Below, piece by piece: positions 1 to 64,000 of a stretch of 64,000 nt of DNA (within the stretch, counting starts at the first letter, position 1; every line of letters starts with the position of its first letter). Below the pieces are notes generated by a model. The model saw nothing but the letters and a program-made list of their open reading frames with translations. It was not told the DNA's origin and did no database searches. Source of the DNA: Methylomarinum sp. Ch1-1 (GTDB lineage: Bacteria; Pseudomonadota; Gammaproteobacteria; Methylococcales; Methylomonadaceae); the NCBI RefSeq assembly GCF_030717995.2, contig NZ_CP157743.1, positions 4,118,501 to 4,182,500 of the forward strand, written 5' to 3'. Made by a program: the position numbers and the translations under genes.

Positions 1-747
1 GATGAATTACAAAGCACACGCCAACAAATGGTGTTGAAAAATCGTAAATTGGTTGCCTTCATCGTGCGCAAATACAAAAGCGGCAATATAAGCTTCCATG
101 ACCTCTCGCAAGAAGGCATGGTCGGCCTGCTCAAAGCGGTCGATCGTTTTGATTATCGTCGCGAAATACGCTTTTCCACCTATGCCAGTTATTGGATCAG
201 ACAAACGGTTTCTCGACTGGTGGTGCGCCAGGAAAAAATAGTCCGACTGCCGTTCGGACTGGCTGAAAAGGCTCCAACCATCTTTGAAATCATGCGCAAC
301 AGCTATATCGAGGAAAATCGCTGGCCGACCATCATCGAATTGAAAGCAAAGTGCGATCTAAGCGAAGAGGAAATCAAGACTATTATCAGTTTTTACCAAG
401 CGTCCTTAACCGTCAGTTCGGTGCAAAATGACGAGGAGGACAGCCAAGATGTGATAAACAGTCTGCAACAGCATCAATTTCCTGAACCCTTAGATAAATT
501 GGAAGGGCAAAGTTTAAACCAGTATCTAAGCCTAGCCATCGATTCACTGCCGAAAAGAGAAGCCGATATTTTAAGGCTGCGTTTCGGGCTGAAAAATCAT
601 CATGAAATGACGTTGCAGGCCGTCGCCGAACAAATGCAACTGACTCGCGAAAGGATCAGGCAAATTCAAAACAATGCATTGGAAACATTGAAGCAGAATT
701 TTGGTTTTGAGTTAAAAATGTACTTAACAACCCATGAAGGACATTAG
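1..747 (+). CDS. RNA polymerase sigma-70 family factor (5'-truncated by window edge)
   Basis: The reading frame is open from base 1, so the start lies outside the window; the ATG at 28 is internal. It shows a sigma region 2 signature (residues around LSQEGMVGLLKAVDRFD and FSTYASYWIRQ, numbered near 30-70 of the visible protein). A region 3-like stretch follows, then a C-terminal region 4 helix-turn-helix with the LTRERIRQIQ recognition helix near the end. This order of regions is that of primary-like (group 2) sigma factors such as RpoS; it lacks an RpoH-box-like stretch that I can recognise. It would direct RNA polymerase to a subset of promoters. The next gene on the strand, ftsH, starts 376 bp later, so the two are probably separate transcription units. 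Assignment to a named sigma factor is not possible without the N-terminus. Confidence 0.9.
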   Translation, partial: DELQSTRQQMVLKNRKLVAFIVRKYKSGNISFHDLSQEGMVGLLKAVDRFDYRREIRFSTYASYWIRQTVSRLVVRQEKIVRLPFGLAEKAPTIFEIMRNSYIEENRWPTIIELKAKCDLSEEEIKTIISFYQASLTVSSVQNDEEDSQDVINSLQQHQFPEPLDKLEGQSLNQYLSLAIDSLPKREADILRLRFGLKNHHEMTLQAVAEQMQLTRERIRQIQNNALETLKQNFGFELKMYLTTHEGH

Positions 748-1123
748 TCGCAAAGCCCGATGCTGAACTTATCGCAGTGTTCAAGGACAAACTATCATAA
801 GTTTTTTCTGACACCAAAATGATACGCAACGGATCATTAACAACAGATAGTTTACGAACTATAAACAATATTTAGTTAAATTTTTAGATATGATGGCTCT
901 CTGTTTGCTTTGCAAGACACGAAACGCGACTGCGTTCCCTGGCATGACAACCGGCCAGGTGAATTTTTGCCGCTAATCAAAAATAGAGGCGCTTTGTTTC
1001 AATTTATGAGCCTATCGGATTCAGGATAAAAGCAGCCATGGTACACTTATACAAATCCCAATACCGTCTTAAACAGGTATGTTCCAGCACTAGCTGACTC
1101 ACTGCTCACAAAGAGGTTGAAGC
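748..1123. other. Intergenic region upstream of ftsH
   Basis: No open frame here looks like a protein. The stretch around 840-895 is AT-rich and holds a TATGAT-like hexamer near 889, a possible -10 box, but no convincing -35 partner. A Shine-Dalgarno-like AGAGG sits about 8 bases before the ftsH ATG. No heat-shock-type promoter could be recognised with confidence. Confidence 0.35.
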
Positions 1124-3025
1124 ATGAAAGCACATATAGTTAAAATCTTCATGTTAACCGTGATCGTCACGGTAGTCATATCGCTGTTCAATCGAACAGG
1201 CCCTAGTTACGAACGAAATTACGCCTTGTCGTATTCAGAGTTCATTGAAGATATCCGCAGCGGCGCCATTTCCGAAGTCATAATCAATGACGATATTATC
1301 GATGGCCGACGCACTAATGGTGAACGGTTCACCACATATAATCCTAATGATCCGCATTTAATCGATGAGTTGCTAGAGAACAAGGTCAAAATCAAGGTTG
1401 TTAAACCGGAGAAGCCTTCCGCTTTCATGCAATTTTTCATGTCCTGGGGACCGATCTTGCTGTTGATTGCGGTATGGATCTATTTCATGCGCAGACAACA
1501 GGCTGGCGGCGCCGGTGGCCAAATGAACTTTGGCAAAAGCCGGGCCAAATTGCTGGAGGAAAACCAAGTCAAGATCGGCTTCGATGATGTAGCCGGTGTC
1601 GAGGAAGCCAAGGAAGACGTTTCCGAAATGGTCGACTTCCTGAAAGATCCGGGTAAATATGAATTCCTGGGTGGCAAGATTCCCCGCGGCGTGTTGATGG
1701 TCGGCCCTCCCGGCACCGGTAAAACCCTGCTGGCCAGAGCGATTGCCGGCGAAGCAGGTGTACCGTTTTTTTCAATCTCGGGTTCCGACTTTGTCGAAAT
1801 GTTCGTCGGTGTCGGCGCCTCGCGTGTCAGGGACATGTTCGAACAGGCCAAAAAGCGAGCGCCCTGCATCATCTTCATCGACGAAATTGATGCGGTCGGA
1901 CGTCACCGGGGTTCCGGCATGGGCGGCGGCAATGACGAACGCGAACAAACCCTGAACCAGTTGCTGGTGGAAATGGATGGCTTCAGCGGCAATGAAGGCA
2001 TCATCGTCATCGCCGCGACCAACCGCGCCGATGTGTTGGATAATGCCTTGTTAAGACCCGGCCGTTTTGATCGCCAAGTCACCGTCGGCCTGCCGGACAT
2101 CAAAGGCCGCGAACAAATCCTTAACGTCCACTCGAGAAAAATACCGTTGGCTGATGACGTCAATATCACCGATTTGGCGCGCGGCACCCCCGGTTTTTCC
2201 GGGGCTGAGCTGGCCAACCTGATCAATGAAGGCGCATTGTTCGCCGCCCGCAACAATAAGCGGATTGTCACGATGAACGACTTGGATAAGGCGCGTGACA
2301 AAATGCTGATGGGGGCGGAAAAACGTTCGATGGTGATGCGCCCCGAAGACTTGTTGATGACCGCCTACCATGAAGCCGGTCACGCCATCGTCGGACGCAT
2401 CGTCCCGGAACACGATCCGGTCTATAAAGTCAGCATCATGCCGCGCGGCGGCGCGCTCGGCATCACGATGTTCCTGCCGGAGCGCGATCAATACAGCGCC
2501 AGCAAGGATAAACTGGAGAGTCAAATCGCCAGCCTGTTTGGCGGACGCATCGCCGAGGCTCTGATTTACGGCAAGAACAAAGTGACCACCGGCGCGTCCA
2601 ATGACATCGAACGAGCGACCCAACTGGCCCGCAATATGGTCACTAAATGGGGGTTGTCCGACCGTCTCGGACCGATGGACTACGGTGAAAGCGAAGGCTT
2701 GGGCTATATGGGCCCACAGGCTAAACCGATGTCGGAAAAAATGGCGCAAATCATCGACGATGAAATCCGTCAGGTAATCGACAACAACTATCAACGCGCC
2801 GAACAGATACTGATGGAGCACATGGACATACTGCACAACATGGCGCAGGCGCTGATGGATTGGGAAACCATAGACAAATATCAAATCGACAGGCTGATGA
2901 AAGGGGAAAAAATCGCCCCTCCCCCCCGGGAAAACAACAACCCTCCCGAGCAACAAAACGAAAATTCGTCCAAGGACGATGGCAAACCGGCAAACATCAA
3001 TCAGGACGGGCCTTTGCCAATTTAA
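1124..3025 (+). CDS. ftsH: ATP-dependent zinc metalloprotease FtsH
   Basis: Membrane-anchored AAA+ protease that degrades misfolded and regulatory membrane and cytosolic proteins. Two membrane segments (about residues 5-21 and 105-121) bracket a periplasmic domain. The AAA domain has Walker A GPPGTGKT at 194-201, Walker B FIDEID at 251-256 and an arginine-finger region RPGRFD at 311-316. The peptidase domain has the zinc site HEAGH at 416-420. At 633 residues it is a normal family length. The C-terminal 40 residues are rich in Pro, Asn and Glu and look disordered. The start is supported by AGAGG upstream. It is monocistronic, with a strong hairpin terminator directly after the stop. Unlike the common arrangement it is not next to rrmJ or folP, so this may be a second ftsH copy. 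Confidence 0.97.
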
Positions 3026-3041
3026 GGATCCTCCTCTATTC

Positions 3042-3078
3042 GCCCTCCAACAGCTAGACTAATGGAGGGCTTCTTTTT
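3042..3078 (+). terminator. Rho-independent terminator after ftsH
   Basis: A perfect 8-bp stem (GCCCTCCA at 3042-3049 with TGGAGGGC at 3063-3070) is followed at once by TTCTTTTT. It lies 17 bp past the ftsH stop, so it should end that transcript. Confidence 0.88.
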
Positions 3079-3089
3079 GCCCAGGTCTT

Positions 3090-3509
3090 GTGATGAACAC
3101 TCAGGTTTCCATGCATAAAAGTCTGTCTATCTTAAAAGTGGTGTTGCAGGTTAATTTTCAAGCATCCGTGATTTTTCTGTTGATCGCCAGCATCATGTCC
3201 ATCGGCGGCAGTCAATTTTTCTTCGCCCAACTCAGTGAGATATACGGACCGCTAGCCGGCAATCTCCGTTTGATGTTGGCTTATCTTTGCTTGGCCGAAA
3301 TCGCCATCTATAGCTACTGCCATTTCAGCAAAAACTATAAAGGCATTGCCTTACTCGGCGTTTTCCTGCTGTTGCTGATCGCCTCGCTGCAGTTCTACGG
3401 CTACGTCAACGAGATCCCGATTGACAACAATTATAATTGGTTCTTTTTGTATATCGGACTCTCCCATATCCTTTATGGCACAGTTTCCTTTGCCGAAAAA
3501 ACAGATTAA
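3090..3509 (+). CDS. Small integral membrane protein, unknown function
   Basis: A 139-residue hydrophobic protein with about four predicted membrane helices (near residues 24-40, 55-75, 83-101 and 115-132). The helices are separated by short polar loops, one carrying PIDNNYNW before the last helix. No catalytic or binding motif is visible and I do not recognise the family. The given start is GTG; an ATG codon follows immediately at 3093 and is an equally good start. The gene lies just behind the ftsH terminator, so it needs its own promoter or depends on readthrough. Confidence 0.7.
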   Translation: MMNTQVSMHKSLSILKVVLQVNFQASVIFLLIASIMSIGGSQFFFAQLSEIYGPLAGNLRLMLAYLCLAEIAIYSYCHFSKNYKGIALLGVFLLLLIASLQFYGYVNEIPIDNNYNWFFLYIGLSHILYGTVSFAEKTD

Positions 3510-3628
3510 TCCATACGACGCTTAACACAGTGTCAAGACGTGACTATGCCGACTAAAAACACTTGCCAACAGAGGGTCATGGCACGAAACTGAAAAAATA
3601 ATAACTATAAAAATTTTGGAGCATAGCA

Positions 3629-4513
3629 ATGATCAGACTCGTCTATATCAGCCAGGCCGTCAAGCCCTTTAGCACCGATGAACTCATGGCCTTACTCAGG
3701 GAATGTCGGCGCAGCAACTCCAAAAAAGGCATGACCGGCGTATTGCTCTATCACAATGAATGTTTTATTCAAGTGCTGGAAGGCAAAGAGGAAATCGTCA
3801 ACAAGACTTTTGACGTCATAAAAAAAGACCCTCGCCATAAAAATGTCACCGAACTGAAAAGAAGCTATATTACCGACCGTCAATTCAAACAATGGAGTAT
3901 GGGATTCGAGGAATTCGAAGAATCGCAGATCGCCAATCTGAATATAGAAGGTCTCAACAATTTTTTCAGTGATGGCAATCAACATCAAGACCAGGGCTTC
4001 AATCAAAATCTGGTCAGCTCGTTGATGTCCTTCTTCAAGCAATCCTATGAAAAACGCACGTCTCATGAAGAATTACCGATACATGACGACCAGCAAGGCA
4101 TCCTGATTCTATTCCATAAGGCGATACGCTTCGCTATCACGCTGCTGGCTTTCCTGATGGTCATCGTCATCTATCTTGGCGTTGCCGATGTCGTTTATGT
4201 GATGTATCAAAAACTGATCCACTCGTCACCGTTTTTTCTGATGACGATTCCGGATATTCTGGCGACCTTTGGCGCTTTTCTTGCCGTGCTGATCGCGATC
4301 GAGATTTTTCTGAATATCAGCCTCTACCTGCGCAGCGATGTGATACCGGTCAAGCTGGTGGTCGCCACCGCCCTGATGGCGATTTCCCGGAAAGTCATCG
4401 TCTTCGATTTCAAGAGTATTCAGCCGGATTATGTCTACGCCAGCGCCGCTGTCGTCCTCGCCTTAGGCCTGACCTATTGGTTGCTGGATAAAAAAGATAA
4501 ACATGACGAATAG
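3629..4513 (+). CDS. BLUF photoreceptor fused to a PsiE-like membrane domain
   Basis: The N-terminal 1-98 form a BLUF domain, a blue-light sensor that binds FAD. The family's signature residues are visible: Tyr6 (RLVYIS), Asn30 (RRSNSKKGMTG), Gln48 in FIQVLEG, and Trp89/Met91 in WSMGF. After a linker of about 50 residues there are four hydrophobic helices (about 155-290). The segment ATALMAISRKVIVFD near 245-260 resembles the PsiE (phosphate-starvation-inducible) membrane family. Light absorbed by the flavin could therefore act directly on a membrane domain rather than on an EAL or cyclase partner. A good GGAG ribosome site precedes the ATG. The BLUF call is firm; the PsiE assignment rests on motif resemblance, and its biochemical activity is unknown. 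Confidence 0.85.
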   Translation: MIRLVYISQAVKPFSTDELMALLRECRRSNSKKGMTGVLLYHNECFIQVLEGKEEIVNKTFDVIKKDPRHKNVTELKRSYITDRQFKQWSMGFEEFEESQIANLNIEGLNNFFSDGNQHQDQGFNQNLVSSLMSFFKQSYEKRTSHEELPIHDDQQGILILFHKAIRFAITLLAFLMVIVIYLGVADVVYVMYQKLIHSSPFFLMTIPDILATFGAFLAVLIAIEIFLNISLYLRSDVIPVKLVVATALMAISRKVIVFDFKSIQPDYVYASAAVVLALGLTYWLLDKKDKHDE

Positions 4514-4573
4514 CGGACACTTGATCAAGACCGCCTAATCACCCTTAAACCCAACAGTAACGGAGTCGTCACG

Positions 4574-5470
4574 ATGAACATACTGATAACCGGCGGAACA
4601 GGCTTTCTCGGCAGTGCACTGATCGGCAAGCTACTCAAACAAAACCATCGAATCACCGTCTTGAGCAGGAGCCAAGACAAAGTTGAAAAAATTTTCGGCG
4701 ACACCGTTAAGCCGCTGACCAACCTGAAAAACCTGTCACCGGAGGACTCCTTTGATGCTATCGTCAATCTAGCCGGCGCCCCCATTTTCGCTAGCCGCTG
4801 GAGTGAAAAGCGCAAACAAATCCTGCGTAACAGCCGCATCGACCTGACTCGACAATTGATTAAGGTGATCGCCGATATGGAACCAAAACCGCGTGTGCTG
4901 ATCAGCGGTTCGGCCATCGGCTATTATGGCGACCAGGGGGATACTGTTTTGACCGAGCACAGCGAGGTCAAAAGCGACTTCTCCCAGCGTTTATGCGCGG
5001 ACTGGGAAGATGCGGCAAAACAGGCCGAACAATACGGCGTCAGGGTCTGTCTGATCCGCACCGGCTTGGTGCTGGGTCCCGATGGCGGTTTATTGCAACG
5101 CATGCTGTTACCGTTCAAGCTGGGCCTGGGTGGGCGAATCGGCGATGGTAAGCAATGGATGTCATGGATACATCGAAAAGACTGGGTGGCTATCGTCGAA
5201 ACGATGATCGATCGGACTGACATGAACGGGCCATATAACGCCACCGCGCCCAACCCAGTCAGCAACCGCCAATTCACCGACGCGTTGGCAAAGGCATTGA
5301 AGCGGCCGGCGTTGATTCCTGTCCCGGCCTGGGCCTTGAAACTTGGCCTGGGAGAAATGTCGGAACTGGTGCTGGGCAGCCAACGCGTCATCCCCGAACG
5401 CTTACTGCAACAAGGATACGAGTTTCAGTTTGCCGATTTAGCCGATGCCTTGAACGCCATTCTCGACTGA
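4574..5470 (+). CDS. TIGR01777-type NAD-dependent epimerase (YfcH-like SDR)
   Basis: A 298-residue extended short-chain dehydrogenase. The N-terminal Rossmann motif GGTGFLGSAL (residues 7-16) binds NAD(P). VNLAGAPI near 65-72 is the second SDR motif and SGSAIGYYG near 113-121 carries the active-site Tyr region. The C-terminal part (WALKLGLGEMSELVLGSQRV and after) matches the DUF1731 tail of the YfcH/SDR39U1 family. The substrate of this family is not established. A GGAG site lies before the ATG. It probably belongs to the same transcript as the BLUF gene 60 bp upstream. Confidence 0.9.
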   Translation: MNILITGGTGFLGSALIGKLLKQNHRITVLSRSQDKVEKIFGDTVKPLTNLKNLSPEDSFDAIVNLAGAPIFASRWSEKRKQILRNSRIDLTRQLIKVIADMEPKPRVLISGSAIGYYGDQGDTVLTEHSEVKSDFSQRLCADWEDAAKQAEQYGVRVCLIRTGLVLGPDGGLLQRMLLPFKLGLGGRIGDGKQWMSWIHRKDWVAIVETMIDRTDMNGPYNATAPNPVSNRQFTDALAKALKRPALIPVPAWALKLGLGEMSELVLGSQRVIPERLLQQGYEFQFADLADALNAILD

Positions 5471-5495
5471 GAAGATGCCCGCATTATGAATAACC

Positions 5496-5828
5496 GTAAT
5501 TATTCAGCGTATTTTTATCAGAGGGAGTGGGCTATTGATTTATCGGGCTGCCTGCAACAGGCAGATTTTTTGCTCCTGCAAAATCTGCATTTCCATCGTC
5601 CCTGACGGTCAGACGTTGCAGTCAGAGCTTACGCCGCACAGGGAAGTGCAAGCAAGTGCCGCGTGAAGCAGGATGCTGTAAGCTGCCATGGAAGTATTCA
5701 CCCAGCACCTAAATTAACGAAGATTATTAATCATAGCCAATAACCTAGGGTATTTAGGTGCTGGGTGAACGCGTCCCGAGAAATCAATGGTCTACTCCCT
5801 AAACCCTGAAAGATACTGAATAGTTACG
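5496..5828. repeat. Palindromic MITE-like element with long imperfect terminal arms
   Basis: The left arm (about 5496-5552) and right arm (about 5772-5828) are imperfect reverse complements over roughly 57 bp. The core has a perfect 18-bp inverted repeat, 5697-5714 with 5752-5769 (TTCACCCAGCACCTAAAT). The left arm recurs at the end of the window (63924-64000) with only two mismatches over the first 66 bp. That copy lacks 51 bp present here (5562-5612), and the extra 51 bp carry their own CAGATTTT/AAAATCTG hairpin. The core inverted repeat recurs at 23509-23575. No open frame or transposase is inside. It fits a non-autonomous mobile or palindromic repeat family. Apart from this element, 5471-5883 holds nothing I can identify. 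Confidence 0.8.
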
Positions 5829-5883
5829 AATAACCTTACGCCGCCAGCGATATTTAAAGCCTCCGCAATTGCGCTAGAAAGTC

Positions 5884-6402
5884 ATGTATGCCAATAGTCT
5901 CACCGTTTTATTCAACTACATCGAGATAATAACCTATCTTGAGTTTGCCCTGCTGACGGCCGGCATCGGCTATTTTGTTTACCTGACCACGCCGCAACCG
6001 TTGACGGCCTGGCAGGAAGCCCAAGTTTCAGGTCCTTATCTGTATTTACACGCAACCTGGTTCGGGCGGGTGCCGTTATGGCAGGTATTCTGGCCTTTCT
6101 TTCTGCTCTTTAACGCCATGCTGATTTATGTCGATTATCGAGCCGTGAACGGCGCCTATACCATCGCGAGCTGGGCCACGATGCATATTATTTTTGCGCT
6201 GCCGGTAGTCTACTGGACGGTGGCCGTATGGCGTGCTTCGACGAAATGCGGCCAAAGATGGCAGGCATTCGCAGCGCGCTTCATTACCGCCAGTGCTTAT
6301 TTTGAATATGCGATCCGCTATCTGATCTGGAAAGAATATCCATTCGCCTTATTCGATTGCCGTCAGATGATGATTGAATTTGGCGATTGCTTTTTCAATT
6401 AA
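5884..6402 (+). CDS. Membrane protein of unknown function
   Basis: A 172-residue protein unusually rich in Tyr, Trp and Phe. It has four likely membrane helices, near residues 12-32, 62-82, 90-112 and 130-150. No known motif is recognised. The start ATG has no strong ribosome site, so translation start is uncertain. It converges on the copper ATPase gene, with a hairpin in the short gap between them. The tail contains a Cys pair (DCRQ... GDCF) that is not an obvious metal site. Confidence 0.6.
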   Translation: MYANSLTVLFNYIEIITYLEFALLTAGIGYFVYLTTPQPLTAWQEAQVSGPYLYLHATWFGRVPLWQVFWPFFLLFNAMLIYVDYRAVNGAYTIASWATMHIIFALPVVYWTVAVWRASTKCGQRWQAFAARFITASAYFEYAIRYLIWKEYPFALFDCRQMMIEFGDCFFN

Positions 6403-6403
6403 C

Positions 6404-6453
6404 AAGACGGCCACACTCCATTAGCGCATAGTTGTCCACCTAGTGGCTGTCTT
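6404..6453. terminator. Hairpin between convergent genes, possible bidirectional terminator
   Basis: AAGACGGCCAC at 6404-6414 pairs with GTGGCTGTCTT at 6443-6453 (11 bp, one G-T wobble). It sits exactly between two convergent genes. There is no long T tract, so it is a weak terminator candidate. Confidence 0.45.
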
Positions 6454-6457
6454 AGCG

Positions 6458-8707
6458 CTAGCCCTCGCTCAAATTGGTCCAGCGTAAACGGCTGGCATTG
6501 CTGACCACGGTGACCGACGACATCGCCATAGCGGCGCCGGCTATCATCGGATTCAATAACAGTCCGAACATGGGATAAAGCAGGCCGGCCGCGACCGGGA
6601 TGCCGATGGTGTTGTAAAAGAACGCACCGAGCAAATTTTGCTTAATGTTGACGACGGTCGCTTTCGACAAAGCCATCGCCTCCGGCACCTTCAATAAAGA
6701 GCCTAGCAATATCACGATATCGGCGCTTTCTATCGCCACATCGGTCCCGCTGCCGATCGCGAAGCCGACATCGGCCTGGGCCAAAGCCGGCGCGTCATTG
6801 ATGCCATCACCGACCATGCCGACAATCTCGCCGTTTTGTTGCAATTCTTTTACGACGGCCGCCTTATCCTGCGGCAGCACCTGAGCGCGAATTTCGCTAA
6901 TTCCGGCTTGTTTTGCCACTGCATGGGCAGTGACTTCATTATCACCGGTCACCATCAAGACCCGCACGCCTTGACGCAGCAATTGTTTAACCGCCTTTGC
7001 TGAATCATCTTTAATCGGATCGGAAACGGCGATGATGCCGGCAATTTTCTTATCCACCGCCAGCAACATCGGTGTCTGCCCTTGAGCAGCCAGGCTTTCC
7101 ATTTTCTTTTTATGGCGGGCATATTTGACGCCCTGCTCATCCATCAAGGCGGCATTGCCGAAATAGACTTTATGCTCGCCTATTTCGGCGGTAATGCCAT
7201 GACCGGCGACAGCATGAAAATGGCTGGTTTTTTCCAGCTCGACCTGGTTTTCCTCGGCTGCGGCTAAAATCGCTCCGGCCAGCGGATGTTCGGAACCGGA
7301 TTCAATGCTGGCGGCCAATTGCAGTACCCTTTCTTCGCTGATATCGCCGACGGTTTCGATCGTCGACACGGCCGGTTTGCCTTCCGTGACGGTGCCGGTT
7401 TTATCGAGAACCAGACAGGTTAATTTGCCCGCGCTTTGCAGCGCCTCGCCATTGCGGATCAAAACCCCCATGTGCGCGGCGCGCCCAACCGATACCATCA
7501 CCGAAATCGGTGTCGCCAGACCCAATGCGCAAGGACAGGCGATGACCAGCACCGTCATCGACGTGACAAATGCGTAGCCCAAGGCCGGTTCCGGGCCGAT
7601 AGCCAACCAGGTAAAAAAGGTCAGCACCGAAATCGCTACGACGGTAGGCACGAATACCGCCGAAATCTTGTCCGCCAACTTGGCAATAGCCGGTTTACTG
7701 CTTTGCGCTTGACGCACGCTGTTAATGATCTGCGCCAATGCGGTATCACGGCCGATGCGGGTGGCTTTGAACAAGAAGCTGCCCTGCTGGTTCATCGTAC
7801 CGGCCACCACCTCCGACCCGGTTACTTTCTCAACCGGAATCGGTTCGCCGGTCAGCATCGATTCATCGATGGTCGAATGCCCTTCCAGCAGCACCCCGTC
7901 GACGGGAATTTTTTCTCCGGGCCTGACCCGCAGCGTTTCCTCCAAGCCGACTTCTTCGATGGGAATATCCATTTCCTGACCGTCTCTGACCACTCGTGCG
8001 GTTCTCGGTTGCAGACCGATCAGTTCCCTGATCGCCGAAGAGGTCTTGCCTCTGGCTCGGGTTTCCAACGCGGTGCCGAAATTAATAAATGCCAGGATGA
8101 TCACCGATGCTTCGAAATAAGCATGGGCCGATAACGACGCGAGTTTATCGGAATAATCGATCAACACAGTGGAATAAAACCAGGCGGCGCCGGTGCCGAG
8201 GGCGATCAAAGTGTCCATGTTGGCCTGTTTCAGCTGCAATGACTTGAACGCGCCCTGATAAAAGTGGCCGCCGGAATAATACAGCAGCGCCAGCGTGATC
8301 AACGAGACATAGGACCAAAACACTTGACCGTTCTCCGAGCTAATCGCCGGCAACCAACCTAGATGAGCGCTGATCATCAACGGAAAACCGAAGGCCGCTG
8401 CGACGACGGCTTTCTTCATCAGAGTCTGATAGCGCTGCTGCTCCTGTCGCTCTTCCTCGGCCGGGTCTTCCAACCCCTCCATGATCGCCGCATCATAACC
8501 TGCTTCCTGAACGGCCTGTTTCAGTAATTCAGAATCAACGGTTCCGCTCACTGCCGCCGAATGGTCGGCGAAATTGACAACGACATCGCTGACGCCAGGC
8601 ACGGCTTTTAATGCGCCCTCAACTGCGCTGACGCAGCCGGCGCAGCGCATACCCAGGATTGATAATCGCGTTTCGGTTGCTGAATCGTTAGTTGTTTCGG
8701 TACTCAT
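6458..8707 (-). CDS. copA: Copper-exporting P1B-type ATPase CopA
   Basis: It pumps Cu(I) out of the cytoplasm using ATP. One N-terminal heavy-metal-binding domain has the MRCAGC site (Cys22, Cys25). The actuator TGE motif is at 286-288. The transmembrane metal site CPC is at 391-393 ([13 protein letters not shown]), the phosphorylation site DKTGT begins at Asp435, and [10 protein letters not shown] marks the hinge of the P domain. Eight hydrophobic segments are distributed as in the PIB-1 subgroup. At 749 residues it is a normal single-HMA length. The downstream minus-strand neighbour at 9096-9305 is a free HMA domain and the likely chaperone. The two are separated by about 390 bp of repeats, so they may not be one operon. 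Confidence 0.95.
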
Positions 8708-8779
8708 AAGCGCTGCCTGTTATCGTTAGCGTAAGCCATCCTGCATTAAAATTCATACATCGTACTACTCCCCTCATTC

Positions 8780-8855
8780 GTAGGGTGGATAAGCGGAGCA
8801 AATCCACCGGGTCGGCATCTTTGGTGGATGCGCCCTGCAGGCCTATCCACCCTAC
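8780..8855. repeat. REP-like inverted repeat
   Basis: A perfect 12-bp inverted repeat, GTAGGGTGGATA at 8780-8791 with TATCCACCCTAC at 8844-8855, encloses GGTGGAT-rich sequence. A related copy in the opposite orientation lies just after mutM at about 15575-15609. It fits a dispersed extragenic palindrome. Confidence 0.75.
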
Positions 8856-8883
8856 ATGCTGACCGCCATGGATGGCGGAAATG

Positions 8884-9004
8884 CCGATTTTGCCATAATG
8901 CCAAGGATGGCATGTAGTAGAGCAATGCAGGAGCAATTGCCGATAATGCCAAGGATGGCATGTAGTAGAGCAATGCAGGAGCAATTGCCGGGGAGCAAAA
9001 TCGG
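8884..9004. repeat. Two tandem 48-bp repeats with internal hairpins, flanked by an inverted repeat
   Basis: Bases 8895-8942 and 8943-8990 are identical 48-bp units. Each has an ATGCCA-AGGA-TGGCAT hairpin, and a related CCGCCA-TGGA-TGGCGG hairpin lies just before them. CCGATTTTGC at 8884-8893 is the reverse complement of GCAAAATCGG at 8995-9004, bracketing the array. Open frames crossing this array encode only repeats and were not called as genes. Confidence 0.85.
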
Positions 9005-9095
9005 CCCTGCCGCGTTCGATAAGTGGGGCGAGCAGTTACCATACATCTTTATTTAGCGTCATGAGCAGAAAAGTCTAAAACGCTAAAAGTGACCA

Positions 9096-9305
9096 TTATG
9101 CCACCGTAAAGCCGGCTTCGGTAATCACTTGTTTAATCGCATCCAGACTGGTTTTGCTTTCATCAAACTCTACATCGACCCGGTTTTCTTGATGCATCGG
9201 TTTTACCGAAACAACTCCCTCTATCGCACCGACCTTTTCGTTGACCGAGGATTCACAGCCTCCGCATTTCATACCGGTTACCGTTAAAGAAACTGATTCA
9301 GTCAT
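9096..9305 (-). CDS. CopZ-like heavy-metal-binding chaperone
   Basis: A 69-residue single HMA domain, the usual size of CopZ/Atx1-type carriers. The metal-binding loop is GMKCGGCESS (Cys14, Cys17), and the beta-alpha-beta-beta-alpha-beta fold is evident from the hydrophobic pattern. It should bind Cu(I) and hand it to the N-terminal HMA domain of the CopA-type ATPase encoded further along the same strand. The AGGATAAA stretch before the ATG is a good ribosome site. Metal specificity for copper is inferred from context. Confidence 0.9.
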   Translation of the reverse strand: MTESVSLTVTGMKCGGCESSVNEKVGAIEGVVSVKPMHQENRVDVEFDESKTSLDAIKQVITEAGFTVA

Positions 9306-9432
9306 TTTATCCTCCAGCTATTCATTAAAACAATTCTTTGCATGCTCGACGGTCAAACGCAGAACATGATATAAATCCCATCATCGGCATAATAGAGCAA
9401 TGCCTCCTACTCGTAAAATAAAAACACAGGAA

Positions 9433-10635
9433 ATGAGCGATATTCTGATTGGGCGTCAGCAAATTCTCGATAGCAAACTGAATCTCTACGCGTATGAAAT
9501 CCTGTTCAGGGGGCATGATTTCGATTTAAAGGATCAGGAAGGCGCCGCTCAGGCGACCAATCAGGTCATCACCGATACCCTGCTGGAAATCGGCCTTAAT
9601 GACATAGTAGGGACGTCCAAGGCTTTTATCAACTTTACCACCCAGAATCTGCTGGAAAAAACGCCGCTGCATCTCCCCAAGGACCGTATTGTCATCGAAG
9701 TCCTGGAAGATGTCGTCGTTAACCAAGACCTCATCGATACCTTAAAAGAATTCTCTCGGCTAGGCTACACCATTGCCTTGGATGACTTTGTGTTGACGCC
9801 GGATTGGGTGCCGCTGCTCACCTTCGCCGACATCGTCAAGCTAGACGTCATGGCGATGCCGTTAGCCGACACGCTGACTCTCATCGAACAATTGAAGCCT
9901 TATCAGGTTAAATTGCTGGCGGAAAAAGTTGAAAGTCAAGCTGAATACCTGGCCTTGAAGAAGGCCGGATGCGAGCTGTTTCAAGGCTTTTTTTTCAGTA
10001 AACCGAATATCGTTGCCGGCAAAAGATTGGACATCAATCAGGCCGCGGCGATCAAGCTGTTAGGTTTGATTAACGATCCGGAAGTGGATTTTAACCAGCT
10101 GAGCACAACGATTTCCCAGGATATCGGCCTGAGTTTTAAATTATTGCATTACATCAATTCGGCTTTTTTTGCATTGCCGAACAAAATAAAATCGATCAAA
10201 CATGCCGTCACCTATCTAGGATTGAACGAAGTCAAACGCTGGATCAATATCCTGACCTTGACTTCACTGGCTAACAAGACCAACGCCTTGTTCCGCCACA
10301 TCCTGACCCGTAGCAGAATGTGCGAATTATTGGCGCAGCAATATCATGAAGATCCTGCGCATTTATTTTTAATCGGTATGATGTCGTGCCTGGACAGCCT
10401 GATGGATATGCCTATCGCGGAGTTGTTAGCGCAGCTGCCGCTGACCGAGGATGTCGAACGCGCCATTTTGCATCATGAAGGCATCGCTGGGGAAATTCTT
10501 GCTTATGTCATCAGTTATGAGCGCTGGGAACTCTCCAGTCAGCGTTTATCTCGAATTCATCCTGAAAACATAGGCGCCATCTATATCCAGAGCATCAACT
10601 GGACTGACGATGTGCTAGCCGACATAAACTGTTAA
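9433..10635 (+). CDS. EAL-HDOD signalling protein (YuxH type)
   Basis: The first ~200 residues form an EAL-like domain. Several acidic positions of the family are kept (EVLE, LDDF, EKVES and a QGFFFSKP end), but the EAL signature itself reads YEILFRG and the substrate pocket looks degenerate, as is common in YuxH-type proteins. The C-terminal half is an HDOD domain (GLSFKLLHYINSAFF, then KHAVTYLGLNEVKRW). Such proteins act as c-di-GMP-related or scaffold regulators without known enzymatic output. The ATG at 9433 is preferred because the family begins a few residues before the IGRQQIL strand; the frame could also start at 9400. It is divergent from the copper chaperone gene. Confidence 0.88.
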   Translation: MSDILIGRQQILDSKLNLYAYEILFRGHDFDLKDQEGAAQATNQVITDTLLEIGLNDIVGTSKAFINFTTQNLLEKTPLHLPKDRIVIEVLEDVVVNQDLIDTLKEFSRLGYTIALDDFVLTPDWVPLLTFADIVKLDVMAMPLADTLTLIEQLKPYQVKLLAEKVESQAEYLALKKAGCELFQGFFFSKPNIVAGKRLDINQAAAIKLLGLINDPEVDFNQLSTTISQDIGLSFKLLHYINSAFFALPNKIKSIKHAVTYLGLNEVKRWINILTLTSLANKTNALFRHILTRSRMCELLAQQYHEDPAHLFLIGMMSCLDSLMDMPIAELLAQLPLTEDVERAILHHEGIAGEILAYVISYERWELSSQRLSRIHPENIGAIYIQSINWTDDVLADINC

Positions 10636-10644
10636 TATATAGAA

Positions 10645-11085
10645 ATGAATATAAAGACAATAAGCATCGTCATCCTGGCCCTTTTTTCCTCACTGCTGAG
10701 CGCGGCGGAACTGATAGACTTATCGGTGCCTCAGTTGCAGGCCATGCGGCAAAACAGCGAAGCGCTGATCATCGATATCCGCACCGAAAAAGAATGGCAA
10801 GCCACCGGAACCCTTCCCGCCAGCCACAAACTACAATTTTTTAACGCCTCCGGCGACTATGATGCGGAAAAATGGCTGGCTGAACTGAAAAAACTGAAAT
10901 CGTCTCCCGACCAACCGGTCGTTTTAGTGTGCCGATCCGGTAACAGAAGCGGCATGGTGGGAAATTTTCTGGCTAAACAGCTGGGCATGAAAAATGTTTA
11001 TCATTTATCCAGCGGTATTGAATCGTGGTTGCAGGCAGGACAAGAAGTCGATGCGCCCTGCCCAAATAAGGTCGCCTGTAAATAA
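10645..11085 (+). CDS. Exported rhodanese-like protein
   Basis: 146 residues with an N-terminal signal peptide (hydrophobic 4-18, cleavage near the Ala pair at 20-21), so it is probably periplasmic. A single rhodanese domain follows, with the active-site loop VCRSGNRSG; Cys96 is the expected sulfur carrier. It may be a thiosulfate or persulfide sulfurtransferase; the substrate is unknown. It begins 9 bp after the EAL-HDOD gene and ends 3 bp before hflD, so it is part of a long + strand operon. Confidence 0.88.
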   Translation: MNIKTISIVILALFSSLLSAAELIDLSVPQLQAMRQNSEALIIDIRTEKEWQATGTLPASHKLQFFNASGDYDAEKWLAELKKLKSSPDQPVVLVCRSGNRSGMVGNFLAKQLGMKNVYHLSSGIESWLQAGQEVDAPCPNKVACK

Positions 11086-11088
11086 ACT

Positions 11089-11712
11089 ATGTCTGTAAAA
11101 AACATTACCAATCAAACCATTGCCCTAGCCGGCATCGCCCAGGCTTGCTCCCTGGTTCAACAACTGGCGACGACTGGCTCCGCCGACGACAAAGCCGTCG
11201 AAGCCAGCGTAGGCAGTCTATTAAAAATAGACGCCGACAGCGTCGTCGATGTCTATGGCGGACTGAGCGGCATCGAACATGGCTTGCAGCAATTGGAAAA
11301 GCAAATGACCGGCCGCTCCATCGCCAATCCCGAGCAAGCCCGCTACGCCGCATCGCTGGTTTATCTGGAAAGGCAATTGGTCAATCGTCCAGAGATGTTG
11401 AAAAGCGTTCATAACGGCATCGAAAAAGCCCAAGGCCAGGCGGAACATTTCGGTTTGCTGCATGAGAATGTGTTGGCGAGTCTGGGTGATTTGTACCACA
11501 GCACCATCAGCACGATCCCGCCTCGCATCATGATCAATGGCGAGCCTGAATATTTGTCCAATCAGAACATCGTCAATAAAATACGCACCCTGTTGCTGGC
11601 CGGCATACGCTCGGCCTTGCTATGGCGGCAATGCGGCGGCGCACGCTGGAAGTTTTTGCTGTTCCGCAAGAAATTGCAAGATGAAATCAAATTTTTGCTG
11701 ACCCAGCTCTAA
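11089..11712 (+). CDS. hflD: HflD homologue (lysogenization-regulator family)
   Basis: A 207-residue all-helical protein matching the HflD/YcfC family in length and in its start (ITNQTIALAGIAQACSLVQQ). In E. coli HflD is a peripheral inner-membrane protein that interacts with phage lambda CII. The general cellular role is unclear. In enterobacteria it follows mnmA and precedes purB, whereas here it lies between a rhodanese and an ABC exporter. The gene starts 3 bp after the preceding stop, so translational coupling is likely. Confidence 0.88.
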   Translation: MSVKNITNQTIALAGIAQACSLVQQLATTGSADDKAVEASVGSLLKIDADSVVDVYGGLSGIEHGLQQLEKQMTGRSIANPEQARYAASLVYLERQLVNRPEMLKSVHNGIEKAQGQAEHFGLLHENVLASLGDLYHSTISTIPPRIMINGEPEYLSNQNIVNKIRTLLLAGIRSALLWRQCGGARWKFLLFRKKLQDEIKFLLTQL

Positions 11713-11727
11713 CCGAAACCGACCGCT

Positions 11728-12660
11728 ATGACCGCATTGATTGAAGCCAAAAATCTGTATCGCTATTATGACGATCACTGCGCCGTTCACGACGTCAGTT
11801 TCAACCTGAACAAAGGCGAAATTCTCGGCTTCCTCGGCCCCAATGGCGCCGGTAAAACCACGACGATGCAGATGCTCTGCGGTAATCTGGCGCCCAGCGC
11901 CGGCCAAATTATTATCAACGGCATCGATTTATTGGATAAGCCGAAATTGGCCAAATCCATACTCGGTTACCTTCCCGATACGCCGCCCTTATACAAGGAA
12001 CTGAGCGTCGACGAATACCTGGATTATTGCGCCCGACTGCACCGCTTGCCCTTCCGCGCCATCGCCAAAGCAGTCGCTAAGGCCAAAGGTCGTTGCGGTC
12101 TTGAAGCAGTTTCAGACCGACTGATAAGCAACCTGTCCAAAGGCTTCCAGCAACGCATTGGCATTGCCCAGGCGATTGTGCATGAACCGGAACTGATTAT
12201 CCTGGACGAACCAACTGTAGGGTTGGACCCGATACAAATCAAGGAAATCCGCGCCCTGATCAAGGAACTGGGTAGCGATCACGGCGTCATTCTATCGACC
12301 CATATCCTGTCCGAAGTCCAGGAATCCTGTAGCCACGTGCAGATCATCAACCGTGGCAAACTGATCCTACACGAGACCATCGCCGGCTTGAACCGCCAGA
12401 TGAACGGCGCCAGTATCAAATTCACCACCCGAGAGCCAATCGACACAGCTCGTTTGTCCTCTTTGGAAGGTGTCACAAACATCACGATGATCGCGAAAAA
12501 CCAGTATTTGTTGCAACACGCGAATGAACCGCAACTGCTGGAAAAAGTCGCCCTTCAAATTATCGAGGCCGGCTGGGGGCTGGGGGAAATTGCGCCGGTC
12601 AGACAATCCATCGAGGATATTTTTATTTCCATGACGCAAAAAGACGAGGACGCGCGATGA
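11728..12660 (+). CDS. ABC transporter ATP-binding protein (GldA type)
   Basis: A 310-residue ABC ATPase. Walker A is GPNGAGKTT (about 36-44), the signature is NLSKGFQQRIGIAQA (about 134-148) and Walker B is ELIILDEPTVGLD. The C-terminal ~90 residues are the extension typical of Gld/NosF-type exporter ATPases. It overlaps the next gene by ATGA, and that gene encodes the matching permease. Substrate unknown; in Bacteroidetes the GldAFG complex is tied to gliding, while in gammaproteobacteria it is an uncharacterised exporter. Confidence 0.93.
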   Translation: MTALIEAKNLYRYYDDHCAVHDVSFNLNKGEILGFLGPNGAGKTTTMQMLCGNLAPSAGQIIINGIDLLDKPKLAKSILGYLPDTPPLYKELSVDEYLDYCARLHRLPFRAIAKAVAKAKGRCGLEAVSDRLISNLSKGFQQRIGIAQAIVHEPELIILDEPTVGLDPIQIKEIRALIKELGSDHGVILSTHILSEVQESCSHVQIINRGKLILHETIAGLNRQMNGASIKFTTREPIDTARLSSLEGVTNITMIAKNQYLLQHANEPQLLEKVALQIIEAGWGLGEIAPVRQSIEDIFISMTQKDEDAR

Positions 12661-13415
12661 AGATGATGATGACCATCGCCCAACGCGAGCTGAAAACGCT
12701 GTTTCTCTCCCCCTTAGCCTGGTCCATACTGGCCGTTTTACAATTCATTCTGGCCTATTTATTTCTCAGTCAGGTCGAAACCTTCAACGCCTTTCAGGCG
12801 CGTCTGGCCGGCATCGACAACGGTCCGGGGTTGAGCGATATCGTCGTCACCCCTTTATTCGGCAATGCCGCCATCATCCTGTTGCTGGTGACGCCATTGC
12901 TGACCATGCGTCTGGTCAGCGAAGAACGGCGCAACAAGACCCTATCTTTATTACTCTCCGCGCCGGTCAACGGCGGCGAGATCATCGCCGGTAAATATCT
13001 TGGCATTCTAGGCTTACTGTTAATGATCGTCGCGTTGATATGTCTGATGCCTTTGTCGCTGCTGCTGGGCGGAGAACTCGACTTAGGCAAGTTGTTTTGC
13101 AACATTCTGGCATTGTCCCTGCTATTGGCCTCGTTTGCCGCCGTAGGCCTCTACATGTCCTGCATCGCCAATCACCCGACGCTGGCCGCAGTAGGCAGTT
13201 TTGGTTTGTTACTATTATTATGGATACTGGACTGGACGGCCGGTGTAAACGGTCAGAGTAGTGAAGTTTTCGCCTATTTATCGATTTTACAGCATTTCCA
13301 GAATCTGCAGAGCGGCCTACTCGCGTCCAGCGATGTGCTTTATTTCATCCTGTTCAGCGCTACTTTCATCACTCTCAGCATCCGCCGCCTGGAATACGAC
13401 CGATTACAAAAATGA
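12657..13415 (+). CDS. ABC-2 type permease (GldF type)
   Basis: 252 residues with about six membrane helices, starting with TIAQRELKTLFLSPLAWSI, the classic start of ABC-2/GldF permeases that insert near an N-terminal amphipathic helix. The segment MRLVSEERRNKTLSLLLSAP (about 82-101) is the conserved cytoplasmic coupling motif of this family. It overlaps both neighbours by 4 bp (ATGA), so the three exporter genes are translationally coupled. Confidence 0.92.
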   Translation: MKMMMTIAQRELKTLFLSPLAWSILAVLQFILAYLFLSQVETFNAFQARLAGIDNGPGLSDIVVTPLFGNAAIILLLVTPLLTMRLVSEERRNKTLSLLLSAPVNGGEIIAGKYLGILGLLLMIVALICLMPLSLLLGGELDLGKLFCNILALSLLLASFAAVGLYMSCIANHPTLAAVGSFGLLLLLWILDWTAGVNGQSSEVFAYLSILQHFQNLQSGLLASSDVLYFILFSATFITLSIRRLEYDRLQK

Positions 13416-14758
13416 AAATCAACCGGCATATTCATCAAACTTTGCGTCTGAAAAACCTGCTGACGACGGCGTTGCTGCTGGCATTGTTGATCGTTTGCGC
13501 CTGGCTCAGCCGCCAATATTCGGCGCATATCGATTTAAGCGCCGACGCCAGCAACACGCTGTCACAAGCTTCCGTGAAAGTTTTGAACCAGCTCCAGCAA
13601 CCGGTGCACATCAAGGCTTATATACAGGAACCGACATTGAGACGGCAAATCTCTCGGTTATTAAGCCGTTATCAATTTCTGAAGGACGATATCGACGTCG
13701 AATTCATCGACCCGACGGCGTCGCCGGAATTGGCCAGAAAACATAATATCGGCCCTCAAGGCGCCGTGATAGTCGAATACCAAGACCGTAGCGAAAAAGT
13801 CACTTATCTGGATGAAGCGTCCTTGACCAATACCCTGTTGCAGCTGGCTTCCAATCAGGAGCGCTGGCTCACCTTCCTCGGCGGCCACGGTGAACGTTCT
13901 CCTAGCGGCCAAGCCAATTTCGATTTGGGTTTATTCGGCGCAGCCTTGAAGAAACGCGGCATCCACGCGCAAAGCATCAATCTGGCCCAGCTGCCGTCGA
14001 TACCGGATAACTCCTCCGTGCTGGTTCTGGCCGGACCGGCGGTGGCATTACTGCCCGGAGAACTGGAGGTTGTTTCCAATTATTTAGACGCCGGCGGCAA
14101 TCTTTTGTTAATGACCGACCCCGACAACTTATGGCTGCAAGTGATTGAAAGACAATTGGCCATCGAAAAACTCCCCGGCAAGATCGTCGATACCCGTTCC
14201 AGCCTGTACGGCATCGATGACCCGACCTTCGTCCTGGCCAGTGAATACCCCTATCATCCGGTGACACAGAACTTCCAGAATATCACCGTTTTTCCGCTCA
14301 CCGCGGCGTTACGCTTCGATGGCGAGGATAATGAATACCAAGCCGAGGCCTTGTTGAGCAGCGCCAGAGCCTCGTGGACCGAAATCGGCGAGATCGCCGG
14401 TAAAATCCGTTTCGACGCCGATGGCGAAGAGCGCGAAGGGCCTTTGGATTTCGCCTTCGCCTTGACCCGCCAATTGACGCCGGATAAACAACAACGCATC
14501 ATCGTCATCGGCGACGGCGACTTCCTCTCCAATGCCTACTTAAACAACGTCGGCAATCTGGAACTGGGGCTGCGCATGGTCAACTGGCTTTGTGAAAACG
14601 ATCGTTTCATCGACATCCCCAGTAAGGCGACTCCCGGCAGAAGTCTGCAATTAAGCACCCTCTCGATTGGTATCATCAGCTTCGGTTTCTTACTGATATT
14701 GCCAGGCGTCTTTTTACTGGCCGGCTTAATAATCTGGCGGCGGCGGAAAAAACGCTAA
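13412..14758 (+). CDS. GldG-like ABC exporter accessory protein
   Basis: 448 residues with one N-terminal membrane helix (about 17-33), a large extracytoplasmic domain and one C-terminal membrane helix followed by a basic tail (RRRKKR). The motif DLSADASNTLSQASVKVL after the first helix and the GGHGERSP loop near 160 are typical of the GldG/DUF4350-type partner of Gld ABC exporters. The domain likely presents or recognises the exported substrate in the periplasm; the substrate is unknown. The stop is 2 bp from the mutM start. Confidence 0.9.
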   Translation: MKINRHIHQTLRLKNLLTTALLLALLIVCAWLSRQYSAHIDLSADASNTLSQASVKVLNQLQQPVHIKAYIQEPTLRRQISRLLSRYQFLKDDIDVEFIDPTASPELARKHNIGPQGAVIVEYQDRSEKVTYLDEASLTNTLLQLASNQERWLTFLGGHGERSPSGQANFDLGLFGAALKKRGIHAQSINLAQLPSIPDNSSVLVLAGPAVALLPGELEVVSNYLDAGGNLLLMTDPDNLWLQVIERQLAIEKLPGKIVDTRSSLYGIDDPTFVLASEYPYHPVTQNFQNITVFPLTAALRFDGEDNEYQAEALLSSARASWTEIGEIAGKIRFDADGEEREGPLDFAFALTRQLTPDKQQRIIVIGDGDFLSNAYLNNVGNLELGLRMVNWLCENDRFIDIPSKATPGRSLQLSTLSIGIISFGFLLILPGVFLLAGLIIWRRRKKR

Positions 14759-14760
14759 CG

Positions 14761-15573
14761 ATGCCCGAACTCCCCGAAGTTGAAACGACTTGCCGCGGCA
14801 TCACCCCCCATATCCTCGGCAAGCCGATCAGCGAGGTCACCGTCAGGCAAGCGCGATTACGCTGGCCGGTGCCGGCGCAATTGCCGCAGCTGCTGATTGG
14901 TCTGAGATTCAAACAGATCAAACGCAGAGCCAAGTATCTGCTGCTGAAAACCGATAAAGGAACAGTCATCATGCACCTGGGCATGTCTGGCAGCTTACGC
15001 ATCGTCAGCCGAGACCAGGCGCCCGGAAAACATGATCACATCGATATTGTTTTTGCCGATGACACGGTACTGCGCTTCAATGACCCGCGCCGATTCGGCG
15101 CGATGCTATGGTCGGTCGCCCCCACCGACCATCCGTTACTGGCCAAGCTCGGCCCGGAACCCTTATCGTCTGACTTTAACGGCGAATATCTCTATCGACA
15201 GGCCCGCAACCGCAAGATGACAGTCAAGTCGCTTATCATGGATGGCCATATCGTCGTCGGCGTCGGTAACATCTACGCCTGCGAGTCCTTATTCATCGCC
15301 GGCATACATCCGTCCCGACAAGCCGGTCGAATTTCCTTGCGGCGCTACCAAAAACTCGCCGAGGCGATTAAAACGGTCTTGCGACGCGCCATAGAGCAGG
15401 GTGGGACGACGTTAAGGGATTTCGTTAACGAAAAAGGCAATCCCGGTTATTTTCAACAATCACTGTTTGTCTATGGCCGCGCCAATCAACCTTGCCGTCG
15501 CTGCGGCGCGCCGATTAGACAAGTCAAAATCGCCCAGCGCGCCAGTTATTTCTGCAGTTGCTGCCAAACCTAG
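14761..15573 (+). CDS. mutM: Formamidopyrimidine-DNA glycosylase MutM (Fpg)
   Basis: It removes oxidised purines such as 8-oxoguanine and nicks the abasic site. The N-terminus MPELPEVETTCRGI supplies the catalytic Pro2 and Glu3. HLGMSGSLRI is the conserved lysine-loop and helix region. VGNIYACESLF near 164 belongs to the helix-two-turn-helix, and the C-terminal zinc finger is CRRCGAPI...FCSCC. At 270 residues it is full length. It is the last gene of the operon; a REP-like sequence follows within 5 bp. Confidence 0.96.
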   Translation: MPELPEVETTCRGITPHILGKPISEVTVRQARLRWPVPAQLPQLLIGLRFKQIKRRAKYLLLKTDKGTVIMHLGMSGSLRIVSRDQAPGKHDHIDIVFADDTVLRFNDPRRFGAMLWSVAPTDHPLLAKLGPEPLSSDFNGEYLYRQARNRKMTVKSLIMDGHIVVGVGNIYACESLFIAGIHPSRQAGRISLRRYQKLAEAIKTVLRRAIEQGGTTLRDFVNEKGNPGYFQQSLFVYGRANQPCRRCGAPIRQVKIAQRASYFCSCCQT

Positions 15574-15574
15574 C

Positions 15575-15708
15575 CGACCCGGTGGATGCGCTCCGCTTAT
15601 CCTCCCTACGAATGGGGGTGAGTAGTTACGTATTTTTTAATGTCTTTACCCGCCATTAGAATAATGGTGCTGTACTGGTACATAGTCAATCTTATTCCGT
15701 CGGCAATT
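15575..15708. repeat. Cluster of dispersed repeats after mutM
   Basis: 15575-15609 resembles, in reverse, the REP-like repeat at 8780-8815. 15631-15676 is a partial copy of the 98-bp repeat found at 37989 and 42601, centred on the CCATTAGAATAATGG palindrome. 15678-15708 matches 42434-42464 with one mismatch in 31 bp. No gene is present between mutM and the IS66 element. Confidence 0.75.
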
Positions 15709-15738
15709 ATCTTTGTGGATGTGCTGAACAGCGTGAAG

Positions 15739-17410
15739 GTAATTATTCAGACACCCTAACAATTGGCAAGGCCGGTACCGGCAAGCCTGACCGCTGACTT
15801 GCGATCACTTGTGCCAAATAAATCCACGGTGACTGATTTCTTTTGCGGCAGGTTTCAATGACGCTGATTAAAATAGCGAACACACGCGTCCCATTTTCCG
15901 AGCGCGTGCCATAGCAAATGCCGCGTAAAATAACCCAGTGGCGCAACGCTCGCTCCGCTTCATTATTCGTTAAGGGCTGATGCGGTTGATCCAGAACTTG
16001 AAAAATAGCTGTCCAGTCATTTAGCATTTCCGTGGCTAATGCTGCTGTTTTCTTATGTTCATGGGTTTTCATTTGTATACACATCTGCTGATAGAGCAGT
16101 AATTGCAGGCGATAAGTTTCAGAAAGTGGCGTATCAGGTGGTGTTATTCGCGCTTTGCGTACCGCACCTATCAACACAGCCAGTAAATCGTGCGTTTGTT
16201 GACCAAAAGCTGGGCGTCTCTGTTTAAGCTTTCATTGAGCCCTTTCGCTTTACGCAGAAGATGAGCCCAGCAACGTAACCGACTCAGATATTTGCGATAA
16301 ACCGTGTAGCCATCGCTCATTAACCAACCATTAAAGTCGTCGCCTAAAAGATTTTCCAATAATTCAGCGCTACGCGTAGCAATCCAATAGGCTGTGACGC
16401 GATTCGTACTGAACACCCATAACCAAAGAAAAGTCGTGTGCTCCATCCAGGAGGTTTCGTCTACATGCAGCAATTCGCTGTTAATGATTTCTTGTGCAAA
16501 CTCATCTTCAAGCGGCATAGCCGCTGCGCCACTTTCATGCAGGGTATTATTGATGGTGCCAACACTTAATTTAATACCTAACCAGTCATATAAAAATTCC
16601 TGAATACGCTCACGCGATAGGCGCATACGGTAGGCAAGACAAACAATCATTGCTGCCAGTCCAGGCCCCACTAAACGCCATTCAGTTCGGCTAATACCCG
16701 GCAATTGAGCATGACTGCTACGACTGACTTCTTTGCGCGTGATATGTCCATTGGCGCACACTACTTCATAGAGAGTGTGCTTGGTATGGGTGACTAGAAT
16801 GCCTGGATGCTCAACATCGCCCCATTCGACATTGATTGTTTCATACGCGGCATAGGCGATAGCATGACGCGGCTCTAATGTTTGATGGCAGCAGGCACAT
16901 ATTTCAGGGTAATGATCTTGATAGTGGGTAATGGCTAGCTTTTGTGTCCGGCCAAAGCCTTGTGCGCCTGGTTGTTTGCCGGGTTTGCGGGGTTCTTGAT
17001 GTTCATTGTTAGGATCAGCGGACTGTTGCTGATCTTTTTTAGAAGGCGACGGGGGGGTGACGGTGTCTTCCGTTTCAGCAGACTTATCGATCTCCGTTTG
17101 TTCTTGATCGTTTGTATTATCTGTAGCTGCTTTATCCCAAGGCGCTTCGCTGCTAGGTGGACGAGAGCTGTTGCGCGAATTTTGGCTTAAGCGCTCACGC
17201 GCTTCTTTTAGGTCGTTAAGTAACTTAATCGATAGGTAACGTAATTCCTCTTCCGGTAAATTGAGAAGCTCGTCTTCATCGATTTGGCTTAGGTCCTGGT
17301 TACTGAGTTGCATGGGATAAATACTAAGGCTTCTTAATGGATTTGTACAATGTTCTTGTGTCGGTTTGTCAATTATTTTGTATTTTCAGCTAGGGTGTGT
17401 GAATACTTAC
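15739..17410 (-). mobile_element. IS66-family insertion sequence (tnpC only) with 8-bp target duplication
   Basis: Terminal inverted repeats are at 15739-15760 and 17389-17410 (22 bp, 19 matching; GTAA..TATTCA..ACACCCTA core). The element is 1672 bp and is flanked on both sides by GCGTGAAG (15731-15738 and 17411-17418), the 8-bp duplication expected for IS66. It carries only the large transposase and lacks tnpA and tnpB, as in the ISBst12-like subgroup. The flanks join to re-form a dispersed repeat also found at 45504 and 45695, so the insertion site can be reconstructed. Confidence 0.93.
15743..17313 (-). pseudogene. IS66-family transposase TnpC, frameshifted
   Basis: The N-terminal 380 residues (17313 to 16171) include the leucine-rich start and a Pro/Ser-rich linker. 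A Cys-containing zinc-finger segment (CACCHQTL) and two parts of the DDE catalytic core follow (HVDETSWMEH and SDGYTVYRKY). The C-terminal 144 residues (16177 to 15743) hold the final Glu motif NNEAERALRHW and RGICYGT. The two parts are joined by a one-base shift at the A4 run 16205-16208 on the + strand. Adding one base restores AQLFGQQTHDLLAVLIGAVR, the expected family sequence. The run is not a canonical slippery site, so the gene looks inactive unless the base is a sequencing error. Confidence 0.9.
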
Positions 17411-17626
17411 GCGTGAAGCGCATAAAAAACCGGTGCGCTTCCTATCGTCAGCACACCCTACCCACATCCGTGAGAGTAAAAGTAGCCTGCCCCCTTTTCT
17501 CTGATTTTCTAAAAGTAGCCTGTCCCCTTTTCTGATGCCCCCTTTCTGATTAATTTTGTGCTCGTAGAGTATGTGCTGAGCGAAAACGAAGCGCATCTAT
17601 CGCAATCAAGCATTTTGCCATATGAC
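17411..17626. repeat. IS66 target repeat and short direct repeats
   Basis: 17411-17465 is the right part of the dispersed repeat ending in TATCGTCAGCACACCCTACC that was split by the IS66 element. Two near-identical direct repeats (TAAAAGTAGCCTG[C/T]CCCCTTTTCT) follow at about 17476 and 17509. No gene is visible. Confidence 0.7.
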
Positions 17627-19828
17627 TTATGTACGCAGCTTTTCGACGTAGCCGACAAAATCCTCTACGCTGAGCGGCGGACTGAAATAATAGCCCTGAT
17701 AAAGCCGGCAGCCCTTGTCGAGCAACACATCTAACTGCGTTTGAGTTTGCACGCCTTCGGCAATCACCTGCATATTCAGTTTGTTAGCCATCGCAATGAT
17801 GATTTCGACGATTGCCACATCGTTGCCATCGGTCAAAATATCGGCGACGAATTGTCGATCGATTTTCAGCTGATGGAACGGCATCTTTTTCAAATAGCAC
17901 AACGACGAATAGCCGGTGCCGAAATTGTCCAATGAAAAACGGATGCCTAGATCGTTTAGGCACCTTATCGTCTTGCCCGCCTGTTCCACCTTATCGATAA
18001 AAATATTCTCCGTTATTTCGAACATCAAGGCCCGTGGATCGGCGCCTGTTTCCGCTAAAATATCTTCAACCTGCTCGACAAAATCTTCCTGCCTGAGTTG
18101 TCTGGAGCTGACATTCACGGCCAAATACTCATGGCTAAAGCCACTGTCCCGCCAAGCCTTAAGCTGCAGACAGGCAGCTTTCATCACCCACCGATCGATC
18201 ATCACGATCAGATCGCTTTGTTCGGCAATGCCGATAAACGCTGATGGCGCCAACAGGCCTCGTTGCGGATGACGCCAGCGAATCAGGGCTTCGACTCCTT
18301 CACATCGGCCATCGGCGCATAATTGCGGCTGAAAATACAATTCGAACTGATTTTGCTGGAACGCCGTTCGTAACTGGCTTTCAATTTTAATGCGATGATC
18401 GGCGGCGCGTTGCATATTCTTATTGAAAAAACTGATCGAATTTTTACCTCTGCTCTTTGAACGATACATCGCAGTGTCTGCTTGTTGTATCAATTCCGAA
18501 GCGTTTGCATTGCCCTCCGGATAGAGGCTGATGCCGATACTGGGGGTAAAGTGCATCGGTACGCCATTCAAGATATAAGGCTTATTCAGTTCCTGCTGCA
18601 TTCTTTCGGCAATCAGCATGGCTTGCTCCGAGGCCTGCTCGACACTGTCTTGATTGGCCTGTAGCAGGACTAAAAATTCATCGCCGCCCAGACGTGCCGG
18701 CGTATCCTCGGTGCGCAAATGCAGACCGATGCGCTCGGCCACCTTGATCAATAACTCATCCCCGACCAGATGCCCGGCCGAATCATTGAGCAATTTGAAA
18801 TCGTCCAGATCCAGGAAGATAATCGCGCCGAACAGACCGTGCCTGCGCGCCGCCTTCAACTCCTGTTCCATGCGGTTCAGCAGTAGACGACGATTTGGTA
18901 ATTTGGTCAGCGTATCGTAATAAGCCAGCGCCTGGATTTCCATTTCCTGCGCTTTCTTGTCACTGATGTTGCTGAACACTGAAACAAAATGACTGATCTG
19001 ACCGTTATTGTCTCTGACCGCCGTTATGTTTTGCCAAACGGGATAAACTTCGCCATTTTTTTTGCGGTTCCAAAACTCCCCTTCATAGCGGCCTTGACGC
19101 CACAATTGCTCCCAAAACTGCTGATAAGCATCATCGTCCTGACGATCGGATTTCAGGATGCCGGAGTTATGGCCTATCACCTCTTTCGCAGCAAAGCCGG
19201 TAATTTCGCTAAAGGCCTTGTTGACGCGCAAGATATTGGCCTCGGCATCGGTGATCATCACCGCTTGCATGCTGTCAAAGGTTGTCGCCGCCAAACGCAA
19301 TTCCGACTCGGTTTGTTTATAGTCGGTAATATCATCCCAGGCGCCGAACACTTCTATGACCTGATGTTGATCGTCATAATCGACGATCAGCTCATCCCTG
19401 ATCCAACGGAATTCACCATTTTTATGCCTAAACTGATATTCATGGGTCAGTTGCCCCTGCTGTATCAGTCGCTGCATATTCTCAATCGCCTGTTGGGCAT
19501 CATCGGGATGCAGTCGTTCGCCCCATAGGGTCTCATGCCGATACCATTCTTCTGGAGTGTAGCCACTGATTTCGGTAATTTTTTCCGAGATGAAATCGAC
19601 CTTGAACGGCAATAAGTCATTGTCTATGGGATGCAGGCAATAGACAACGGAGGGGCTGAGCCTAATCACATGCTGAAGACGGTTTTCGCTTTCCTGCAAT
19701 TGCTCGGTGCGTTCGGCGACTTGTTGATCTAGCGAATCGTTGAGCGCTTGTAGTTCATGATTAACCTCACGCAATTGTTGTGGGCTGGGGATGCGAAGAG
19801 CGACCGGCAACAAAGGCCATAATAGCAC
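17627..19828 (-). CDS. PAS-GGDEF-EAL c-di-GMP enzyme (C-terminal part of an interrupted sensor)
   Basis: 733 residues from a GTG codon. A short ETR1-like linker (LLWPLLPVALRIPSP) and coiled coil lead into two PAS domains (about 45-165 and 175-295). A GGDEF domain with intact RLGGDEF follows, then an EAL domain with intact EALIRW. Both the cyclase and phosphodiesterase signatures are therefore present. Upstream, the same frame continues past a single TAG (19841-19843) into an ethylene-receptor-like membrane domain. This part is most likely the catalytic half of one 845-codon gene. Whether it is translated from an internal start is unknown; the GTG has no strong ribosome site. The neighbour at 20257-21996 is also a signalling fusion. 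Confidence 0.85.
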   Translation of the reverse strand: MLLWPLLPVALRIPSPQQLREVNHELQALNDSLDQQVAERTEQLQESENRLQHVIRLSPSVVYCLHPIDNDLLPFKVDFISEKITEISGYTPEEWYRHETLWGERLHPDDAQQAIENMQRLIQQGQLTHEYQFRHKNGEFRWIRDELIVDYDDQHQVIEVFGAWDDITDYKQTESELRLAATTFDSMQAVMITDAEANILRVNKAFSEITGFAAKEVIGHNSGILKSDRQDDDAYQQFWEQLWRQGRYEGEFWNRKKNGEVYPVWQNITAVRDNNGQISHFVSVFSNISDKKAQEMEIQALAYYDTLTKLPNRRLLLNRMEQELKAARRHGLFGAIIFLDLDDFKLLNDSAGHLVGDELLIKVAERIGLHLRTEDTPARLGGDEFLVLLQANQDSVEQASEQAMLIAERMQQELNKPYILNGVPMHFTPSIGISLYPEGNANASELIQQADTAMYRSKSRGKNSISFFNKNMQRAADHRIKIESQLRTAFQQNQFELYFQPQLCADGRCEGVEALIRWRHPQRGLLAPSAFIGIAEQSDLIVMIDRWVMKAACLQLKAWRDSGFSHEYLAVNVSSRQLRQEDFVEQVEDILAETGADPRALMFEITENIFIDKVEQAGKTIRCLNDLGIRFSLDNFGTGYSSLCYLKKMPFHQLKIDRQFVADILTDGNDVAIVEIIIAMANKLNMQVIAEGVQTQTQLDVLLDKGCRLYQGYYFSPPLSVEDFVGYVEKLRT

Positions 19829-19840
19829 GGCGGTCAGTAG

Positions 19841-20164
19841 CTAAATGCTGGCGGTTATGGCTTTGACTATTGCGCTCAAACCATATAATGGCATCCAAAC
19901 ATTGATCGCCGCCAATAAGTGCGTCGTCCCACAAGCAAAAATAAAGCCCGAAAACAGAAGATACAGCCATTTGTTCTCCAAGTCCGGTCTATTATAGACA
20001 AAATATCCCAACGCGACCGGAATGGAAAAATAGGCGACGAAAGTCAGCAGATCTGACACCACGGTCACCCACAGAATAATCGGTTGCCAATAAAAGCATA
20101 CCCCATGCGGCATGAAACCTTCGGAGCTAAAAAGAAAATTCAACATGTCATGCATATAGCGCAC
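19841..20164 (-). CDS. Ethylene-receptor-like transmembrane sensor domain, ended by an in-frame TAG
   Basis: 107 residues with three membrane helices. The sequence matches the ethylene-binding domain of plant ETR1: VVSDLLTFVAYFSIP with Asp38, and FACGTTHLLAAINVW with Cys78 and His82. These are spaced exactly like the copper ligands Cys65 and His69 of ETR1. It ends KAITASI, then TAG. The next codons in the same frame (LLTAVLLWPLLP) are the natural continuation of the family, leading into PAS-GGDEF-EAL. A single nonsense change, not a frameshift, splits the gene. Ligand could be ethylene through Cu(I), by family knowledge; this is not shown. Confidence 0.85.
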   Translation of the reverse strand: MRYMHDMLNFLFSSEGFMPHGVCFYWQPIILWVTVVSDLLTFVAYFSIPVALGYFVYNRPDLENKWLYLLFSGFIFACGTTHLLAAINVWMPLYGLSAIVKAITASI

Positions 20165-20256
20165 TCAACAGAGACCGTATAGATCAACACTAACCGCTAA
20201 GTTGAGTTTTGTACACACATATTTCATCCACACTGACACATTGACGGCGCACTATC

Positions 20257-21996
20257 TTACGCCCGCCAGACAAATACCGCGGTAACCTGATTGCCCTTGC
20301 CTCGATAGGTAAGGCCGCTACATAGGGATTTCAGCAGACCTATACCGCGCCCGGAGAATCCTACATTGGATGTCAGATTAGCGGCCAACGCCTGGTGGTC
20401 AAAACCGTCACCGCTGTCTTTGACACTAATGGTCAAACATCCGCCGGATTCTGTCGGACGATGCTTGAACAATAGCCGTATCCGCCCTTCCTGCACCGTT
20501 TGCAGCCTCTGCTCTTTCAACTCATAAAAACGCATAAAGCCTTCGGCTGTCTGCTTGATCGCTGAATCGAGCTTAAGCACACCATGGTCCAAGGCATTGG
20601 TGAATAATTCCGTCACGATCATGAAAATAACTTGCCGATGCTCCTGTAACCCCTGTATTTCCATCAAGGCGTTGACCATCATAGGCACCGGATTCAGCTT
20701 TTTCAACGCGTCTATATCGAACTCCATCATCGCCTTCCAGGGCAAGGCTTCAACAACGGGATATTCCTGCTTGCTATCGCAGCCTTTCCAGGGTACGTTA
20801 TCGACATCGCATAATAACTCCAGAAAAGTGATAACTTGATAGGTCTGCTCATTTTCGCAATGCCGGCTTAACAGGCTCTGTAGACTCTCAAAGGCGGAAC
20901 CTTCATGCTGGCTGATACAAGCCATGACCGCCTCGGCGCCGAGTGCTACTCCAGCGGAGTTCTCCGCTTCGCTGACCGTATCCGTCAACAGATATAAATA
21001 ATCGTCGCCGCTAACTGCAATACTCTGTATATGCGGATCCAATGAGGCGCTGATTCCTAACGGCAGGTTCGTCGAGGCGATGATTTTCAAGCGGTTGCTT
21101 GCCCTATTCACTAATACCTGATCCGGCAAGCCGCAATTGAGAACATGTAGGGTCTTCGTCTCTGGATGCAGCGCGACGATCGAGGCCGCCAAAAACATAT
21201 CGACAGGCAGTAATTGGTGCAGTTTTCGATTAATTTCTTCAACAATTTCGACGATATCGAAGCCCTTATCGCTCATCTTGTAAAATATTTCGGCGATGGG
21301 GGCGGCGGCAATGGCCGCCGACATGCCGGAACCGCTAAAATCTCCCAGCAAAACATGGAGGTGATCCTCGGGCGTACGTCCGACTAAGGCAATATGGCCA
21401 TTGAACAGGGATCTGGCCGAAACCGTCGATTTAATTACCGAAGTATCTAACAGTTTTGCCCGCAATATCTTGTGAAACAAATTGGCGGCAATTGTTTGTT
21501 CCTGTTCACGCCGTTGCCGGTAAGCGCTTAATCGCCTATTGTTTTCCAATTGTTGTAGATGACATTGGCGATATTGCAACAATGAGTTGATTTTCGTTGT
21601 TAATAACAAGGAATTAATGGGTTTGACAACAAAATCATCAATTCCCTGCTTCAAAAAAAGAGCAAGCGCTTTATCATCATAGCGGCTGGCCAATGCCAAG
21701 ATGGGAACCGCATCAGCGGCCAAATTCTGTTTTATGGACGGTAAATCATCGACATCGACGCCGTCGATATCCAACAATAATAAGTCGACTTTTGTGTCAG
21801 AGAGCTTCGCCGCCGCTGCCTGTCCATCGCCTACGATGCTATATTGATAGTCTTCAGCTTTTAAAAGCGTATCGAGCAACTCGATTTCAGCAGCCTCTGC
21901 GCCAATGATCAGCACCGTGAAAAACCGCTTACTCGCTTTTATACACATGCTTTCCATTAATCGCTCTCTGGCTTTCGCATCTTTCCAGTGCGGCAT
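20257..21996 (-). CDS. Receiver-SpoIIE phosphatase-HATPase fusion (fused response regulator/phosphatase)
   Basis: A 579-residue partner-switching regulator. Residues about 28-145 are receiver-like with phospho-acceptor Asp76 (DLLLLDIDG) and a KPIN lysine, but the usual acidic pair is replaced by IIGAEAAE, so phosphorylation is uncertain. A coiled coil leads to a PP2C/SpoIIE domain (about 190-400) with LLGDFSGSGMSAA. The C-terminal ~130 residues are an RsbW-like ATPase/kinase fold (TELFTNALDHGVL, then VKDSGDGFDHQ and GRGIGLLKSL). Such fusions control anti-anti-sigma phosphorylation. No STAS-domain partner is visible in this window. The codon at 21957 (Met14) is an alternative start. Confidence 0.9.
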   Translation of the reverse strand: MPHWKDAKARERLMESMCIKASKRFFTVLIIGAEAAEIELLDTLLKAEDYQYSIVGDGQAAAAKLSDTKVDLLLLDIDGVDVDDLPSIKQNLAADAVPILALASRYDDKALALFLKQGIDDFVVKPINSLLLTTKINSLLQYRQCHLQQLENNRRLSAYRQRREQEQTIAANLFHKILRAKLLDTSVIKSTVSARSLFNGHIALVGRTPEDHLHVLLGDFSGSGMSAAIAAAPIAEIFYKMSDKGFDIVEIVEEINRKLHQLLPVDMFLAASIVALHPETKTLHVLNCGLPDQVLVNRASNRLKIIASTNLPLGISASLDPHIQSIAVSGDDYLYLLTDTVSEAENSAGVALGAEAVMACISQHEGSAFESLQSLLSRHCENEQTYQVITFLELLCDVDNVPWKGCDSKQEYPVVEALPWKAMMEFDIDALKKLNPVPMMVNALMEIQGLQEHRQVIFMIVTELFTNALDHGVLKLDSAIKQTAEGFMRFYELKEQRLQTVQEGRIRLLFKHRPTESGGCLTISVKDSGDGFDHQALAANLTSNVGFSGRGIGLLKSLCSGLTYRGKGNQVTAVFVWRA

Positions 21997-22036
21997 CGCC
22001 TCTCAACAGGTTTTAATGATTCTGCGGATTCAGCAG

Positions 22037-22378
22037 TTAATTCAAATACATCGCAAAACAAAGCGCAAATCCGAGCCAGCTCAATAACAGTAAAATCCAC
22101 GCCAATTTACTTTGCCGATAAATAGTCACGGTTTCGGCAGCCTTGTGTTCGGAATCCTCGGCGTTGAGTCGGCTATCGACTTTTTTCAGCTTCTTATCCA
22201 ACTCCCTGGCTTTCGCCTTTTGCTGTTTCTTATACTGCTCTATGCCTTTTTGAATGCCTTGAGCGATCAACTTGGTCTGCTCTTTAGTCTGCCCTGGCCG
22301 CTGCGTAGCCTTGGCAGTTTTCAATGATTCTTCCTGCGTTTGAGCAGAAATCTGCCGATATGATTTATTTTTTCTCAT
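22037..22378 (-). CDS. DUF2956-family protein
   Basis: 113 residues. The N-terminal half is basic and coiled-coil-like with the family motif KATQRPGQTKEQTKLIAQGI, followed by KK-rich helices. A single C-terminal membrane helix (about 91-110) makes it a tail-anchored inner-membrane protein. The family is conserved in gammaproteobacteria and has no known function. It lies near another small conserved gammaproteobacterial gene on the same strand (22504-22827). Confidence 0.85.
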   Translation of the reverse strand: MRKNKSYRQISAQTQEESLKTAKATQRPGQTKEQTKLIAQGIQKGIEQYKKQQKAKARELDKKLKKVDSRLNAEDSEHKAAETVTIYRQSKLAWILLLLSWLGFALCFAMYLN

Positions 22379-22503
22379 CTTTTCCGAGTATTTTGCTCAG
22401 CATTTATTCACATTATAGCCTGATCTGTCTCGAGTTAGTCACGAATCGCTATCGAAATATGCCTACAATAGCGAAACCACTACTCTGTGCGCCTTTACTG
22501 TAT

Positions 22504-22827
22504 TTATTCGGCCGATTCATCCGCGACTCGGTAAGGATCCAAATAAATACTTTCCACACGCCTTCCCAGCATGACGATCTTGCCGTTATAACGTTCGACA
22601 CCGGTCGCCGAGAATTCAAAGGCATAGCTGCGCCAGGCCTGTATCCTGCCTTCGGCGTTGCGCTTAGGCCAGAAACCGGTCAGGGCCACGTAATCGTCCA
22701 GCAATTGCAAGTCCAGCCTGCGGCAATGCGCTTTCACAACAGACATCGCCGCTTCCCGGGCCTGCAGACTATTCGACCAGAACCATAGCATGGCGACGAT
22801 GAGCATGATAAAAATTAAATCCGTCAT
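22504..22827 (-). CDS. DUF3301-family protein
   Basis: 107 residues with one N-terminal membrane helix (about 4-20) followed by a soluble domain. The motifs CRRLDLQLLDDYVAL and RSYAFEFSATGVERYNG are the hallmarks of DUF3301, a gammaproteobacterial family of unknown function. The hydrophobic start could be a signal anchor, which would place the domain in the periplasm or cytoplasm depending on orientation. No operon partner is evident. Confidence 0.85.
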   Translation of the reverse strand: MTDLIFIMLIVAMLWFWSNSLQAREAAMSVVKAHCRRLDLQLLDDYVALTGFWPKRNAEGRIQAWRSYAFEFSATGVERYNGKIVMLGRRVESIYLDPYRVADESAE

Positions 22828-22986
22828 AACGACTTAGTCCGATAGACTCCTGAATATTTCGTCAAATGCTTGCCTCGCCTAGCGTGCCGTTCGCGCCTTT
22901 TTGAGGAGTGATTCAAAACCATACAGAATGTGCCGAACGATTTAATAGGCCTGATCACTCACGAATTCGGGCTAGATGAATTGTTG

Positions 22987-23223
22987 CTACCGGGACGTTA
23001 AAATGGTCAACATGCGTTGGGCGTGTTCAGCCACCTCGATGCCTAAGTCTGTCAAATAGCCGCCATCGGCCTGTGAAATAATGCCTTTGTCATGCAGGCG
23101 CCGCGCCGCAGCAACGACGTGTGGCCCGGCATCGGCATGCACCTTAATGCCTTCTTGCAAGGTCTCCAAATTAAATAAAGACAACAGATTGATTTCTTCC
23201 ACCAATTCTTCCGTTAAAACCAT
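22987..23223 (-). CDS. TIGR02647-family small protein
   Basis: 78 residues from the ATG at 23223, chosen because AAGGGG lies 6 bases upstream and because this gives the family's usual length of about 77. An in-frame ATG 21 bp earlier is less likely. The sequence (ELVEEINLLSLFNLETLQEG, then GGYLTDLGIEVAEHAQ) fits TIGR02647, a conserved small protein of gammaproteobacteria with no established function. Its helical C-terminal half resembles a winged-helix, so DNA binding is conceivable but unproven. Confidence 0.85.
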   Translation of the reverse strand: MVLTEELVEEINLLSLFNLETLQEGIKVHADAGPHVVAAARRLHDKGIISQADGGYLTDLGIEVAEHAQRMLTILTSR

Positions 23224-23398
23224 TGCCAGCCCCTTGTTAATCATTAAAAGCCATCACATTACCAGCTTTCATCGCTGGCTGGAAGATTGACCAGAAAAGT
23301 GCCGCCATGCACGGCAGGAAGCGCATGGCGGCACCGCCAAAACCGGCGACTGCAAGCCATTGATTTTATGAGCCGATGTCAAACCCGTCGCCTTAACC

Positions 23399-23637
23399 CC
23401 AGCAATTCCCATCAGTTTGAGTATTTTTGCAGGGTTTAGGGCATGGGGTGTGTTTGGCGTGGATGTCGGCAGCAAGGATGCTGCCGTCAAGCCCCCAGGG
23501 ATGGGTTTACCCAGCACCTAAATTCCATGGCTACTGGACTATATTTTACATTCCAGGATAATTTAGGTGCTGGGTGAACGGCGCTCCTCGACAGACACAC
23601 CCCATGCCCTTTTTGAACGCCAAAGTGGGAATTGCTG
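23399..23637. repeat. Nested three-arm palindromic element
   Basis: Three perfect nested inverted repeats share one centre: 23399-23410 with 23626-23637 (CAGCAATTCCCA), 23439-23452 with 23596-23609 (GGGCATGGGGTGTG), and 23509-23524 with 23560-23575 (ACCCAGCACCTAAATT). The innermost arm and its left flank (AGCA[A]GGATGCTG and a CCA-GGA step) match the core of the element at 5496-5828, so both belong to one family. The rest of 23224-23795 shows no gene; frames crossing it encode repeat sequence only. Confidence 0.82.
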
Positions 23638-23795
23638 CCTTAACCCGGATATTTCGCAAAGGCGGTCTTGGTCTTTGAAAGAAGTATTAAAACCCAATGG
23701 ATTGGGTTTAATGTCGGTCATATTTATCTGGTGCAGTTTGTACCTGAATGGTTTCTGAATTATCCGGGTCAAGTCGACAAGCTGATGCAGAGGCA

Positions 23796-24584
23796 TTATC
23801 CACCGTCTTGCTGTTGCATGAGCCGGCTTAACCAACTGTAAACCCGTTTAACCAACAACGCCTCATTATGTCGATAAAGATGGTCGGTGGCGCTGATTTC
23901 GTCCTGTCGGTAAGCGGGGTTTTTGTTAGCGGCCAGTTGACGTTTACGCGCGCCATTCACGACCGCCGGCAAATCATGTTCCGCATAAATATCCAATAAC
24001 GGCAAGCGAATTTTGGCCAACCTTGCCAGGAACTGCGGCCTGCGATCGGTACCCTCCGAGACTGGCAGGCTGATGGTCACCAGGCCGCCGAGGGTGTTAT
24101 CGAGATTTTTGTCGATACTATAGAGCCCCATCAGCGCGCCCATGCCATAGCCAACGACGACTATATTGCCGACTTCGGTTTTATCCAGAAAATCGACCGC
24201 TGCCTCGATGCGGGCTTTAGCCTCGGGAAATAACGGGTAATAATCCTGTGCAGACGCCCCCATTTCCCTGATCGGCATTTGCAAAGCCAAGGTTGACCAG
24301 CGATGCTCAGGCAAGATGGTTCTCAACGCATGCACGACGACTTGCTGATCAGGATAAGCCGCGCGATCATGTAGGATAATGGCCGCACCCCGCGTATCGA
24401 TGTCGACGCTTTCAGTATGGATAGCTAAAAAAGGCCGCTGTTGCGCCTGCAACCAAACGACCTCCCCCCTTGTTAAGGTGTTTTCGATCAGAGCGGCATA
24501 TTCTTGTTCTCGCGCTGCGTTACTGGCATGAGCAAAAGCCGAATACAGCATGATGACAGTGAAAAGAATACTCCACCGCGTCAT
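23796..24584 (-). CDS. DUF3530-like exported alpha/beta hydrolase
   Basis: 262 residues from the ATG at 24584, chosen because it overlaps the upstream gene stop as ATGA and begins a clear signal peptide (ILFTVIMLYSAFAHA). The longer frame reads into the neighbour gene in another phase. The body has an alpha/beta hydrolase pattern. AAIILHDRAAYPDQQ precedes ALRTILPEHRWSTLALQMP, and VVVGYGMGALMGLYS is a nucleophile-elbow-like turn with Gly-Tyr-Gly-Met-Gly in place of GxSxG, so the catalytic Ser is missing. This matches the DUF3530 family. Probably periplasmic; function unknown. Confidence 0.82.
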   Translation of the reverse strand: MTRWSILFTVIMLYSAFAHASNAAREQEYAALIENTLTRGEVVWLQAQQRPFLAIHTESVDIDTRGAAIILHDRAAYPDQQVVVHALRTILPEHRWSTLALQMPIREMGASAQDYYPLFPEAKARIEAAVDFLDKTEVGNIVVVGYGMGALMGLYSIDKNLDNTLGGLVTISLPVSEGTDRRPQFLARLAKIRLPLLDIYAEHDLPAVVNGARKRQLAANKNPAYRQDEISATDHLYRHNEALLVKRVYSWLSRLMQQQDGG

Positions 24585-25660
24585 AACTTGAATTGCTCGC
24601 TGTAAAACCCACTCCCCGTATAGCGCCGATGAAGATAACGCAACAACACCATGATCACCGAGGCAACCGGCAATGCCAACAGCACGCCGAGGAAACCGAA
24701 CAGCTGTCCTCCGGCCAGCACGGCAAAGATAACCGCCACCGGATGTAAACCAATCTGGTCGCCAACCAACCAAGGCGTCAGCAACATGCCTTCCAGCGCT
24801 TGTCCCACCATGAAGACAATGGCGACTGGAATCAAATACATCGGGTCTTGAAACTGTAATAATGCCGCTAAACAGGCGGCGACGATACCAACGATCGCGC
24901 CCAAATAGGGCACGAAGCTGACCAGGCCGGCCATCATGCCGATCAGCAGCGACAAATCGAGTCCCAACAACGATAAGCCGGTGCTGTATATCATACCCAA
25001 TACAATCATCACATAAAACTGACCGCGCATGAACGCGCCCAACACTTGATCCGACTCGGCCGCAAGTTTAGCGACAGTCGGCGCACTTCGGCGCGGAAAC
25101 AAATCATGGACCCTGGCGACCAGTTCGTCCCAATCCCTGAGTAAATAAAACGTAATCACCGGTATCAATAGCAGATTCATCAGCCATTCCAATATCAACG
25201 TTCCGGAACGCGATACCGAACCGATCAACGTCGCCAGTATGCCGCCAGCCTTTTGCCAATGGTCCTTCAAGATCTCGATCAATCCGGCGCTGTCGACGGG
25301 TTCAATGTCAACATGCAAGAACTGTTGCAGCATGGGAATCAGACGGGTATTCAACCAGCCGATATAATCCGGGAGTTTGCTCAGAAATAAGCTGATTTGC
25401 GCTTCGATGCTCGGAATGATCACCACCAAAATGGCGGCAAGAAAGACAGTGAGGGTCAAAAAAACCAAAATGACCGACTGAGTCCGTCCTAATCGCCAGG
25501 ATTTGATTGAGATCATTTCCAGGCGGTCCACCAGCGGATCGCTAAGGTAGGCTAGAACCGCCGAAATAGCGAAGGGGAGTAGTATCGGAGCCAGCAGATA
25601 AAGCAGCCCGCCCAGTAATACGCTGAAAGTCAGAACCAGCCATTTTTGTGAATCGCTCAC
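24581..25660 (-). CDS. AI-2E family transporter (PerM type)
   Basis: 359 residues with about eight membrane helices in the typical AI-2E/PerM order. Conserved segments include ISAVLAYLSDPLVDRLE near the start, PVITFYLLRDWDEL near 170, and a block near 235-265 containing SFVPYLGAIVG and LLQFQDPMY. Family members have been linked to autoinducer export or Na+/H+ antiport; the substrate here is unknown. It is translationally coupled (ATGA) to the DUF3530-like gene, an arrangement that suggests a joint envelope role. Confidence 0.92.
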   Translation of the reverse strand: MSDSQKWLVLTFSVLLGGLLYLLAPILLPFAISAVLAYLSDPLVDRLEMISIKSWRLGRTQSVILVFLTLTVFLAAILVVIIPSIEAQISLFLSKLPDYIGWLNTRLIPMLQQFLHVDIEPVDSAGLIEILKDHWQKAGGILATLIGSVSRSGTLILEWLMNLLLIPVITFYLLRDWDELVARVHDLFPRRSAPTVAKLAAESDQVLGAFMRGQFYVMIVLGMIYSTGLSLLGLDLSLLIGMMAGLVSFVPYLGAIVGIVAACLAALLQFQDPMYLIPVAIVFMVGQALEGMLLTPWLVGDQIGLHPVAVIFAVLAGGQLFGFLGVLLALPVASVIMVLLRYLHRRYTGSGFYSEQFKL

Positions 25661-25829
25661 TGCCCTATCCTTCCCGTTATGTTTTGAAAAATACCGCGTT
25701 TGTCAGCAACCCGGCGGTTCGACGCTGAACACGGTCATCTGAGGAAGCGGTGAATCTATCCATCCTGGATTTCTCAGCGCCAAACCCGAAAAATACGATT
25801 TTTTAAAAAATTTCTGAGTGCAATTTGAC

Positions 25830-26159
25830 TCACTTCATAGTCAGGTATGCCGCCACCGCCGCACTGACCAGTCCCAACAGCGCGGCGATGATCCACAACC
25901 ATAATTTGTTGATATGATCATGTTGTTCCTCGGCAATAGCCACTCCCTCAATGCGGGCATTGCTGGCCTTGGTTTTGCCCTCCGCATCCTCCTCGATGTC
26001 GAAAAAAATGGTATCGCCTTTGACCGGCCTGCGCGCCATCCCTTTTAACGCGGAAATGTGAATAAAGACATCCTGACTGCCATCGTCCGGCTTTATAAAG
26101 CCAAATCCCCTGTCATCTTTCCAGGTTTTCAAATAACCTTTTTTATCTGTCTTTGCCAT
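25830..26159 (-). CDS. Cold-shock domain protein with a single C-terminal membrane anchor
   Basis: The first ~70 residues are a cold-shock domain with the RNP1-like DRGFGFIKPDDG and RNP2-like DVFIHISAL motifs, which bind single-stranded nucleic acid. A polar linker then leads to one hydrophobic helix (about 86-105). The better known membrane CSD proteins carry a four-helix DUF1294 domain; here only one helix remains, so the protein is 109 residues. It may tether RNA to the membrane; that is inference. A perfect 14-bp A/T palindrome lies just past the stop. Confidence 0.87.
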   Translation of the reverse strand: MAKTDKKGYLKTWKDDRGFGFIKPDDGSQDVFIHISALKGMARRPVKGDTIFFDIEEDAEGKTKASNARIEGVAIAEEQHDHINKLWLWIIAALLGLVSAAVAAYLTMK

Positions 26160-26453
26160 ATTATTACCTACTTCTTAATCAATACTTCTTTAAAAACGGC
26201 ATCCTACTCTCATAGTAAGGCTAAAGTTCATGCAAGCATCTTCGATATGCTTCGGTTTTTACCAGCGAATCATTGATTTTCAGCTTCCCCGCTCTAGCAG
26301 CGGCTGCACTCCCCCCTTCCGATGGGAGCTATCACGGCAATAGCCGGCCACCGCGAGAATGAAAATACAACGGCCGGCATGGTCAATCAACAACCGGGCT
26401 CTACTCAAAAATCACGCGCATAGCCAATGACCAAGCCTTACTTTACGACACTG

Positions 26454-26798
26454 CTAGCCTTCACAATTAGGTCCCTGATGATAGACCCACTCAGTTACCG
26501 GTTTTCCGGCCTTTAAATGTTGTTCAATGATAATGTCCAACTTATCGCTATCGATCCCATAATACCAGACACCGTCGGGATGTACGCATAACAACGGTCC
26601 GGATTTACAGGTGCCTAAACAGTTCACCCGACTACGCTCAACCCGCAGTTCGCCGCTGCCCAATCCGGCTTTTTTCAGTTTATCTTTCAACGCGTCATAT
26701 AAAATCTGACCCTCACCATTCTCGGTGCATTTTGAACCCACACAGACCAACACATGACGTTTGTAGGTCCTCATCGAGGGTTTCATTACTTCTTTCAT
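26454..26798 (-). CDS. Thioredoxin-like [2Fe-2S] ferredoxin
   Basis: 114 residues with the four cluster ligands in thioredoxin-like ferredoxin spacing: Cys19 and Cys24 (CVGSKC), then Cys60 and Cys64 (CLGTC), followed by GPLLCVHPDGVWY. Proteins of this family often occur in cobalamin gene clusters. The cobB and cobO genes lie 1.5-3.3 kb further along the same strand, so an electron-donor role in corrinoid reduction is possible. A second possible start is Met9. Confidence 0.9.
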   Translation of the reverse strand: MKEVMKPSMRTYKRHVLVCVGSKCTENGEGQILYDALKDKLKKAGLGSGELRVERSRVNCLGTCKSGPLLCVHPDGVWYYGIDSDKLDIIIEQHLKAGKPVTEWVYHQGPNCEG

Positions 26799-27190
26799 AG
26801 TTCTTTCACGTTATGGTCGTTAAAAAAGTTGAAACAAAGGAATATTACTGATCGTGACGCCAAAATAAGCAATTAAACGGTGCTGCGCTATTCGGGCAGC
26901 CGGGGAGAGGAAAAGAGGCTTAGTGGTTGATGAATTTTTGCTAATCGGTGTGTTGCGGCATCGCCCCAGTCACTATCCAACCGTGGCGTCATCTACAATC
27001 CGACTTACCATCGACAGCCTTGAAAAACAAGAAGAGGACTGCCATCGTTAAAGCACCTGAGTATTGTTGCCAATCATTAAATAGCTTTATTATAACTCAG
27101 TCATGCAACAAGAAAACAACGACAGCCTGTAAAACTATCCCAACGAAAAGGGAATCGAAGAGGATTCATCAAGATGAATCCTCTGCCGGA
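26799..27190. other. Intergenic region with no recognised gene
   Basis: No convincing coding frame. It contains the terminator hairpin described at 27159-27184. I searched both strands for the conserved boxes of a cobalamin riboswitch and did not find a convincing set. Confidence 0.4.
27159..27184 (-). terminator. Hairpin terminator for the 27191-27562 gene
   Basis: AGAGGATTCAT at 27159-27169 pairs perfectly with ATGAATCCTCT at 27174-27184 around a CAAG loop. Read on the minus strand it follows the stop of the upstream gene by 6 bp and is followed by a T-rich stretch. Confidence 0.8.
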
Positions 27191-27562
27191 TTATCTGACT
27201 TTTTTATCAATAATCACTTTATCATCAATAATCAGCTTCGAAACGCCGCCCAGAGAGACATGCAAGGTGCAGGAAGCGGTCTTGAAGTTATCACCAGGTT
27301 CGCCATCCCACTCCAAGGTAACGTAGGTGGCTTTGTCGGTATCGGTCCTGGTCGGAAAATAAACCTGGGAGCCGGTTTTTTCCTTGATCAGCTGCGGACA
27401 TTTTTGATTGGCCATACTCTGCATCGATGAGACTGCTCTGATCATCGAAGCAGCCTCTTTTTGTTCAGTAGTCTGCTCTTTGCTGGTGCCGACCATGATA
27501 AAGCCCACCACGATTGCCGCGACTACTGCGCCAATTAATTTTTGAGTATTACTCATATGCAT
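27191..27562 (-). CDS. Small exported or membrane-anchored protein, unknown function
   Basis: 123 residues. An N-terminal hydrophobic helix (about 10-25, LIGAVVAAIVVGFIMVG) acts as a signal anchor. The soluble rest contains Cys residues at KCPQ and ASCTLHV, possibly forming a disulfide in the periplasm. The segment VTLEWDGEPGDNFKTASC resembles a small beta domain. Not recognised as any family. It is monocistronic with its own terminator. Confidence 0.65.
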   Translation of the reverse strand: MHMSNTQKLIGAVVAAIVVGFIMVGTSKEQTTEQKEAASMIRAVSSMQSMANQKCPQLIKEKTGSQVYFPTRTDTDKATYVTLEWDGEPGDNFKTASCTLHVSLGGVSKLIIDDKVIIDKKVR

Positions 27563-27819
27563 CTCCTAAATTTCATTAAAATGGCCGTCAATCGGTTTTT
27601 TATAGCCACATTTTATTATTATCGACAACACCTTAGCCTGTGTCGCCATTTGCCGTCCGAGAAAAAACAGCAAGTGTTGCTCAGAACTGTGCATCATCCC
27701 CTCCGAATTCTATGCCAATTGCCCCCCTCAGGCAATGAAAGAGATGAATATGACGTTGCCCCAAGCCCTTGATGAAATTCATCCCCCACTTCTGAATGAA
27801 ATATCCGGGCTAAGCTGAG

Positions 27820-28224
27820 TCAGGTCCCGACCTGGGCAACCCAGTCCTCCAGGTTATAATAGTTGGTCACTCTGGCGATTTTGCCGTTGCGTATCGCAAA
27901 AAACGCCCCAGCCGGCAAGCGATATTTCTGTCCGTTCGCAGTCGGCAAGCCTTCGTCGGTGTTCAGGTATTCGCCCAACACGACGAACTCGGCGGCGCCG
28001 CGACTGCCATCTTCATTGGCCATGATCTCCATGTCCACCAGTTGTTCGCGGTAATGGTGATTCATTTTTTCCATGAAGCGGGCAAACGCTTCTTTACCCT
28101 GTTCGCGACCGCCTTGATTGATATCATGCACCACATCGTCGGTCAACAGACTGAGAAAGGTCTCCATATCGGCATCATTAAAGGCCTGATAATATTGTTT
28201 GATAAGAGCTATTGCCTGTTTCAT
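27820..28224 (-). CDS. NTF2-like / SnoaL-like protein
   Basis: 134 residues with the ketosteroid-isomerase fold pattern: helix YYQAFNDADMETFLSLLTDDVVHD at the start, then FARFMEKMNHHYREQLVDME and a beta-rich end (AGAFFAIRNGKIARVTNYYN). Such proteins are small enzymes or binding domains of diverse function; the substrate is unknown. It lies 61 bp downstream of cobO on the same strand. Confidence 0.85.
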   Translation of the reverse strand: MKQAIALIKQYYQAFNDADMETFLSLLTDDVVHDINQGGREQGKEAFARFMEKMNHHYREQLVDMEIMANEDGSRGAAEFVVLGEYLNTDEGLPTANGQKYRLPAGAFFAIRNGKIARVTNYYNLEDWVAQVGT

Positions 28225-28285
28225 ATCTTTGCTACGCTAGTTAAAAAACCGCGATTTTGCCAGAAGTCGAGCAGTTTTTCAGCAA

Positions 28286-28822
28286 TTAAAATTCAACGCC
28301 CTGCGCAGCCTTGATACCTTGCTTGTAGGCATGCTTGATAATTTTCATTTCGGTCACGGTATGAGCGACATCAATCACTTCCTGAGGGGCATTACGGCCG
28401 GTCAATACCAGATGCATCCAAGGCGGCTTTTCCTGTTCGATGAAATCGGCAATTTCCTGACCGGAAACCCAGTTGTAACCGCAACAATAATTAATTTCAT
28501 CGAGCAGCACGAAATCATATTCCTGCGAGCGAATCTTGTCCTTGGCAAATTCCCAAATGGCGCGACTGGTTTTAATATCCTGTTCCGGATTTTTCGTGTC
28601 CCAGGTAAAACCGTCTCCTAGCGCATGCCATTCGATATTATCGAAACGCTTGGCGGCTTCCTGCTCGCCGGTCTTCCACTGTCCCTTGATAAATTGGATC
28701 ACGCAGACTTTCATGCCCCAGCCTGCGGCGCGAAAAACCATGCCGAAAGCGCTGGACGACTTGCCCTTACCTTCGCCGGTATGCACCAATACAATACCCT
28801 GCCTTCTCTCTCTACTCTTCAT
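28286..28822 (-). CDS. cobO: Cob(I)yrinic acid a,c-diamide adenosyltransferase CobO
   Basis: It transfers the 5'-deoxyadenosyl group from ATP to cob(I)alamin-type precursors. The P-loop HTGEGKGKSSSAFG near the N-terminus, the segment VIQFIKGQW, the core FVLLDEINYCC and VLTGRNAPQEVIDVA are all CobO/BtuR signatures. The start is set at 28822, where ATG overlaps the cobB stop as ATGA with an AGGA site upstream; an ATG 9 bp earlier is in frame but less likely. 178 residues is the normal length. It is co-transcribed with cobB. Confidence 0.94.
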   Translation of the reverse strand: MKSRERRQGIVLVHTGEGKGKSSSAFGMVFRAAGWGMKVCVIQFIKGQWKTGEQEAAKRFDNIEWHALGDGFTWDTKNPEQDIKTSRAIWEFAKDKIRSQEYDFVLLDEINYCCGYNWVSGQEIADFIEQEKPPWMHLVLTGRNAPQEVIDVAHTVTEMKIIKHAYKQGIKAAQGVEF

Positions 28823-30093
28823 GAAAACCATCCTGCTACAATGTCTGATGCACTGGCAAAATACCAGTGGATATAGGAAGCCCTAAGATTTTTATAGCGG
28901 ACGCCGCAATCCCCTCGCCGGCAATTAAAAGCGGGCGGCAAATCCGTCGTCGTGACTCGGGCCGAGTGATGAAACTCATGTCCTTTGACACCGCGGCTGT
29001 CTTCTCGATAACCCAACGCAGCCAACCTGTCTTGCATTCTGGACGCATAAGGCAATAGATTCGCCATCGACCAACTAATCCCGTCTTGATCAATCAGTTT
29101 CTCCCCCAACAGCATCGCGCCTCCGCATTCTGCTAAAACCGGTTTATGGTCTTCGATGAATTGCCGGAGCGAGGGCCAACTGGCCGAGTGCGCCAATTGC
29201 TCGCCGTATAATTCCGGATAGCCGCCCGGCAGCCATAAGGCATCGGCCGCCGGCGGCACGGGGTCGCCGGCCAACAACGAAAAATAACGCAGCCCGGCGC
29301 CCTGAGCGAGTAACCAATCGACATTGGCCGGATAAATGAAACAACAGGCTGCATCGCGAGCAATCGCCACCGTTTTACCGGCTAATCGTCGCGAACGCGA
29401 CACAGAAATGGCTTCACGCTGACGGGGGTAGTCGTCAAAAGCATCCGTTAACGCCACATCATCGACATGAAAAAAATCATCAAAATCGGCTATGCCACCT
29501 TCATCGGGACGCATCAATCCCAGATGCCGTTCCTTGAGCACCGGCGCATCTTTCATCATCCAAGCCACTAATGGCGGCAAGTCGTGATCGGCCAGAAAAT
29601 TCCTCAACAGTTCGGCGTGATGCTCGCTGCCGACCCGATTGGCGATCACCCCGGCTATCGTCACATCCATGTTAGCGGCATAGGAGCAAAATCCCGAGAC
29701 CAGCGGCACTATCGAGCCGCTGATGCCCTTGGCATCGACCACCAGTATCACAGGCGTATGCAGAACTTTGGCCAAATCGGCGGCGGAACCGGACTCACCG
29801 ACACCGTGACGCCCATCGAACAAACCCATTGCCCCTTCTATCAAGGCCCAATCGGCATCCTCGGCCTGTTCGCTGAGAATATGCCGAGACAGCGCCGTAC
29901 CGATCATTTCCGTATCCAGATTATAGGAAGGGCGTCCGGTGATGGCCTGGTGCCACAGCGGGTCGAGAAAATCGGGACCGCTTTTAAAGGCCGCAACCGT
30001 TCGTTTCGAACGGCAAAAATGCTGCAGCAAGGCCAGCATGATCGTAGTTTTACCGCAGCCTGACTGGGTTCCAGCCAGTAACGCAATTTTCAT
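28819..30093 (-). CDS. cobB: Cobyrinic acid a,c-diamide synthase CobB/CbiA
   Basis: It amidates the a and c side chains of the corrin ring using glutamine and ATP. The N-terminal P-loop AGTQSGCGKTTIM (residues 6-18) belongs to the DTBS-like amidoligase domain. The C-terminal half is a class I glutamine amidotransferase with LPGGYPELYGEQL and the nucleophile loop AECGGAMLL. At 424 residues it is a typical length. It overlaps cobO by 4 bp. A strong hairpin (30123-30131 with 30140-30148) lies upstream in the probable 5' leader but has no T tract and no recognised riboswitch boxes. Confidence 0.94.
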   Translation of the reverse strand: MKIALLAGTQSGCGKTTIMLALLQHFCRSKRTVAAFKSGPDFLDPLWHQAITGRPSYNLDTEMIGTALSRHILSEQAEDADWALIEGAMGLFDGRHGVGESGSAADLAKVLHTPVILVVDAKGISGSIVPLVSGFCSYAANMDVTIAGVIANRVGSEHHAELLRNFLADHDLPPLVAWMMKDAPVLKERHLGLMRPDEGGIADFDDFFHVDDVALTDAFDDYPRQREAISVSRSRRLAGKTVAIARDAACCFIYPANVDWLLAQGAGLRYFSLLAGDPVPPAADALWLPGGYPELYGEQLAHSASWPSLRQFIEDHKPVLAECGGAMLLGEKLIDQDGISWSMANLLPYASRMQDRLAALGYREDSRGVKGHEFHHSARVTTTDLPPAFNCRRGDCGVRYKNLRASYIHWYFASASDIVAGWFS

Positions 30094-30122
30094 GATTTTT
30101 TCGAGTTTCAGTGATGATCCAG

Positions 30123-30148
30123 CCTGGTCGGCGACGAAACCGACCAGG
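30123..30148. other. Strong hairpin upstream of cobB
   Basis: CCTGGTCGG at 30123-30131 pairs with CCGACCAGG at 30140-30148 (9 bp) around an 8-base loop. It lies 30 bp upstream of the cobB start. It might belong to a leader structure; it does not match a known riboswitch that I can recognise. Confidence 0.45.
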
Positions 30149-30325
30149 GCCTGAGCGCGTATTCTACCCTGTACCGACTGAGGCCGTCTTCCCCATAAAA
30201 AAAACGGAATTATGACCTCGTCGACATGACAGGATGACGTTGAAACGGTATGCTACAGAGCCGAAACGGGGACCGTTTACCGAATTTTACCCGCAATACC
30301 GCCCCCGGCAAGCAAGGTTGAAATC

Positions 30326-32497
30326 ATGCATAACAATAACAAGATCGACATTTCAGGCTATGCACAGCTCAAAAAACTGAGGACGGCGCTGGCGATTTTA
30401 CAGGGCACCAAATTACTGTCCACGCTGTTGCAGGAAGCGGAAAGCACCGTTTCTCACGACCAGACCAAACGTTTTACCTATTTGACCACGCTGTTTACCC
30501 GCATACACCGGGAAATTTTTCACGACTGGAAAGAGCAGGCGACGGTCACTCACCGTCCCGGCACGATCGTCGAGGCCGAAAAACGGCGAAAATTCCGTAA
30601 AACCTTTGCCCGTCTGGTGTTAGATGCCGATAGCAACAGCGATACCGCACTATTCGATAACAATGGTTTTGTCATCAAGACCGACAACATAGCGGAACGT
30701 CTGGCCGACTTTTATCTGAAAATACGCACTGTCAAACCCTTCTCGTACGGCAACCGCATCACCTTGGATTTTTTCATGACCGCCCTCGGTCATTTGCCGG
30801 CCTTCAAAGCCGTTTATGAACAGGGCATCGATTTCAGGCGTCTGGCCAAGGGCGATGCAACGATTCTGCACAGTTCCGACAGTGATCACCGCCAAGTCAC
30901 CCTCGCCTTTGAACACGCCTTAGACCCGACCCGCACCCAAAGCCTGAAAAACCAGCCCAATCGCTACGGTCTATGGCCCGAAAACAAGCGCTTTCTATCC
31001 GGCATGCCGTTTTTATCGCACCGGACCGCGGAAGGCGTCGAATGCCTGGTGACGGTGAACGGCGGCCTGGTTCCGGTAGACAGCATACGCGAAGAATACT
31101 TCATCGAAGGCCAGCACTTTGCCGATTATCCGCTCACCGTCTCGGAAAATGTCATCGCGTATTTGCCCGGCACCGAGGAATTCCGCGATCCGGAAAAAAA
31201 CCTGATCGATGGCATCGCCATTCGTGAAGACGGCGTGGCGCCGCTGTTCTGTCTCGATGTCAACATGTTGACGGGCCTGCGCTCACCCAGCCATATCGAA
31301 TTTGTCGAACTGTTGAAAACCTGTACCGGCGAAAAGGCGGCGCCACTGAAGTTGGCCAATAACGAACCGCTGAAAGACAAACTGATTGCCGCCGCCAATG
31401 GCGATACCCGGCTGGTGCGCACGGTCGAAATCGCCTATGATCGGCTCGGCAAGATCAATCGCATTCTGGTCAACGCTACCCAGGAAATTTTTGCCGGCAA
31501 GACGCCGGACGTCAATCCGAAGCTATTTATGTGCATGGGCGGCGCCGGCTCAGGCAAAACTGCGGTCGAGGAAATCGCCCAAGCGCATTGCGGCGATAAT
31601 TTTGTCGTCGCCTCCCTGGACGAATTCCGCAAAGTCAGCGACCTCTATCGCATATTGACCGCCGCCAATCACCACAGCGACGATTATGTGTACGTCGAGC
31701 CGTTCGCCAACCGCTTGCGCGACATGGTCGCCCAACACGCCAAGGCAGCCGGCATCAATATACTCTACGACGGCACCGGCATCCCCTATCAACCGCGTTA
31801 TTCGACCATCATCAATCAATTCAAGGCCGCCGGTTTTTACACCCAGATTACCGCGGTCGACGCCTTTCTGGTCAAACCGACCGGGCGCGAGGACGAGCTA
31901 TCCCGTTCCGGCGTCATCAACAGCGTCAAGAACCGCTTCGAAAAAACCGGCCGCGCCCTGCCCTGGGTCATCACCATCGACAAACATATCCGCGCGCCGC
32001 AATCTTTTCTAAAAGCATTAGAAGACACGTCGCTGGATAAAATTTCCCTGTTCGCCAACGACGCAGACAGAAACATGCATTACCTGGTGGCCGAAAGCTT
32101 CGCCTTCTCCGATCGTGAAATCAAGGCCTTGAAGCAACATCAAATAAAAGGCAGTCTGTCAGACTACCTGACCTCGCTGATCAAAAATCATAATGACTCG
32201 GTGTTAAAGAGCCTTGCCGAGGATAACGATGACATCGACCAACTGCTCGACAGGAATCCGGCCCTGAATGAGAATAACGTCGGCTATCAAGTCTACAGCA
32301 GCCATGCCGGCCACAGGGTTCTGGTCATTTACAACACCCGCCGCATGGTCGACTTCATTGAAAAAAGACAATTGAACCCGAATGCTTCCGGGGAGGAAGG
32401 TTTGCTGCATAAATCCGAGTCCCTGTCATTTCGGGTAGACCCATTGGCCCAAGAGCCATGGATCACCCGCTTACAGGGGTCTAAGGCTGAAAGCTAA
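30326..32497 (+). CDS. Large protein with Fic-like and zeta-toxin-like domains
   Basis: 723 residues. Residues about 120-160 resemble a Fic domain: AERLADFYLKIRTVKPFSYGN aligns with the loop HxFx(D/E)GNGR. Here Lys137 stands for the catalytic His and the GNGR turn is shortened to GNR (142-144), so AMP-transfer activity is unlikely. Near 398-412 a P-loop GGAGSGKT sits in the zeta-toxin (PezT-like) pattern, followed by SLDEFR (430-435) and later YDGTGIPYQ, typical of kinases that phosphorylate UDP-sugars or similar. The remaining domains are not recognised. No antitoxin is visible next to it. It might be an effector or a nucleotide-dependent regulator. Confidence 0.72.
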   Translation: MHNNNKIDISGYAQLKKLRTALAILQGTKLLSTLLQEAESTVSHDQTKRFTYLTTLFTRIHREIFHDWKEQATVTHRPGTIVEAEKRRKFRKTFARLVLDADSNSDTALFDNNGFVIKTDNIAERLADFYLKIRTVKPFSYGNRITLDFFMTALGHLPAFKAVYEQGIDFRRLAKGDATILHSSDSDHRQVTLAFEHALDPTRTQSLKNQPNRYGLWPENKRFLSGMPFLSHRTAEGVECLVTVNGGLVPVDSIREEYFIEGQHFADYPLTVSENVIAYLPGTEEFRDPEKNLIDGIAIREDGVAPLFCLDVNMLTGLRSPSHIEFVELLKTCTGEKAAPLKLANNEPLKDKLIAAANGDTRLVRTVEIAYDRLGKINRILVNATQEIFAGKTPDVNPKLFMCMGGAGSGKTAVEEIAQAHCGDNFVVASLDEFRKVSDLYRILTAANHHSDDYVYVEPFANRLRDMVAQHAKAAGINILYDGTGIPYQPRYSTIINQFKAAGFYTQITAVDAFLVKPTGREDELSRSGVINSVKNRFEKTGRALPWVITIDKHIRAPQSFLKALEDTSLDKISLFANDADRNMHYLVAESFAFSDREIKALKQHQIKGSLSDYLTSLIKNHNDSVLKSLAEDNDDIDQLLDRNPALNENNVGYQVYSSHAGHRVLVIYNTRRMVDFIEKRQLNPNASGEEGLLHKSESLSFRVDPLAQEPWITRLQGSKAES

Positions 32498-32499
32498 TC

Positions 32500-33060
32500 C
32501 TACTGCTTCCATTTGATATTACAGCCGATGCTGGGTTTCTGAGTCGGGTTGATGGGTTGGTCCAGCAGCAGATTCTCCAATGCCGCGCGCAACTCTGCAC
32601 CGGTCAAAGGCACATCGTTTTTAGGCGTGGAGCCGTCCAGACGTCCCCGATAAACACAGGCCAGGTTGGCGTCGAACAAATAGAAGTCCGGCGTGCAGGC
32701 GGCCTGATAGGCCTTAGCGACTTGCTGAGTTTCATCATACAGATAAGCGTCAAACGGATTACCCCATTGCTTCATCAACGCCTGCATTTTATCGGGCGCA
32801 TCCTGAGGATAATTGACGATATCATTGGCGCTGATCGCGATAAAACTAATACCCTTCGGCGCATAATGGCGGGCGATATCGATCAATTGCTGTTTAACAT
32901 GCATCACATAAGGACAGTGATTGCAGATGAACATCACCAATGTCCCCTTGTCCCCCTTTAGGTTCTGCAAGGACTTATTGGCGCCGGTCATGGTATCAGG
33001 CAAATCAAAATCGGGCGCAATCGTGCCCAACGGCATCATATTGGATTCAGTGGCGGCCAT
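32500..33060 (-). CDS. Thioredoxin-fold redoxin (PRX-like, AhpC/TSA type)
   Basis: 186 residues. The N-terminal half matches peroxiredoxin-like proteins (PDFDLPDTMTGANKSLQNLKG), and FICNHCPYVMHVKQQL carries the CxxC-type active site (Cys46, Cys49). It lacks a classical resolving Cys position that I can point out with certainty. It may reduce peroxides or disulfides in the cytoplasm. It faces the Fic/zeta-like gene with only 2 bp between their stops, so no shared transcript. Confidence 0.87.
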   Translation of the reverse strand: MAATESNMMPLGTIAPDFDLPDTMTGANKSLQNLKGDKGTLVMFICNHCPYVMHVKQQLIDIARHYAPKGISFIAISANDIVNYPQDAPDKMQALMKQWGNPFDAYLYDETQQVAKAYQAACTPDFYLFDANLACVYRGRLDGSTPKNDVPLTGAELRAALENLLLDQPINPTQKPSIGCNIKWKQ

Positions 33061-33471
33061 GGTCGCTCCTCCGTTTCGTGTTGCAGTAAACTGCTAAAAG
33101 CTTCATTATATAAGGCAATGATCGTAAATTAACCTTATTAACGAACAGCTAAATTAATCAGCAGGCTTTGACGTGCCGGAATGCACGATTCAGACGGATC
33201 ACGTTAAGTAATTGAGCGCTCCAGGTCAAGACTAAATGTTTACATGATGGAGTTTTTGAAAAATCATCGCTGGATTGCCCGGCGGCCGGCGATGACAAAA
33301 CGGCTGGCAGCCTATTCACAAAATCAATGACTTGCAGTCACTCATTTTGGCAGTACATTCATGCGCTGCAGGAAACGCCGATTTTTATCAGCACGTTCTT
33401 AGGCTAGACCATCGATTTATAAAACGAGTTCCTAGACTTCGGTTTTCGAACACACAAACGAGCTAACGTTT
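33061..33471. other. Intergenic region, nothing recognised
   Basis: A 411-bp gap between divergently oriented genes. It should hold the promoters of both, but no box stands out and no repeat or RNA gene was seen. Confidence 0.4.
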
Positions 33472-34188
33472 ATGAGATGCTACAGCATGAAACGGATACA
33501 ACTGCTACTGACCTGCCTGTGCTTAAGCCTCGTCAATCCCCCGTCACGCGCGGACGAGTTGATCAACGACTCCGGCTTGTGGAGTCAAGTCGAAGGCCAT
33601 TTCAAACTGGAGACTTTCCACCCCAAGCTCCACCGTTTCCGCCTCTGGACCACTGGCGAGGCCCGTTTTTTCGATGACTTCGGTCGTTTTAGCCAAGGCG
33701 TCGTGCGTATCGTTCCCGGTTATCAGTTCAGCGAAGAAATTGCGTTATTTTTTGGTTACACATGGCAGCCCACCGTGCTCCGCAATGGAAAAACGCTGGA
33801 TGAGCACGATATCAATCAGGCCATGAAATGGGCGACCAAAACGGATTGGGGCACTGTTTCGACACGCAGCATGATAGAATGGCGCTTCGTCGACAATGAC
33901 AGCCAAATGGCGACTCGCCTGCGCCAAAAAGTTCGCGCCGGTTACCGACTACACCCGCACTTAAGCCTAATCGCTTGGGAAGAGCTGTTTGTAAACGTTT
34001 ATAGCGTGGACTGGGGTCCGGAAAGCGGCATCGACCAAAACCGATTATTCGCCGGCTTCGGCTGGCAATTTGATCGGAGCGGGCATTATACATTCGAAGT
34101 CGGTTACATGAATCAATATATTTCCCTTCCCAACCGCGACGATCTCATGAATCATATGGCGCTCGGCAGCTTACAGATACGATACTGA
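33472..34188 (+). CDS. DUF2490 outer-membrane beta-barrel protein
   Basis: 238 residues with a signal peptide at the start (LLLTCLCLSLVNPPSRA). Alternating aromatic and polar strands follow, typical of a small outer-membrane barrel, ending in an aromatic C-terminus (SLQIRY) that BAM recognises. The block WSQVEGHFKLETFHPKLHRF and the later GYMNQYI are characteristic of DUF2490. The function is unknown. Met6 (33487) is an alternative start. Confidence 0.88.
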   Translation: MRCYSMKRIQLLLTCLCLSLVNPPSRADELINDSGLWSQVEGHFKLETFHPKLHRFRLWTTGEARFFDDFGRFSQGVVRIVPGYQFSEEIALFFGYTWQPTVLRNGKTLDEHDINQAMKWATKTDWGTVSTRSMIEWRFVDNDSQMATRLRQKVRAGYRLHPHLSLIAWEELFVNVYSVDWGPESGIDQNRLFAGFGWQFDRSGHYTFEVGYMNQYISLPNRDDLMNHMALGSLQIRY

Positions 34189-34382
34189 ACGCTGGACTAG
34201 CAGACTCGACCTCTTGGCTCAGCATCCGGAAAACGTCGCCATGAAACAATTCGACTTATAAAAAGCTTATGAAAAACAAGCTCGACTTTCTGTAAAAAAA
34301 GAATAATTTCAGATTCTATGCAGCGCAAACTGCGCCTGCCACGCTATAATAAGCTATTTTTCAACTAACCGAGGAACAAAAA

Positions 34383-35054
34383 ATGACCGAGAACTGGATT
34401 GCCCCTTCTATCCTGTCAGCCGACTTCGCTCGCCTGGGCGAGGAAGTGGATAATGTATTGGCGGCCGGCGCCGATGTCGTCCATTTCGATGTAATGGACA
34501 ATCACTTCGTCCCCAACCTGACCATCGGTCCACTGGTTTGTGATGCGTTAAGAAAACATGGCGTCACCGCCCCCATTGACGTGCATTTGATGATCGAACC
34601 GGTTGACAGAATCATCCCTGATTTCGCCAAAGCCGGCGCCAGCTATATTACTTTTCATCCAGAAGGTTCCGTGCATATCGACAGAACCCTGCAACTGATT
34701 AAAGACAACGGCTGTAAAGCCGGCCTGGTCTTCAACCCAGGAACACCGCTGCACCATCTGGATTATGTCATGGACAAATTGGACATGATTCTGCTGATGT
34801 CCGTTAACCCTGGCTTCGGCGGCCAATCTTTCATCCCTTCCGCATTGGATAAATTGCGTGAAGTCAGAAAAAGAATCGACGAAAGCGGTTATGACATCCG
34901 TCTGGAAATCGATGGCGGCGTAAAAGTGGACAATATCCGCGACATCAAAGCTGCGGGCGCCGACACCTTCGTCGCAGGATCCGCTATTTTCGGCAAACCT
35001 GATTACAAACAAGTCATCGACGACATGCGCGCCGAAATTGCTAAAGCAGGCTAA
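34383..35054 (+). CDS. rpe: Ribulose-phosphate 3-epimerase
   Basis: It interconverts ribulose-5-phosphate and xylulose-5-phosphate in the pentose phosphate pathway; in methylotrophs it also serves the RuMP cycle. The 223-residue TIM barrel has [17 protein letters not shown] at the N-terminus, the metal ligands in [14 protein letters not shown], then VHLMIEPVD and [13 protein letters not shown], and EIDGGVK near the C-terminus. A terminator-like hairpin follows (35069-35087), so it is probably monocistronic. Confidence 0.96.
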
Positions 35055-35068
35055 CCATCTGATAATTT

Positions 35069-35087
35069 GAGGGGCGCAATGCCCCTC
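35069..35087 (+). terminator. Hairpin after rpe
   Basis: GAGGGGC at 35069-35075 pairs with GCCCCTC at 35081-35087 around a 5-base loop, 15 bp past the rpe stop. The T tract is weak, so termination may be partial. Confidence 0.55.
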
Positions 35088-35170
35088 TCTCCACACTTCT
35101 GAACTAACCCTAGCCAGACATCTTCAGCATGCGATCGCATCTAACGTTCACCAACACATGCCTGGCCACT

Positions 35171-35563
35171 TTAATTCATTAGCTTCTCTTGGCTTTCTCC
35201 TTCGAGCAGTTCGGCGATTAGTTCAATTTGTGCCTGATGTTGTGGTATCTGAGGAATTTCCCATGCTTTTCCAACGACTCGGGCAAGCAAATTATTCAGC
35301 CAAGGCCGGTTCGCTTGGGCGTTTTGAATAATCACCCGATAGGAATCGCCATCGTTGACGACAGCAAAACCGTCCACTTCCACTTGAATTGGCTCGGCTT
35401 CTCCAACAAGCGTCAACTCCACATAGGCCGTGCGTGAATCGAGATCAAAGAAAAATTCCGATAATACCGCAATGCCTCTAAGAATTATATTGGCCACCCA
35501 AATGACGATGATATTCGGTGTCAATTTGATCGCTAACTTTACTAAAGCGGCTTTAAAACTCAT
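35171..35563 (-). CDS. Hypothetical protein with N-terminal hydrophobic segment
   Basis: 130 residues. One hydrophobic helix lies near 13-30 (LTPNIIVIWVANIILRGIAVL), then a mixed beta/alpha soluble part and a Glu/Gln-rich end. It could be membrane-anchored. I do not recognise the family; it sits alone between rpe and the repeat region. Confidence 0.6.
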   Translation of the reverse strand: MSFKAALVKLAIKLTPNIIVIWVANIILRGIAVLSEFFFDLDSRTAYVELTLVGEAEPIQVEVDGFAVVNDGDSYRVIIQNAQANRPWLNNLLARVVGKAWEIPQIPQHQAQIELIAELLEGESQEKLMN

Positions 35564-35640
35564 TTTTCCACCTCATTCGGTGACAGGATAGATCATTTAA
35601 TTCTACCCTTTCTTTGTCATCGCCGATATGCGCAAGTCCA

Positions 35641-35712
35641 AAAAAGAGCAAAAGAAAGAGCAAAAGAAAGAGCAAAAGAAGAAGCAAAAGAGAAGCAAAA
35701 GGGTCAGACTCT
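35641..35712. repeat. Purine-rich short tandem repeat
   Basis: Units of about 12 bp built on GAGCAAAAGAAA repeat from 35641 to about 35712 and run into the AAAAGGGTCAGACTC motif shared by the large direct repeats of this region. It looks like slippage-derived DNA with no coding role. Confidence 0.7.
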
Positions 35713-35846
35713 AATACTGCTTACTTAAGAGTGAGTTATCAATAGAATTCAATAAGATAAGTTATTTTGTGGAGGTTAAGCTCCTTGTTCTAGTCAGATA
35801 TAATTAAATTACCAATAAAAATTATTCTGAAAAAAGAGCTTAACCT

Positions 35847-35942
35847 TGTCTGATCTTACAAAACAAATCCTCATCAAACAAATTCGGCGATTCAAAAATT
35901 CCGTTCTTCAATTTTCTCACCTCCCGTTTGCCGATATTTTAA
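35847..35942 (+). pseudogene. N-terminal transposase remnant
   Basis: From about 35847 a frame reads LSDLTKQILIKQIRRF then KNSVLQFSHLPFADIL, resembling the first ~33 residues of IS4-type transposases. After base 35942 it is cut off by the AAAAGGGTCAGACTC repeat. The upstream 90 bp may be the left end of the lost element. A decayed insertion sequence is the likely origin. Confidence 0.5.
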
Positions 35943-35950
35943 AGAGAAGC

Positions 35951-36097
35951 AAAAGGGTCAGACTCGATTCAAAGCAGCATTGGCTCATACTTATTAAAGT
36001 GGGCACGTAGTTTGAGCTAAGTTATGCTACCGTCGGCCAGGCAACAAAGCAGTTGAAATAAGGAAAGTAAAAACGTCAAATGTAAGCCCCCAGTCCT
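35951..36097. repeat. ~150-bp direct repeat, copy A
   Basis: Begins AAAAGGGTCAGACTCGATTC and ends near GTCAAATGTAAGCCCCCAG. Nearly identical copies lie at 37833-37984 and 38138-38288, all in the same orientation. Copies A and B bracket two methyltransferase genes. Confidence 0.85.
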
Positions 36098-36146
36098 TGT
36101 GAACAATAATTCATAACCGGGCCATGCAACGGTAAACCAGCCCAAT

Positions 36147-36884
36147 TTATTTGACGGCAATCAGACAGGCGAAGTTGAGCCAGCGAAAGTAGGTATCGAT
36201 ACGCTTAAAGCCGGCCCGCTCCAGTAACAGGTAATTCTCCTCCAGCCGGTAAGGAATCAGCACATTTTCCAGCGCTTCGCGCTTGCGCTGGTTTTCAGTA
36301 TCGGTATAGCCGCTTTGTGATTTTTTAAATTGCAGGTAATGATCGATATAAAGGCGATTCAAGGCCGCATCACTGCTTAAAATCTTTTCCGATAAAAACA
36401 GAACACCGCCCGGTTTAAGTGCGCTATAGATATTTTTCAGCAGATGCTCCCGGTCAATCGGACGCACAAACTGCAAGGTCCAGTTAAGAATTACCACATT
36501 ACAGGCCGGTAACACGGGCAAAGCACTCAAATCAGCGATCAGTAGAGACACTCTTTGTTCTTCAAGGGCCGTTGATAATTTGGCGCGTGTCTGGTCCAGC
36601 ATGGGTTCGGAATTATCATAGCCGATAAACTTGGCCGTTTCGGGACACTGAGGGTGATTTATGATGTGCTCGATAGTGGTTCCCGTTGAACAGCCGAGGT
36701 CACAAACTACACCATCCTGTTCCGGTAAAAACGCCATGATCAGATCTGACTGTAGACGTTGAATTTCACTATAAAAAGGCACGCTCCTGGCGACCATGTT
36801 ATCAAACACGGTTGCAACGCGTTCATCAAAGGTAAAATCATCCACCCGATTGATATGCTGAAAAATTCGATCTTCCTGAGTCAT
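36147..36884 (-). CDS. CmoA-type carboxy-SAM synthase / methyltransferase
   Basis: 245 residues resembling CmoA, which makes carboxy-S-adenosylmethionine for modification of wobble uridines. FTFDERVATVFDNMVARSVP at the start, VCDLGCSTGTT (SAM-binding), NWTLQFVRP and LKPGGVLFLSEK follow the family order, and the end RLERAGFKR.. is similar to E. coli. However no cmoB is adjacent; its neighbour is an ICMT-type enzyme. It may be a divergent paralogue used elsewhere. Its position between direct repeats suggests recent acquisition. Confidence 0.82.
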   Translation of the reverse strand: MTQEDRIFQHINRVDDFTFDERVATVFDNMVARSVPFYSEIQRLQSDLIMAFLPEQDGVVCDLGCSTGTTIEHIINHPQCPETAKFIGYDNSEPMLDQTRAKLSTALEEQRVSLLIADLSALPVLPACNVVILNWTLQFVRPIDREHLLKNIYSALKPGGVLFLSEKILSSDAALNRLYIDHYLQFKKSQSGYTDTENQRKREALENVLIPYRLEENYLLLERAGFKRIDTYFRWLNFACLIAVK

Positions 36885-36922
36885 TTATTCGCTCTTTATC
36901 ATGATGTTGTTAAGGGATCCGA

Positions 36923-37645
36923 CTATCTCATCGATTTAAGACGCTCGGTTTTCTTCAGAAAACGCACGATGGCATATGCCATAACGACCAGTATTGTCGC
37001 GGCTATGACCGGTATTTTGTTTTGGGCCAGACTGTCTGCAAGCTTGAGTTTCCAGCTGATCAAGCCCAATGAAATCATCAGTGATGTAAACAGAGTGCCG
37101 TATTCTTTAACAGCAACCGCAGGCCAGTCAAATTCATAGTGACTGATGGTTTCCGGCAACCCATCAAACCGGGGCAACCAGCGTGATACATCGGCGCAAT
37201 AGTTGATATAAGCTTGACCAAACTTTTCAGTTAAAAACCGCTCTTCACTGAAAACGATAAGCCGGTAAATCGCTATAAAGCCCAATGAGCCGAGGATGAT
37301 GGCGATCATATTGCCAGCGATGAACATAAAACCAATAACAATCAAAATATTGCCTAAATAAAGCGGATTTCTGCAATGGGCAAAAACACCATCTGTCACG
37401 AGATTTTCAGCATAAATTCGTCTGTTCCTGCCGCCGCGAACAATATAGGCCAAGCCGATAGTCAATATCCGTAACGCTTGGCCAACCGATATCATTATTA
37501 AACCCATGGCTAGAAAGTAGTCTCCAGGCACCGTGCCGATTGCAGTGGGCGGAAAAAAGAATAGCAGTGCGGCGATAAGAACAGGAAACAACACATTTCT
37601 GGTATGAAAGAGGAAATTCCCCCATTGATTGAATAAATCATTCAT
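36923..37645 (-). CDS. ICMT/PEMT-type integral membrane methyltransferase
   Basis: 240 residues with about five membrane helices. The conserved C-terminal pattern of the isoprenylcysteine carboxyl methyltransferase/PEMT superfamily is visible: HCRNPLYLGNILIVIG and SEERFLTEKFGQAY. These enzymes methylate lipids or small substrates at the membrane using SAM. It starts 39 bp upstream of the CmoA-like gene on the same strand, so the two form a pair; the common substrate is unknown. Confidence 0.85.
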   Translation of the reverse strand: MNDLFNQWGNFLFHTRNVLFPVLIAALLFFFPPTAIGTVPGDYFLAMGLIMISVGQALRILTIGLAYIVRGGRNRRIYAENLVTDGVFAHCRNPLYLGNILIVIGFMFIAGNMIAIILGSLGFIAIYRLIVFSEERFLTEKFGQAYINYCADVSRWLPRFDGLPETISHYEFDWPAVAVKEYGTLFTSLMISLGLISWKLKLADSLAQNKIPVIAATILVVMAYAIVRFLKKTERLKSMR

Positions 37646-37832
37646 TGTTTATTATCCGTAATGTTATCGGCGATTATTATTATGAGGTATAGGTGTAGCT
37701 GCTCGCAATCATCCTATTTTCAGCTTAAATTAGCTACAACTACGGGTGTAAAAATACCAATGTGGCTGTTACATCAAATGGCTGTTACATCAAAAGGGTC
37801 AGGCTCGATTCAAAATACATCAAAAGTACATC

Positions 37833-37984
37833 AAAAGGGTCAGACTCGATTCAAAGCAACATTGGCTCATGCTTATTAAAGAGGGCAAGTAGTTTGAGCT
37901 AAGTTATGCTACCGTCGGCCAGGCAACAAAGCAGTTGAAATAAGGAAAGTAAAAACGTCAAATGTAAGGCCTGACCCCAGTCCT
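37833..37984. repeat. ~150-bp direct repeat, copy B
   Basis: Same sequence as copy A with scattered mismatches, including GAGCTAAGTTATGCTACC and GGAAAGTAAAAACGTCAAAT. It is preceded by two shorter iterations of CAAAAGGGTCAG[G/A]CTCGA at 37790-37840. With copy A it brackets the methyltransferase pair. Confidence 0.85.
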
Positions 37985-37988
37985 CTGG

Positions 37989-38086
37989 GATATTTTTTAG
38001 TACATTTACCCGCCATTAGAATAATGGCGCCGTACTAACAACAGTAATACGCTCTCATCGAGAACTCAAAGGCTTACGAATTGATG
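37989..38086. repeat. 98-bp dispersed repeat, copy 1
   Basis: Begins GATATTTTTTAGTACATTTA and ends TTGATG. A second copy of the same length and orientation is at 42601-42698 with only a handful of mismatches; a shorter copy is at 15631-15676. The CCATTAGAATAATGG palindrome is common to all three. Confidence 0.87.
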
Positions 38087-38137
38087 CAGCAAAAGGGTCA
38101 GACTCGATTCAAAGAGAGCAAAAAAAGTCAAAAAGTC

Positions 38138-38288
38138 AAAAGGGTCAGACTCGATTCAAAGCAACATTGGCCTATGCTTATAAAGTGGGCAAGTATTTTG
38201 AGCTAAGTTATGCTACCGTCGGCCGGGCAGCAAAGCGGATGAAATAAGGAAAGTAAAAACCTCAAATGTAAGGCCCGCCCACTCCAAG
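38138..38288. repeat. ~150-bp direct repeat, copy C
   Basis: Third copy of the family, in tandem with copy B after a 150-bp gap holding the 98-bp repeat. It differs from A and B at several positions (AGTATTTTGAG, GGCCGGGCAG), so it is older or independently placed. The gene-free stretch 37646-38307 consists mostly of such repeats. Confidence 0.82.
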
Positions 38289-38307
38289 ACTGAGCAATAT
38301 CTTAAGA

Positions 38308-39270
38308 TCAGTTATCGATGTTGATTTCAATATCGCGGTGGATTTTACCATTCTTGATCAAGTAAGTTAATCTGATCGGACGTTTTGTATTGACTGAAAT
38401 ATCCAGATCACCCCCCATCGTTATGAAGGATTTTAATACATCACCACTGTCTTCATCGACTCCTTCCCAGAGAGCCTTACCCTTGTCACCCTTATCAGAT
38501 TGAACATATTTAACGGCATCAATTTCCATATTATGATTGATGGCTCTATCATACCTGAATGCTGACAGCGCGTTCATGTAAGCCATTTTCTCCAGGAACC
38601 CATGATCGACTATCTCAGCTTCCATTAAGGAGAATTCCACCCTTCCAAACTCCTCCATCAAATTTTGGAGATTCATAATATTGTTAGCCGTCAAATCCGA
38701 CAATTTGAGATTGATGAGCTTGCGGGCACGCTCAAATTCCAAATTCGTCGAAAGACCGGCGATATTTTCAGCATCAAGCATCAAACCTAGATTAAGCCTG
38801 TCATCATCGTTGTCATATTGATAGGAAAGTCTGCCATCAAGCGCTGTTTCTTTTATGCCCATCTGTCGCACCATCTTCAAAGGTTCTGCGCTGAGGGCAT
38901 AGATGATATTCTGCTGTTGTTCTTTCTGTGTCGGATCCGTTATCAGCTTATAGTTTGAAAAGCTGATCTCAAGCCCATCATCATCCCTCCCTCCTGAAAA
39001 CACAAGGGTATCCATATTACCAGTCAAATTAACCCCTACACCCTTCATTACTTCGACATCTAAATCCACATTCTCCAAAGAGATTGCGTCGAACAAGGGT
39101 GAATAGGAGATATCCCTGTACCTGATAGCTTCATCCAATTCATGATCATAAAGAAAGTCTTCAAACCGTTGCACACCTTCTTGGGATACATAAAAATATC
39201 CCCCCAAAATAAAAATACCTGCAGCAACAGCAAGACCAATGGCAGTCATTTTATTATCTTTTAGAAGCAT
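38308..39270 (-). CDS. Hypothetical inner-membrane-anchored protein
   Basis: 320 residues with one N-terminal membrane helix (about 9-27, AIGLAVAAGIFILGGYF) and a large soluble domain rich in Asp, Asn and Glu, probably periplasmic. Stretches such as LEISFSNYKL and LSYQYDNDDDRLNLGLMLDA look like beta strands of an AsmA- or DUF945-like repeat fold, but I cannot assign a family. It is the third gene of a minus-strand operon; the gap to the preceding gene is 12 bp. Confidence 0.7.
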   Translation of the reverse strand: MLLKDNKMTAIGLAVAAGIFILGGYFYVSQEGVQRFEDFLYDHELDEAIRYRDISYSPLFDAISLENVDLDVEVMKGVGVNLTGNMDTLVFSGGRDDDGLEISFSNYKLITDPTQKEQQQNIIYALSAEPLKMVRQMGIKETALDGRLSYQYDNDDDRLNLGLMLDAENIAGLSTNLEFERARKLINLKLSDLTANNIMNLQNLMEEFGRVEFSLMEAEIVDHGFLEKMAYMNALSAFRYDRAINHNMEIDAVKYVQSDKGDKGKALWEGVDEDSGDVLKSFITMGGDLDISVNTKRPIRLTYLIKNGKIHRDIEINIDN

Positions 39271-39282
39271 CCTGTTTTCTCC

Positions 39283-41178
39283 TTAGTGTTCGTCAGCCAT
39301 GGCAAATTTCAAATCATCATCGTTATACCAAGTCTTCATAATTTCTGCCGAGTCCATATCCTCCAGACATTTGTCCGATTTACATTCCACAGCTTCCTGA
39401 ATAGTAATACTAAAAATTGGCCTCCCCTCATCATCGAATTTGAATGTAAATTCGGGTGCGGCCTGAATCAACATCCAGCCATCAATCTCTGCTGAAGCGT
39501 CGTTGTAATCAATAGCCATCGGATAGGGCTTTACAATATCTCCATCATCTGCCTTAACCAGCATGTATATTGGAATTCCGACATTGACTTCTCCATCGTT
39601 CAAACGGTTCAAATACATGGCGGGATGAGTAAACTGAACAGACCTTGAAAATGGATTAACCGTATAATTACGATATGATTTAAAGTCGATTTTAGCTGAT
39701 TCCAGTTGTTTGGGATTAAGCCTTAGCGTTGCATAAAATCGCATTCGATCATAGCCAGAAGCCTTTGCAAGTAGCTTATACTGATTCTGCAGACTCTCCA
39801 TATGTTTTTGATGTAGCGCAGCCTGTCTTTGACGTTCTAATTCCGCTCGCTGTTTATCGGCTTCCACCCTCGCCAGTTCACGCTGACGCTGCATCTCAGC
39901 CCGTTTCTTTTCAGCTTCTACATACGCTTCACGCTTGGCTATAAAATCGGTTGTCACTTGGATAGTCCAGGGAATGCCGCGCCGCTTCACAGCCTGTCCC
40001 GCCGCATACAAACTTGGGTCCGGATTGGCATCCTTTAACGCCAAATGATAAGCATTAAGCGGAGCTTTCTGAAGTTTATCAGCCACGACAAACTTTAAGA
40101 CGTTGAATGACCCCGAGCCTACAAATTCTGTATAGGTTCGAGCCAGCGATTCCGCTAATCGGGTTTCTCGCGGATTCTGTTTGAGTTGCTCATTATCAGT
40201 CAAAACAATGATTGGCTGACGATCTCCTCTGACCATATTCCATTGGTGCGAACGATCATGATAATTGTAAGTTACAAAGTAATGCGCGCGCAGCTCTCTG
40301 TCCTCTCCTATCCACACCAATAGCTTGTTGACGGCATTGCTTTTGTTCCACAAATTTTTCGAGTTAACGCTGTAACGACGCACGATCTGCTTTGGGTTCC
40401 CTCTATCAATGTTATACCCGTCATACCAGTAACCGACCAACTTAATAAATGGGCGTTTCTGACCTTGATAAAACAGACTTGCGTGAACTTGCCGTATCAG
40501 ATCTGTGCTTTGGACATATCCATTTTTGCAGGTAAAGTCTCCTTTCAATGAAGCGGTAGGATGAAATTGGGGATTGACCTCATAAAATGTAAAAATATTG
40601 CAGCCGGTCTCGCTTGAAGTAAGCTCCGTCATCTTATCGGCATTACTTGAAATATCGACAAACCCACCTGGCCTCCAACCCGCTATCTCCATCACATCAG
40701 CAGCAACCGATTCAAAATTTTCTGCCGAACGCTCGTCCTCAGTAGCAGACGACATTTGATTCTCTTGATTCTGGAGTTGACCGGCTTGTTCGTTTGAAGA
40801 AACCGCTTCATTTGTAACCCCAAGCGGCTCCAGCAATGGCGTCTTTTGAGCAATCCATCCCTTTGCCTTTGAAGCCTTTCCTGTCCAGATAACCCTGCTA
40901 CCCTCTAATCCTGTAATCGATAGACCGTTCATAGCAGAACATTGCTTCATAAGCACCTGTCCCAACTTCTGAATGGTCAATCCGTAATCCGGCATGGCGA
41001 ATTGCCCAGCATCTTCAGCTTGCACGCGTATCTTTACTGTTGCGGCGCACCAGGGATCTCCTTCGGCGATAAATCTCATCCCCAGAGACTTGCTATGAGC
41101 CAACGTCTTGTCTGCATAAACAGGATTAACTGCGCCAAGCAAAAGGCTAACGACAATTAAAAACAATTTTCTGTTCAT
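39283..41178 (-). CDS. Large exported protein with a coiled-coil segment, unknown function
   Basis: 631 residues from the ATG at 41178, chosen because GGGGGAGC lies 5 bases upstream and it opens a clear signal peptide (LFLIVVSLLLGAVNPVYA). The longer frame adds 19 residues without a ribosome site. The middle is mixed alpha/beta, a highly charged coiled coil (Arg/Gln/Glu-rich, about residues 440-490) follows, and the C-terminal third is beta-rich. Cys pairs near the N- and C-termini could form disulfides. It is probably periplasmic, in an operon with a lipoprotein and a membrane-anchored protein. Confidence 0.72.
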   Translation of the reverse strand: MNRKLFLIVVSLLLGAVNPVYADKTLAHSKSLGMRFIAEGDPWCAATVKIRVQAEDAGQFAMPDYGLTIQKLGQVLMKQCSAMNGLSITGLEGSRVIWTGKASKAKGWIAQKTPLLEPLGVTNEAVSSNEQAGQLQNQENQMSSATEDERSAENFESVAADVMEIAGWRPGGFVDISSNADKMTELTSSETGCNIFTFYEVNPQFHPTASLKGDFTCKNGYVQSTDLIRQVHASLFYQGQKRPFIKLVGYWYDGYNIDRGNPKQIVRRYSVNSKNLWNKSNAVNKLLVWIGEDRELRAHYFVTYNYHDRSHQWNMVRGDRQPIIVLTDNEQLKQNPRETRLAESLARTYTEFVGSGSFNVLKFVVADKLQKAPLNAYHLALKDANPDPSLYAAGQAVKRRGIPWTIQVTTDFIAKREAYVEAEKKRAEMQRQRELARVEADKQRAELERQRQAALHQKHMESLQNQYKLLAKASGYDRMRFYATLRLNPKQLESAKIDFKSYRNYTVNPFSRSVQFTHPAMYLNRLNDGEVNVGIPIYMLVKADDGDIVKPYPMAIDYNDASAEIDGWMLIQAAPEFTFKFDDEGRPIFSITIQEAVECKSDKCLEDMDSAEIMKTWYNDDDLKFAMADEH

Positions 41179-41194
41179 TTCAGCTCCCCCACTT

Positions 41195-42046
41195 TCAGCC
41201 AAGTTCCCATACGCCATCCGCATTTTGACATGCATTCGCCTTTTCTCTTTCAGTACCTTGATTAGTCGTCACACTGACCTCCACATCACGGCACCCCATT
41301 TGAGCGCTTACTGTAGAGCTAGTGATATCGACATTGTCCAAATCTATACCTACAAAGCCTTCCTGCTTAGGCAAACTCTCAACATTAACGCTATCAAGAT
41401 CTATTCCCTGTGCTTCCGCTTGCTTGATGGGGTTATAGGGTTTGACATAACCAGCGTGAACATAACCAACGGTAACCCCCTGCTTAGCCAACATAAGCCA
41501 ACCATTGTCAGTTCGACCCGCCGAAGTGATCACATCCCCGGATCGCAATGAGGTAATGGTTGCGTACTCGGTACCCGGCCCCGAGCGCACCCGCAAACTA
41601 GATGTGGTTTGATATTCCTTTTTTTCCAGCTTGATCGATGACACCGAGTCGACCGAACTTAATCGCTTGATCTGTTTGGGAGCTGTCTTGTAGGAAATTT
41701 CACCCGTTTTTATGTTTGCCGAAGCGCCGCTTTCATTACTCTTCCAGGTAGAATTGCCAGCCGATCGCTGATCCAGCACATCGACAGTTCTCAAGGCGAG
41801 AGCCTGGCGGTCTCGCTCATCAAGATGCTGACCAATCATTTTTCCGGCAAACAAGCCAACCGCCCCGCCGATGGCTGCACCTAACCATTTTTTATTTCCG
41901 CCGGCTATACTGGCTCCAAGCAAAGCGCCCCCCACACCTCCAAGCGTAGCGCCAAGGTTTTCCTTGCTTATGTCTCCCATAGTTCCTTCACAACCGGTAA
42001 CAAATGAAGCAAGAATCGCAACTGAAATTAATGGCTTGTTACTCAT
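41195..42046 (-). CDS. Glycine-zipper lipoprotein with an SH3-like domain
   Basis: 283 residues. The start carries a lipobox FVTGC (Cys19), so it is likely a lipoprotein. A glycine-zipper segment (GATLGGVGGALLGASIAGG) and GAAIGGAVGLFAGKMIG form two membrane-active helices. A bacterial SH3 domain follows (SLRVRSGPGTEYATITSL, then GWLMLAKQGVTVGYVHAGYV). The last ~60 residues carry two Cys (GCRDVEV and ANACQNADG), probably a disulfide. It heads the three-gene operon and probably binds peptidoglycan or other envelope targets. Confidence 0.82.
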   Translation of the reverse strand: MSNKPLISVAILASFVTGCEGTMGDISKENLGATLGGVGGALLGASIAGGNKKWLGAAIGGAVGLFAGKMIGQHLDERDRQALALRTVDVLDQRSAGNSTWKSNESGASANIKTGEISYKTAPKQIKRLSSVDSVSSIKLEKKEYQTTSSLRVRSGPGTEYATITSLRSGDVITSAGRTDNGWLMLAKQGVTVGYVHAGYVKPYNPIKQAEAQGIDLDSVNVESLPKQEGFVGIDLDNVDITSSTVSAQMGCRDVEVSVTTNQGTEREKANACQNADGVWELG

Positions 42047-42976
42047 TTCACCCTCTCTTCGATAACCTTTTATCGAGTGCGCTTTTCTGCTGGCTTAGCG
42101 CCTATAATGAGCCGTCTAATATCGCCTTTCAGTCTCTGGCTAATCGAATATAATTTAAGGTCAGAATAATACCGCTAATTGAAAAGCCTGAATGACATGA
42201 ATTTAAGATAGATGACTATTTCCAAGACAGCTTTTACGCCCCGTGATCTAAGCCTATGAAAATGTTACTATCGATTTTCACCGAATTTCACATTAAATTT
42301 CAAGCCATTATTTCAAAAACCAGGTTATCCCCCCCTTTAAATAAAATAACTCATTGATATTAAATGCCTTAATTCTATTCTAAAAAGTTAACGACAGGAT
42401 CCGGTTGACCGACACCCGCCTGTTCCCGGACTAGTACATAGTCAATCTTATTCTGTCGGCAATTGTGAATGTAGCTGCGGATTTAGCCGCGCAATGCGAA
42501 TAAATTCGGAGCTACCGCTGCAATTGCCCCCTGTGTCAGACTAGTTGTCGCCTCTAAAATTTTGATGAGTTATCACCTTTAGCAAGCGCATGAATTACAT
42601 GATATTTTTTAGTACATTTACCCGCCATTAGAATAATGGTGCCGTACTAACAACAGCAATGCGCTCTCATCGAGAACTCAAGGGCTTACGAATTGATGAA
42701 TCAACAGCGAAAACGCGCTAAGACGCATTCAAGACCACCATAGCGAAGCGAAAGTCCATCACAGGCACACTGATGTGCGCCTGTGATAGAATTCATGATA
42801 AATGTTGAATAAATGGCACACGATCGCTTTTATTGAACTAAATTTGGTTTTTGGTTTAGATTTAATTAAACGCCATTGATACCCCTGAACGCTCTCCTTT
42901 CAAACAATATGCTCTTAACTATGTAGAAGAATCCAGTTTGCACCCTTGATTCTATAACTCTTCTTTCAATGATCGC
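42047..42976. other. 930-bp gene-free region with dispersed repeats
   Basis: 42434-42464 is the 31-bp repeat shared with 15678-15708. 42601-42698 is the 98-bp repeat. 42758-42787 is a strong hairpin, ATCACAGGC-A-CAC with GTG-C-GCCTGTGAT around TGAT. The remainder is AT-rich and must hold the promoters for the ftsK-type gene and the lipoprotein operon. No gene is convincing. Confidence 0.6.
42601..42698. repeat. 98-bp dispersed repeat, copy 2
   Basis: Same orientation and length as 37989-38086; scattered single-base differences (for example GCAATGCG for GTAATACG). It lies about 280 bp upstream of the FtsK-type gene. Confidence 0.87.
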
Positions 42977-45430
42977 ATGTCTGAATTTTTTATCCTTTTT
43001 TTCATAACCGGCTGTTTTTTATTGATTACCGTGGGCATACTGGAGATTTTCTCACGCCTGACCGGTATTCCTTGGATAAGTGCGGTTGATTGGGTTGGGC
43101 GACAAACGCTCTTTGCTTTGGATTGGGTGATCGACTACTTGCAATGGTTGAGCAAAGGCCGCCCTAAACATCGTCCGCCAATGGCGAAAAAAGTACGCCG
43201 TAAATATCGTCCTGTAAAAGCGACTGACTCGCCACAAATGGAGCCGACAAATTCGACCGCTAACGCACACGAACCGCAGTTTTCGTCCCCATCAGACTCG
43301 GCAACGCTTCCGTTCGCCGAAAAGACCTCTTTGCAGAGAGCGCCTGAAGCTGAGCGTTCAACCGAAGCCGACCAGCCTTTAACGACAGAGGCGCAACAAG
43401 AGGAACAGAAGCCGGCATCCGAAGACAAGATTGCCGCAATTGATCCTAAACCTGCATACAGGCCACAAATGGAGCCACAAAATGTGACGGCGAATGCACG
43501 CGAACCGCAGTTCTCGGCGCCATCAGGCTTGGAAACGCCACTCGATGCTCGGTTAGAGACGGTCGAGCCAAAAACGGCCCCGATACAAGCAGTTGAAGCC
43601 GCGACCGAAGCCCAATCGCCATTGCAAAAAGAGGCGCAAGAGGAACAACAACCGACGGACGAGGACAGTAGCGCTTCAATCGAATCTGTTCAGAACAACG
43701 CCCTCAGTCTTTCGGAACCGGACGAAAGTCAGCCACAAACAAGTTCGCTGCAACCGACTGCATCTACCGAGACAGTTGCCCAGCCGAATACCATTAATCA
43801 CCTAACCGAGGAACCGGACCAACAGGAAAACACAGTCATCTCCGAGCATTCCCATGCGCCTCAAGCGAAACAGAGCGCTGGAGCATATCAGCCGCCTGCG
43901 ATGAAAATAGTCGACATTGCTTCAGCAACTGATGTACCTGACTCCGAATCGAATACTTTCTATCAACACTCATTGCCGCCGCTCAGTTTATTGGATCCGC
44001 ATTCTAGCGCCGTAAACGGTTATAGTGACGATGACTTGGAAGACATGTCCAGACATGTCGAAAAAGTGTTATTGGATTATAAAGTGCAGGCCGAGGTCGT
44101 CGATGTGCTGGCCGGTCCTATCGTCACCTGCTTCGAACTGGCTCTGGCGCCCGGCATCAAAGTCAGTCGCGTGAGCGGTTTGACGAAAGATTTAGCGCGC
44201 GCATTGCTGGTAACGAGTGTTCGAGTCGTGGAAATCATCGAAGGCAAGTCGGTGATCGGTCTGGAAATTCCCAATCAGGAGCGAGAAACCGTCTCTTTCC
44301 GGGAATTGATTGCTTCCCCTGATTTTCAAGATAGCGAGTCGCCTACCGCATTAGCCTTGGGTAAAAACATCGTCGGTCAGCCGGTGATTTCCGATTTGGC
44401 GAAAATGCCGCATTTGCTGGTGGCGGGCACGACCGGCTCCGGCAAATCGGTGGCGATCAACACCATGATTCTGAGCATGCTGTACAAGGCCGAGCCGGAA
44501 CAGGTTCGGATGATCATGATCGACCCGAAAATGCTGGAATTATCGGTTTATGAAGGCATACCGCATTTGTTGGCGCCGGTAGTGACCGATATGAAGGAAG
44601 CCCATAATTCATTGCGCTGGGCGGTGGCGGAAATGGAACGTCGCTATAAATTGATGTCGAAACTCGGGGTGCGCAATTTGAAAGGCTATAACAGGCAGAT
44701 CAAACAGGCCGCGGAACGTCATGAAGTCATACGCGACCCTTTATGCACAGAAGCCGATGACCAGGGAAACTATCGGGTGCTCGATACCTTGCCGAATATC
44801 GTCATCATCATCGATGAGCTGGCCGATATGATGATGATCGTCGGCAAGAAGGTCGAAGAATTGATCGCCCGATTGGCGCAGAAAGCCAGAGCCGCCGGCA
44901 TTCATCTTATTTTGGCGACGCAGCGGCCATCTGTGGATGTCTTGACCGGACTGATCAAGGCCAATGTGCCGACGAGGATTTCGTTTCAAGTGTCGTCGAA
45001 AGTCGATTCCCGCACCATTCTCGATCAAGGCGGGGCCGAAGCGCTGTTGGGCAATGGCGACATGTTATTTCTGCCTGCCGGCCGGGGCCTACCGACCCGG
45101 GCGCATGGCGCATTCGTCAGTGACGCCGAAGTGATACGAGTGGCCGAATTTTTAAAACAGCACGGCGTCGCCCGCTATCTGGACGAAATCACTCGCGATA
45201 GCGACTCAATGCGCCCATCAGCCTATGAAGAGAATGAAACCGACCCCCTGTTTGACGATGTGGTGGAATTTGTATTAGACAGCGGCCGCGCCTCTATTTC
45301 CAGCGTCCAACGCCGTTTTAAAGTCGGCTATAACCGGGCGGCGCGTATTATCGAAGACATGGAAATGGCCGGTATCGTCAGCGAGCCTGAAAATAATGGC
45401 GCGAGACGAATACTCATGCAACAAGAATAA
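42977..45430 (+). CDS. FtsK/SpoIIIE-type DNA translocase with a long linker
   Basis: 817 residues. Only one or two membrane helices lie at the N-terminus (about 4-25), unlike the usual four of FtsK. A Pro/Gln/Glu-rich linker (about 75-330) contains two similar copies of a PQMEP..TANA.EPQFS.PS unit near 80 and 165. The motor has alpha and beta domains with Walker A GTTGSGKS at 484-491 and Walker [13 protein letters not shown]. The C-terminal gamma domain ([17 protein letters not shown], then [15 protein letters not shown]) reads DNA polarity. The fold can move DNA at division or load the XerCD dif site. Whether this is the sole FtsK of the cell cannot be told from here. Confidence 0.9.
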
Positions 45431-45503
45431 GGCAAATCAGTTACCAGTCGAACGTGGATTGCCTGACGGCGAATCCACCCGGTTGCGATGCCAATGTAGC
45501 CAT

Positions 45504-45581
45504 GCCTTCGGATGTGCAGAACTGCGTGAGGCGCATCGAAACAAGGTGCGCTTCCTATCGTCAGCGCACCCTACCGCATCG
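45504..45581. repeat. 78-bp repeat, copy 1
   Basis: Starts GCCTTCGGATGTGCAGAACT and ends CCCTACCGCATCG. A second copy is at 45695-45772. The IS66 target at 15722-15738 plus 17411-17465 and an inverted relative at about 63885-63920 belong to the same family. Confidence 0.85.
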
Positions 45582-45694
45582 TAGGGCGGAGCAAGCACCG
45601 CGGCTCCGCCAAAGTCTGCCCGTAGGAGGCCCGCCCTCGGGCCGAATGGCTCTTTTCGAGCCGAAGGCGGCGCTCCTACGCAAAGCACCGTCTT

Positions 45695-45772
45695 GCCTTC
45701 GGATGTGCAGAACTGCGTGAAGCGCATCGAAACAAGGTGCGCTTTCTATCGTCAGCACACCCTACCGCATCG
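45695..45772. repeat. 78-bp repeat, copy 2
   Basis: Differs from copy 1 by a few bases (GTGAAGCG for GTGAGGCG, CAGCACA for CAGCGCA). The 113 bp between copies hold further GGCGGAGC and TCGAGCC palindromes but no gene. Confidence 0.85.
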
Positions 45773-45774
45773 AT

Positions 45775-45805
45775 CGGCTTCGCGAAGCAAGCCGCCAAAA
45801 AAACC
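45775..45805. repeat. Short palindromic repeat, reverse complement at window end
   Basis: CGGCTTCGCGAAGCAAGCCG followed by CCAAAAA occurs here and, reversed, at 63847-63875. The TTCGCGAA core is self-complementary. Confidence 0.78.
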
Positions 45806-45875
45806 GCCACCAGGGCAAAATTGGCCGTTGTGCGTATCCAGGCGGATTGCCCACCGATCTCTCATAGGGTGAATA

Positions 45876-46640
45876 TCACATCAACGGCAGTAATTGATCC
45901 AGCAGTAGGCCGTTGGTCACCAGAATTTGTTTCGGAAAGATGCCTTCTTGGCCTTTAAAGTCAGTTACGGTGCCACCGGCCTCTTTGGCGATCAAGGCGC
46001 CGGCGGCGACATCATAGAGATTCAGCTCCTGTTCCCAGAACGCATCGACTTGGCCGTCGGCGACCAGGCACAAATCCATCGCCGCGGACCCGAAGCGCCG
46101 CTGACCGGTCGTCACCTCGGCGATCCGATTGAAGCGCATCAGGTTGTTGTCTTTCAAGTAGGAACGCAGACAGGCGAAGCCGGTTGCAACCATCGAATCG
46201 GCTAATTGATCTTCCTTGGAAACATGAATGGGTCGACCGTTTTTATAGGCGCCTTTGCCTTTCTCGGCATAGTAATAATCATCCAATGCAGGCGCATAGA
46301 CGGCTCCGAAAACCAGCTCCTGCTCGATTTCCAGCGCCACGCTGATAGACCAGAAATACTGGCCCTTGGAAAATGAATGAGTGCCATCGATCGGATCGAC
46401 GATCCATCGACTGGTCTGGTCGGCCGATTGCCCGCTTTCCTCCCCCCAGAAACCAAATTGGGGATATTCCCGTCCCAGCGTTTCCTTCAAATAGGCCTCG
46501 ACGGCGACATCGGCTTCGGTCACCAAGTCTCTGGAGCTTTTCTTGTTCACCTCCAGATTCGCCAGATCCTTAAATTGACTCATTGCAATCGATCCGGCCT
46601 CGCGAATCACTTTTTCGACTACTGCTGTAGAAATATTCAT
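45876..46640 (-). CDS. Inositol-monophosphatase family protein
   Basis: 254 residues with all Mg2+-binding signatures of the IMPase superfamily: WGEESG near 64-69, WIVDPIDGTHSF near 78-90 and LYDVAAGALIAKEAGG near 208-223. The cytosolic fold removes phosphate from inositol-phosphate or related substrates; family members also include histidinol-phosphatase and SuhB, so the exact substrate is uncertain. It lies alone between a repeat block and the Cys-rich unknown. Confidence 0.92.
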   Translation of the reverse strand: MNISTAVVEKVIREAGSIAMSQFKDLANLEVNKKSSRDLVTEADVAVEAYLKETLGREYPQFGFWGEESGQSADQTSRWIVDPIDGTHSFSKGQYFWSISVALEIEQELVFGAVYAPALDDYYYAEKGKGAYKNGRPIHVSKEDQLADSMVATGFACLRSYLKDNNLMRFNRIAEVTTGQRRFGSAAMDLCLVADGQVDAFWEQELNLYDVAAGALIAKEAGGTVTDFKGQEGIFPKQILVTNGLLLDQLLPLM

Positions 46641-46768
46641 TGATACCTATCCTGGATTTGATACGCTAGTCGGCGACAATATCGATGCCGCCCTTGCTCA
46701 GGTAAAACCGCTAGACTGTACAGTTTGTCGTGAATTTTTACAAGTCGCCCCGTTTTTTCGCCGATAGA

Positions 46769-47494
46769 TCAGGTTGATTCGGCGGTGTAGCTTTTAAACA
46801 AATAAGCGATTTCCTCGAGCCCGTCTTCGATCGACCAGGTCACCGCCTGAGACAATAAATCCAACAGGATCACGGCATTGACCGCTGCATCCTGACTGAT
46901 GGCAGCCTTCAAACGCCGCGCCATCGCCCGATTAACCGTTTTCAGGTTGTCATAGATCTCGGTCAAACCAGCGATATCGTAATCATGGGACAAGCCTTTC
47001 TTGCTTTTGAAATATTGGGCCAGCAAATACATTGATGTCGTCCGATAAATAGCTTCCTCTTCGCCGGATAATGGCACATGAAAACGCGCCATCGGTTTCA
47101 AATAAGCAGTATGGGGACAAGCACTGGTGGCCATAATCAACCCCAACACCGAACTGACGGCGCGTTGGGCTGTCGTGCGGGCGTTGATTACTCGATCGGG
47201 AGCGATAATGCACACGTCCATTTCCGTATACGAGGCCAAGGAAGAGCATAAATCAATCAACGGCATCAGGTTTCTCGCCACCGGACAATAGGGAGTCTCC
47301 TTTGCCTTTAATGGACAGTTGGGACATTGTTCAAAATCCAGTTTGACCCAATCAGGCAACCCGGCCTCTTCCCGGGGGATCAACGCAATAGTTCGCCTAT
47401 CGATCTTAATATCAATTTGGCTAAGCGTTTGGTCCGGCAATTTAAACTGATAACAGTAATTCAGAGGCGTGTCGTCGGTGTTTATATCCATCAA
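46769..47494 (-). CDS. Conserved-looking Cys-rich protein, unknown function
   Basis: 241 residues. A CPNCPLKAKETPYCPVARNL stretch (Cys57, Cys60, Cys69) resembles a metal-binding site. The N-terminus YCYQFKLPDQTLSQIDIKID is beta-rich and the second half is helical. A further Cys lies in TSACPHTAYL. Not recognised; the Cys cluster suggests a zinc or iron-sulfur site, perhaps redox-sensing. It lies just before the signalling island. Confidence 0.7.
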   Translation of the reverse strand: MMDINTDDTPLNYCYQFKLPDQTLSQIDIKIDRRTIALIPREEAGLPDWVKLDFEQCPNCPLKAKETPYCPVARNLMPLIDLCSSLASYTEMDVCIIAPDRVINARTTAQRAVSSVLGLIMATSACPHTAYLKPMARFHVPLSGEEEAIYRTTSMYLLAQYFKSKKGLSHDYDIAGLTEIYDNLKTVNRAMARRLKAAISQDAAVNAVILLDLLSQAVTWSIEDGLEEIAYLFKSYTAEST

Positions 47495-47688
47495 TACGGC
47501 CTGGCGGGTTCTCTTTTAGGGATTCGCACACCACCCTATTCGACCACAATCCATGAATAGGTGAAGACTGATGCACTCGGTGTTTTAGAATATAGCGCAG
47601 GCTCTAACAAATGAAAAGCCGTCTTTTTTCGACTATATTATCGGTATGAGTTATTATTTATTGCAGCTCAACCTTTACGTTTGCAATC

Positions 47689-48240
47689 ATGCCCCCAGAA
47701 AAATCAGCCAGAATCCTGTTGGTCGACGATGAAACCAATGTGCTGCGCGCATTAACGCGTATTTTAAAACGCTATGAACTGGAAACTTTTACCAGCGGCG
47801 AAGAAGCTTTGTTAATAGCCAGGGAACAACCGTTCGACCTGGTCATTTCCGATTTCCGCATGCCCGGCATGGATGGCGTGCAGTTTTTGTCTCGTTTCAT
47901 GCAATTTCAGCCCGAGACGATCCGCATCATCCTGACCGGTTACGCCGATCTCGACAGCGCCCAATCGGCGATTAACGAAGCCGAAGTTTTCCGCTTCATC
48001 AATAAGCCTTGGAGCCATACCGACATCGTTAATGCCGTTCAGCAGGGTCTGGAACATAAAAGGATATTGGAGGAAAACAAGCGCCTGGCCGATCTGGTCA
48101 GGGATCAACAAAAATTGCTGGCGAAAAAGGACGCTCTATTGCAGGCGTTGGAAGCCGAAGAACCCGGCATCACTCAGGTCAACTGGGACGAAAATGGCGC
48201 GATCGTATTGGACGAAGACGATTTGAAAGATTTCGAGTGA
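47689..48240 (+). CDS. Stand-alone response-regulator receiver with helical tail
   Basis: 183 residues. Receiver domain of residues 6-125 with the acidic pocket (LLVDDE), phospho-acceptor Asp55 (ISDFRMPGMDG), TGYAD and FINKPW (Lys). Instead of a DNA-binding or enzymatic domain it has a short coiled coil and an acidic C-terminal tail. It probably works as a phosphorelay shuttle or protein-interaction switch. It converges on the HD-GYP gene with 1 bp between the stops. Confidence 0.9.
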   Translation: MPPEKSARILLVDDETNVLRALTRILKRYELETFTSGEEALLIAREQPFDLVISDFRMPGMDGVQFLSRFMQFQPETIRIILTGYADLDSAQSAINEAEVFRFINKPWSHTDIVNAVQQGLEHKRILEENKRLADLVRDQQKLLAKKDALLQALEAEEPGITQVNWDENGAIVLDEDDLKDFE

Positions 48241-48241
48241 T

Positions 48242-49582
48242 CTAATCCTGGTCTTGCTCCAAGCTCTTTTTGTTTGACGCATCGCCCAAACGCGCTTTAA
48301 TCTCCAGCTTATCGCCCACCCGCTCGCGTAATGCGACAATTTCATAGATCTTTGCCTTATCCAAGACGCAGTTTTTAAGAAATAGACGGCCATTATAGCG
48401 AATCTCATCGATTTCCATGCCGGGCTCCAATTGAGTCCAGGAAATATCGACGAGCGGACGCACGGTCTCGACTTCCATTTGCGTCAACACCTCGACAAAG
48501 GCGTCGACGACTTGAGGATCGTAAAAAGAAGCCTTCTTGCTGCGCAGTCGACTCAATACATCCGCCACCGTCATCGTTTGCCCCGTCATCGCCCCCTCCA
48601 GGAAAGATAAATAATCCCTGACTACCGCCAATATTCGAGCGCCGAGCGGGATCTGTTCGCCTGCCAGCCCTTCCGGATAGCCGCTGCCATCGAAATGTTC
48701 GAACTGATGACGAATCAACACGGCCGCGTCTCTCAGCGGCGCCATGCTTTTCAACAAAGCCTCTCCCTCAGGGGCATGACTTAAGTAACGTTCGCGTATA
48801 TCGCGAGTCATGGTATAAAAGGGCTGACTCAGCAAGCGATCGTCCAAGCCTATCTTGCCGATCTGGAATAGCAGCCCGGCATAAAGGATCGTTTTTTTAT
48901 CCTCGTCAGGCAACGCCAGTTTACCGGCCACTTTATGCGCTACCTCGGCGATATATTTTGCATGTCCACTTTTGATGCCTGGACGCATTTCGATAATGCG
49001 GGCAAAGGTCTTGATCGTGTCGGTGTATTGCTTTTTCAGGGTCTGATGGGCTTTATCGAGTTGTTTAAATGAAGCCTTCAATTGCGCGGCACGCTGTTCG
49101 ACCTTCTCCTCCAGTTGAGCATTCAGCCCCTTCAACTGTCGGTTTTGCTCATCGATAATCTCAAACAATTGCCCCCTTTCTTCGCTCAGACGTTTTTGTT
49201 CCAAGGCCCTTTTCACCAAGTCCTTGAGCTCGGCATCGTCCCACGGTTTATGGCAATAGCTGTAAATTTTTCCACGATTAACCGCGATAATCGTAGACTC
49301 CAGGTCGGCAAATCCGGTCAAAAGAATACGCACTACCTCAGGCCAACGTTCCGCCGCGCGGCTTAAAAATTCCGCGCCATCCATTTGCGGCATGCGCATA
49401 TCGGAAATGATCAGATCGATCTCCTCTCGCTCCAATACTTCTAACGCCTCCACGCCGCTCCCGGCCATCTGAATGTGATATTCGCCATCTCTGAACAATC
49501 TCCTCAAGGCTTTCAACACATTAGCCTCATCGTCGACGAATAAAAGCTTGAACGGCTTATGTTGCAACATGACTTCAGACAT
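48242..49582 (-). CDS. Receiver protein with a degenerate HD-GYP domain
   Basis: 446 residues. Receiver 12-130 with phospho-acceptor Asp61 (IISDMRMPQMDG), then a coiled coil (about 130-190) and an HD-GYP-like domain (200-345). The GYP part is intact (FDGSGYPEGL, about 297-306) but the HD pair is replaced by Phe239-Gln240 in LLFQIGKIG, and DxxDA becomes RDYLSFL. c-di-GMP hydrolysis is therefore unlikely; it may bind the dinucleotide as a sensor. A C-terminal PilZ-like stretch (about 380-430, LVDISWTQLEPGMEID) is not certain. It is encoded together with a kinase on the minus strand. Confidence 0.88.
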   Translation of the reverse strand: MSEVMLQHKPFKLLFVDDEANVLKALRRLFRDGEYHIQMAGSGVEALEVLEREEIDLIISDMRMPQMDGAEFLSRAAERWPEVVRILLTGFADLESTIIAVNRGKIYSYCHKPWDDAELKDLVKRALEQKRLSEERGQLFEIIDEQNRQLKGLNAQLEEKVEQRAAQLKASFKQLDKAHQTLKKQYTDTIKTFARIIEMRPGIKSGHAKYIAEVAHKVAGKLALPDEDKKTILYAGLLFQIGKIGLDDRLLSQPFYTMTRDIRERYLSHAPEGEALLKSMAPLRDAAVLIRHQFEHFDGSGYPEGLAGEQIPLGARILAVVRDYLSFLEGAMTGQTMTVADVLSRLRSKKASFYDPQVVDAFVEVLTQMEVETVRPLVDISWTQLEPGMEIDEIRYNGRLFLKNCVLDKAKIYEIVALRERVGDKLEIKARLGDASNKKSLEQDQD

Positions 49583-49594
49583 GGCGGACTCGCA

Positions 49595-51337
49595 CTATCC
49601 GTTAAGGGGAAAATAAATTCTGAATCGGGTGCCCTTGCCAACGGTCGAATCGATCTCTATTTTTCCATTATGATCCTGAACGATTTTATAGGTCAACGAC
49701 AAACCCAGGCCAGTGCCTTCGCCCACCGGTTTAGTGGTAAAAAAAGGATCAAAGATCTTATGCTTGATTTCGTCCGGTATCCCCTTACCACTATCCTCGA
49801 CTTCCACCCATAACCAATCAGGCTCTCGATAACCGGTGCGGATGGTAATATCCCCGAACGCCTCGATGGCGTGAGCGGCGTTCACCAGCAAATTCATGAA
49901 CACCTGATTAAGCTGGGAACCGACACATTCATAAGGCTGTAAACCAGCATAATGCTTATGAAGCTTAGCCCTGTATTTCAATTCGTTATAGACAATGTTC
50001 AATGTCGCATCAAGACCCTGTTCAATATCGAACATTTCCCGCTTCTTTGTTTCGACATGGGAAAAGTTACGTAAGTCCTGGACAATTTGTTTCGCACGAG
50101 TCGCGCCCTCCATCGATTCAATGACCAGATTGCGCAAGTCCTCCTGAATAAAATCCAAATCCAGATCTTGCTTCAATTGCCGATAGGCTTGAACCTGAAC
50201 ATGATCCGACGGCAACTGGGCCGCCAATTGCCTAGCCATGTCGCTAACTTTTTCCAGATCGCCCAAGTATTCCTGCAAGGTATGCAGATTGGAGTTGATA
50301 TAGCCTAAGGGATTATTGATTTCATGAGCGACCCCGGCCGCTAACTGGCCGATGGAAGCCATTTTTTCCGCCTGCACCAGCTGCAGTTGCGCATCTTGCA
50401 ACTGTCGGTTAAGCGCCATTTGCTCCTGTTTTTCCTGTTCCAGCTTCTCGGCCGATGCCTGTAATTCGACGGTGCGTGCTTCGACCGCCTGCTCCAGGTT
50501 CTGTTCAATGTCCTTTTGCCGGGAAAAATCAATCGCGCAGCCCATATAACCAACCAGGCGACCATTTTTATGAGTCCTCGGCACGACGGTTTCCAGCAAC
50601 CATCGAACCGACATGTCCTGACCGATCACCTGATATTCCGTTTCCATCGCCTTGTTCTGCTCGAGCATCGAGGCATAAAACTGTCGCATCCGTTCCCTGT
50701 CTTTAGTATGAATGACCTCAGACCAATGTCGATTGAGTTGCTCACAGGCCCGTCCGGTCAAAACTTGCCATTGCCTGTTGCAATAAATACGCTCGCCCTG
50801 TTCATTGCTGACCCAGATATAAGCCGGCAACGTATCCGCCAATTCCTTAAAACGCGCCTCGCTTTCCCGCAAGGCGCCATAAAGATTATCTTGCAGCATA
50901 TCGACGGTGTTTTGCTGAGCGTCGGTGTCATCGATAGGGGCCGAGGTAACCTGCGCCATCAGCTTATCCTCTCCCAGTATATGGTTTACCATCCAATTGA
51001 CCAGGAAATCGAGTAATTCATTGGTCACTTTTTCCGGTTGACCATGACAAACCGTCTGTTCCTGCTTGATTTTTTTTAAAAATGCCAGATGATTCGCTTT
51101 GTGGTTATTAAAGGCCTGAGCATCATATTGATGACTGATCATATATTGCTCTTCGGCCTCGAAATGATAATGAGTGTACTCGATCAATTCATCGAGTAAT
51201 GCAATGACTTTATTAAAATGACCGTCCAGTTTCAAACAATCATCTAACTGATTGATGATATCGATCAATTTTTTGTGCTGCCGGTCGATCCGCTCTATAC
51301 CGACATTAAAGTTATCATTCCAGTCAAAAATTGCCAT
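49595..51337 (-). CDS. Hemerythrin-PAS histidine kinase
   Basis: 580 residues. The first 130 form a bacteriohemerythrin with all seven iron ligands: His21, His58, Glu62, His79, His83, His119 and Asp124. It binds O2 at a diiron site. A PAS domain follows (about 160-275), then a coiled coil and a histidine-kinase core with His338 in [11 protein letters not shown], an N-box near 445 ([11 protein letters not shown]) and glycine boxes DSGKGI and GTGLGLS. It is thus a likely oxygen- or redox-sensing kinase. It is 12 bp from the HD-GYP gene on the same strand, its probable partner. Confidence 0.95.
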
Positions 51338-52063
51338 TGCCTCTCCCGTTGAATATCTGGCATGACGGTAAACAAAGGGAAACGCTGAATAGGTACATTT
51401 TAACTAGAATTTCCCCATGCCGACCCAGGAAAAGCTTCAATTTTCCCAATGCAATTGCCTTGATTGCTGTGAATTTCGTGATTTTCAACAAATGAGTCGT
51501 CCCAAAAAAAGCAAAAGGCAGCGCAAGTGCTCCATGATATAGGAAATCGGCAACGATACCGCCGCACTTAGATGTGTCAGTGCAACATCAAGCAGGCGCG
51601 GAGTTGCCAGGGATGTTCTCTGAAGCAAGCTGATAGTCAAGGAAATGTTTTTCGATACCAAGCTGACTCGTTAGGCCAAATCCAACACTTAAAATAAGCC
51701 GTCTCTCTCAAAGAGAACTTTAAATCTTGCCCTATCCCTAATCGAGGGACTACATGCCGTGCCGCTTTTTTCATAATATAGCAAAAAAACCTATAATTAG
51801 GCTAAGGATTGTATAATATTACCTTCTCATCAGTTTAACAGTTAGTGGAAAGTCACGTTGTCGCGCTAGCAATTATGTTACGCGACACTTCGAGGTCACG
51901 GGATTGCAATGCCAGGGAACGCTATCGCGCATCCTAACCCACTACGTTATGAATCCGTCAGTGGCATTGAGCGGAACAAGACAATCAGGCACGTTCCATA
52001 ACAAAGGGCTATGGGCCTCATTAACCTCTGTTTGGTTTTGTTGAACGACAATAAGGATTATTC
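51338..52063. other. 726-bp divergent region upstream of the mglA-like operon
   Basis: No gene seen. Several TATAAT-like hexamers lie in an AT-rich block at 51768-51820 (TATAAT at 51792-51797 and 51812-51817), possible -10 boxes of the mglA operon, with no clear -35. A GGATT site precedes the mglA ATG by about 6 bases. Confidence 0.45.
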
Positions 52064-52726
52064 ATGGCCAGTTACGAACACGAACATAATCGCTTGACGA
52101 TCAAATTAGTTTACTACGGCCCCGCCCTCAGCGGCAAAACCACAAATTTGATGCGTTTGCACGATATGCTGCGCACCGATCTGAAAGGTGAAATCATGAT
52201 CATGGAAACAACTGATGACCGCACCTTGTTTTTCGATTTACTGCCTTTAGGCTTTACCACGCCGAAAGGTTTGCTGATTAAATTCAAACTTTTTACCGTA
52301 CCGGGCCAGGTCATACACGACAGTACCCGTAAAGCGGTATTATCGCGCAGCGACGGCGTCGTATTCGTCGCCGATTCCCAATTAACACAGAGCGTCAATA
52401 ATGGCGAATCATTTGAAAACCTGGAAGCTAATGCCTGGCGCGTCGGTCTGAACTTCGATCACTTGCCACTGGTGGTGCAATACAATAAACGTGATTTAAC
52501 TGATATCATAACTAAGGAAGAGGTTTTACAGCGTTGGCGGCAAGCCCCTTGGCCCGTGGTCTTCAGTAGCGCATTAACCGGTCAAGGCGTCGTCGCAACC
52601 TTGCAAACCCTGCTGCAGCAAGTTTATGACTCGCTAGCCCCCGAATTTAACTTTCAGCAAGACCAGGGCCTGACTCGGCAGGCCTTTGTCAATGATGCGC
52701 TGGGACTTCCGGAGCAGGAGAATTGA
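52064..52726 (+). CDS. MglA-like small GTPase
   Basis: 220 residues with the MglA pattern. The P-loop is GPALSGKTT (19-27), a switch/DRTL-type segment TTDDRTLFFDLLP lies at 49-61, and the Walker-B-like TVPGQ at 78-82 is a family trait in place of DxxG. The base-recognition site is NKRD (141-144). MglA sets cell polarity and controls motility motors in Myxococcus. It begins an operon with a histidine kinase (6 bp gap) and a receiver-ATPase. The cognate GAP MglB (roadblock) is not visible here. Confidence 0.92.
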   Translation: MASYEHEHNRLTIKLVYYGPALSGKTTNLMRLHDMLRTDLKGEIMIMETTDDRTLFFDLLPLGFTTPKGLLIKFKLFTVPGQVIHDSTRKAVLSRSDGVVFVADSQLTQSVNNGESFENLEANAWRVGLNFDHLPLVVQYNKRDLTDIITKEEVLQRWRQAPWPVVFSSALTGQGVVATLQTLLQQVYDSLAPEFNFQQDQGLTRQAFVNDALGLPEQEN

Positions 52727-52732
52727 ACGCTT

Positions 52733-53989
52733 ATGTCACCGACGCCCCCTGAACAACCGCTATTGCTCGATTTTGACCGCGATCTTGGCTTAAGGGAATT
52801 ATTATCCGGCATCAATCAGCGACGCTTGCTGGAAACCCTGGAAGGCGTATTGCAAGCGCCGGCTTATCTGCTCGACAATCAAGGCAACTGCTTATTAGGC
52901 GAGGCGGATGATAAATATGCCGACAAAACGCCCATATACGGTGAACTTGAAGTTATCGGCCAGCTCTGCGCCGATGCGCCGGCCGATCAATTGAAAGTCG
53001 CCGCGAGAGTTATCCAATTGTTGTTATTCGCCAATTCCCGTTATTTGATGGCGTCCGACATCCATTTGCAAACGCAACGCGCCGATTACGAAGAGCTGCA
53101 GCACAAGCATGCCGCGCTGGAAAAATCTGAAATGCGCTACAAGTGTTTGGCCGAAAGCTTGGAACAGCGTGTGCAACAACAAGTCAAAACTATTCAGGCT
53201 ACCCAACTTAAGCTTTACGAAAGCGAAAAATTGGCCTCGGTCGGCCGCCTGGCGGCGGGCATGGCGCATGAAATCAATAATCCCTTGGGCTTCATTCTCA
53301 GTAACTTATCTACCGCGCAATCTTATCTCGACTCCTTAACGGCCATCGACCGATTGATGAAATCACCGCGAGTGACGGTCAGTATGCTGCAAAAAGGTTG
53401 GCTGGAAGAAAGTCTGGATACGATGGTCGAGGACCTGCAGGACATATTCAAGGAAAGCATCGACGGCGTCGAACGCATTGCCGCGATCATCAAAGACTTG
53501 AAAGGTTTCTCTCGCATCGACGAAGCGGCCTCTAGCCGGGCAAACATCAACGAGATTATTCGCCAGACTTGCAATATTACCGCGCCGCAACTGGCCGAAG
53601 GGGTCTCGCTGTTACAGAAGCTGGCGCCCAATATTCCTTCGATATACTGCGATGCCGCCAGCCTGGGCCAAGTTTTTCATCATCTATTACTCAATGCGGC
53701 CGATGCCGTCGGCGAGCAAGGTAAGATTCTGTTCAAGAGTTCTATCCGGGAAGGCAAACTGGCGATTGAAATCAAGGATACCGGCGTCGGCATCGCCGAA
53801 TCGGTGTTGCCGCATGTTTTCGACGCCTTTTACACGACCAAGGACGTCGGCAAGGGTATGGGACTCGGCCTGACGGTCTGCCACCACATCATCAGCATCC
53901 ACCGGGGTGAAATCAGCATCAAGAGTAAACCCGGCCTGGGCACCCTCGTGTTAATTTTACTGCCATTAACTAACGTGACTGGAAATTAG
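52733..53989 (+). CDS. Histidine kinase of the MglA operon
   Basis: 418 residues, no membrane segments. An N-terminal PAS-like domain (about 20-115, YLLDNQGNCLLGEADD) precedes a coiled coil and the kinase core. The phospho-acceptor is His179 in [11 protein letters not shown], the N-box is LLLNAADAVGEQG, and the ATP lid has DTGVGIAE and GKGMGLGLTV. Cytosolic and NtrB-like, it can phosphorylate the receiver fused to the ATPase encoded 5 bp downstream. The PAS call is tentative. Confidence 0.92.
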   Translation: MSPTPPEQPLLLDFDRDLGLRELLSGINQRRLLETLEGVLQAPAYLLDNQGNCLLGEADDKYADKTPIYGELEVIGQLCADAPADQLKVAARVIQLLLFANSRYLMASDIHLQTQRADYEELQHKHAALEKSEMRYKCLAESLEQRVQQQVKTIQATQLKLYESEKLASVGRLAAGMAHEINNPLGFILSNLSTAQSYLDSLTAIDRLMKSPRVTVSMLQKGWLEESLDTMVEDLQDIFKESIDGVERIAAIIKDLKGFSRIDEAASSRANINEIIRQTCNITAPQLAEGVSLLQKLAPNIPSIYCDAASLGQVFHHLLLNAADAVGEQGKILFKSSIREGKLAIEIKDTGVGIAESVLPHVFDAFYTTKDVGKGMGLGLTVCHHIISIHRGEISIKSKPGLGTLVLILLPLTNVTGN

Positions 53990-53994
53990 CGCGC

Positions 53995-56229
53995 ATGTCT
54001 CGATATTCTGCATTGTTCACCGGCGGCGCGGAAAGCAAACCGACGGCGGAAGAACCGGTAAAAAAATACAGCATCTTACTGGTCGACGACGAACCACATG
54101 TGTTAAGTGCGCTCAGACGCGTGTTCCGGCGAGAAAATTATCATCTGGCCAGCGCAATGAACGGCCAAGAAGCCTTACAACTGCTCGCCGAATCGGACTA
54201 TCAAGTGATCATTTCCGATTTCAAGATGCCGAAAATGAACGGCGCCGAATTATTGCGCCAGGTCAAGGAGCACTATCCCCCCATTATCCGCATTATGCTC
54301 ACCGGTCACGCCGATACCGACGCCGTCATGGGCGCAATCAATGAAGGCGCGGTTTATAAATTCATTATCAAACCCTGGAATGACGACGATTTACGGGTGA
54401 CGGTCGGCCTGGCGTTGGAGCAATACGATCTGATTGAAAAAAATCGGCAATTACTACACGAAAACCAGCATAAAAGCCGAGAAATCAAGAAACTCAGCAC
54501 GTTATCGAACACCGACAACGGTCAACTGGCTATCTTGCTGAACAAAAAAAACTTGCTCAGCGCGCCGCAACTCCAGGAACTTTTCAAGCTTAAGCAGAAT
54601 AGTAAGACGCCGACGATCAAGCTGATCCTGGACCGGGGTTGGGTAAACGAAAAAAACATCCGCGAGATCCTGCGCCGGGATTTGCTGATCGAAGAAGTCG
54701 CCTTGAGCGAGTTTCAAGTCTCGACCGAGGCATTGAATTTGTTATCGCGTTCTATCTGCGAACAAAACTGGGTATTGCCGCTGAAAATCAATCACGGCAC
54801 GCTATTATTAGCGATGGCCGATCCCATGAACATGGGCTTGCAAGCCGATTTACGCTTCTTCACCGGCCTGCCGCTGAACATCGTCATGGCCGATATTGCG
54901 GCGATCGAAAAGAAACTGCATGAAGTTTACAGGGAGTCTCCCAGTTTTGGCGACCTGGAGACGATCGTTTCCACGATCGACCCGTTTGAAACCATCGAGG
55001 TGGTCATCGAAGAAGGCGACAATATTTCGCTGGATGAATTATTGCTGGAAACCGAAAAACCGCCGGCCATACGTCTAGTCAACGCCATCATCATCGAAGC
55101 GGTCCGTTTATGCGCCAGCGATATTCATATCCAACCGCGGGCGAAGAGCTGTGTCGTGCGTTACCGTATCGACGGCATTTTGCAGGACAAAATTTTCATC
55201 CCCAGCCATTATCTCAATTCATTGGTTTCGCGTATCAAGGTGATGGCGGAAATGGACATTTCCGAGCGGCGGCGGCCTCAGGATGGGCGCATCACCGTCA
55301 AGACGCCGATGCGCATCATCGATTTGCGTATCTCCAGCCTACCGGTCATCAACGGCGAAAAGGTGGTGATGCGCATCCTGGACCGCAATGCCTCGGTCAA
55401 GCGCCTAAACCAACTAGGCTTCAGCGCCGGCGACCTGGAAAAAGTCACGCGCCTGATTGGCAAGCCGCAAGGCATGATTCTGGCGACCGGCCCGACCGGA
55501 AGCGGCAAAACCACAACGCTTTACGCCTTACTGCAGCAGGGCATCACGGCGGAAAAAAATTATGTCACGATCGAAGAGCCGGTCGAGTATTATCTTGATG
55601 CGGCCAGTCAGATTAATGTCAAAAGTCATATCGACTTCACCTTCCCGGTCGCGCTGAGAGCCATCTTACGACAAGACCCGGATGTTATCTTATTAGGTGA
55701 AATCCGCGACGAAGAAACCGCCGAAGTAGCTTTCCAGGCCGCATTAACAGGCCACCTGGTCTTCTCGACCCTGCACAGCAATTCGTCCATTTCCACAATC
55801 GCCCGGCTTTTTGATTTAGGCTTGAAACCCTATATTATCGCCAGTACTCTTGAAGCGGTAATTTCCCAGCGCTTGCTGCGCCGTATTTGCCCGCATTGCT
55901 GTCAGCCGGTTCAAGTCGATAGCGAGACACTCCGGCAACTGGGGCCTTTATTTACCGGGAATAAGAAGCCTTTTCATCATGGTAAGGGCTGCGAACAATG
56001 CAACCATAGCGGCTATCAAGGGCGCATCAGCCTTTATGAAATATTGATGCCGAATGAAGAATTACGCGATTTAATTTCGACGCAAGCAAGTCAAAGAGAG
56101 ATTAAAGCCGCCGCCCTCAAAAACGGCTATCTATCATTGCTGGAAGACGCCCTGGAAAAAGTCGCCGTCGGCCTCACCAGCTGCGAAGAGGTCTTACGCG
56201 TTCTGGGACCACAGGATTTTGATCACTAA
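53995..56229 (+). CDS. Receiver domain fused to a PilB/GspE-type secretion ATPase
   Basis: 744 residues. Receiver 25-145 with phospho-acceptor Asp75 (IISDFKMPKMNG), Thr103 and Lys126. A helical, MshEN/GspE-N-like segment (about 180-315) follows, then a GspE ATPase. Walker A GPTGSGKTTT is at 499-508, the Asp box RQDPDVILLGEIRDEE near 559-574 and the His box GHLVFSTLHSN near 586-596. Zinc ligands are the pairs CPHC (632-635) and CEQC (666-669). PilB/GspE motors normally assemble pili or secretion pseudopili; here motor activity appears tied to phosphorylation. No pilus or secretion partner genes lie nearby. Confidence 0.95.
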   Translation: MSRYSALFTGGAESKPTAEEPVKKYSILLVDDEPHVLSALRRVFRRENYHLASAMNGQEALQLLAESDYQVIISDFKMPKMNGAELLRQVKEHYPPIIRIMLTGHADTDAVMGAINEGAVYKFIIKPWNDDDLRVTVGLALEQYDLIEKNRQLLHENQHKSREIKKLSTLSNTDNGQLAILLNKKNLLSAPQLQELFKLKQNSKTPTIKLILDRGWVNEKNIREILRRDLLIEEVALSEFQVSTEALNLLSRSICEQNWVLPLKINHGTLLLAMADPMNMGLQADLRFFTGLPLNIVMADIAAIEKKLHEVYRESPSFGDLETIVSTIDPFETIEVVIEEGDNISLDELLLETEKPPAIRLVNAIIIEAVRLCASDIHIQPRAKSCVVRYRIDGILQDKIFIPSHYLNSLVSRIKVMAEMDISERRRPQDGRITVKTPMRIIDLRISSLPVINGEKVVMRILDRNASVKRLNQLGFSAGDLEKVTRLIGKPQGMILATGPTGSGKTTTLYALLQQGITAEKNYVTIEEPVEYYLDAASQINVKSHIDFTFPVALRAILRQDPDVILLGEIRDEETAEVAFQAALTGHLVFSTLHSNSSISTIARLFDLGLKPYIIASTLEAVISQRLLRRICPHCCQPVQVDSETLRQLGPLFTGNKKPFHHGKGCEQCNHSGYQGRISLYEILMPNEELRDLISTQASQREIKAAALKNGYLSLLEDALEKVAVGLTSCEEVLRVLGPQDFDH

Positions 56230-56249
56230 CAATCGATGCACATGAGTCT

Positions 56250-56654
56250 ATGAAGAAAATCGCCGCTGAATTGCAAGGGCTCATCGCCCTGTTTGACGCC
56301 TCCTTTCCGAAAAAATGTTCTGTTTGCGGCCGGGAATATCATAATGCACAACAATTCTTTCAAGAGACTAAGGAGTTGCCGACAGGCAAGTCATGTTTAA
56401 AAGAGGCCATAGAAGATGACGGCACCGCAGTCGTCGAGGTATTCAGAAACTGCGCATGCGGTTCGACGCTGATGGATGAATTCAGCAACCGCCGAGACAC
56501 GACCGAACATGGCCGATTGCGGCGAAAAAAATTTTCCGAGCTGCTGAACAGGTTGACCGAACAAGGTCTGGACAAACGGGTCGCCCGCCGCGAGTTGATC
56601 AACCTACTGCACGGCGAAAAAAGCAAAATCCTGCATGACCTGATGCAGAAATGA
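56250..56654 (+). CDS. Small Cys-rich protein at the end of the MglA/ATPase operon
   Basis: 134 residues. A CSVCGREYHN pair (Cys23, Cys26) and CACG (Cys69, Cys71) look like a zinc site. The C-terminal half is basic and helical (RLRRKKFSELLNRL, then RRELINLL). No known family is recognised. It starts 20 bp after the ATPase stop, so it is probably co-expressed and could be an adaptor or regulator of the motor. Confidence 0.72.
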   Translation: MKKIAAELQGLIALFDASFPKKCSVCGREYHNAQQFFQETKELPTGKSCLKEAIEDDGTAVVEVFRNCACGSTLMDEFSNRRDTTEHGRLRRKKFSELLNRLTEQGLDKRVARRELINLLHGEKSKILHDLMQK

Positions 56655-56782
56655 CGTCGCTTAAGCTTAGCGACCCCGGCGCGACAAGCATCATTCGGCC
56701 CGAGAACCGACCTCATACAGCCACTTATGTATAACGGCGAGCGGAGGACCGTGGAAACCCGAGAGGAATAGCAACAAAAAAT

Positions 56783-57646
56783 CTAGGCATCCAAGGAATG
56801 TCCGCAATATTTGCAATAGCTGGCATCATAGTCGTGCCCCGTTTCTCCGCAATCGGGACAGGCTTCGTTATTGATGTCGGCCGCTTTATCCACCTTCATC
56901 AGTTCGGCGCTGTAAATCCCGGTCGGCACCGCAATGATGCCATAGCCCATGATCATGATGCTCGAAGCGATCATCTGTCCCAACGGGGTTTGCGGCGCGA
57001 TATCGCCGTATCCGACCGTGGTTAGGGTTACGATGGCCCAGTACACCGATTTAGGAATGCTGGTAAAGCCGGATTCGCTGCCTTCGACGACATACATCAG
57101 CGAACCGAACACGATCACCAGCGTACAGACCGTGTAGAGAAACACCAGAATCTTCTGTCGACTCCTGCTCAAGGCATACATCAGCACCTGCGCCTCGCCC
57201 ATATATTCCGCCAATTTCAGAATACGGAATACTCTTAGCAGCCGCAATACCCTGGCAATCAACATATATTTGATGTCCGGCATCAGAAAGCTTAGGTAGG
57301 TGGGAATAATAGAGAGAAAATCGACAATGCCGAAGAAGCTTCGGCAATACAGCCAAGGTTTGCGCACCGACAACAGACGCAAGACGTATTCCACGCTAAA
57401 CAGCAGCGTGAAAAACCATTCGCTATAAAAAAACCATTGCGTATAGCGCTCCTGCAGACTGTTGACGCTGCCCAACATCACCGCCAGGACACTGCAGATG
57501 ATCATGATGCTCAGCACCACATCGAAGATTTTTGCCGCTCGCGTTTCCGCGCCAAAAATAATGACATTCAAGGCTTCGCGCCAAGGCGCCAAAGGCGCGC
57601 CTACATTGTAATGATTCTTCTTGACGGGGCGTCTGCTCTGTTTCAT
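56783..57646 (-). CDS. Voltage-gated-type potassium channel with C-terminal zinc ribbon
   Basis: 287 residues of the ion-transport family. Helices S1-S6 are clear, with an S4-like basic helix (ARVLRLLRVFRILKLAEYM, about 130-148) and the pore signature TTVGYGDIAP (about 212-221) selective for K+. The last ~25 residues hold CPDCGETGHDYDASYCKYCG, a zinc-ribbon tail, unusual for this family. It lies beside an FMN-reductase gene on the same strand with only 2 bp between them, so they are probably co-transcribed. Confidence 0.93.
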   Translation of the reverse strand: MKQSRRPVKKNHYNVGAPLAPWREALNVIIFGAETRAAKIFDVVLSIMIICSVLAVMLGSVNSLQERYTQWFFYSEWFFTLLFSVEYVLRLLSVRKPWLYCRSFFGIVDFLSIIPTYLSFLMPDIKYMLIARVLRLLRVFRILKLAEYMGEAQVLMYALSRSRQKILVFLYTVCTLVIVFGSLMYVVEGSESGFTSIPKSVYWAIVTLTTVGYGDIAPQTPLGQMIASSIMIMGYGIIAVPTGIYSAELMKVDKAADINNEACPDCGETGHDYDASYCKYCGHSLDA

Positions 57647-57648
57647 GC

Positions 57649-58218
57649 TTACAATCTGACGATCGCCTCGACCAATTGATGTCCCAAACTATGAACCGAC
57701 TGTTGCTGCTGTTGATCCGCTAGCGAGCCGTCTGCGGCGAATGCGGTCACGGCCGAAGGAATCGCCATCTGCTCGGCTAATACGGTGACCCCGATATTGC
57801 TCAGTAACAGGCGCAGAAACATCAAGCCGCGCAAACCGCCCAACCCGCCCGGCGAGGTCGCCATGATCGCCGCCATTTTGCCTTTAAAAGCCAACAACGG
57901 CGGCTCGTCATCGCTTTCCTTTCGGCTCGCCCAATCGATCATGTTCTTCAGCAATGGGCTAAAAGCGCTGTTGTATTCCGGCGAGGCAATCAAAAAACCG
58001 TCATGTTCGATCAGCAAGCGCTTGAATTCCCGAGCCTTGTCCGGTATGCCCTGCTCGTTTTCCAGGTCCTGATTAAAAATCGGCGCCGGATAATCGGCCA
58101 AATCTATCAGCGTAACCTTCGCACCGGCTTTTGCGGCTCCCTGCGCGGCAATGGCCACCAGTTTCTTGTTAAAAGATTGCTTTCTGCTGCTACCAGCGAA
58201 TGCTAATATTTTTGTCAT
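57649..58218 (-). CDS. NADPH-dependent FMN reductase
   Basis: 189 residues of the flavodoxin-like FMN-reductase family. The start KILAFAGSSRKQSFNKKLV is the phosphate-binding loop, SPEYNSAFSPLLKNMIDWASR is the conserved middle block and MATSPGGLGGLRG is the third flavin-contact loop. It reduces flavin or quinone with NAD(P)H in the cytoplasm. It is divergent from the ceramidase-like gene, with start codons 8-32 bp apart. Confidence 0.93.
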   Translation of the reverse strand: MTKILAFAGSSRKQSFNKKLVAIAAQGAAKAGAKVTLIDLADYPAPIFNQDLENEQGIPDKAREFKRLLIEHDGFLIASPEYNSAFSPLLKNMIDWASRKESDDEPPLLAFKGKMAAIMATSPGGLGGLRGLMFLRLLLSNIGVTVLAEQMAIPSAVTAFAADGSLADQQQQQSVHSLGHQLVEAIVRL

Positions 58219-58250
58219 AGTCTGTTATGTTTCTTATTTCGGTGATTGAT

Positions 58251-59000
58251 ATGCGAATGAACAATCGGTTTATTGTCGCGATGCTCGGCGCGCTTGTCAT
58301 CATTTTTGTCGCCATGATGCTGGTTACCGAGCCCCTGCCTCAAAATAGCGCCTATCATCAACTCGCCGACCAACGCGCCTGGCTGATGGTGCCAAATTTT
58401 CTCGATATTGTCAGCAACCTGCCTTTTGCATTGGTCGGCATCGCCGGCTTATGCCTGTGTTTAGCGAACAAAACCAGCAGCACCGCCTTATCCTGGCCGG
58501 TATTTTTTGTCGGCCTGTTTCTGACCGCGATCGGTTCCAGCTATTACCACTGGTTCCCGAACAATCAGCGCCTGGTCTGGGACCGTCTACCGATGACGCT
58601 CTGCTTCACGAGCCTGTTTGTCGCAATGCTGACCGAAAACGCATCCGTTCACCATGAAAAAGCATGGCTGCCTATCGCGTTGTTGCTAGGCTTAGCCAGC
58701 GTATTGTATTGGCGTTACAGTGGTGATCTGCGCTTTTACGCCTTCATCCAATTCGGTGTATTGGCTTCGATTCCAGTCATATTGCTACGATATAAAAGCC
58801 GATACTCGCATCGCCATTATCTGCTTTATGGCTTGCTGTGGTATGGGCTCGCCAAGCTATTCGAGCTGAACGATCAGCGCATATTCAGCTTAACCGATCA
58901 ATTGATCAGCGGCCACACCCTCAAGCACCTTTCGGCCGGAGCAGCGACTTTTTGTGTCTACCGCATGCTCAAGAACCGGCGCCGCCTCTATCGACAATGA
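58251..59000 (+). CDS. Ceramidase-like (CREST superfamily) membrane protein
   Basis: About 249 residues from the ATG at 58251, chosen because GGTGA lies 6 bases upstream; an ATG at 58227 is in frame but has no ribosome site. Seven membrane helices are visible. Residues typical of alkaline-ceramidase/CREST hydrolases are kept: SSYYHWFPNNQRLVWDRLPM near 105-125, and SGHTLKHLSAG near 223-233 with His pairs for zinc. It may hydrolyse lipid amides; the substrate in this organism is unknown. Confidence 0.87.
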   Translation: MRMNNRFIVAMLGALVIIFVAMMLVTEPLPQNSAYHQLADQRAWLMVPNFLDIVSNLPFALVGIAGLCLCLANKTSSTALSWPVFFVGLFLTAIGSSYYHWFPNNQRLVWDRLPMTLCFTSLFVAMLTENASVHHEKAWLPIALLLGLASVLYWRYSGDLRFYAFIQFGVLASIPVILLRYKSRYSHRHYLLYGLLWYGLAKLFELNDQRIFSLTDQLISGHTLKHLSAGAATFCVYRMLKNRRRLYRQ

Positions 59001-59113
59001 TTTGATGTCGCCGATTTTGGCAGCAATTCCCAATTGGGATAACAAAGAGCGCCTATATAAACAGCACGTCCTTTTTAAACAACAGTCGATCGCTCCGCAA
59101 TAGTGTTCACGCG

Positions 59114-59989
59114 TTACCCAATATCATTCACCGCCTGCGCCAACAGCTGATCGAGATGGATTGCGGCGCGCGGGTGACTGATGCTGTCGGTGCTCCAGAT
59201 TTGTTGAACCCCGGCTTGCAGGATATGCGCTTCGGCATCACCGCAAAACAGCGGATGCGTGATCACCGCATACACCTGTTCGGCGCCGGCTTGAAGCAAC
59301 AGTCCTGCCGCCTTGGCCAAGGTTCTGCCGGTACTGGCCATGTCATCGATAATCACAACTTTCTGTTGCTTAAAATCAAAATCGGGCAAGTGGATGGCGA
59401 CCTGCTTATCGCCCTCGCGTTTTTTGTCGGCGACCGCATAGGGAAAGCCGATTTTTTCGGCAATCGCGCTCACCCATTGCTCCGATTCACCATCCGGCCC
59501 CAACAACACGGCATGGTCAAATTGCTGCATCATAAAGCGGCCGATCTGATCGGCCGCAGTCAGGCTGACCGCCTGTTCTATCGGTATCGCCTGATCCAAT
59601 GTCGAAATACGATGCAAATGCGGGTCGACGGTAATGACGGCATCGAACAGCTCGGCCAACATTTGTCCGATGATGCGTTGACTCACCGCCTCGCCGGGCT
59701 GATTGGCGATGTCCTGACGCATATAACTCAAATACGGCGCAACCAGCGTGATTCGCTTGGCGCCCAACTGACGGGCGGTCTTCGCGCATAACAAGAGTTC
59801 GACCAGCTTGTCATTGGGTTGATTGAGACTGCGGCACATGACGACATGATCCGGCAATGCACTGGGCAGCCGCACCAAACTTTCACTGTCCGGAAAATGA
59901 TGCACAAAAACCTGTTCATAAGGAATGTCCAATCGCTCGGCCAGACGTTGTCCCTGGGCTAAATATTCCGGGAAGGCGAGTAGCAGCAT
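59114..59989 (-). CDS. Ribose-phosphate pyrophosphokinase (PRPP synthetase)
   Basis: 291 residues, somewhat shorter than the usual ~315. It makes PRPP from ribose-5-phosphate and ATP. VDPHLHRI near 120-127 is the Mg/PRPP loop and VVIIDDMASTGRTLAKAA near 211-228 is the PRPP-binding motif. YLSYMRQDIANQPGEAVS is the ATP/flexible-loop region. It lies 8 bp after the AMP-phosphorylase-like gene, so the two are co-transcribed; it is the dedicated copy for that pathway rather than the only Prs, as the length and grouping suggest. Confidence 0.92.
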   Translation of the reverse strand: MLLLAFPEYLAQGQRLAERLDIPYEQVFVHHFPDSESLVRLPSALPDHVVMCRSLNQPNDKLVELLLCAKTARQLGAKRITLVAPYLSYMRQDIANQPGEAVSQRIIGQMLAELFDAVITVDPHLHRISTLDQAIPIEQAVSLTAADQIGRFMMQQFDHAVLLGPDGESEQWVSAIAEKIGFPYAVADKKREGDKQVAIHLPDFDFKQQKVVIIDDMASTGRTLAKAAGLLLQAGAEQVYAVITHPLFCGDAEAHILQAGVQQIWSTDSISHPRAAIHLDQLLAQAVNDIG

Positions 59990-59997
59990 GACCTCTC

Positions 59998-61530
59998 CTA
60001 AAAAGCAATCTGTGGAATTAGCAGCTGATCGGCATCATCGCCGATCAGGTAACCGCTGTCCTGGCGAGCCAGATCCTTGGCGAACTTGAAATCGGCCGAG
60101 AATTCGGCATGGATACGGTACAGCGGCTGACCTTTCTCCACCTTGTCTCCCAGTTTTTTCAGCAAGTCGACACCCGCCTTTTTATCCATCGGTGCGCCGG
60201 CGATACGGGCGATCTTGGCCGTTTGGAAATTATCGATGGCGACCACATAGCCGTCGCGGTCGGCCAACACCTCATAGCAAAGTTCACCGGCGGTTAAGTC
60301 GATTTCCTTTTCGCCCTGGGCCTTGATGATATCGTTCATCTTGACCAAGGCCCTGCCCGACTCAAGGATATCGCGGGCAATCGCGTAGCCTTGCCCGCCA
60401 CGAACATCGGGGTCGAATTCGATAATCCGCCCGGCCAATTGCAAGGATTTCTGGCGTAAATCGGCCGGCGCATTCGGATCATTATTCAACACCATCATGA
60501 CATCGCGCGCTTCCAGCACCGGCCCGATCCCTCGTCCGACCGGTTGACGGCCGTCGGTAATCATCACCTCCAGATGAAGATTCAGCCGGTCGCCGACAAA
60601 TTCAAACAGTTTCCGTAACGCCAAGGCCTGCCTCATGTGTCGAACTTTCGACGTCGGCCCGACTGGGATGTCGATAATCAAATGAGTCGATCCGGCCGCC
60701 AGTTTTTTCGATAAAATCGAGGCGACCATCTGGCCTTGCGAATCGATACCTAAAGGACGCTCCACCGAAATCAACATATCGTCGACCGGCGCCAACCGGG
60801 CCGTGCCCCCCCATCCCAGGCAGCCGCGTTCTTCGCGGACTATATCCAGCATCTGATCAGGGGTGAGGTTGACATTGGCCAACACCTCCATGGTATCGGC
60901 GGTGCCGGCCGGCGAGGTAATGGCGCGACTGGAAGTCTTCGGAATCAGCATGCCGTGCGCGGCGACAATCGGCACCACCAGCATCGACGTCCGATTGCCG
61001 GGAATGCCGCCGATGCAATGCTTGTCGGCCACCAACGGTTCATGCCAGTTCATCCGTTCGCCGGAGTTCAGCATTGCTCGAGTCAAAAAGAGCAATTCGT
61101 CACGATCGAGGTTGTTTTGTCCGGTGGCGACCAGGAAAGCGGCCATTTCCATTTTCGAATAACGGGAATCGGCGATATCACGGGTAATGTCATCAAAATC
61201 GTTCTGATCCAAGCGTTCGCCATTAATTTTTCGCCGCACCGCATCCATCGATTTGGGCGGCCCGGCATGGTTCACCGTCACCAACCCCCCTTCTTCAAGA
61301 TTCAATTGACTGAAGGCCTGCTCGGAGAGCCCCAGCTGCCCCGGCTCGACGATTTCCTTGTCATCGACCACATTGAGCACGGCCACTGCCTTATTGCCAT
61401 TTGCGCTAATCAATATTTTGGACAAGGCCTGAAAGCCTTCGGCCCGGTAGATACCGCATTCCCGGTTCATATAGGCGACGTTTTCATGATAGGTGTCTAT
61501 CGCCACCCTGCGAATTTTTAAGGTATCCAT
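59998..61530 (-). CDS. AMP phosphorylase / thymidine-phosphorylase-like enzyme
   Basis: 510 residues of the pyrimidine-nucleoside/AMP-phosphorylase superfamily (TIGR02645 type). [20 protein letters not shown] near 167-186 is the phosphate-binding block specific to the archaeal-type AMPpase branch, and [19 protein letters not shown] follows. Enzymes of this branch split NMPs into base plus ribose-1,5-bisphosphate. In archaea they feed RuBisCO III; in gammaproteobacteria the role is unsettled. The partner gene for PRPP synthesis sits directly downstream. No RuBisCO or R15P isomerase gene is in the window. Confidence 0.9.
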
Positions 61531-61819
61531 GCTTATTAATTACTGCTTATTTTCATTATTTTGTTCGACTTAAGCGATTTCCGCTTGCTATCCCGGCCAT
61601 CAAGGCATGGCCTCCTCTCTTCGAATTATAGCAACAAATCCCGCCCCGTAATCTCGTCATCGACAAACTTGAACAGATCACCCTGAACTTTAGGATACCC
61701 TATCAATACCTGAATTCGGGTTAAGAAACCAGCCTGCAGCAATTCCAGTCCAGGGCTACCTCATTAAATGAATGAGTGGCAAAACAGAAAATTAACAACA
61801 AATACGCCTAAAGTTAGTT
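61531..61819. other. Intergenic region upstream of the phosphorylase operon
   Basis: 289 bp up to the ISNCY-like element. No gene or repeat seen; it should hold the promoter for the phosphorylase-PRPP synthetase pair on the minus strand. Confidence 0.4.
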
Positions 61820-62008
61820 AGTGTCTGACAGAAAAAGCTTTTTTTTCAACCGATACCCAACTTTTGCCACACTCATTTTGATCAGCCCAGGCCATTTTCC
61901 GGAAAAAATCCATCGCTGTCTCGTCTGATTTCTTCATTAGCGGGCCATTCACCGGTCTGCGGGCGCAACTATCCTGTAGTGAGCCTTTTCTCACTCCGAT
62001 GGTATTGT

Positions 62009-63623
62009 TCAGGCCGCTTGTTGGTAGGGGCCGCGCTTGCGTTTTTCTTTCGCCTGCGCCTGCTGACGCAGGATGGCGCCCAACCGTTTGATATTGCGCG
62101 AGACGACCGCCAGTGCGACATAGCGTTTGAAGCCATCGAGGCCGTGGTCGGGGCAGATATCCAAGCCGTTATGCTCCAGGGCATTGATGGCCGATTCCAC
62201 GGCGGAGTGTTGGTGGCGTAGTTGTTTAAAAGCATTGCTGCCTTCCCGCGCTTGATCCGCGGCGCTGAGTCGGCCTTTTTTGGGCAAAATCACCTGTTCC
62301 AGATGATTTTTCAGTTCCTTTTGGTTAGCCGGGCTGTGAAAGCCTTTGTCGAAGCTGGTCACGGTCAGTTCGGGGAAGCGCCGGCGCGTTTCGGTGACCA
62401 TGTCGACGGCGACTTTGTCATCGGTTTGCTTTTCCATCACTAGGTGGTGAAGAACGAAGCGATGGTGGTCCTCCATCACGCAGACCCTTAAACCCAACTC
62501 AACCGGGACGCCTGCTTTGCCTACAGGGATGTAGGTAAGGAGCGTGAGCAGGAGCGGAAGCTTTGCCTTTGCTGATCCATTCGGTGTGCGGTTCAAACAC
62601 GGAGAAGATCTTTTCGGCATGAGGGATGGTTTCGCTGCGTATGACGCGGCGCTCAATTTGGTCCAGCAGCAGGCGGGCATAGGCCTGGTAGGATTGCAAC
62701 GGCTGCGTTTCATCGGCCAGGGCGCCACGGTCCAGGGCTTGTTTTAAGGTGCGCTCGGATTTGCCCAGGTAGGCGCTCGCCAGGTCCAGGTAGGTCTGAT
62801 GAGCCTGTTGGATGGCTTGTTCCCGTACGGCTTGTTTGTTTTCATCCTGGCTGGTGGAGCGTTTGAGCTGTTGAGCTCTTCGGTACTGTTGTTTGAGTCG
62901 CCGGATGTTGTGCCGGTATTGGCGCCAGTCCGGCAGGTCATGGTGTTTCGCCAGCGTATGACTCTCTTCAATAGCTTTGCGGATCGCATCATACAGCAGG
63001 TTGATGTCGGTCGGAAAATGGACGTCGGTTTCGACCACAAAGGAATCGCACCGCCCTCTCAGTTTATCGCTGTGGTCGACCGTCGCGGCGGCAGTCGAGT
63101 CACTGCGGACGGTTGGCCCAGCGTTTGGCTTTTTTTTTACCAGGGCATGGCCGGCTCTGACCACTTCCTGGTTGATTTGATCGAACAGTTCCGGGGTGAA
63201 CAGCCTTAGATTGTCTTTGATGCGCTGGAGAGAATACTTCGTGTCGTCACACCAGTCGCTATGGCCCAGCATCTGTCGAATGGTATTGTGGTGGTTGGCC
63301 AGTTCATGGATGCGGTCGTAGTCGGTATTCAGGCCCAGACGCAAAACGCCCAGCACTAGAATTTTCCATTGTTCCAGGCCGGGCCGACCGCGCCTTGGGT
63401 CAGCGGGTTGCTGACGCTCTGCTTCGCTAAGGCCCTGACCGCTTCGGTAGGGAATAACCTGCTCGAGGATGGCGAACACACGGTCGCGCAGTTCGGGCGT
63501 GGTATAGATGTACTGCAACCCTAGCAGCAGTTGCGGGATGTCGTCTCTGGATTTGAGGTTAATCTCGATGTCGGCAATATCGACCTGACCGAGGCTCATT
63601 TGCGGATTCTTGACGGTGCGCAT
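62009..63623 (-). pseudogene. ISNCY-like transposase interrupted by a 46-bp insertion
   Basis: The N-terminal part (63623 to ~62567) has RPGLEQWKILVLGVLRLGLN, DYDRIHELANHHNTIRQMLG and a DDE-type Asp in TVRSDSTAA. The C-terminal part (to 62009) has GVPVELGLRVCVMEDHH, SFDKGFHSPANQ and HSAVESAINALEHNG. Both belong to one ISNCY-type transposase. At 62514-62567 an 8-bp direct repeat GCTTTGCC brackets 38 bp of extra DNA. Removing one repeat and the 38 bp (46 bp in all) restores the expected WISKGKAGVPVELGL reading. The insert carries a CCTACA-GGGA-TGTAGG hairpin. Confidence 0.9.
62514..62567. repeat. 38-bp insert flanked by 8-bp direct repeats inside the transposase
   Basis: GCTTTGCC occurs at 62514-62521 and 62560-62567. 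The 38 bp between (62522-62559) start TACAGGGATGTAGG. Together with the last bases of the repeat they can fold into a CCTACA/TGTAGG hairpin. The organisation is that of a very small insertion with target duplication. Confidence 0.8.
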
Positions 63624-63803
63624 AGGATTTCAACGGACGAAGATTTCTGGTTTTCGTAAATTTTTATGGCGGCGCTCACCCAAAATCAGTACCTTACGGA
63701 TTGAGCAACGCAACAATCGTGATTTTGGGCTGCAAACTCATTTCCCGGAATTCATTATATCCCATTGATTATTTTAGGGATAATCAATTTTCGGTCAGGC
63801 ACT

Positions 63804-64000
63804 AGTTAAACGTTTAGGGAGTGTTAAATAACCCGCCCCGCGTGCAGGTTTTTGGCGGCTTGCTTCGCGAAGCCGCCCTACGATGCGCTAGGGGTGTGCT
63901 GACGAGAGGAAGCACACCGGTTTGTAATTATTCAGCGTATTTTTATCAGAGGGAGTAGGCTATTGATTTATCGGGCTGTCTGCAACAGGACGTTGCAGTC
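63804..64000. repeat. Mixed repeats at the window end
   Basis: 63847-63875 is the reverse complement of 45775-45805. 63890-63920 is an inverted relative of the TCGTCAGCACACC repeat (45504 and 45695 families and the IS66 target). 63924-64000 is the left arm of the palindromic element of 5496-5828 but lacks its 51-bp internal segment; the window cuts it. No gene is present. Confidence 0.82.

What the first reader, a model, noticed from the sequence alone, without database searches (positions are those of the whole stretch)
47689..56654. Signalling island with an MglA GTPase, two-component kinase and a receiver-fused PilB/GspE ATPase
The sequence shows a tight + strand operon: MglA-like GTPase, histidine kinase, receiver fused to a secretion/pilus ATPase, then a small Cys-rich protein, with gaps of 5-20 bp. 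It is faced by a minus-strand pair, a hemerythrin-PAS kinase and a receiver with a degenerate HD-GYP domain, plus a stand-alone receiver. Known biology: MglA sets polarity of motility motors in Myxococcus and PilB/GspE drive pili or secretion. Inference: phosphorylation of the receiver gates the ATPase, and oxygen or redox input arrives through the hemerythrin kinase. No pilin, PilC or secretin gene is in the window, so the motor may serve a distant apparatus or act as a regulatory decoy.
Basis: partly seen in the sequence, partly recalled or inferred. Interest (0 to 1): 0.9.

Follow-up and report, generated by a model that had tools for sequence, protein, structure and literature searches.

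The report
GTPase–kinase island with signal-gated pilus motor
A small set of genes kept together in many genera of proteobacteria joins a Ras-like switch protein, two-component signalling proteins and a pilus-type motor that carries its own signal-receiving domain, which suggests that these cells can switch on an extra pilus motor in response to a signal, perhaps oxygen or nitric oxide.

Summary
The + strand operon mglA–kinase–receiver-MshEN-T2SSE–Cys protein (gaps 6, 5, 20 bp) faces a hemerythrin-PAS kinase and a receiver with a degenerate HD-GYP domain, plus a lone receiver. It is not a local curiosity: orthologues of the receiver-fused ATPase occur in Methylomonas, Methylotuvimicrobium, Azonexus, Zoogloea, Pseudomonas, Hahella, Marinobacter and Halomonadaceae. 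In 47 of 47 loci with 2.5 kb of upstream DNA, MglA lies within 2.5 kb; a kinase lies within 400 bp in 46. In 369 class genomes, 7 of 7 with the ATPase have MglA on the same contig. Phospho-acceptor, motor and GTPase residues are conserved. The ATPase forms its own clade and fails the PilB, GspE and TfpB cut-offs. Of 29 carrier genomes tested, 29 have a true PilB, 26 a T2SS GspE, and 22 no roadblock (MglB-type) match. Best explanation: a phosphorylation-gated accessory extension motor for the resident type IV pilus, used like TfpB and coupled to a Group 1 MglA that mostly lacks MglB. Anatomy and co-inheritance are shown; phosphotransfer, MglA contact and pilus output are inferred. Ten literature searches found no description of the operon. 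New variant of a known kind.

The parts
52064..52726 (+). MglA, Group 1-type Ras-like GTPase (220 aa)
   Evidence: The four solved sequences matched are all named MglA (that they come from Myxococcus and Thermus is recalled). GPAxSGKT (Ser in 48 of 49, the rest in 49 of 49), Arg53-Thr54, TVPGQ 78-82 and NKxD 141-144 in 49 of 49 aligned sequences. The only match to this protein in the genome at E 0.001.
52733..53989 (+). Soluble histidine kinase (418 aa) with a small alpha/beta N-terminal domain of unknown ligand and a long signalling helix
   Evidence: HisKA and HATPase_c; His179 invariant in 32 aligned sequences; model mean pLDDT 87.9; a kinase of this type within 400 bp of the ATPase gene in 46 of 47 loci.
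53995..56229 (+). Receiver - helical linker - MshEN - T2SSE extension-type ATPase (744 aa)
   Evidence: Response_reg 27-136, MshEN 234-315, T2SSE 354-735. In 53 aligned sequences: D75, T103, K126, K505, E569, H587, H594, C632, C635, C666, C669 in 53; D31 in 52 (1 gap); D32 in 51 (1 Ala, 1 gap). Walker A G499-K505 near-invariant. Own clade.
54382..54507 (+). Predicted continuous helix (aa 130-171) joining receiver to a four-helix bundle
   Evidence: AlphaFold2 model of aa 1-350, mean pLDDT 79.2; blocks 151-180 of the helix region are at 61-81.
54520..54702 (+). Degenerate MshEN c-di-GMP motif region (aa 176-236)
   Evidence: First motif: Arg site 177 is Gln in 44 of 53 and Arg in 9; Gly site 179 is Ala in 39 and Gly in 11. 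Second motif: Arg site 206 and Gly site 208 hold neither residue in 53 of 53. Motif as in PMC5013675.
56250..56654 (+). Small protein with CxxC and CxCG pairs (134 aa), accessory, not core
   Evidence: No Pfam or NCBIfam match; relatives near 3 of 41 loci; both Cys pairs kept in all 4 aligned members.
47689..48240 (+). Lone receiver with a conserved C-terminal PGITxV tail
   Evidence: Response_reg; PGIT/PGLT tail in 23 of 25 aligned members (19 by a strict pattern, 4 more by eye); relative near 23 of 41 loci.
48242..49582 (-). Receiver with degenerate HD-GYP domain, NosR-family
   Evidence: NF053512 497.7 bits against cut-off 400; HD pair FQ here, kept as HD in 9 of 28 aligned members; relative near 27 of 41 loci.
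49595..51337 (-). Hemerythrin-PAS histidine kinase (580 aa), candidate O2/NO/redox input
   Evidence: Hemerythrin, PAS, HisKA, HATPase_c; bacteriohemerythrin NF033749 110 bits against cut-off 84.
46769..47494 (-). DUF6901 protein, accessory neighbour
   Evidence: PF21842, 240.1 bits; relative near 8 of 41 loci.

Best explanation
The core (MglA, kinase, receiver-ATPase) is a signal-gated accessory extension motor for the cell's own type IVa pilus. Proposed steps: the adjacent soluble kinase phosphorylates Asp75 of the receiver fused to the motor, and input kinases such as the hemerythrin kinase feed the other receivers of the island. The signal passes through the long helix to the MshEN bundle and frees or assembles the ATPase hexamer, which then engages the pilus platform made by genes elsewhere, as the unlinked TfpB motor does beside PilB in Acinetobacter. 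MglA-GTP recruits or licenses the motor at a pilus site, in most carriers without an MglB-type partner. The lone receiver and the NosR-type receiver are further regulators, in positions that recall RomR and degenerate HD-GYP regulators (comparison from recall). Shown: gene order, co-inheritance, conserved active-site residues, separate clade, PilB in every carrier tested. Inferred: every protein-protein step and the pilus output.
For: Order conserved: MglA within 2.5 kb in 47 of 47 loci with 2.5 kb of upstream DNA (46 on the same strand); kinase within 400 bp in 46 of 47; commonest spacing a 4-bp overlap, 10 of 46, though some spacings reach 240 bp. 7 of 7 ATPase genomes in a 369-genome class sample carry MglA on the same contig and strand. 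Distance matrices of MglA, kinase and ATPase correlate (r 0.84-0.90 over 48 sequences; expected for any linked, vertically inherited set). Catalytic and phospho-acceptor residues conserved. PilB over its cut-off in 29 of 29 carriers against 252 of 369 in the class sample; T2SS GspE over its cut-off in 26 of 29. No T2SSF gene beside the fusion in the own genome. Precedents: TfpB as an unlinked second extension motor (PMC8213720, passages); MglA stimulates T4P formation in Myxococcus (PMC7519303, PMC7668184, search listings only).
Against: No experiment. No platform, pilin or secretin gene recurs beside the operon among the families clustered (families in at least 4 loci). 29 of 29 with PilB is only mildly unusual when 68% of the class sample has it, and the carriers include near-duplicates (for example two Vreelandella utahensis records). 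The protein fails the PilB, GspE and TfpB cut-offs, so its platform is not identified. The recurrent neighbours with a recognised function are signalling proteins, which also fits a pure signalling role. Phosphotransfer from this kinase to this receiver is assumed from adjacency; several receivers compete. 60 near relatives have PilB-type ATPases and, but for one, no full-length fusion, so it is dispensable.
Confidence: 0.5

Rival explanations
1. The ATPase is a signalling platform, not a filament motor: a hexamer that collects phosphorylated receivers and MglA and whose output is regulation of biofilm or c-di-GMP through the NosR-type receivers, without touching a pilus.
For: Recurrent neighbours with a recognised function are signalling proteins; no T2SSF gene is linked in the own genome; the MshEN c-di-GMP site is degenerate in most members.
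Against: The motor residues, including Walker A Lys, catalytic Glu, His boxes and the Cys4 site, are kept in 53 of 53, which a scaffold would not need; the NosR-type partner was not found near 14 of 41 loci and has lost its HD pair in 19 of 28 aligned members.
Confidence: 0.2
2. The protein is an inhibitor or modulator of PilB or TfpB: it forms mixed hexamers or competes for the platform, so the signal turns pili off or shortens them.
Against: Catalytic residues conserved; it forms its own clade with a long stem, which suggests its own hexamer.
Confidence: 0.13
3. It powers or boosts the type II secretion system under signal control.
For: Both kinases resemble, below its cut-off of 450, an NCBI kinase subfamily named T2SS_HK (326.2 and 195.3 bits); the GspE score is about as good as the PilB score; 26 of 29 carriers have T2SS GspE.
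Against: Three carriers have no GspE over the cut-off: G159 (73% complete), G289 (99% complete) and the Azonexus genome G429 (completeness not told); a GspE just under the cut-off is not excluded. PilB is in 29 of 29.
Confidence: 0.1
4. The genes are neighbours by accident or serve separate pathways.
For: Flanking kinases, DUF6901 and the Cys protein come and go.
Against: 47 of 47 and 46 of 47 conservation of the core; 7 of 7 co-occurrence.
Confidence: 0.03

Closest known systems
TfpB of Acinetobacter baylyi (NF053534; PMC8213720, passages seen)
   Same: Extension-type ATPase encoded away from pilC and used beside PilB; clade separate from PilB and GspE.
   Different: The window protein carries a receiver and sits with MglA and a kinase (that TfpB has none of these is recalled); it scores 448.1 against the TfpB cut-off 850, and the genome has its own TfpB.
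MglA/MglB/RomR polarity module of Myxococcus xanthus (PMC4316618 passages; PMC3441718, PMC7519303 listings)
   Same: Group 1 MglA with intrinsic Arg finger, receiver proteins, T4P among the outputs.
   Different: There mglA is not near its receiver partners (PMC4316618) and MglB is the GAP; here GTPase, kinase, receivers and motor are one island, and 22 of 29 carriers have no Robl_LC7 match at E 0.001.
Actinobacterial conservons (CvnABCD; PMC4316618 passages, PMC13343842 listing)
   Same: MglA-type GTPase in an operon with a histidine kinase.
   Different: No roadblock gene in the window; GTPase is Group 1, not Group 2; the conservon has no response regulator (PMC4316618), here the output is a receiver-fused ATPase.
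PilB / GspE / MshE
   Same: MshEN plus T2SSE architecture and motor motifs.
   Different: N-terminal receiver, degenerate MshEN c-di-GMP motif, below PilB and GspE cut-offs, no platform gene adjacent in the own genome.
NosR-type receiver-HD-GYP (NF053512; PMC12570481, listing only)
   Same: Whole-protein score over the cut-off.
   Different: HD pair lost in the window and in 19 of 28 aligned members, window included.

Membership tests
PilB (TIGR02538) | Score over curated cut-off 675.65 | tested here: not met
   537.2 bits; the own PilB scores 869.1
GspE (TIGR02533) | Score over curated cut-off 630.25 | tested here: not met
   534.8 bits; the own GspE scores 659.5
TfpB (NF053534) | Score over curated cut-off 850 | tested here: not met
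   448.1 bits; the own TfpB scores 867.6
Extension-type secretion ATPase (T2SSE superfamily) | T2SSE domain with Walker A, catalytic Glu, His boxes, Cys4 site | tested here: met
   PF00437 418.7 bits; K505, E569, H587, H594, C632, C635, C666, C669 in 53 of 53
MshEN c-di-GMP receptor | Two RLGxx..G..LxxxLxxQ motifs (PMC5013675) | tested here: not met
   Window: best total 10 of 22 motif sites. First-motif Arg kept in 9 of 53 and Gly in 11 of 53; second-motif Arg and Gly in 0 of 53. Binding was not measured, and the paper says that a perfect motif may not be required
Active response regulator receiver | Asp pair, phospho-acceptor Asp, Thr, Lys | tested here: met
MglA Group 1 (PMC4316618) | Arg beside the G2 Thr and TVPGQ in G3 | tested here: met
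   R53-T54 and T78-Q82 in 49 of 49 sequences
MglA/MglB module | MglB-type roadblock protein in the same genome | tested here: inconclusive
   Own genome has 6 unlinked Robl_LC7 matches; 22 of 29 carriers have none at E 0.001
Conservon | Roadblock (CvnB) gene beside GTPase and kinase | tested here: not met
   None of the 6 Robl_LC7 matches of the genome lies in the window
Conservon | CvnC gene beside GTPase and kinase | not tested
   No CvnC model was searched
NosR-family HD-GYP response regulator (NF053512) | Score over cut-off 400 | tested here: met
   497.7 bits
Catalytic HD-GYP phosphodiesterase | HD metal-binding pair | tested here: not met
   FQ in place of HD
Bacteriohemerythrin (NF033749) | Score over cut-off 84 | tested here: met
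   110 bits for aa 4-129 of the kinase; His/Glu/Asp ligand pattern looks complete by eye, ligand set recalled

The most novel reading that the evidence does not exclude
A self-contained polarity-and-motor switch: a Ras-like MglA that works without MglB, controlled by two-component receivers, that directly loads a phospho-gated pilus motor, so that an environmental signal chooses which extension motor drives the pilus and where. The kinase or a receiver in the island would be the missing GAP or GEF.
Probability: 0.28. Interest if true: 0.87.

Novelty: new variant of a known kind. Interest (0 to 1): 0.66.

Why it matters
How MglA-type GTPases reach pilus motors, and how T4P extension motors are chosen and gated by signals, are open questions studied mainly in Myxococcus, Pseudomonas and Acinetobacter. 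A single conserved operon that holds GTPase, kinase, receiver and motor, present in environmental strains such as Methylotuvimicrobium buryatense 5G (L042), makes both questions directly testable. It also points to control of an extension ATPase by phosphorylation rather than by c-di-GMP.

Tried and rejected
Kinase N-terminal domain as a hidden MglB: the model has a small alpha/beta domain before a long helix. The 50 rows shown of 772 Foldseek matches are histidine kinases or kinase-containing chains, so the small domain is barely tested by them. A profile comparison with three own roadblock proteins gave no match (probability 0.2; shallow profiles, so weak evidence). Not supported, not excluded.

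MshEN as a c-di-GMP switch: set aside as the main input on motif loss. Limits: 9 of 53 members keep the first Arg and 11 the first Gly; the own PilB and GspE score the same 10 of 22 on the crude count, and only 8 of 28 other T2SSE proteins of relatives reach 14 or more, so the count separates clear keepers only.

Receiver-ATPase as an odd PilB or GspE: rejected by cut-offs and tree. The tree used 15 fusion rows (window and 14 of the 54 orthologues) among 61 rows, quick method, SH-aLRT only, with several long branches; only the clade itself is trusted, not its sister group.

MglA-only genomes: 2 of 9 MglA-positive class genomes lack the linker-MshEN match. In G394 (L134) two MglA fragments are followed by a match to residues 645-740 of the ATPase, behind a lone-receiver relative, which reads as a decayed copy. 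In G096 (L133) an MglA match with an internal gap lies within 6 kb of kinases and a receiver-HD gene, on the other strand. Neither was mended or read through.

VIA-align on the aa 1-350 model showed receiver-containing chains only in its 50 rows, so the MshEN fold rests on the Pfam hit and the helix pattern.

Promoter or transcript evidence for the operon was not sought; operon is inferred from spacing.

Literature searches that found no description of the operon: (open-licence PMC full text only; listings read, and passages of four papers). The MshEN paper says that MshEN is found with receivers in general (PMC5013675, passages); its supplement was not read, so this fusion may be listed there. 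PMC4316618 says that Group 1 MglA neighbourhoods vary widely (passages); its supplement was not read.

Full report
What is there. The window holds a + strand operon-like set mglA, kinase, receiver-MshEN-T2SSE, Cys protein, with gaps of 6, 5 and 20 bp, and a divergent pair (hemerythrin-PAS kinase, receiver-HD_5) with a lone receiver behind it.

It is a conserved unit. A scan of GTDB contigs with the fusion found 102 relatives and kept the best 80 loci. Of these, 54 carry a fusion orthologue at 50% identity or more over at least 75% of its length, from Methylococcales, Azonexus, Zoogloea, Pseudomonas, Hahella, Marinobacter, Vreelandella, Aliikangiella and others. Among 47 with at least 2.5 kb upstream, MglA lies within 2.5 kb in 47 (46 on the same strand) and a kinase of the same type lies within 400 bp in 46; the commonest kinase-fusion spacing is a 4-bp overlap (10 of 46; start codons chosen mechanically, some spacings are over 100 bp). 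Among 41 with 4.5 kb on both sides, a NosR-type receiver is within 4.5 kb in 27, the lone receiver in 23, a kinase similar to at least the C-terminal part of the hemerythrin kinase in 29, and one similar over at least 95% of its length in 6; within 8 kb DUF6901 is near 8 and the Cys protein near 3. So the core is MglA-kinase-fusion; receivers and a second kinase are frequent; hemerythrin, DUF6901 and the Cys protein are optional.

Independent sample. In 369 genomes drawn from the class (own genome included), 9 have an MglA match at E 1e-20 and 7 have the fusion's linker-MshEN region at E 1e-15; all 7 have both on one contig and strand, Fisher p 2e-13 without correction for kinship. The 2 MglA-only cases look like decayed or rearranged relatives. 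Among 60 near relatives only one (same family, other genus) shows the full fusion, so the island is patchy.

Parts look active. MglA has the Arg53-Thr54 and TVPGQ marks of Group 1 as defined in PMC4316618, in 49 of 49 sequences. The fusion keeps Asp75, Thr103, Lys126, Walker A Lys505, Glu569, His587, His594 and the four Cys in 53 of 53, and the acidic pair in 52 and 51. The MshEN part has a degenerate c-di-GMP motif: the second motif's Arg and Gly are kept in 0 of 53, the first motif's in 9 and 11. The model of aa 1-350 shows receiver, one helix 130-171 and a four-helix bundle (mean pLDDT 79.2).

What motor is it. Fifteen fusion rows form one clade with SH-aLRT 100 and a long stem. The window protein fails the PilB, GspE and TfpB cut-offs. 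The own genome has a true PilB, a true GspE and a true TfpB besides it, and 14 T2SSE matches, 13 over the cut-off. T2SSF genes lie beside PilB and GspE but not beside the fusion or TfpB. Of 29 carrier genomes, 29 have PilB over its cut-off (background 252 of 369), 26 have GspE over its cut-off, 7 have a Robl_LC7 protein.

Mechanism. The closest working precedent is TfpB, an unlinked second extension motor in Acinetobacter (PMC8213720, passages). The receiver offers gating by phosphorylation, the kinase next door the phosphate, the hemerythrin kinase one of several possible inputs, and MglA a way to place or license the motor, as MglA promotes T4P in Myxococcus (PMC7519303, listing). I give this 0.5. 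Rivals are a signalling platform (0.2), a PilB/TfpB modulator (0.13) and a T2SS motor (0.1).

Novelty. Each family is known, and the MshEN paper notes receiver associations in general. The operon, its spread, and a Group 1 MglA mostly without an MglB-type match were not described in the listings and passages seen in the ten searches named under Tried and rejected; the review on PilB cofactors holds neither the word receiver nor MglA in its main text (PMC11656802).

Noticed in passing
own genome C2:1936517 region, L139:6912-8690: An orphan TfpB (867.6 bits, over the 850 cut-off) lies beside genes that look like formylmethanofuran dehydrogenase (recognised by eye from protein starts), with no T2SSF match near.
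   Followed up: partly
own genome C2:4266242, 2432116, 1629521, 1719040, 2709539, 1630416: Six Robl_LC7 (MglB-type) matches although only one match to this MglA was found; two are 120-aa proteins 81% identical to each other (L135:5213-5575, L136:7447-7809), far from mglA.
   Followed up: partly
48151-48228: The lone receiver ends in a tail PGITxV that is present in 23 of 25 aligned members; function unknown, may be a docking peptide.
   Followed up: partly
53995-54030: The fusion begins with a short motif like (Y/F)xSLFxG before the receiver, kept in most aligned members; a candidate binding peptide.
   Followed up: partly
L134:6549-7236: Remnant in another genome in which MglA fragments are followed by a C-terminal part of the receiver-ATPase, apparently a decayed copy of the operon.
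   Followed up: partly
L135:13799-17135: A further extension-type ATPase with an N-terminal extension that looks PilZ-like (by eye), next to a T2SSF gene and near pseudopilin-like genes in the own genome.
   Followed up: no
46769-47494: DUF6901 (PF21842) proteins recur beside this island (8 of 41 loci) with a conserved QCxxCPL motif; may belong to the same regulon.
   Followed up: no
48242-49582 and its relatives: The HD pair of the NosR-type partner is kept in 9 of 28 aligned members and replaced in several different ways in the rest (YN 10, HE 3, six others once each), so catalysis may have been lost more than once.
   Followed up: partly
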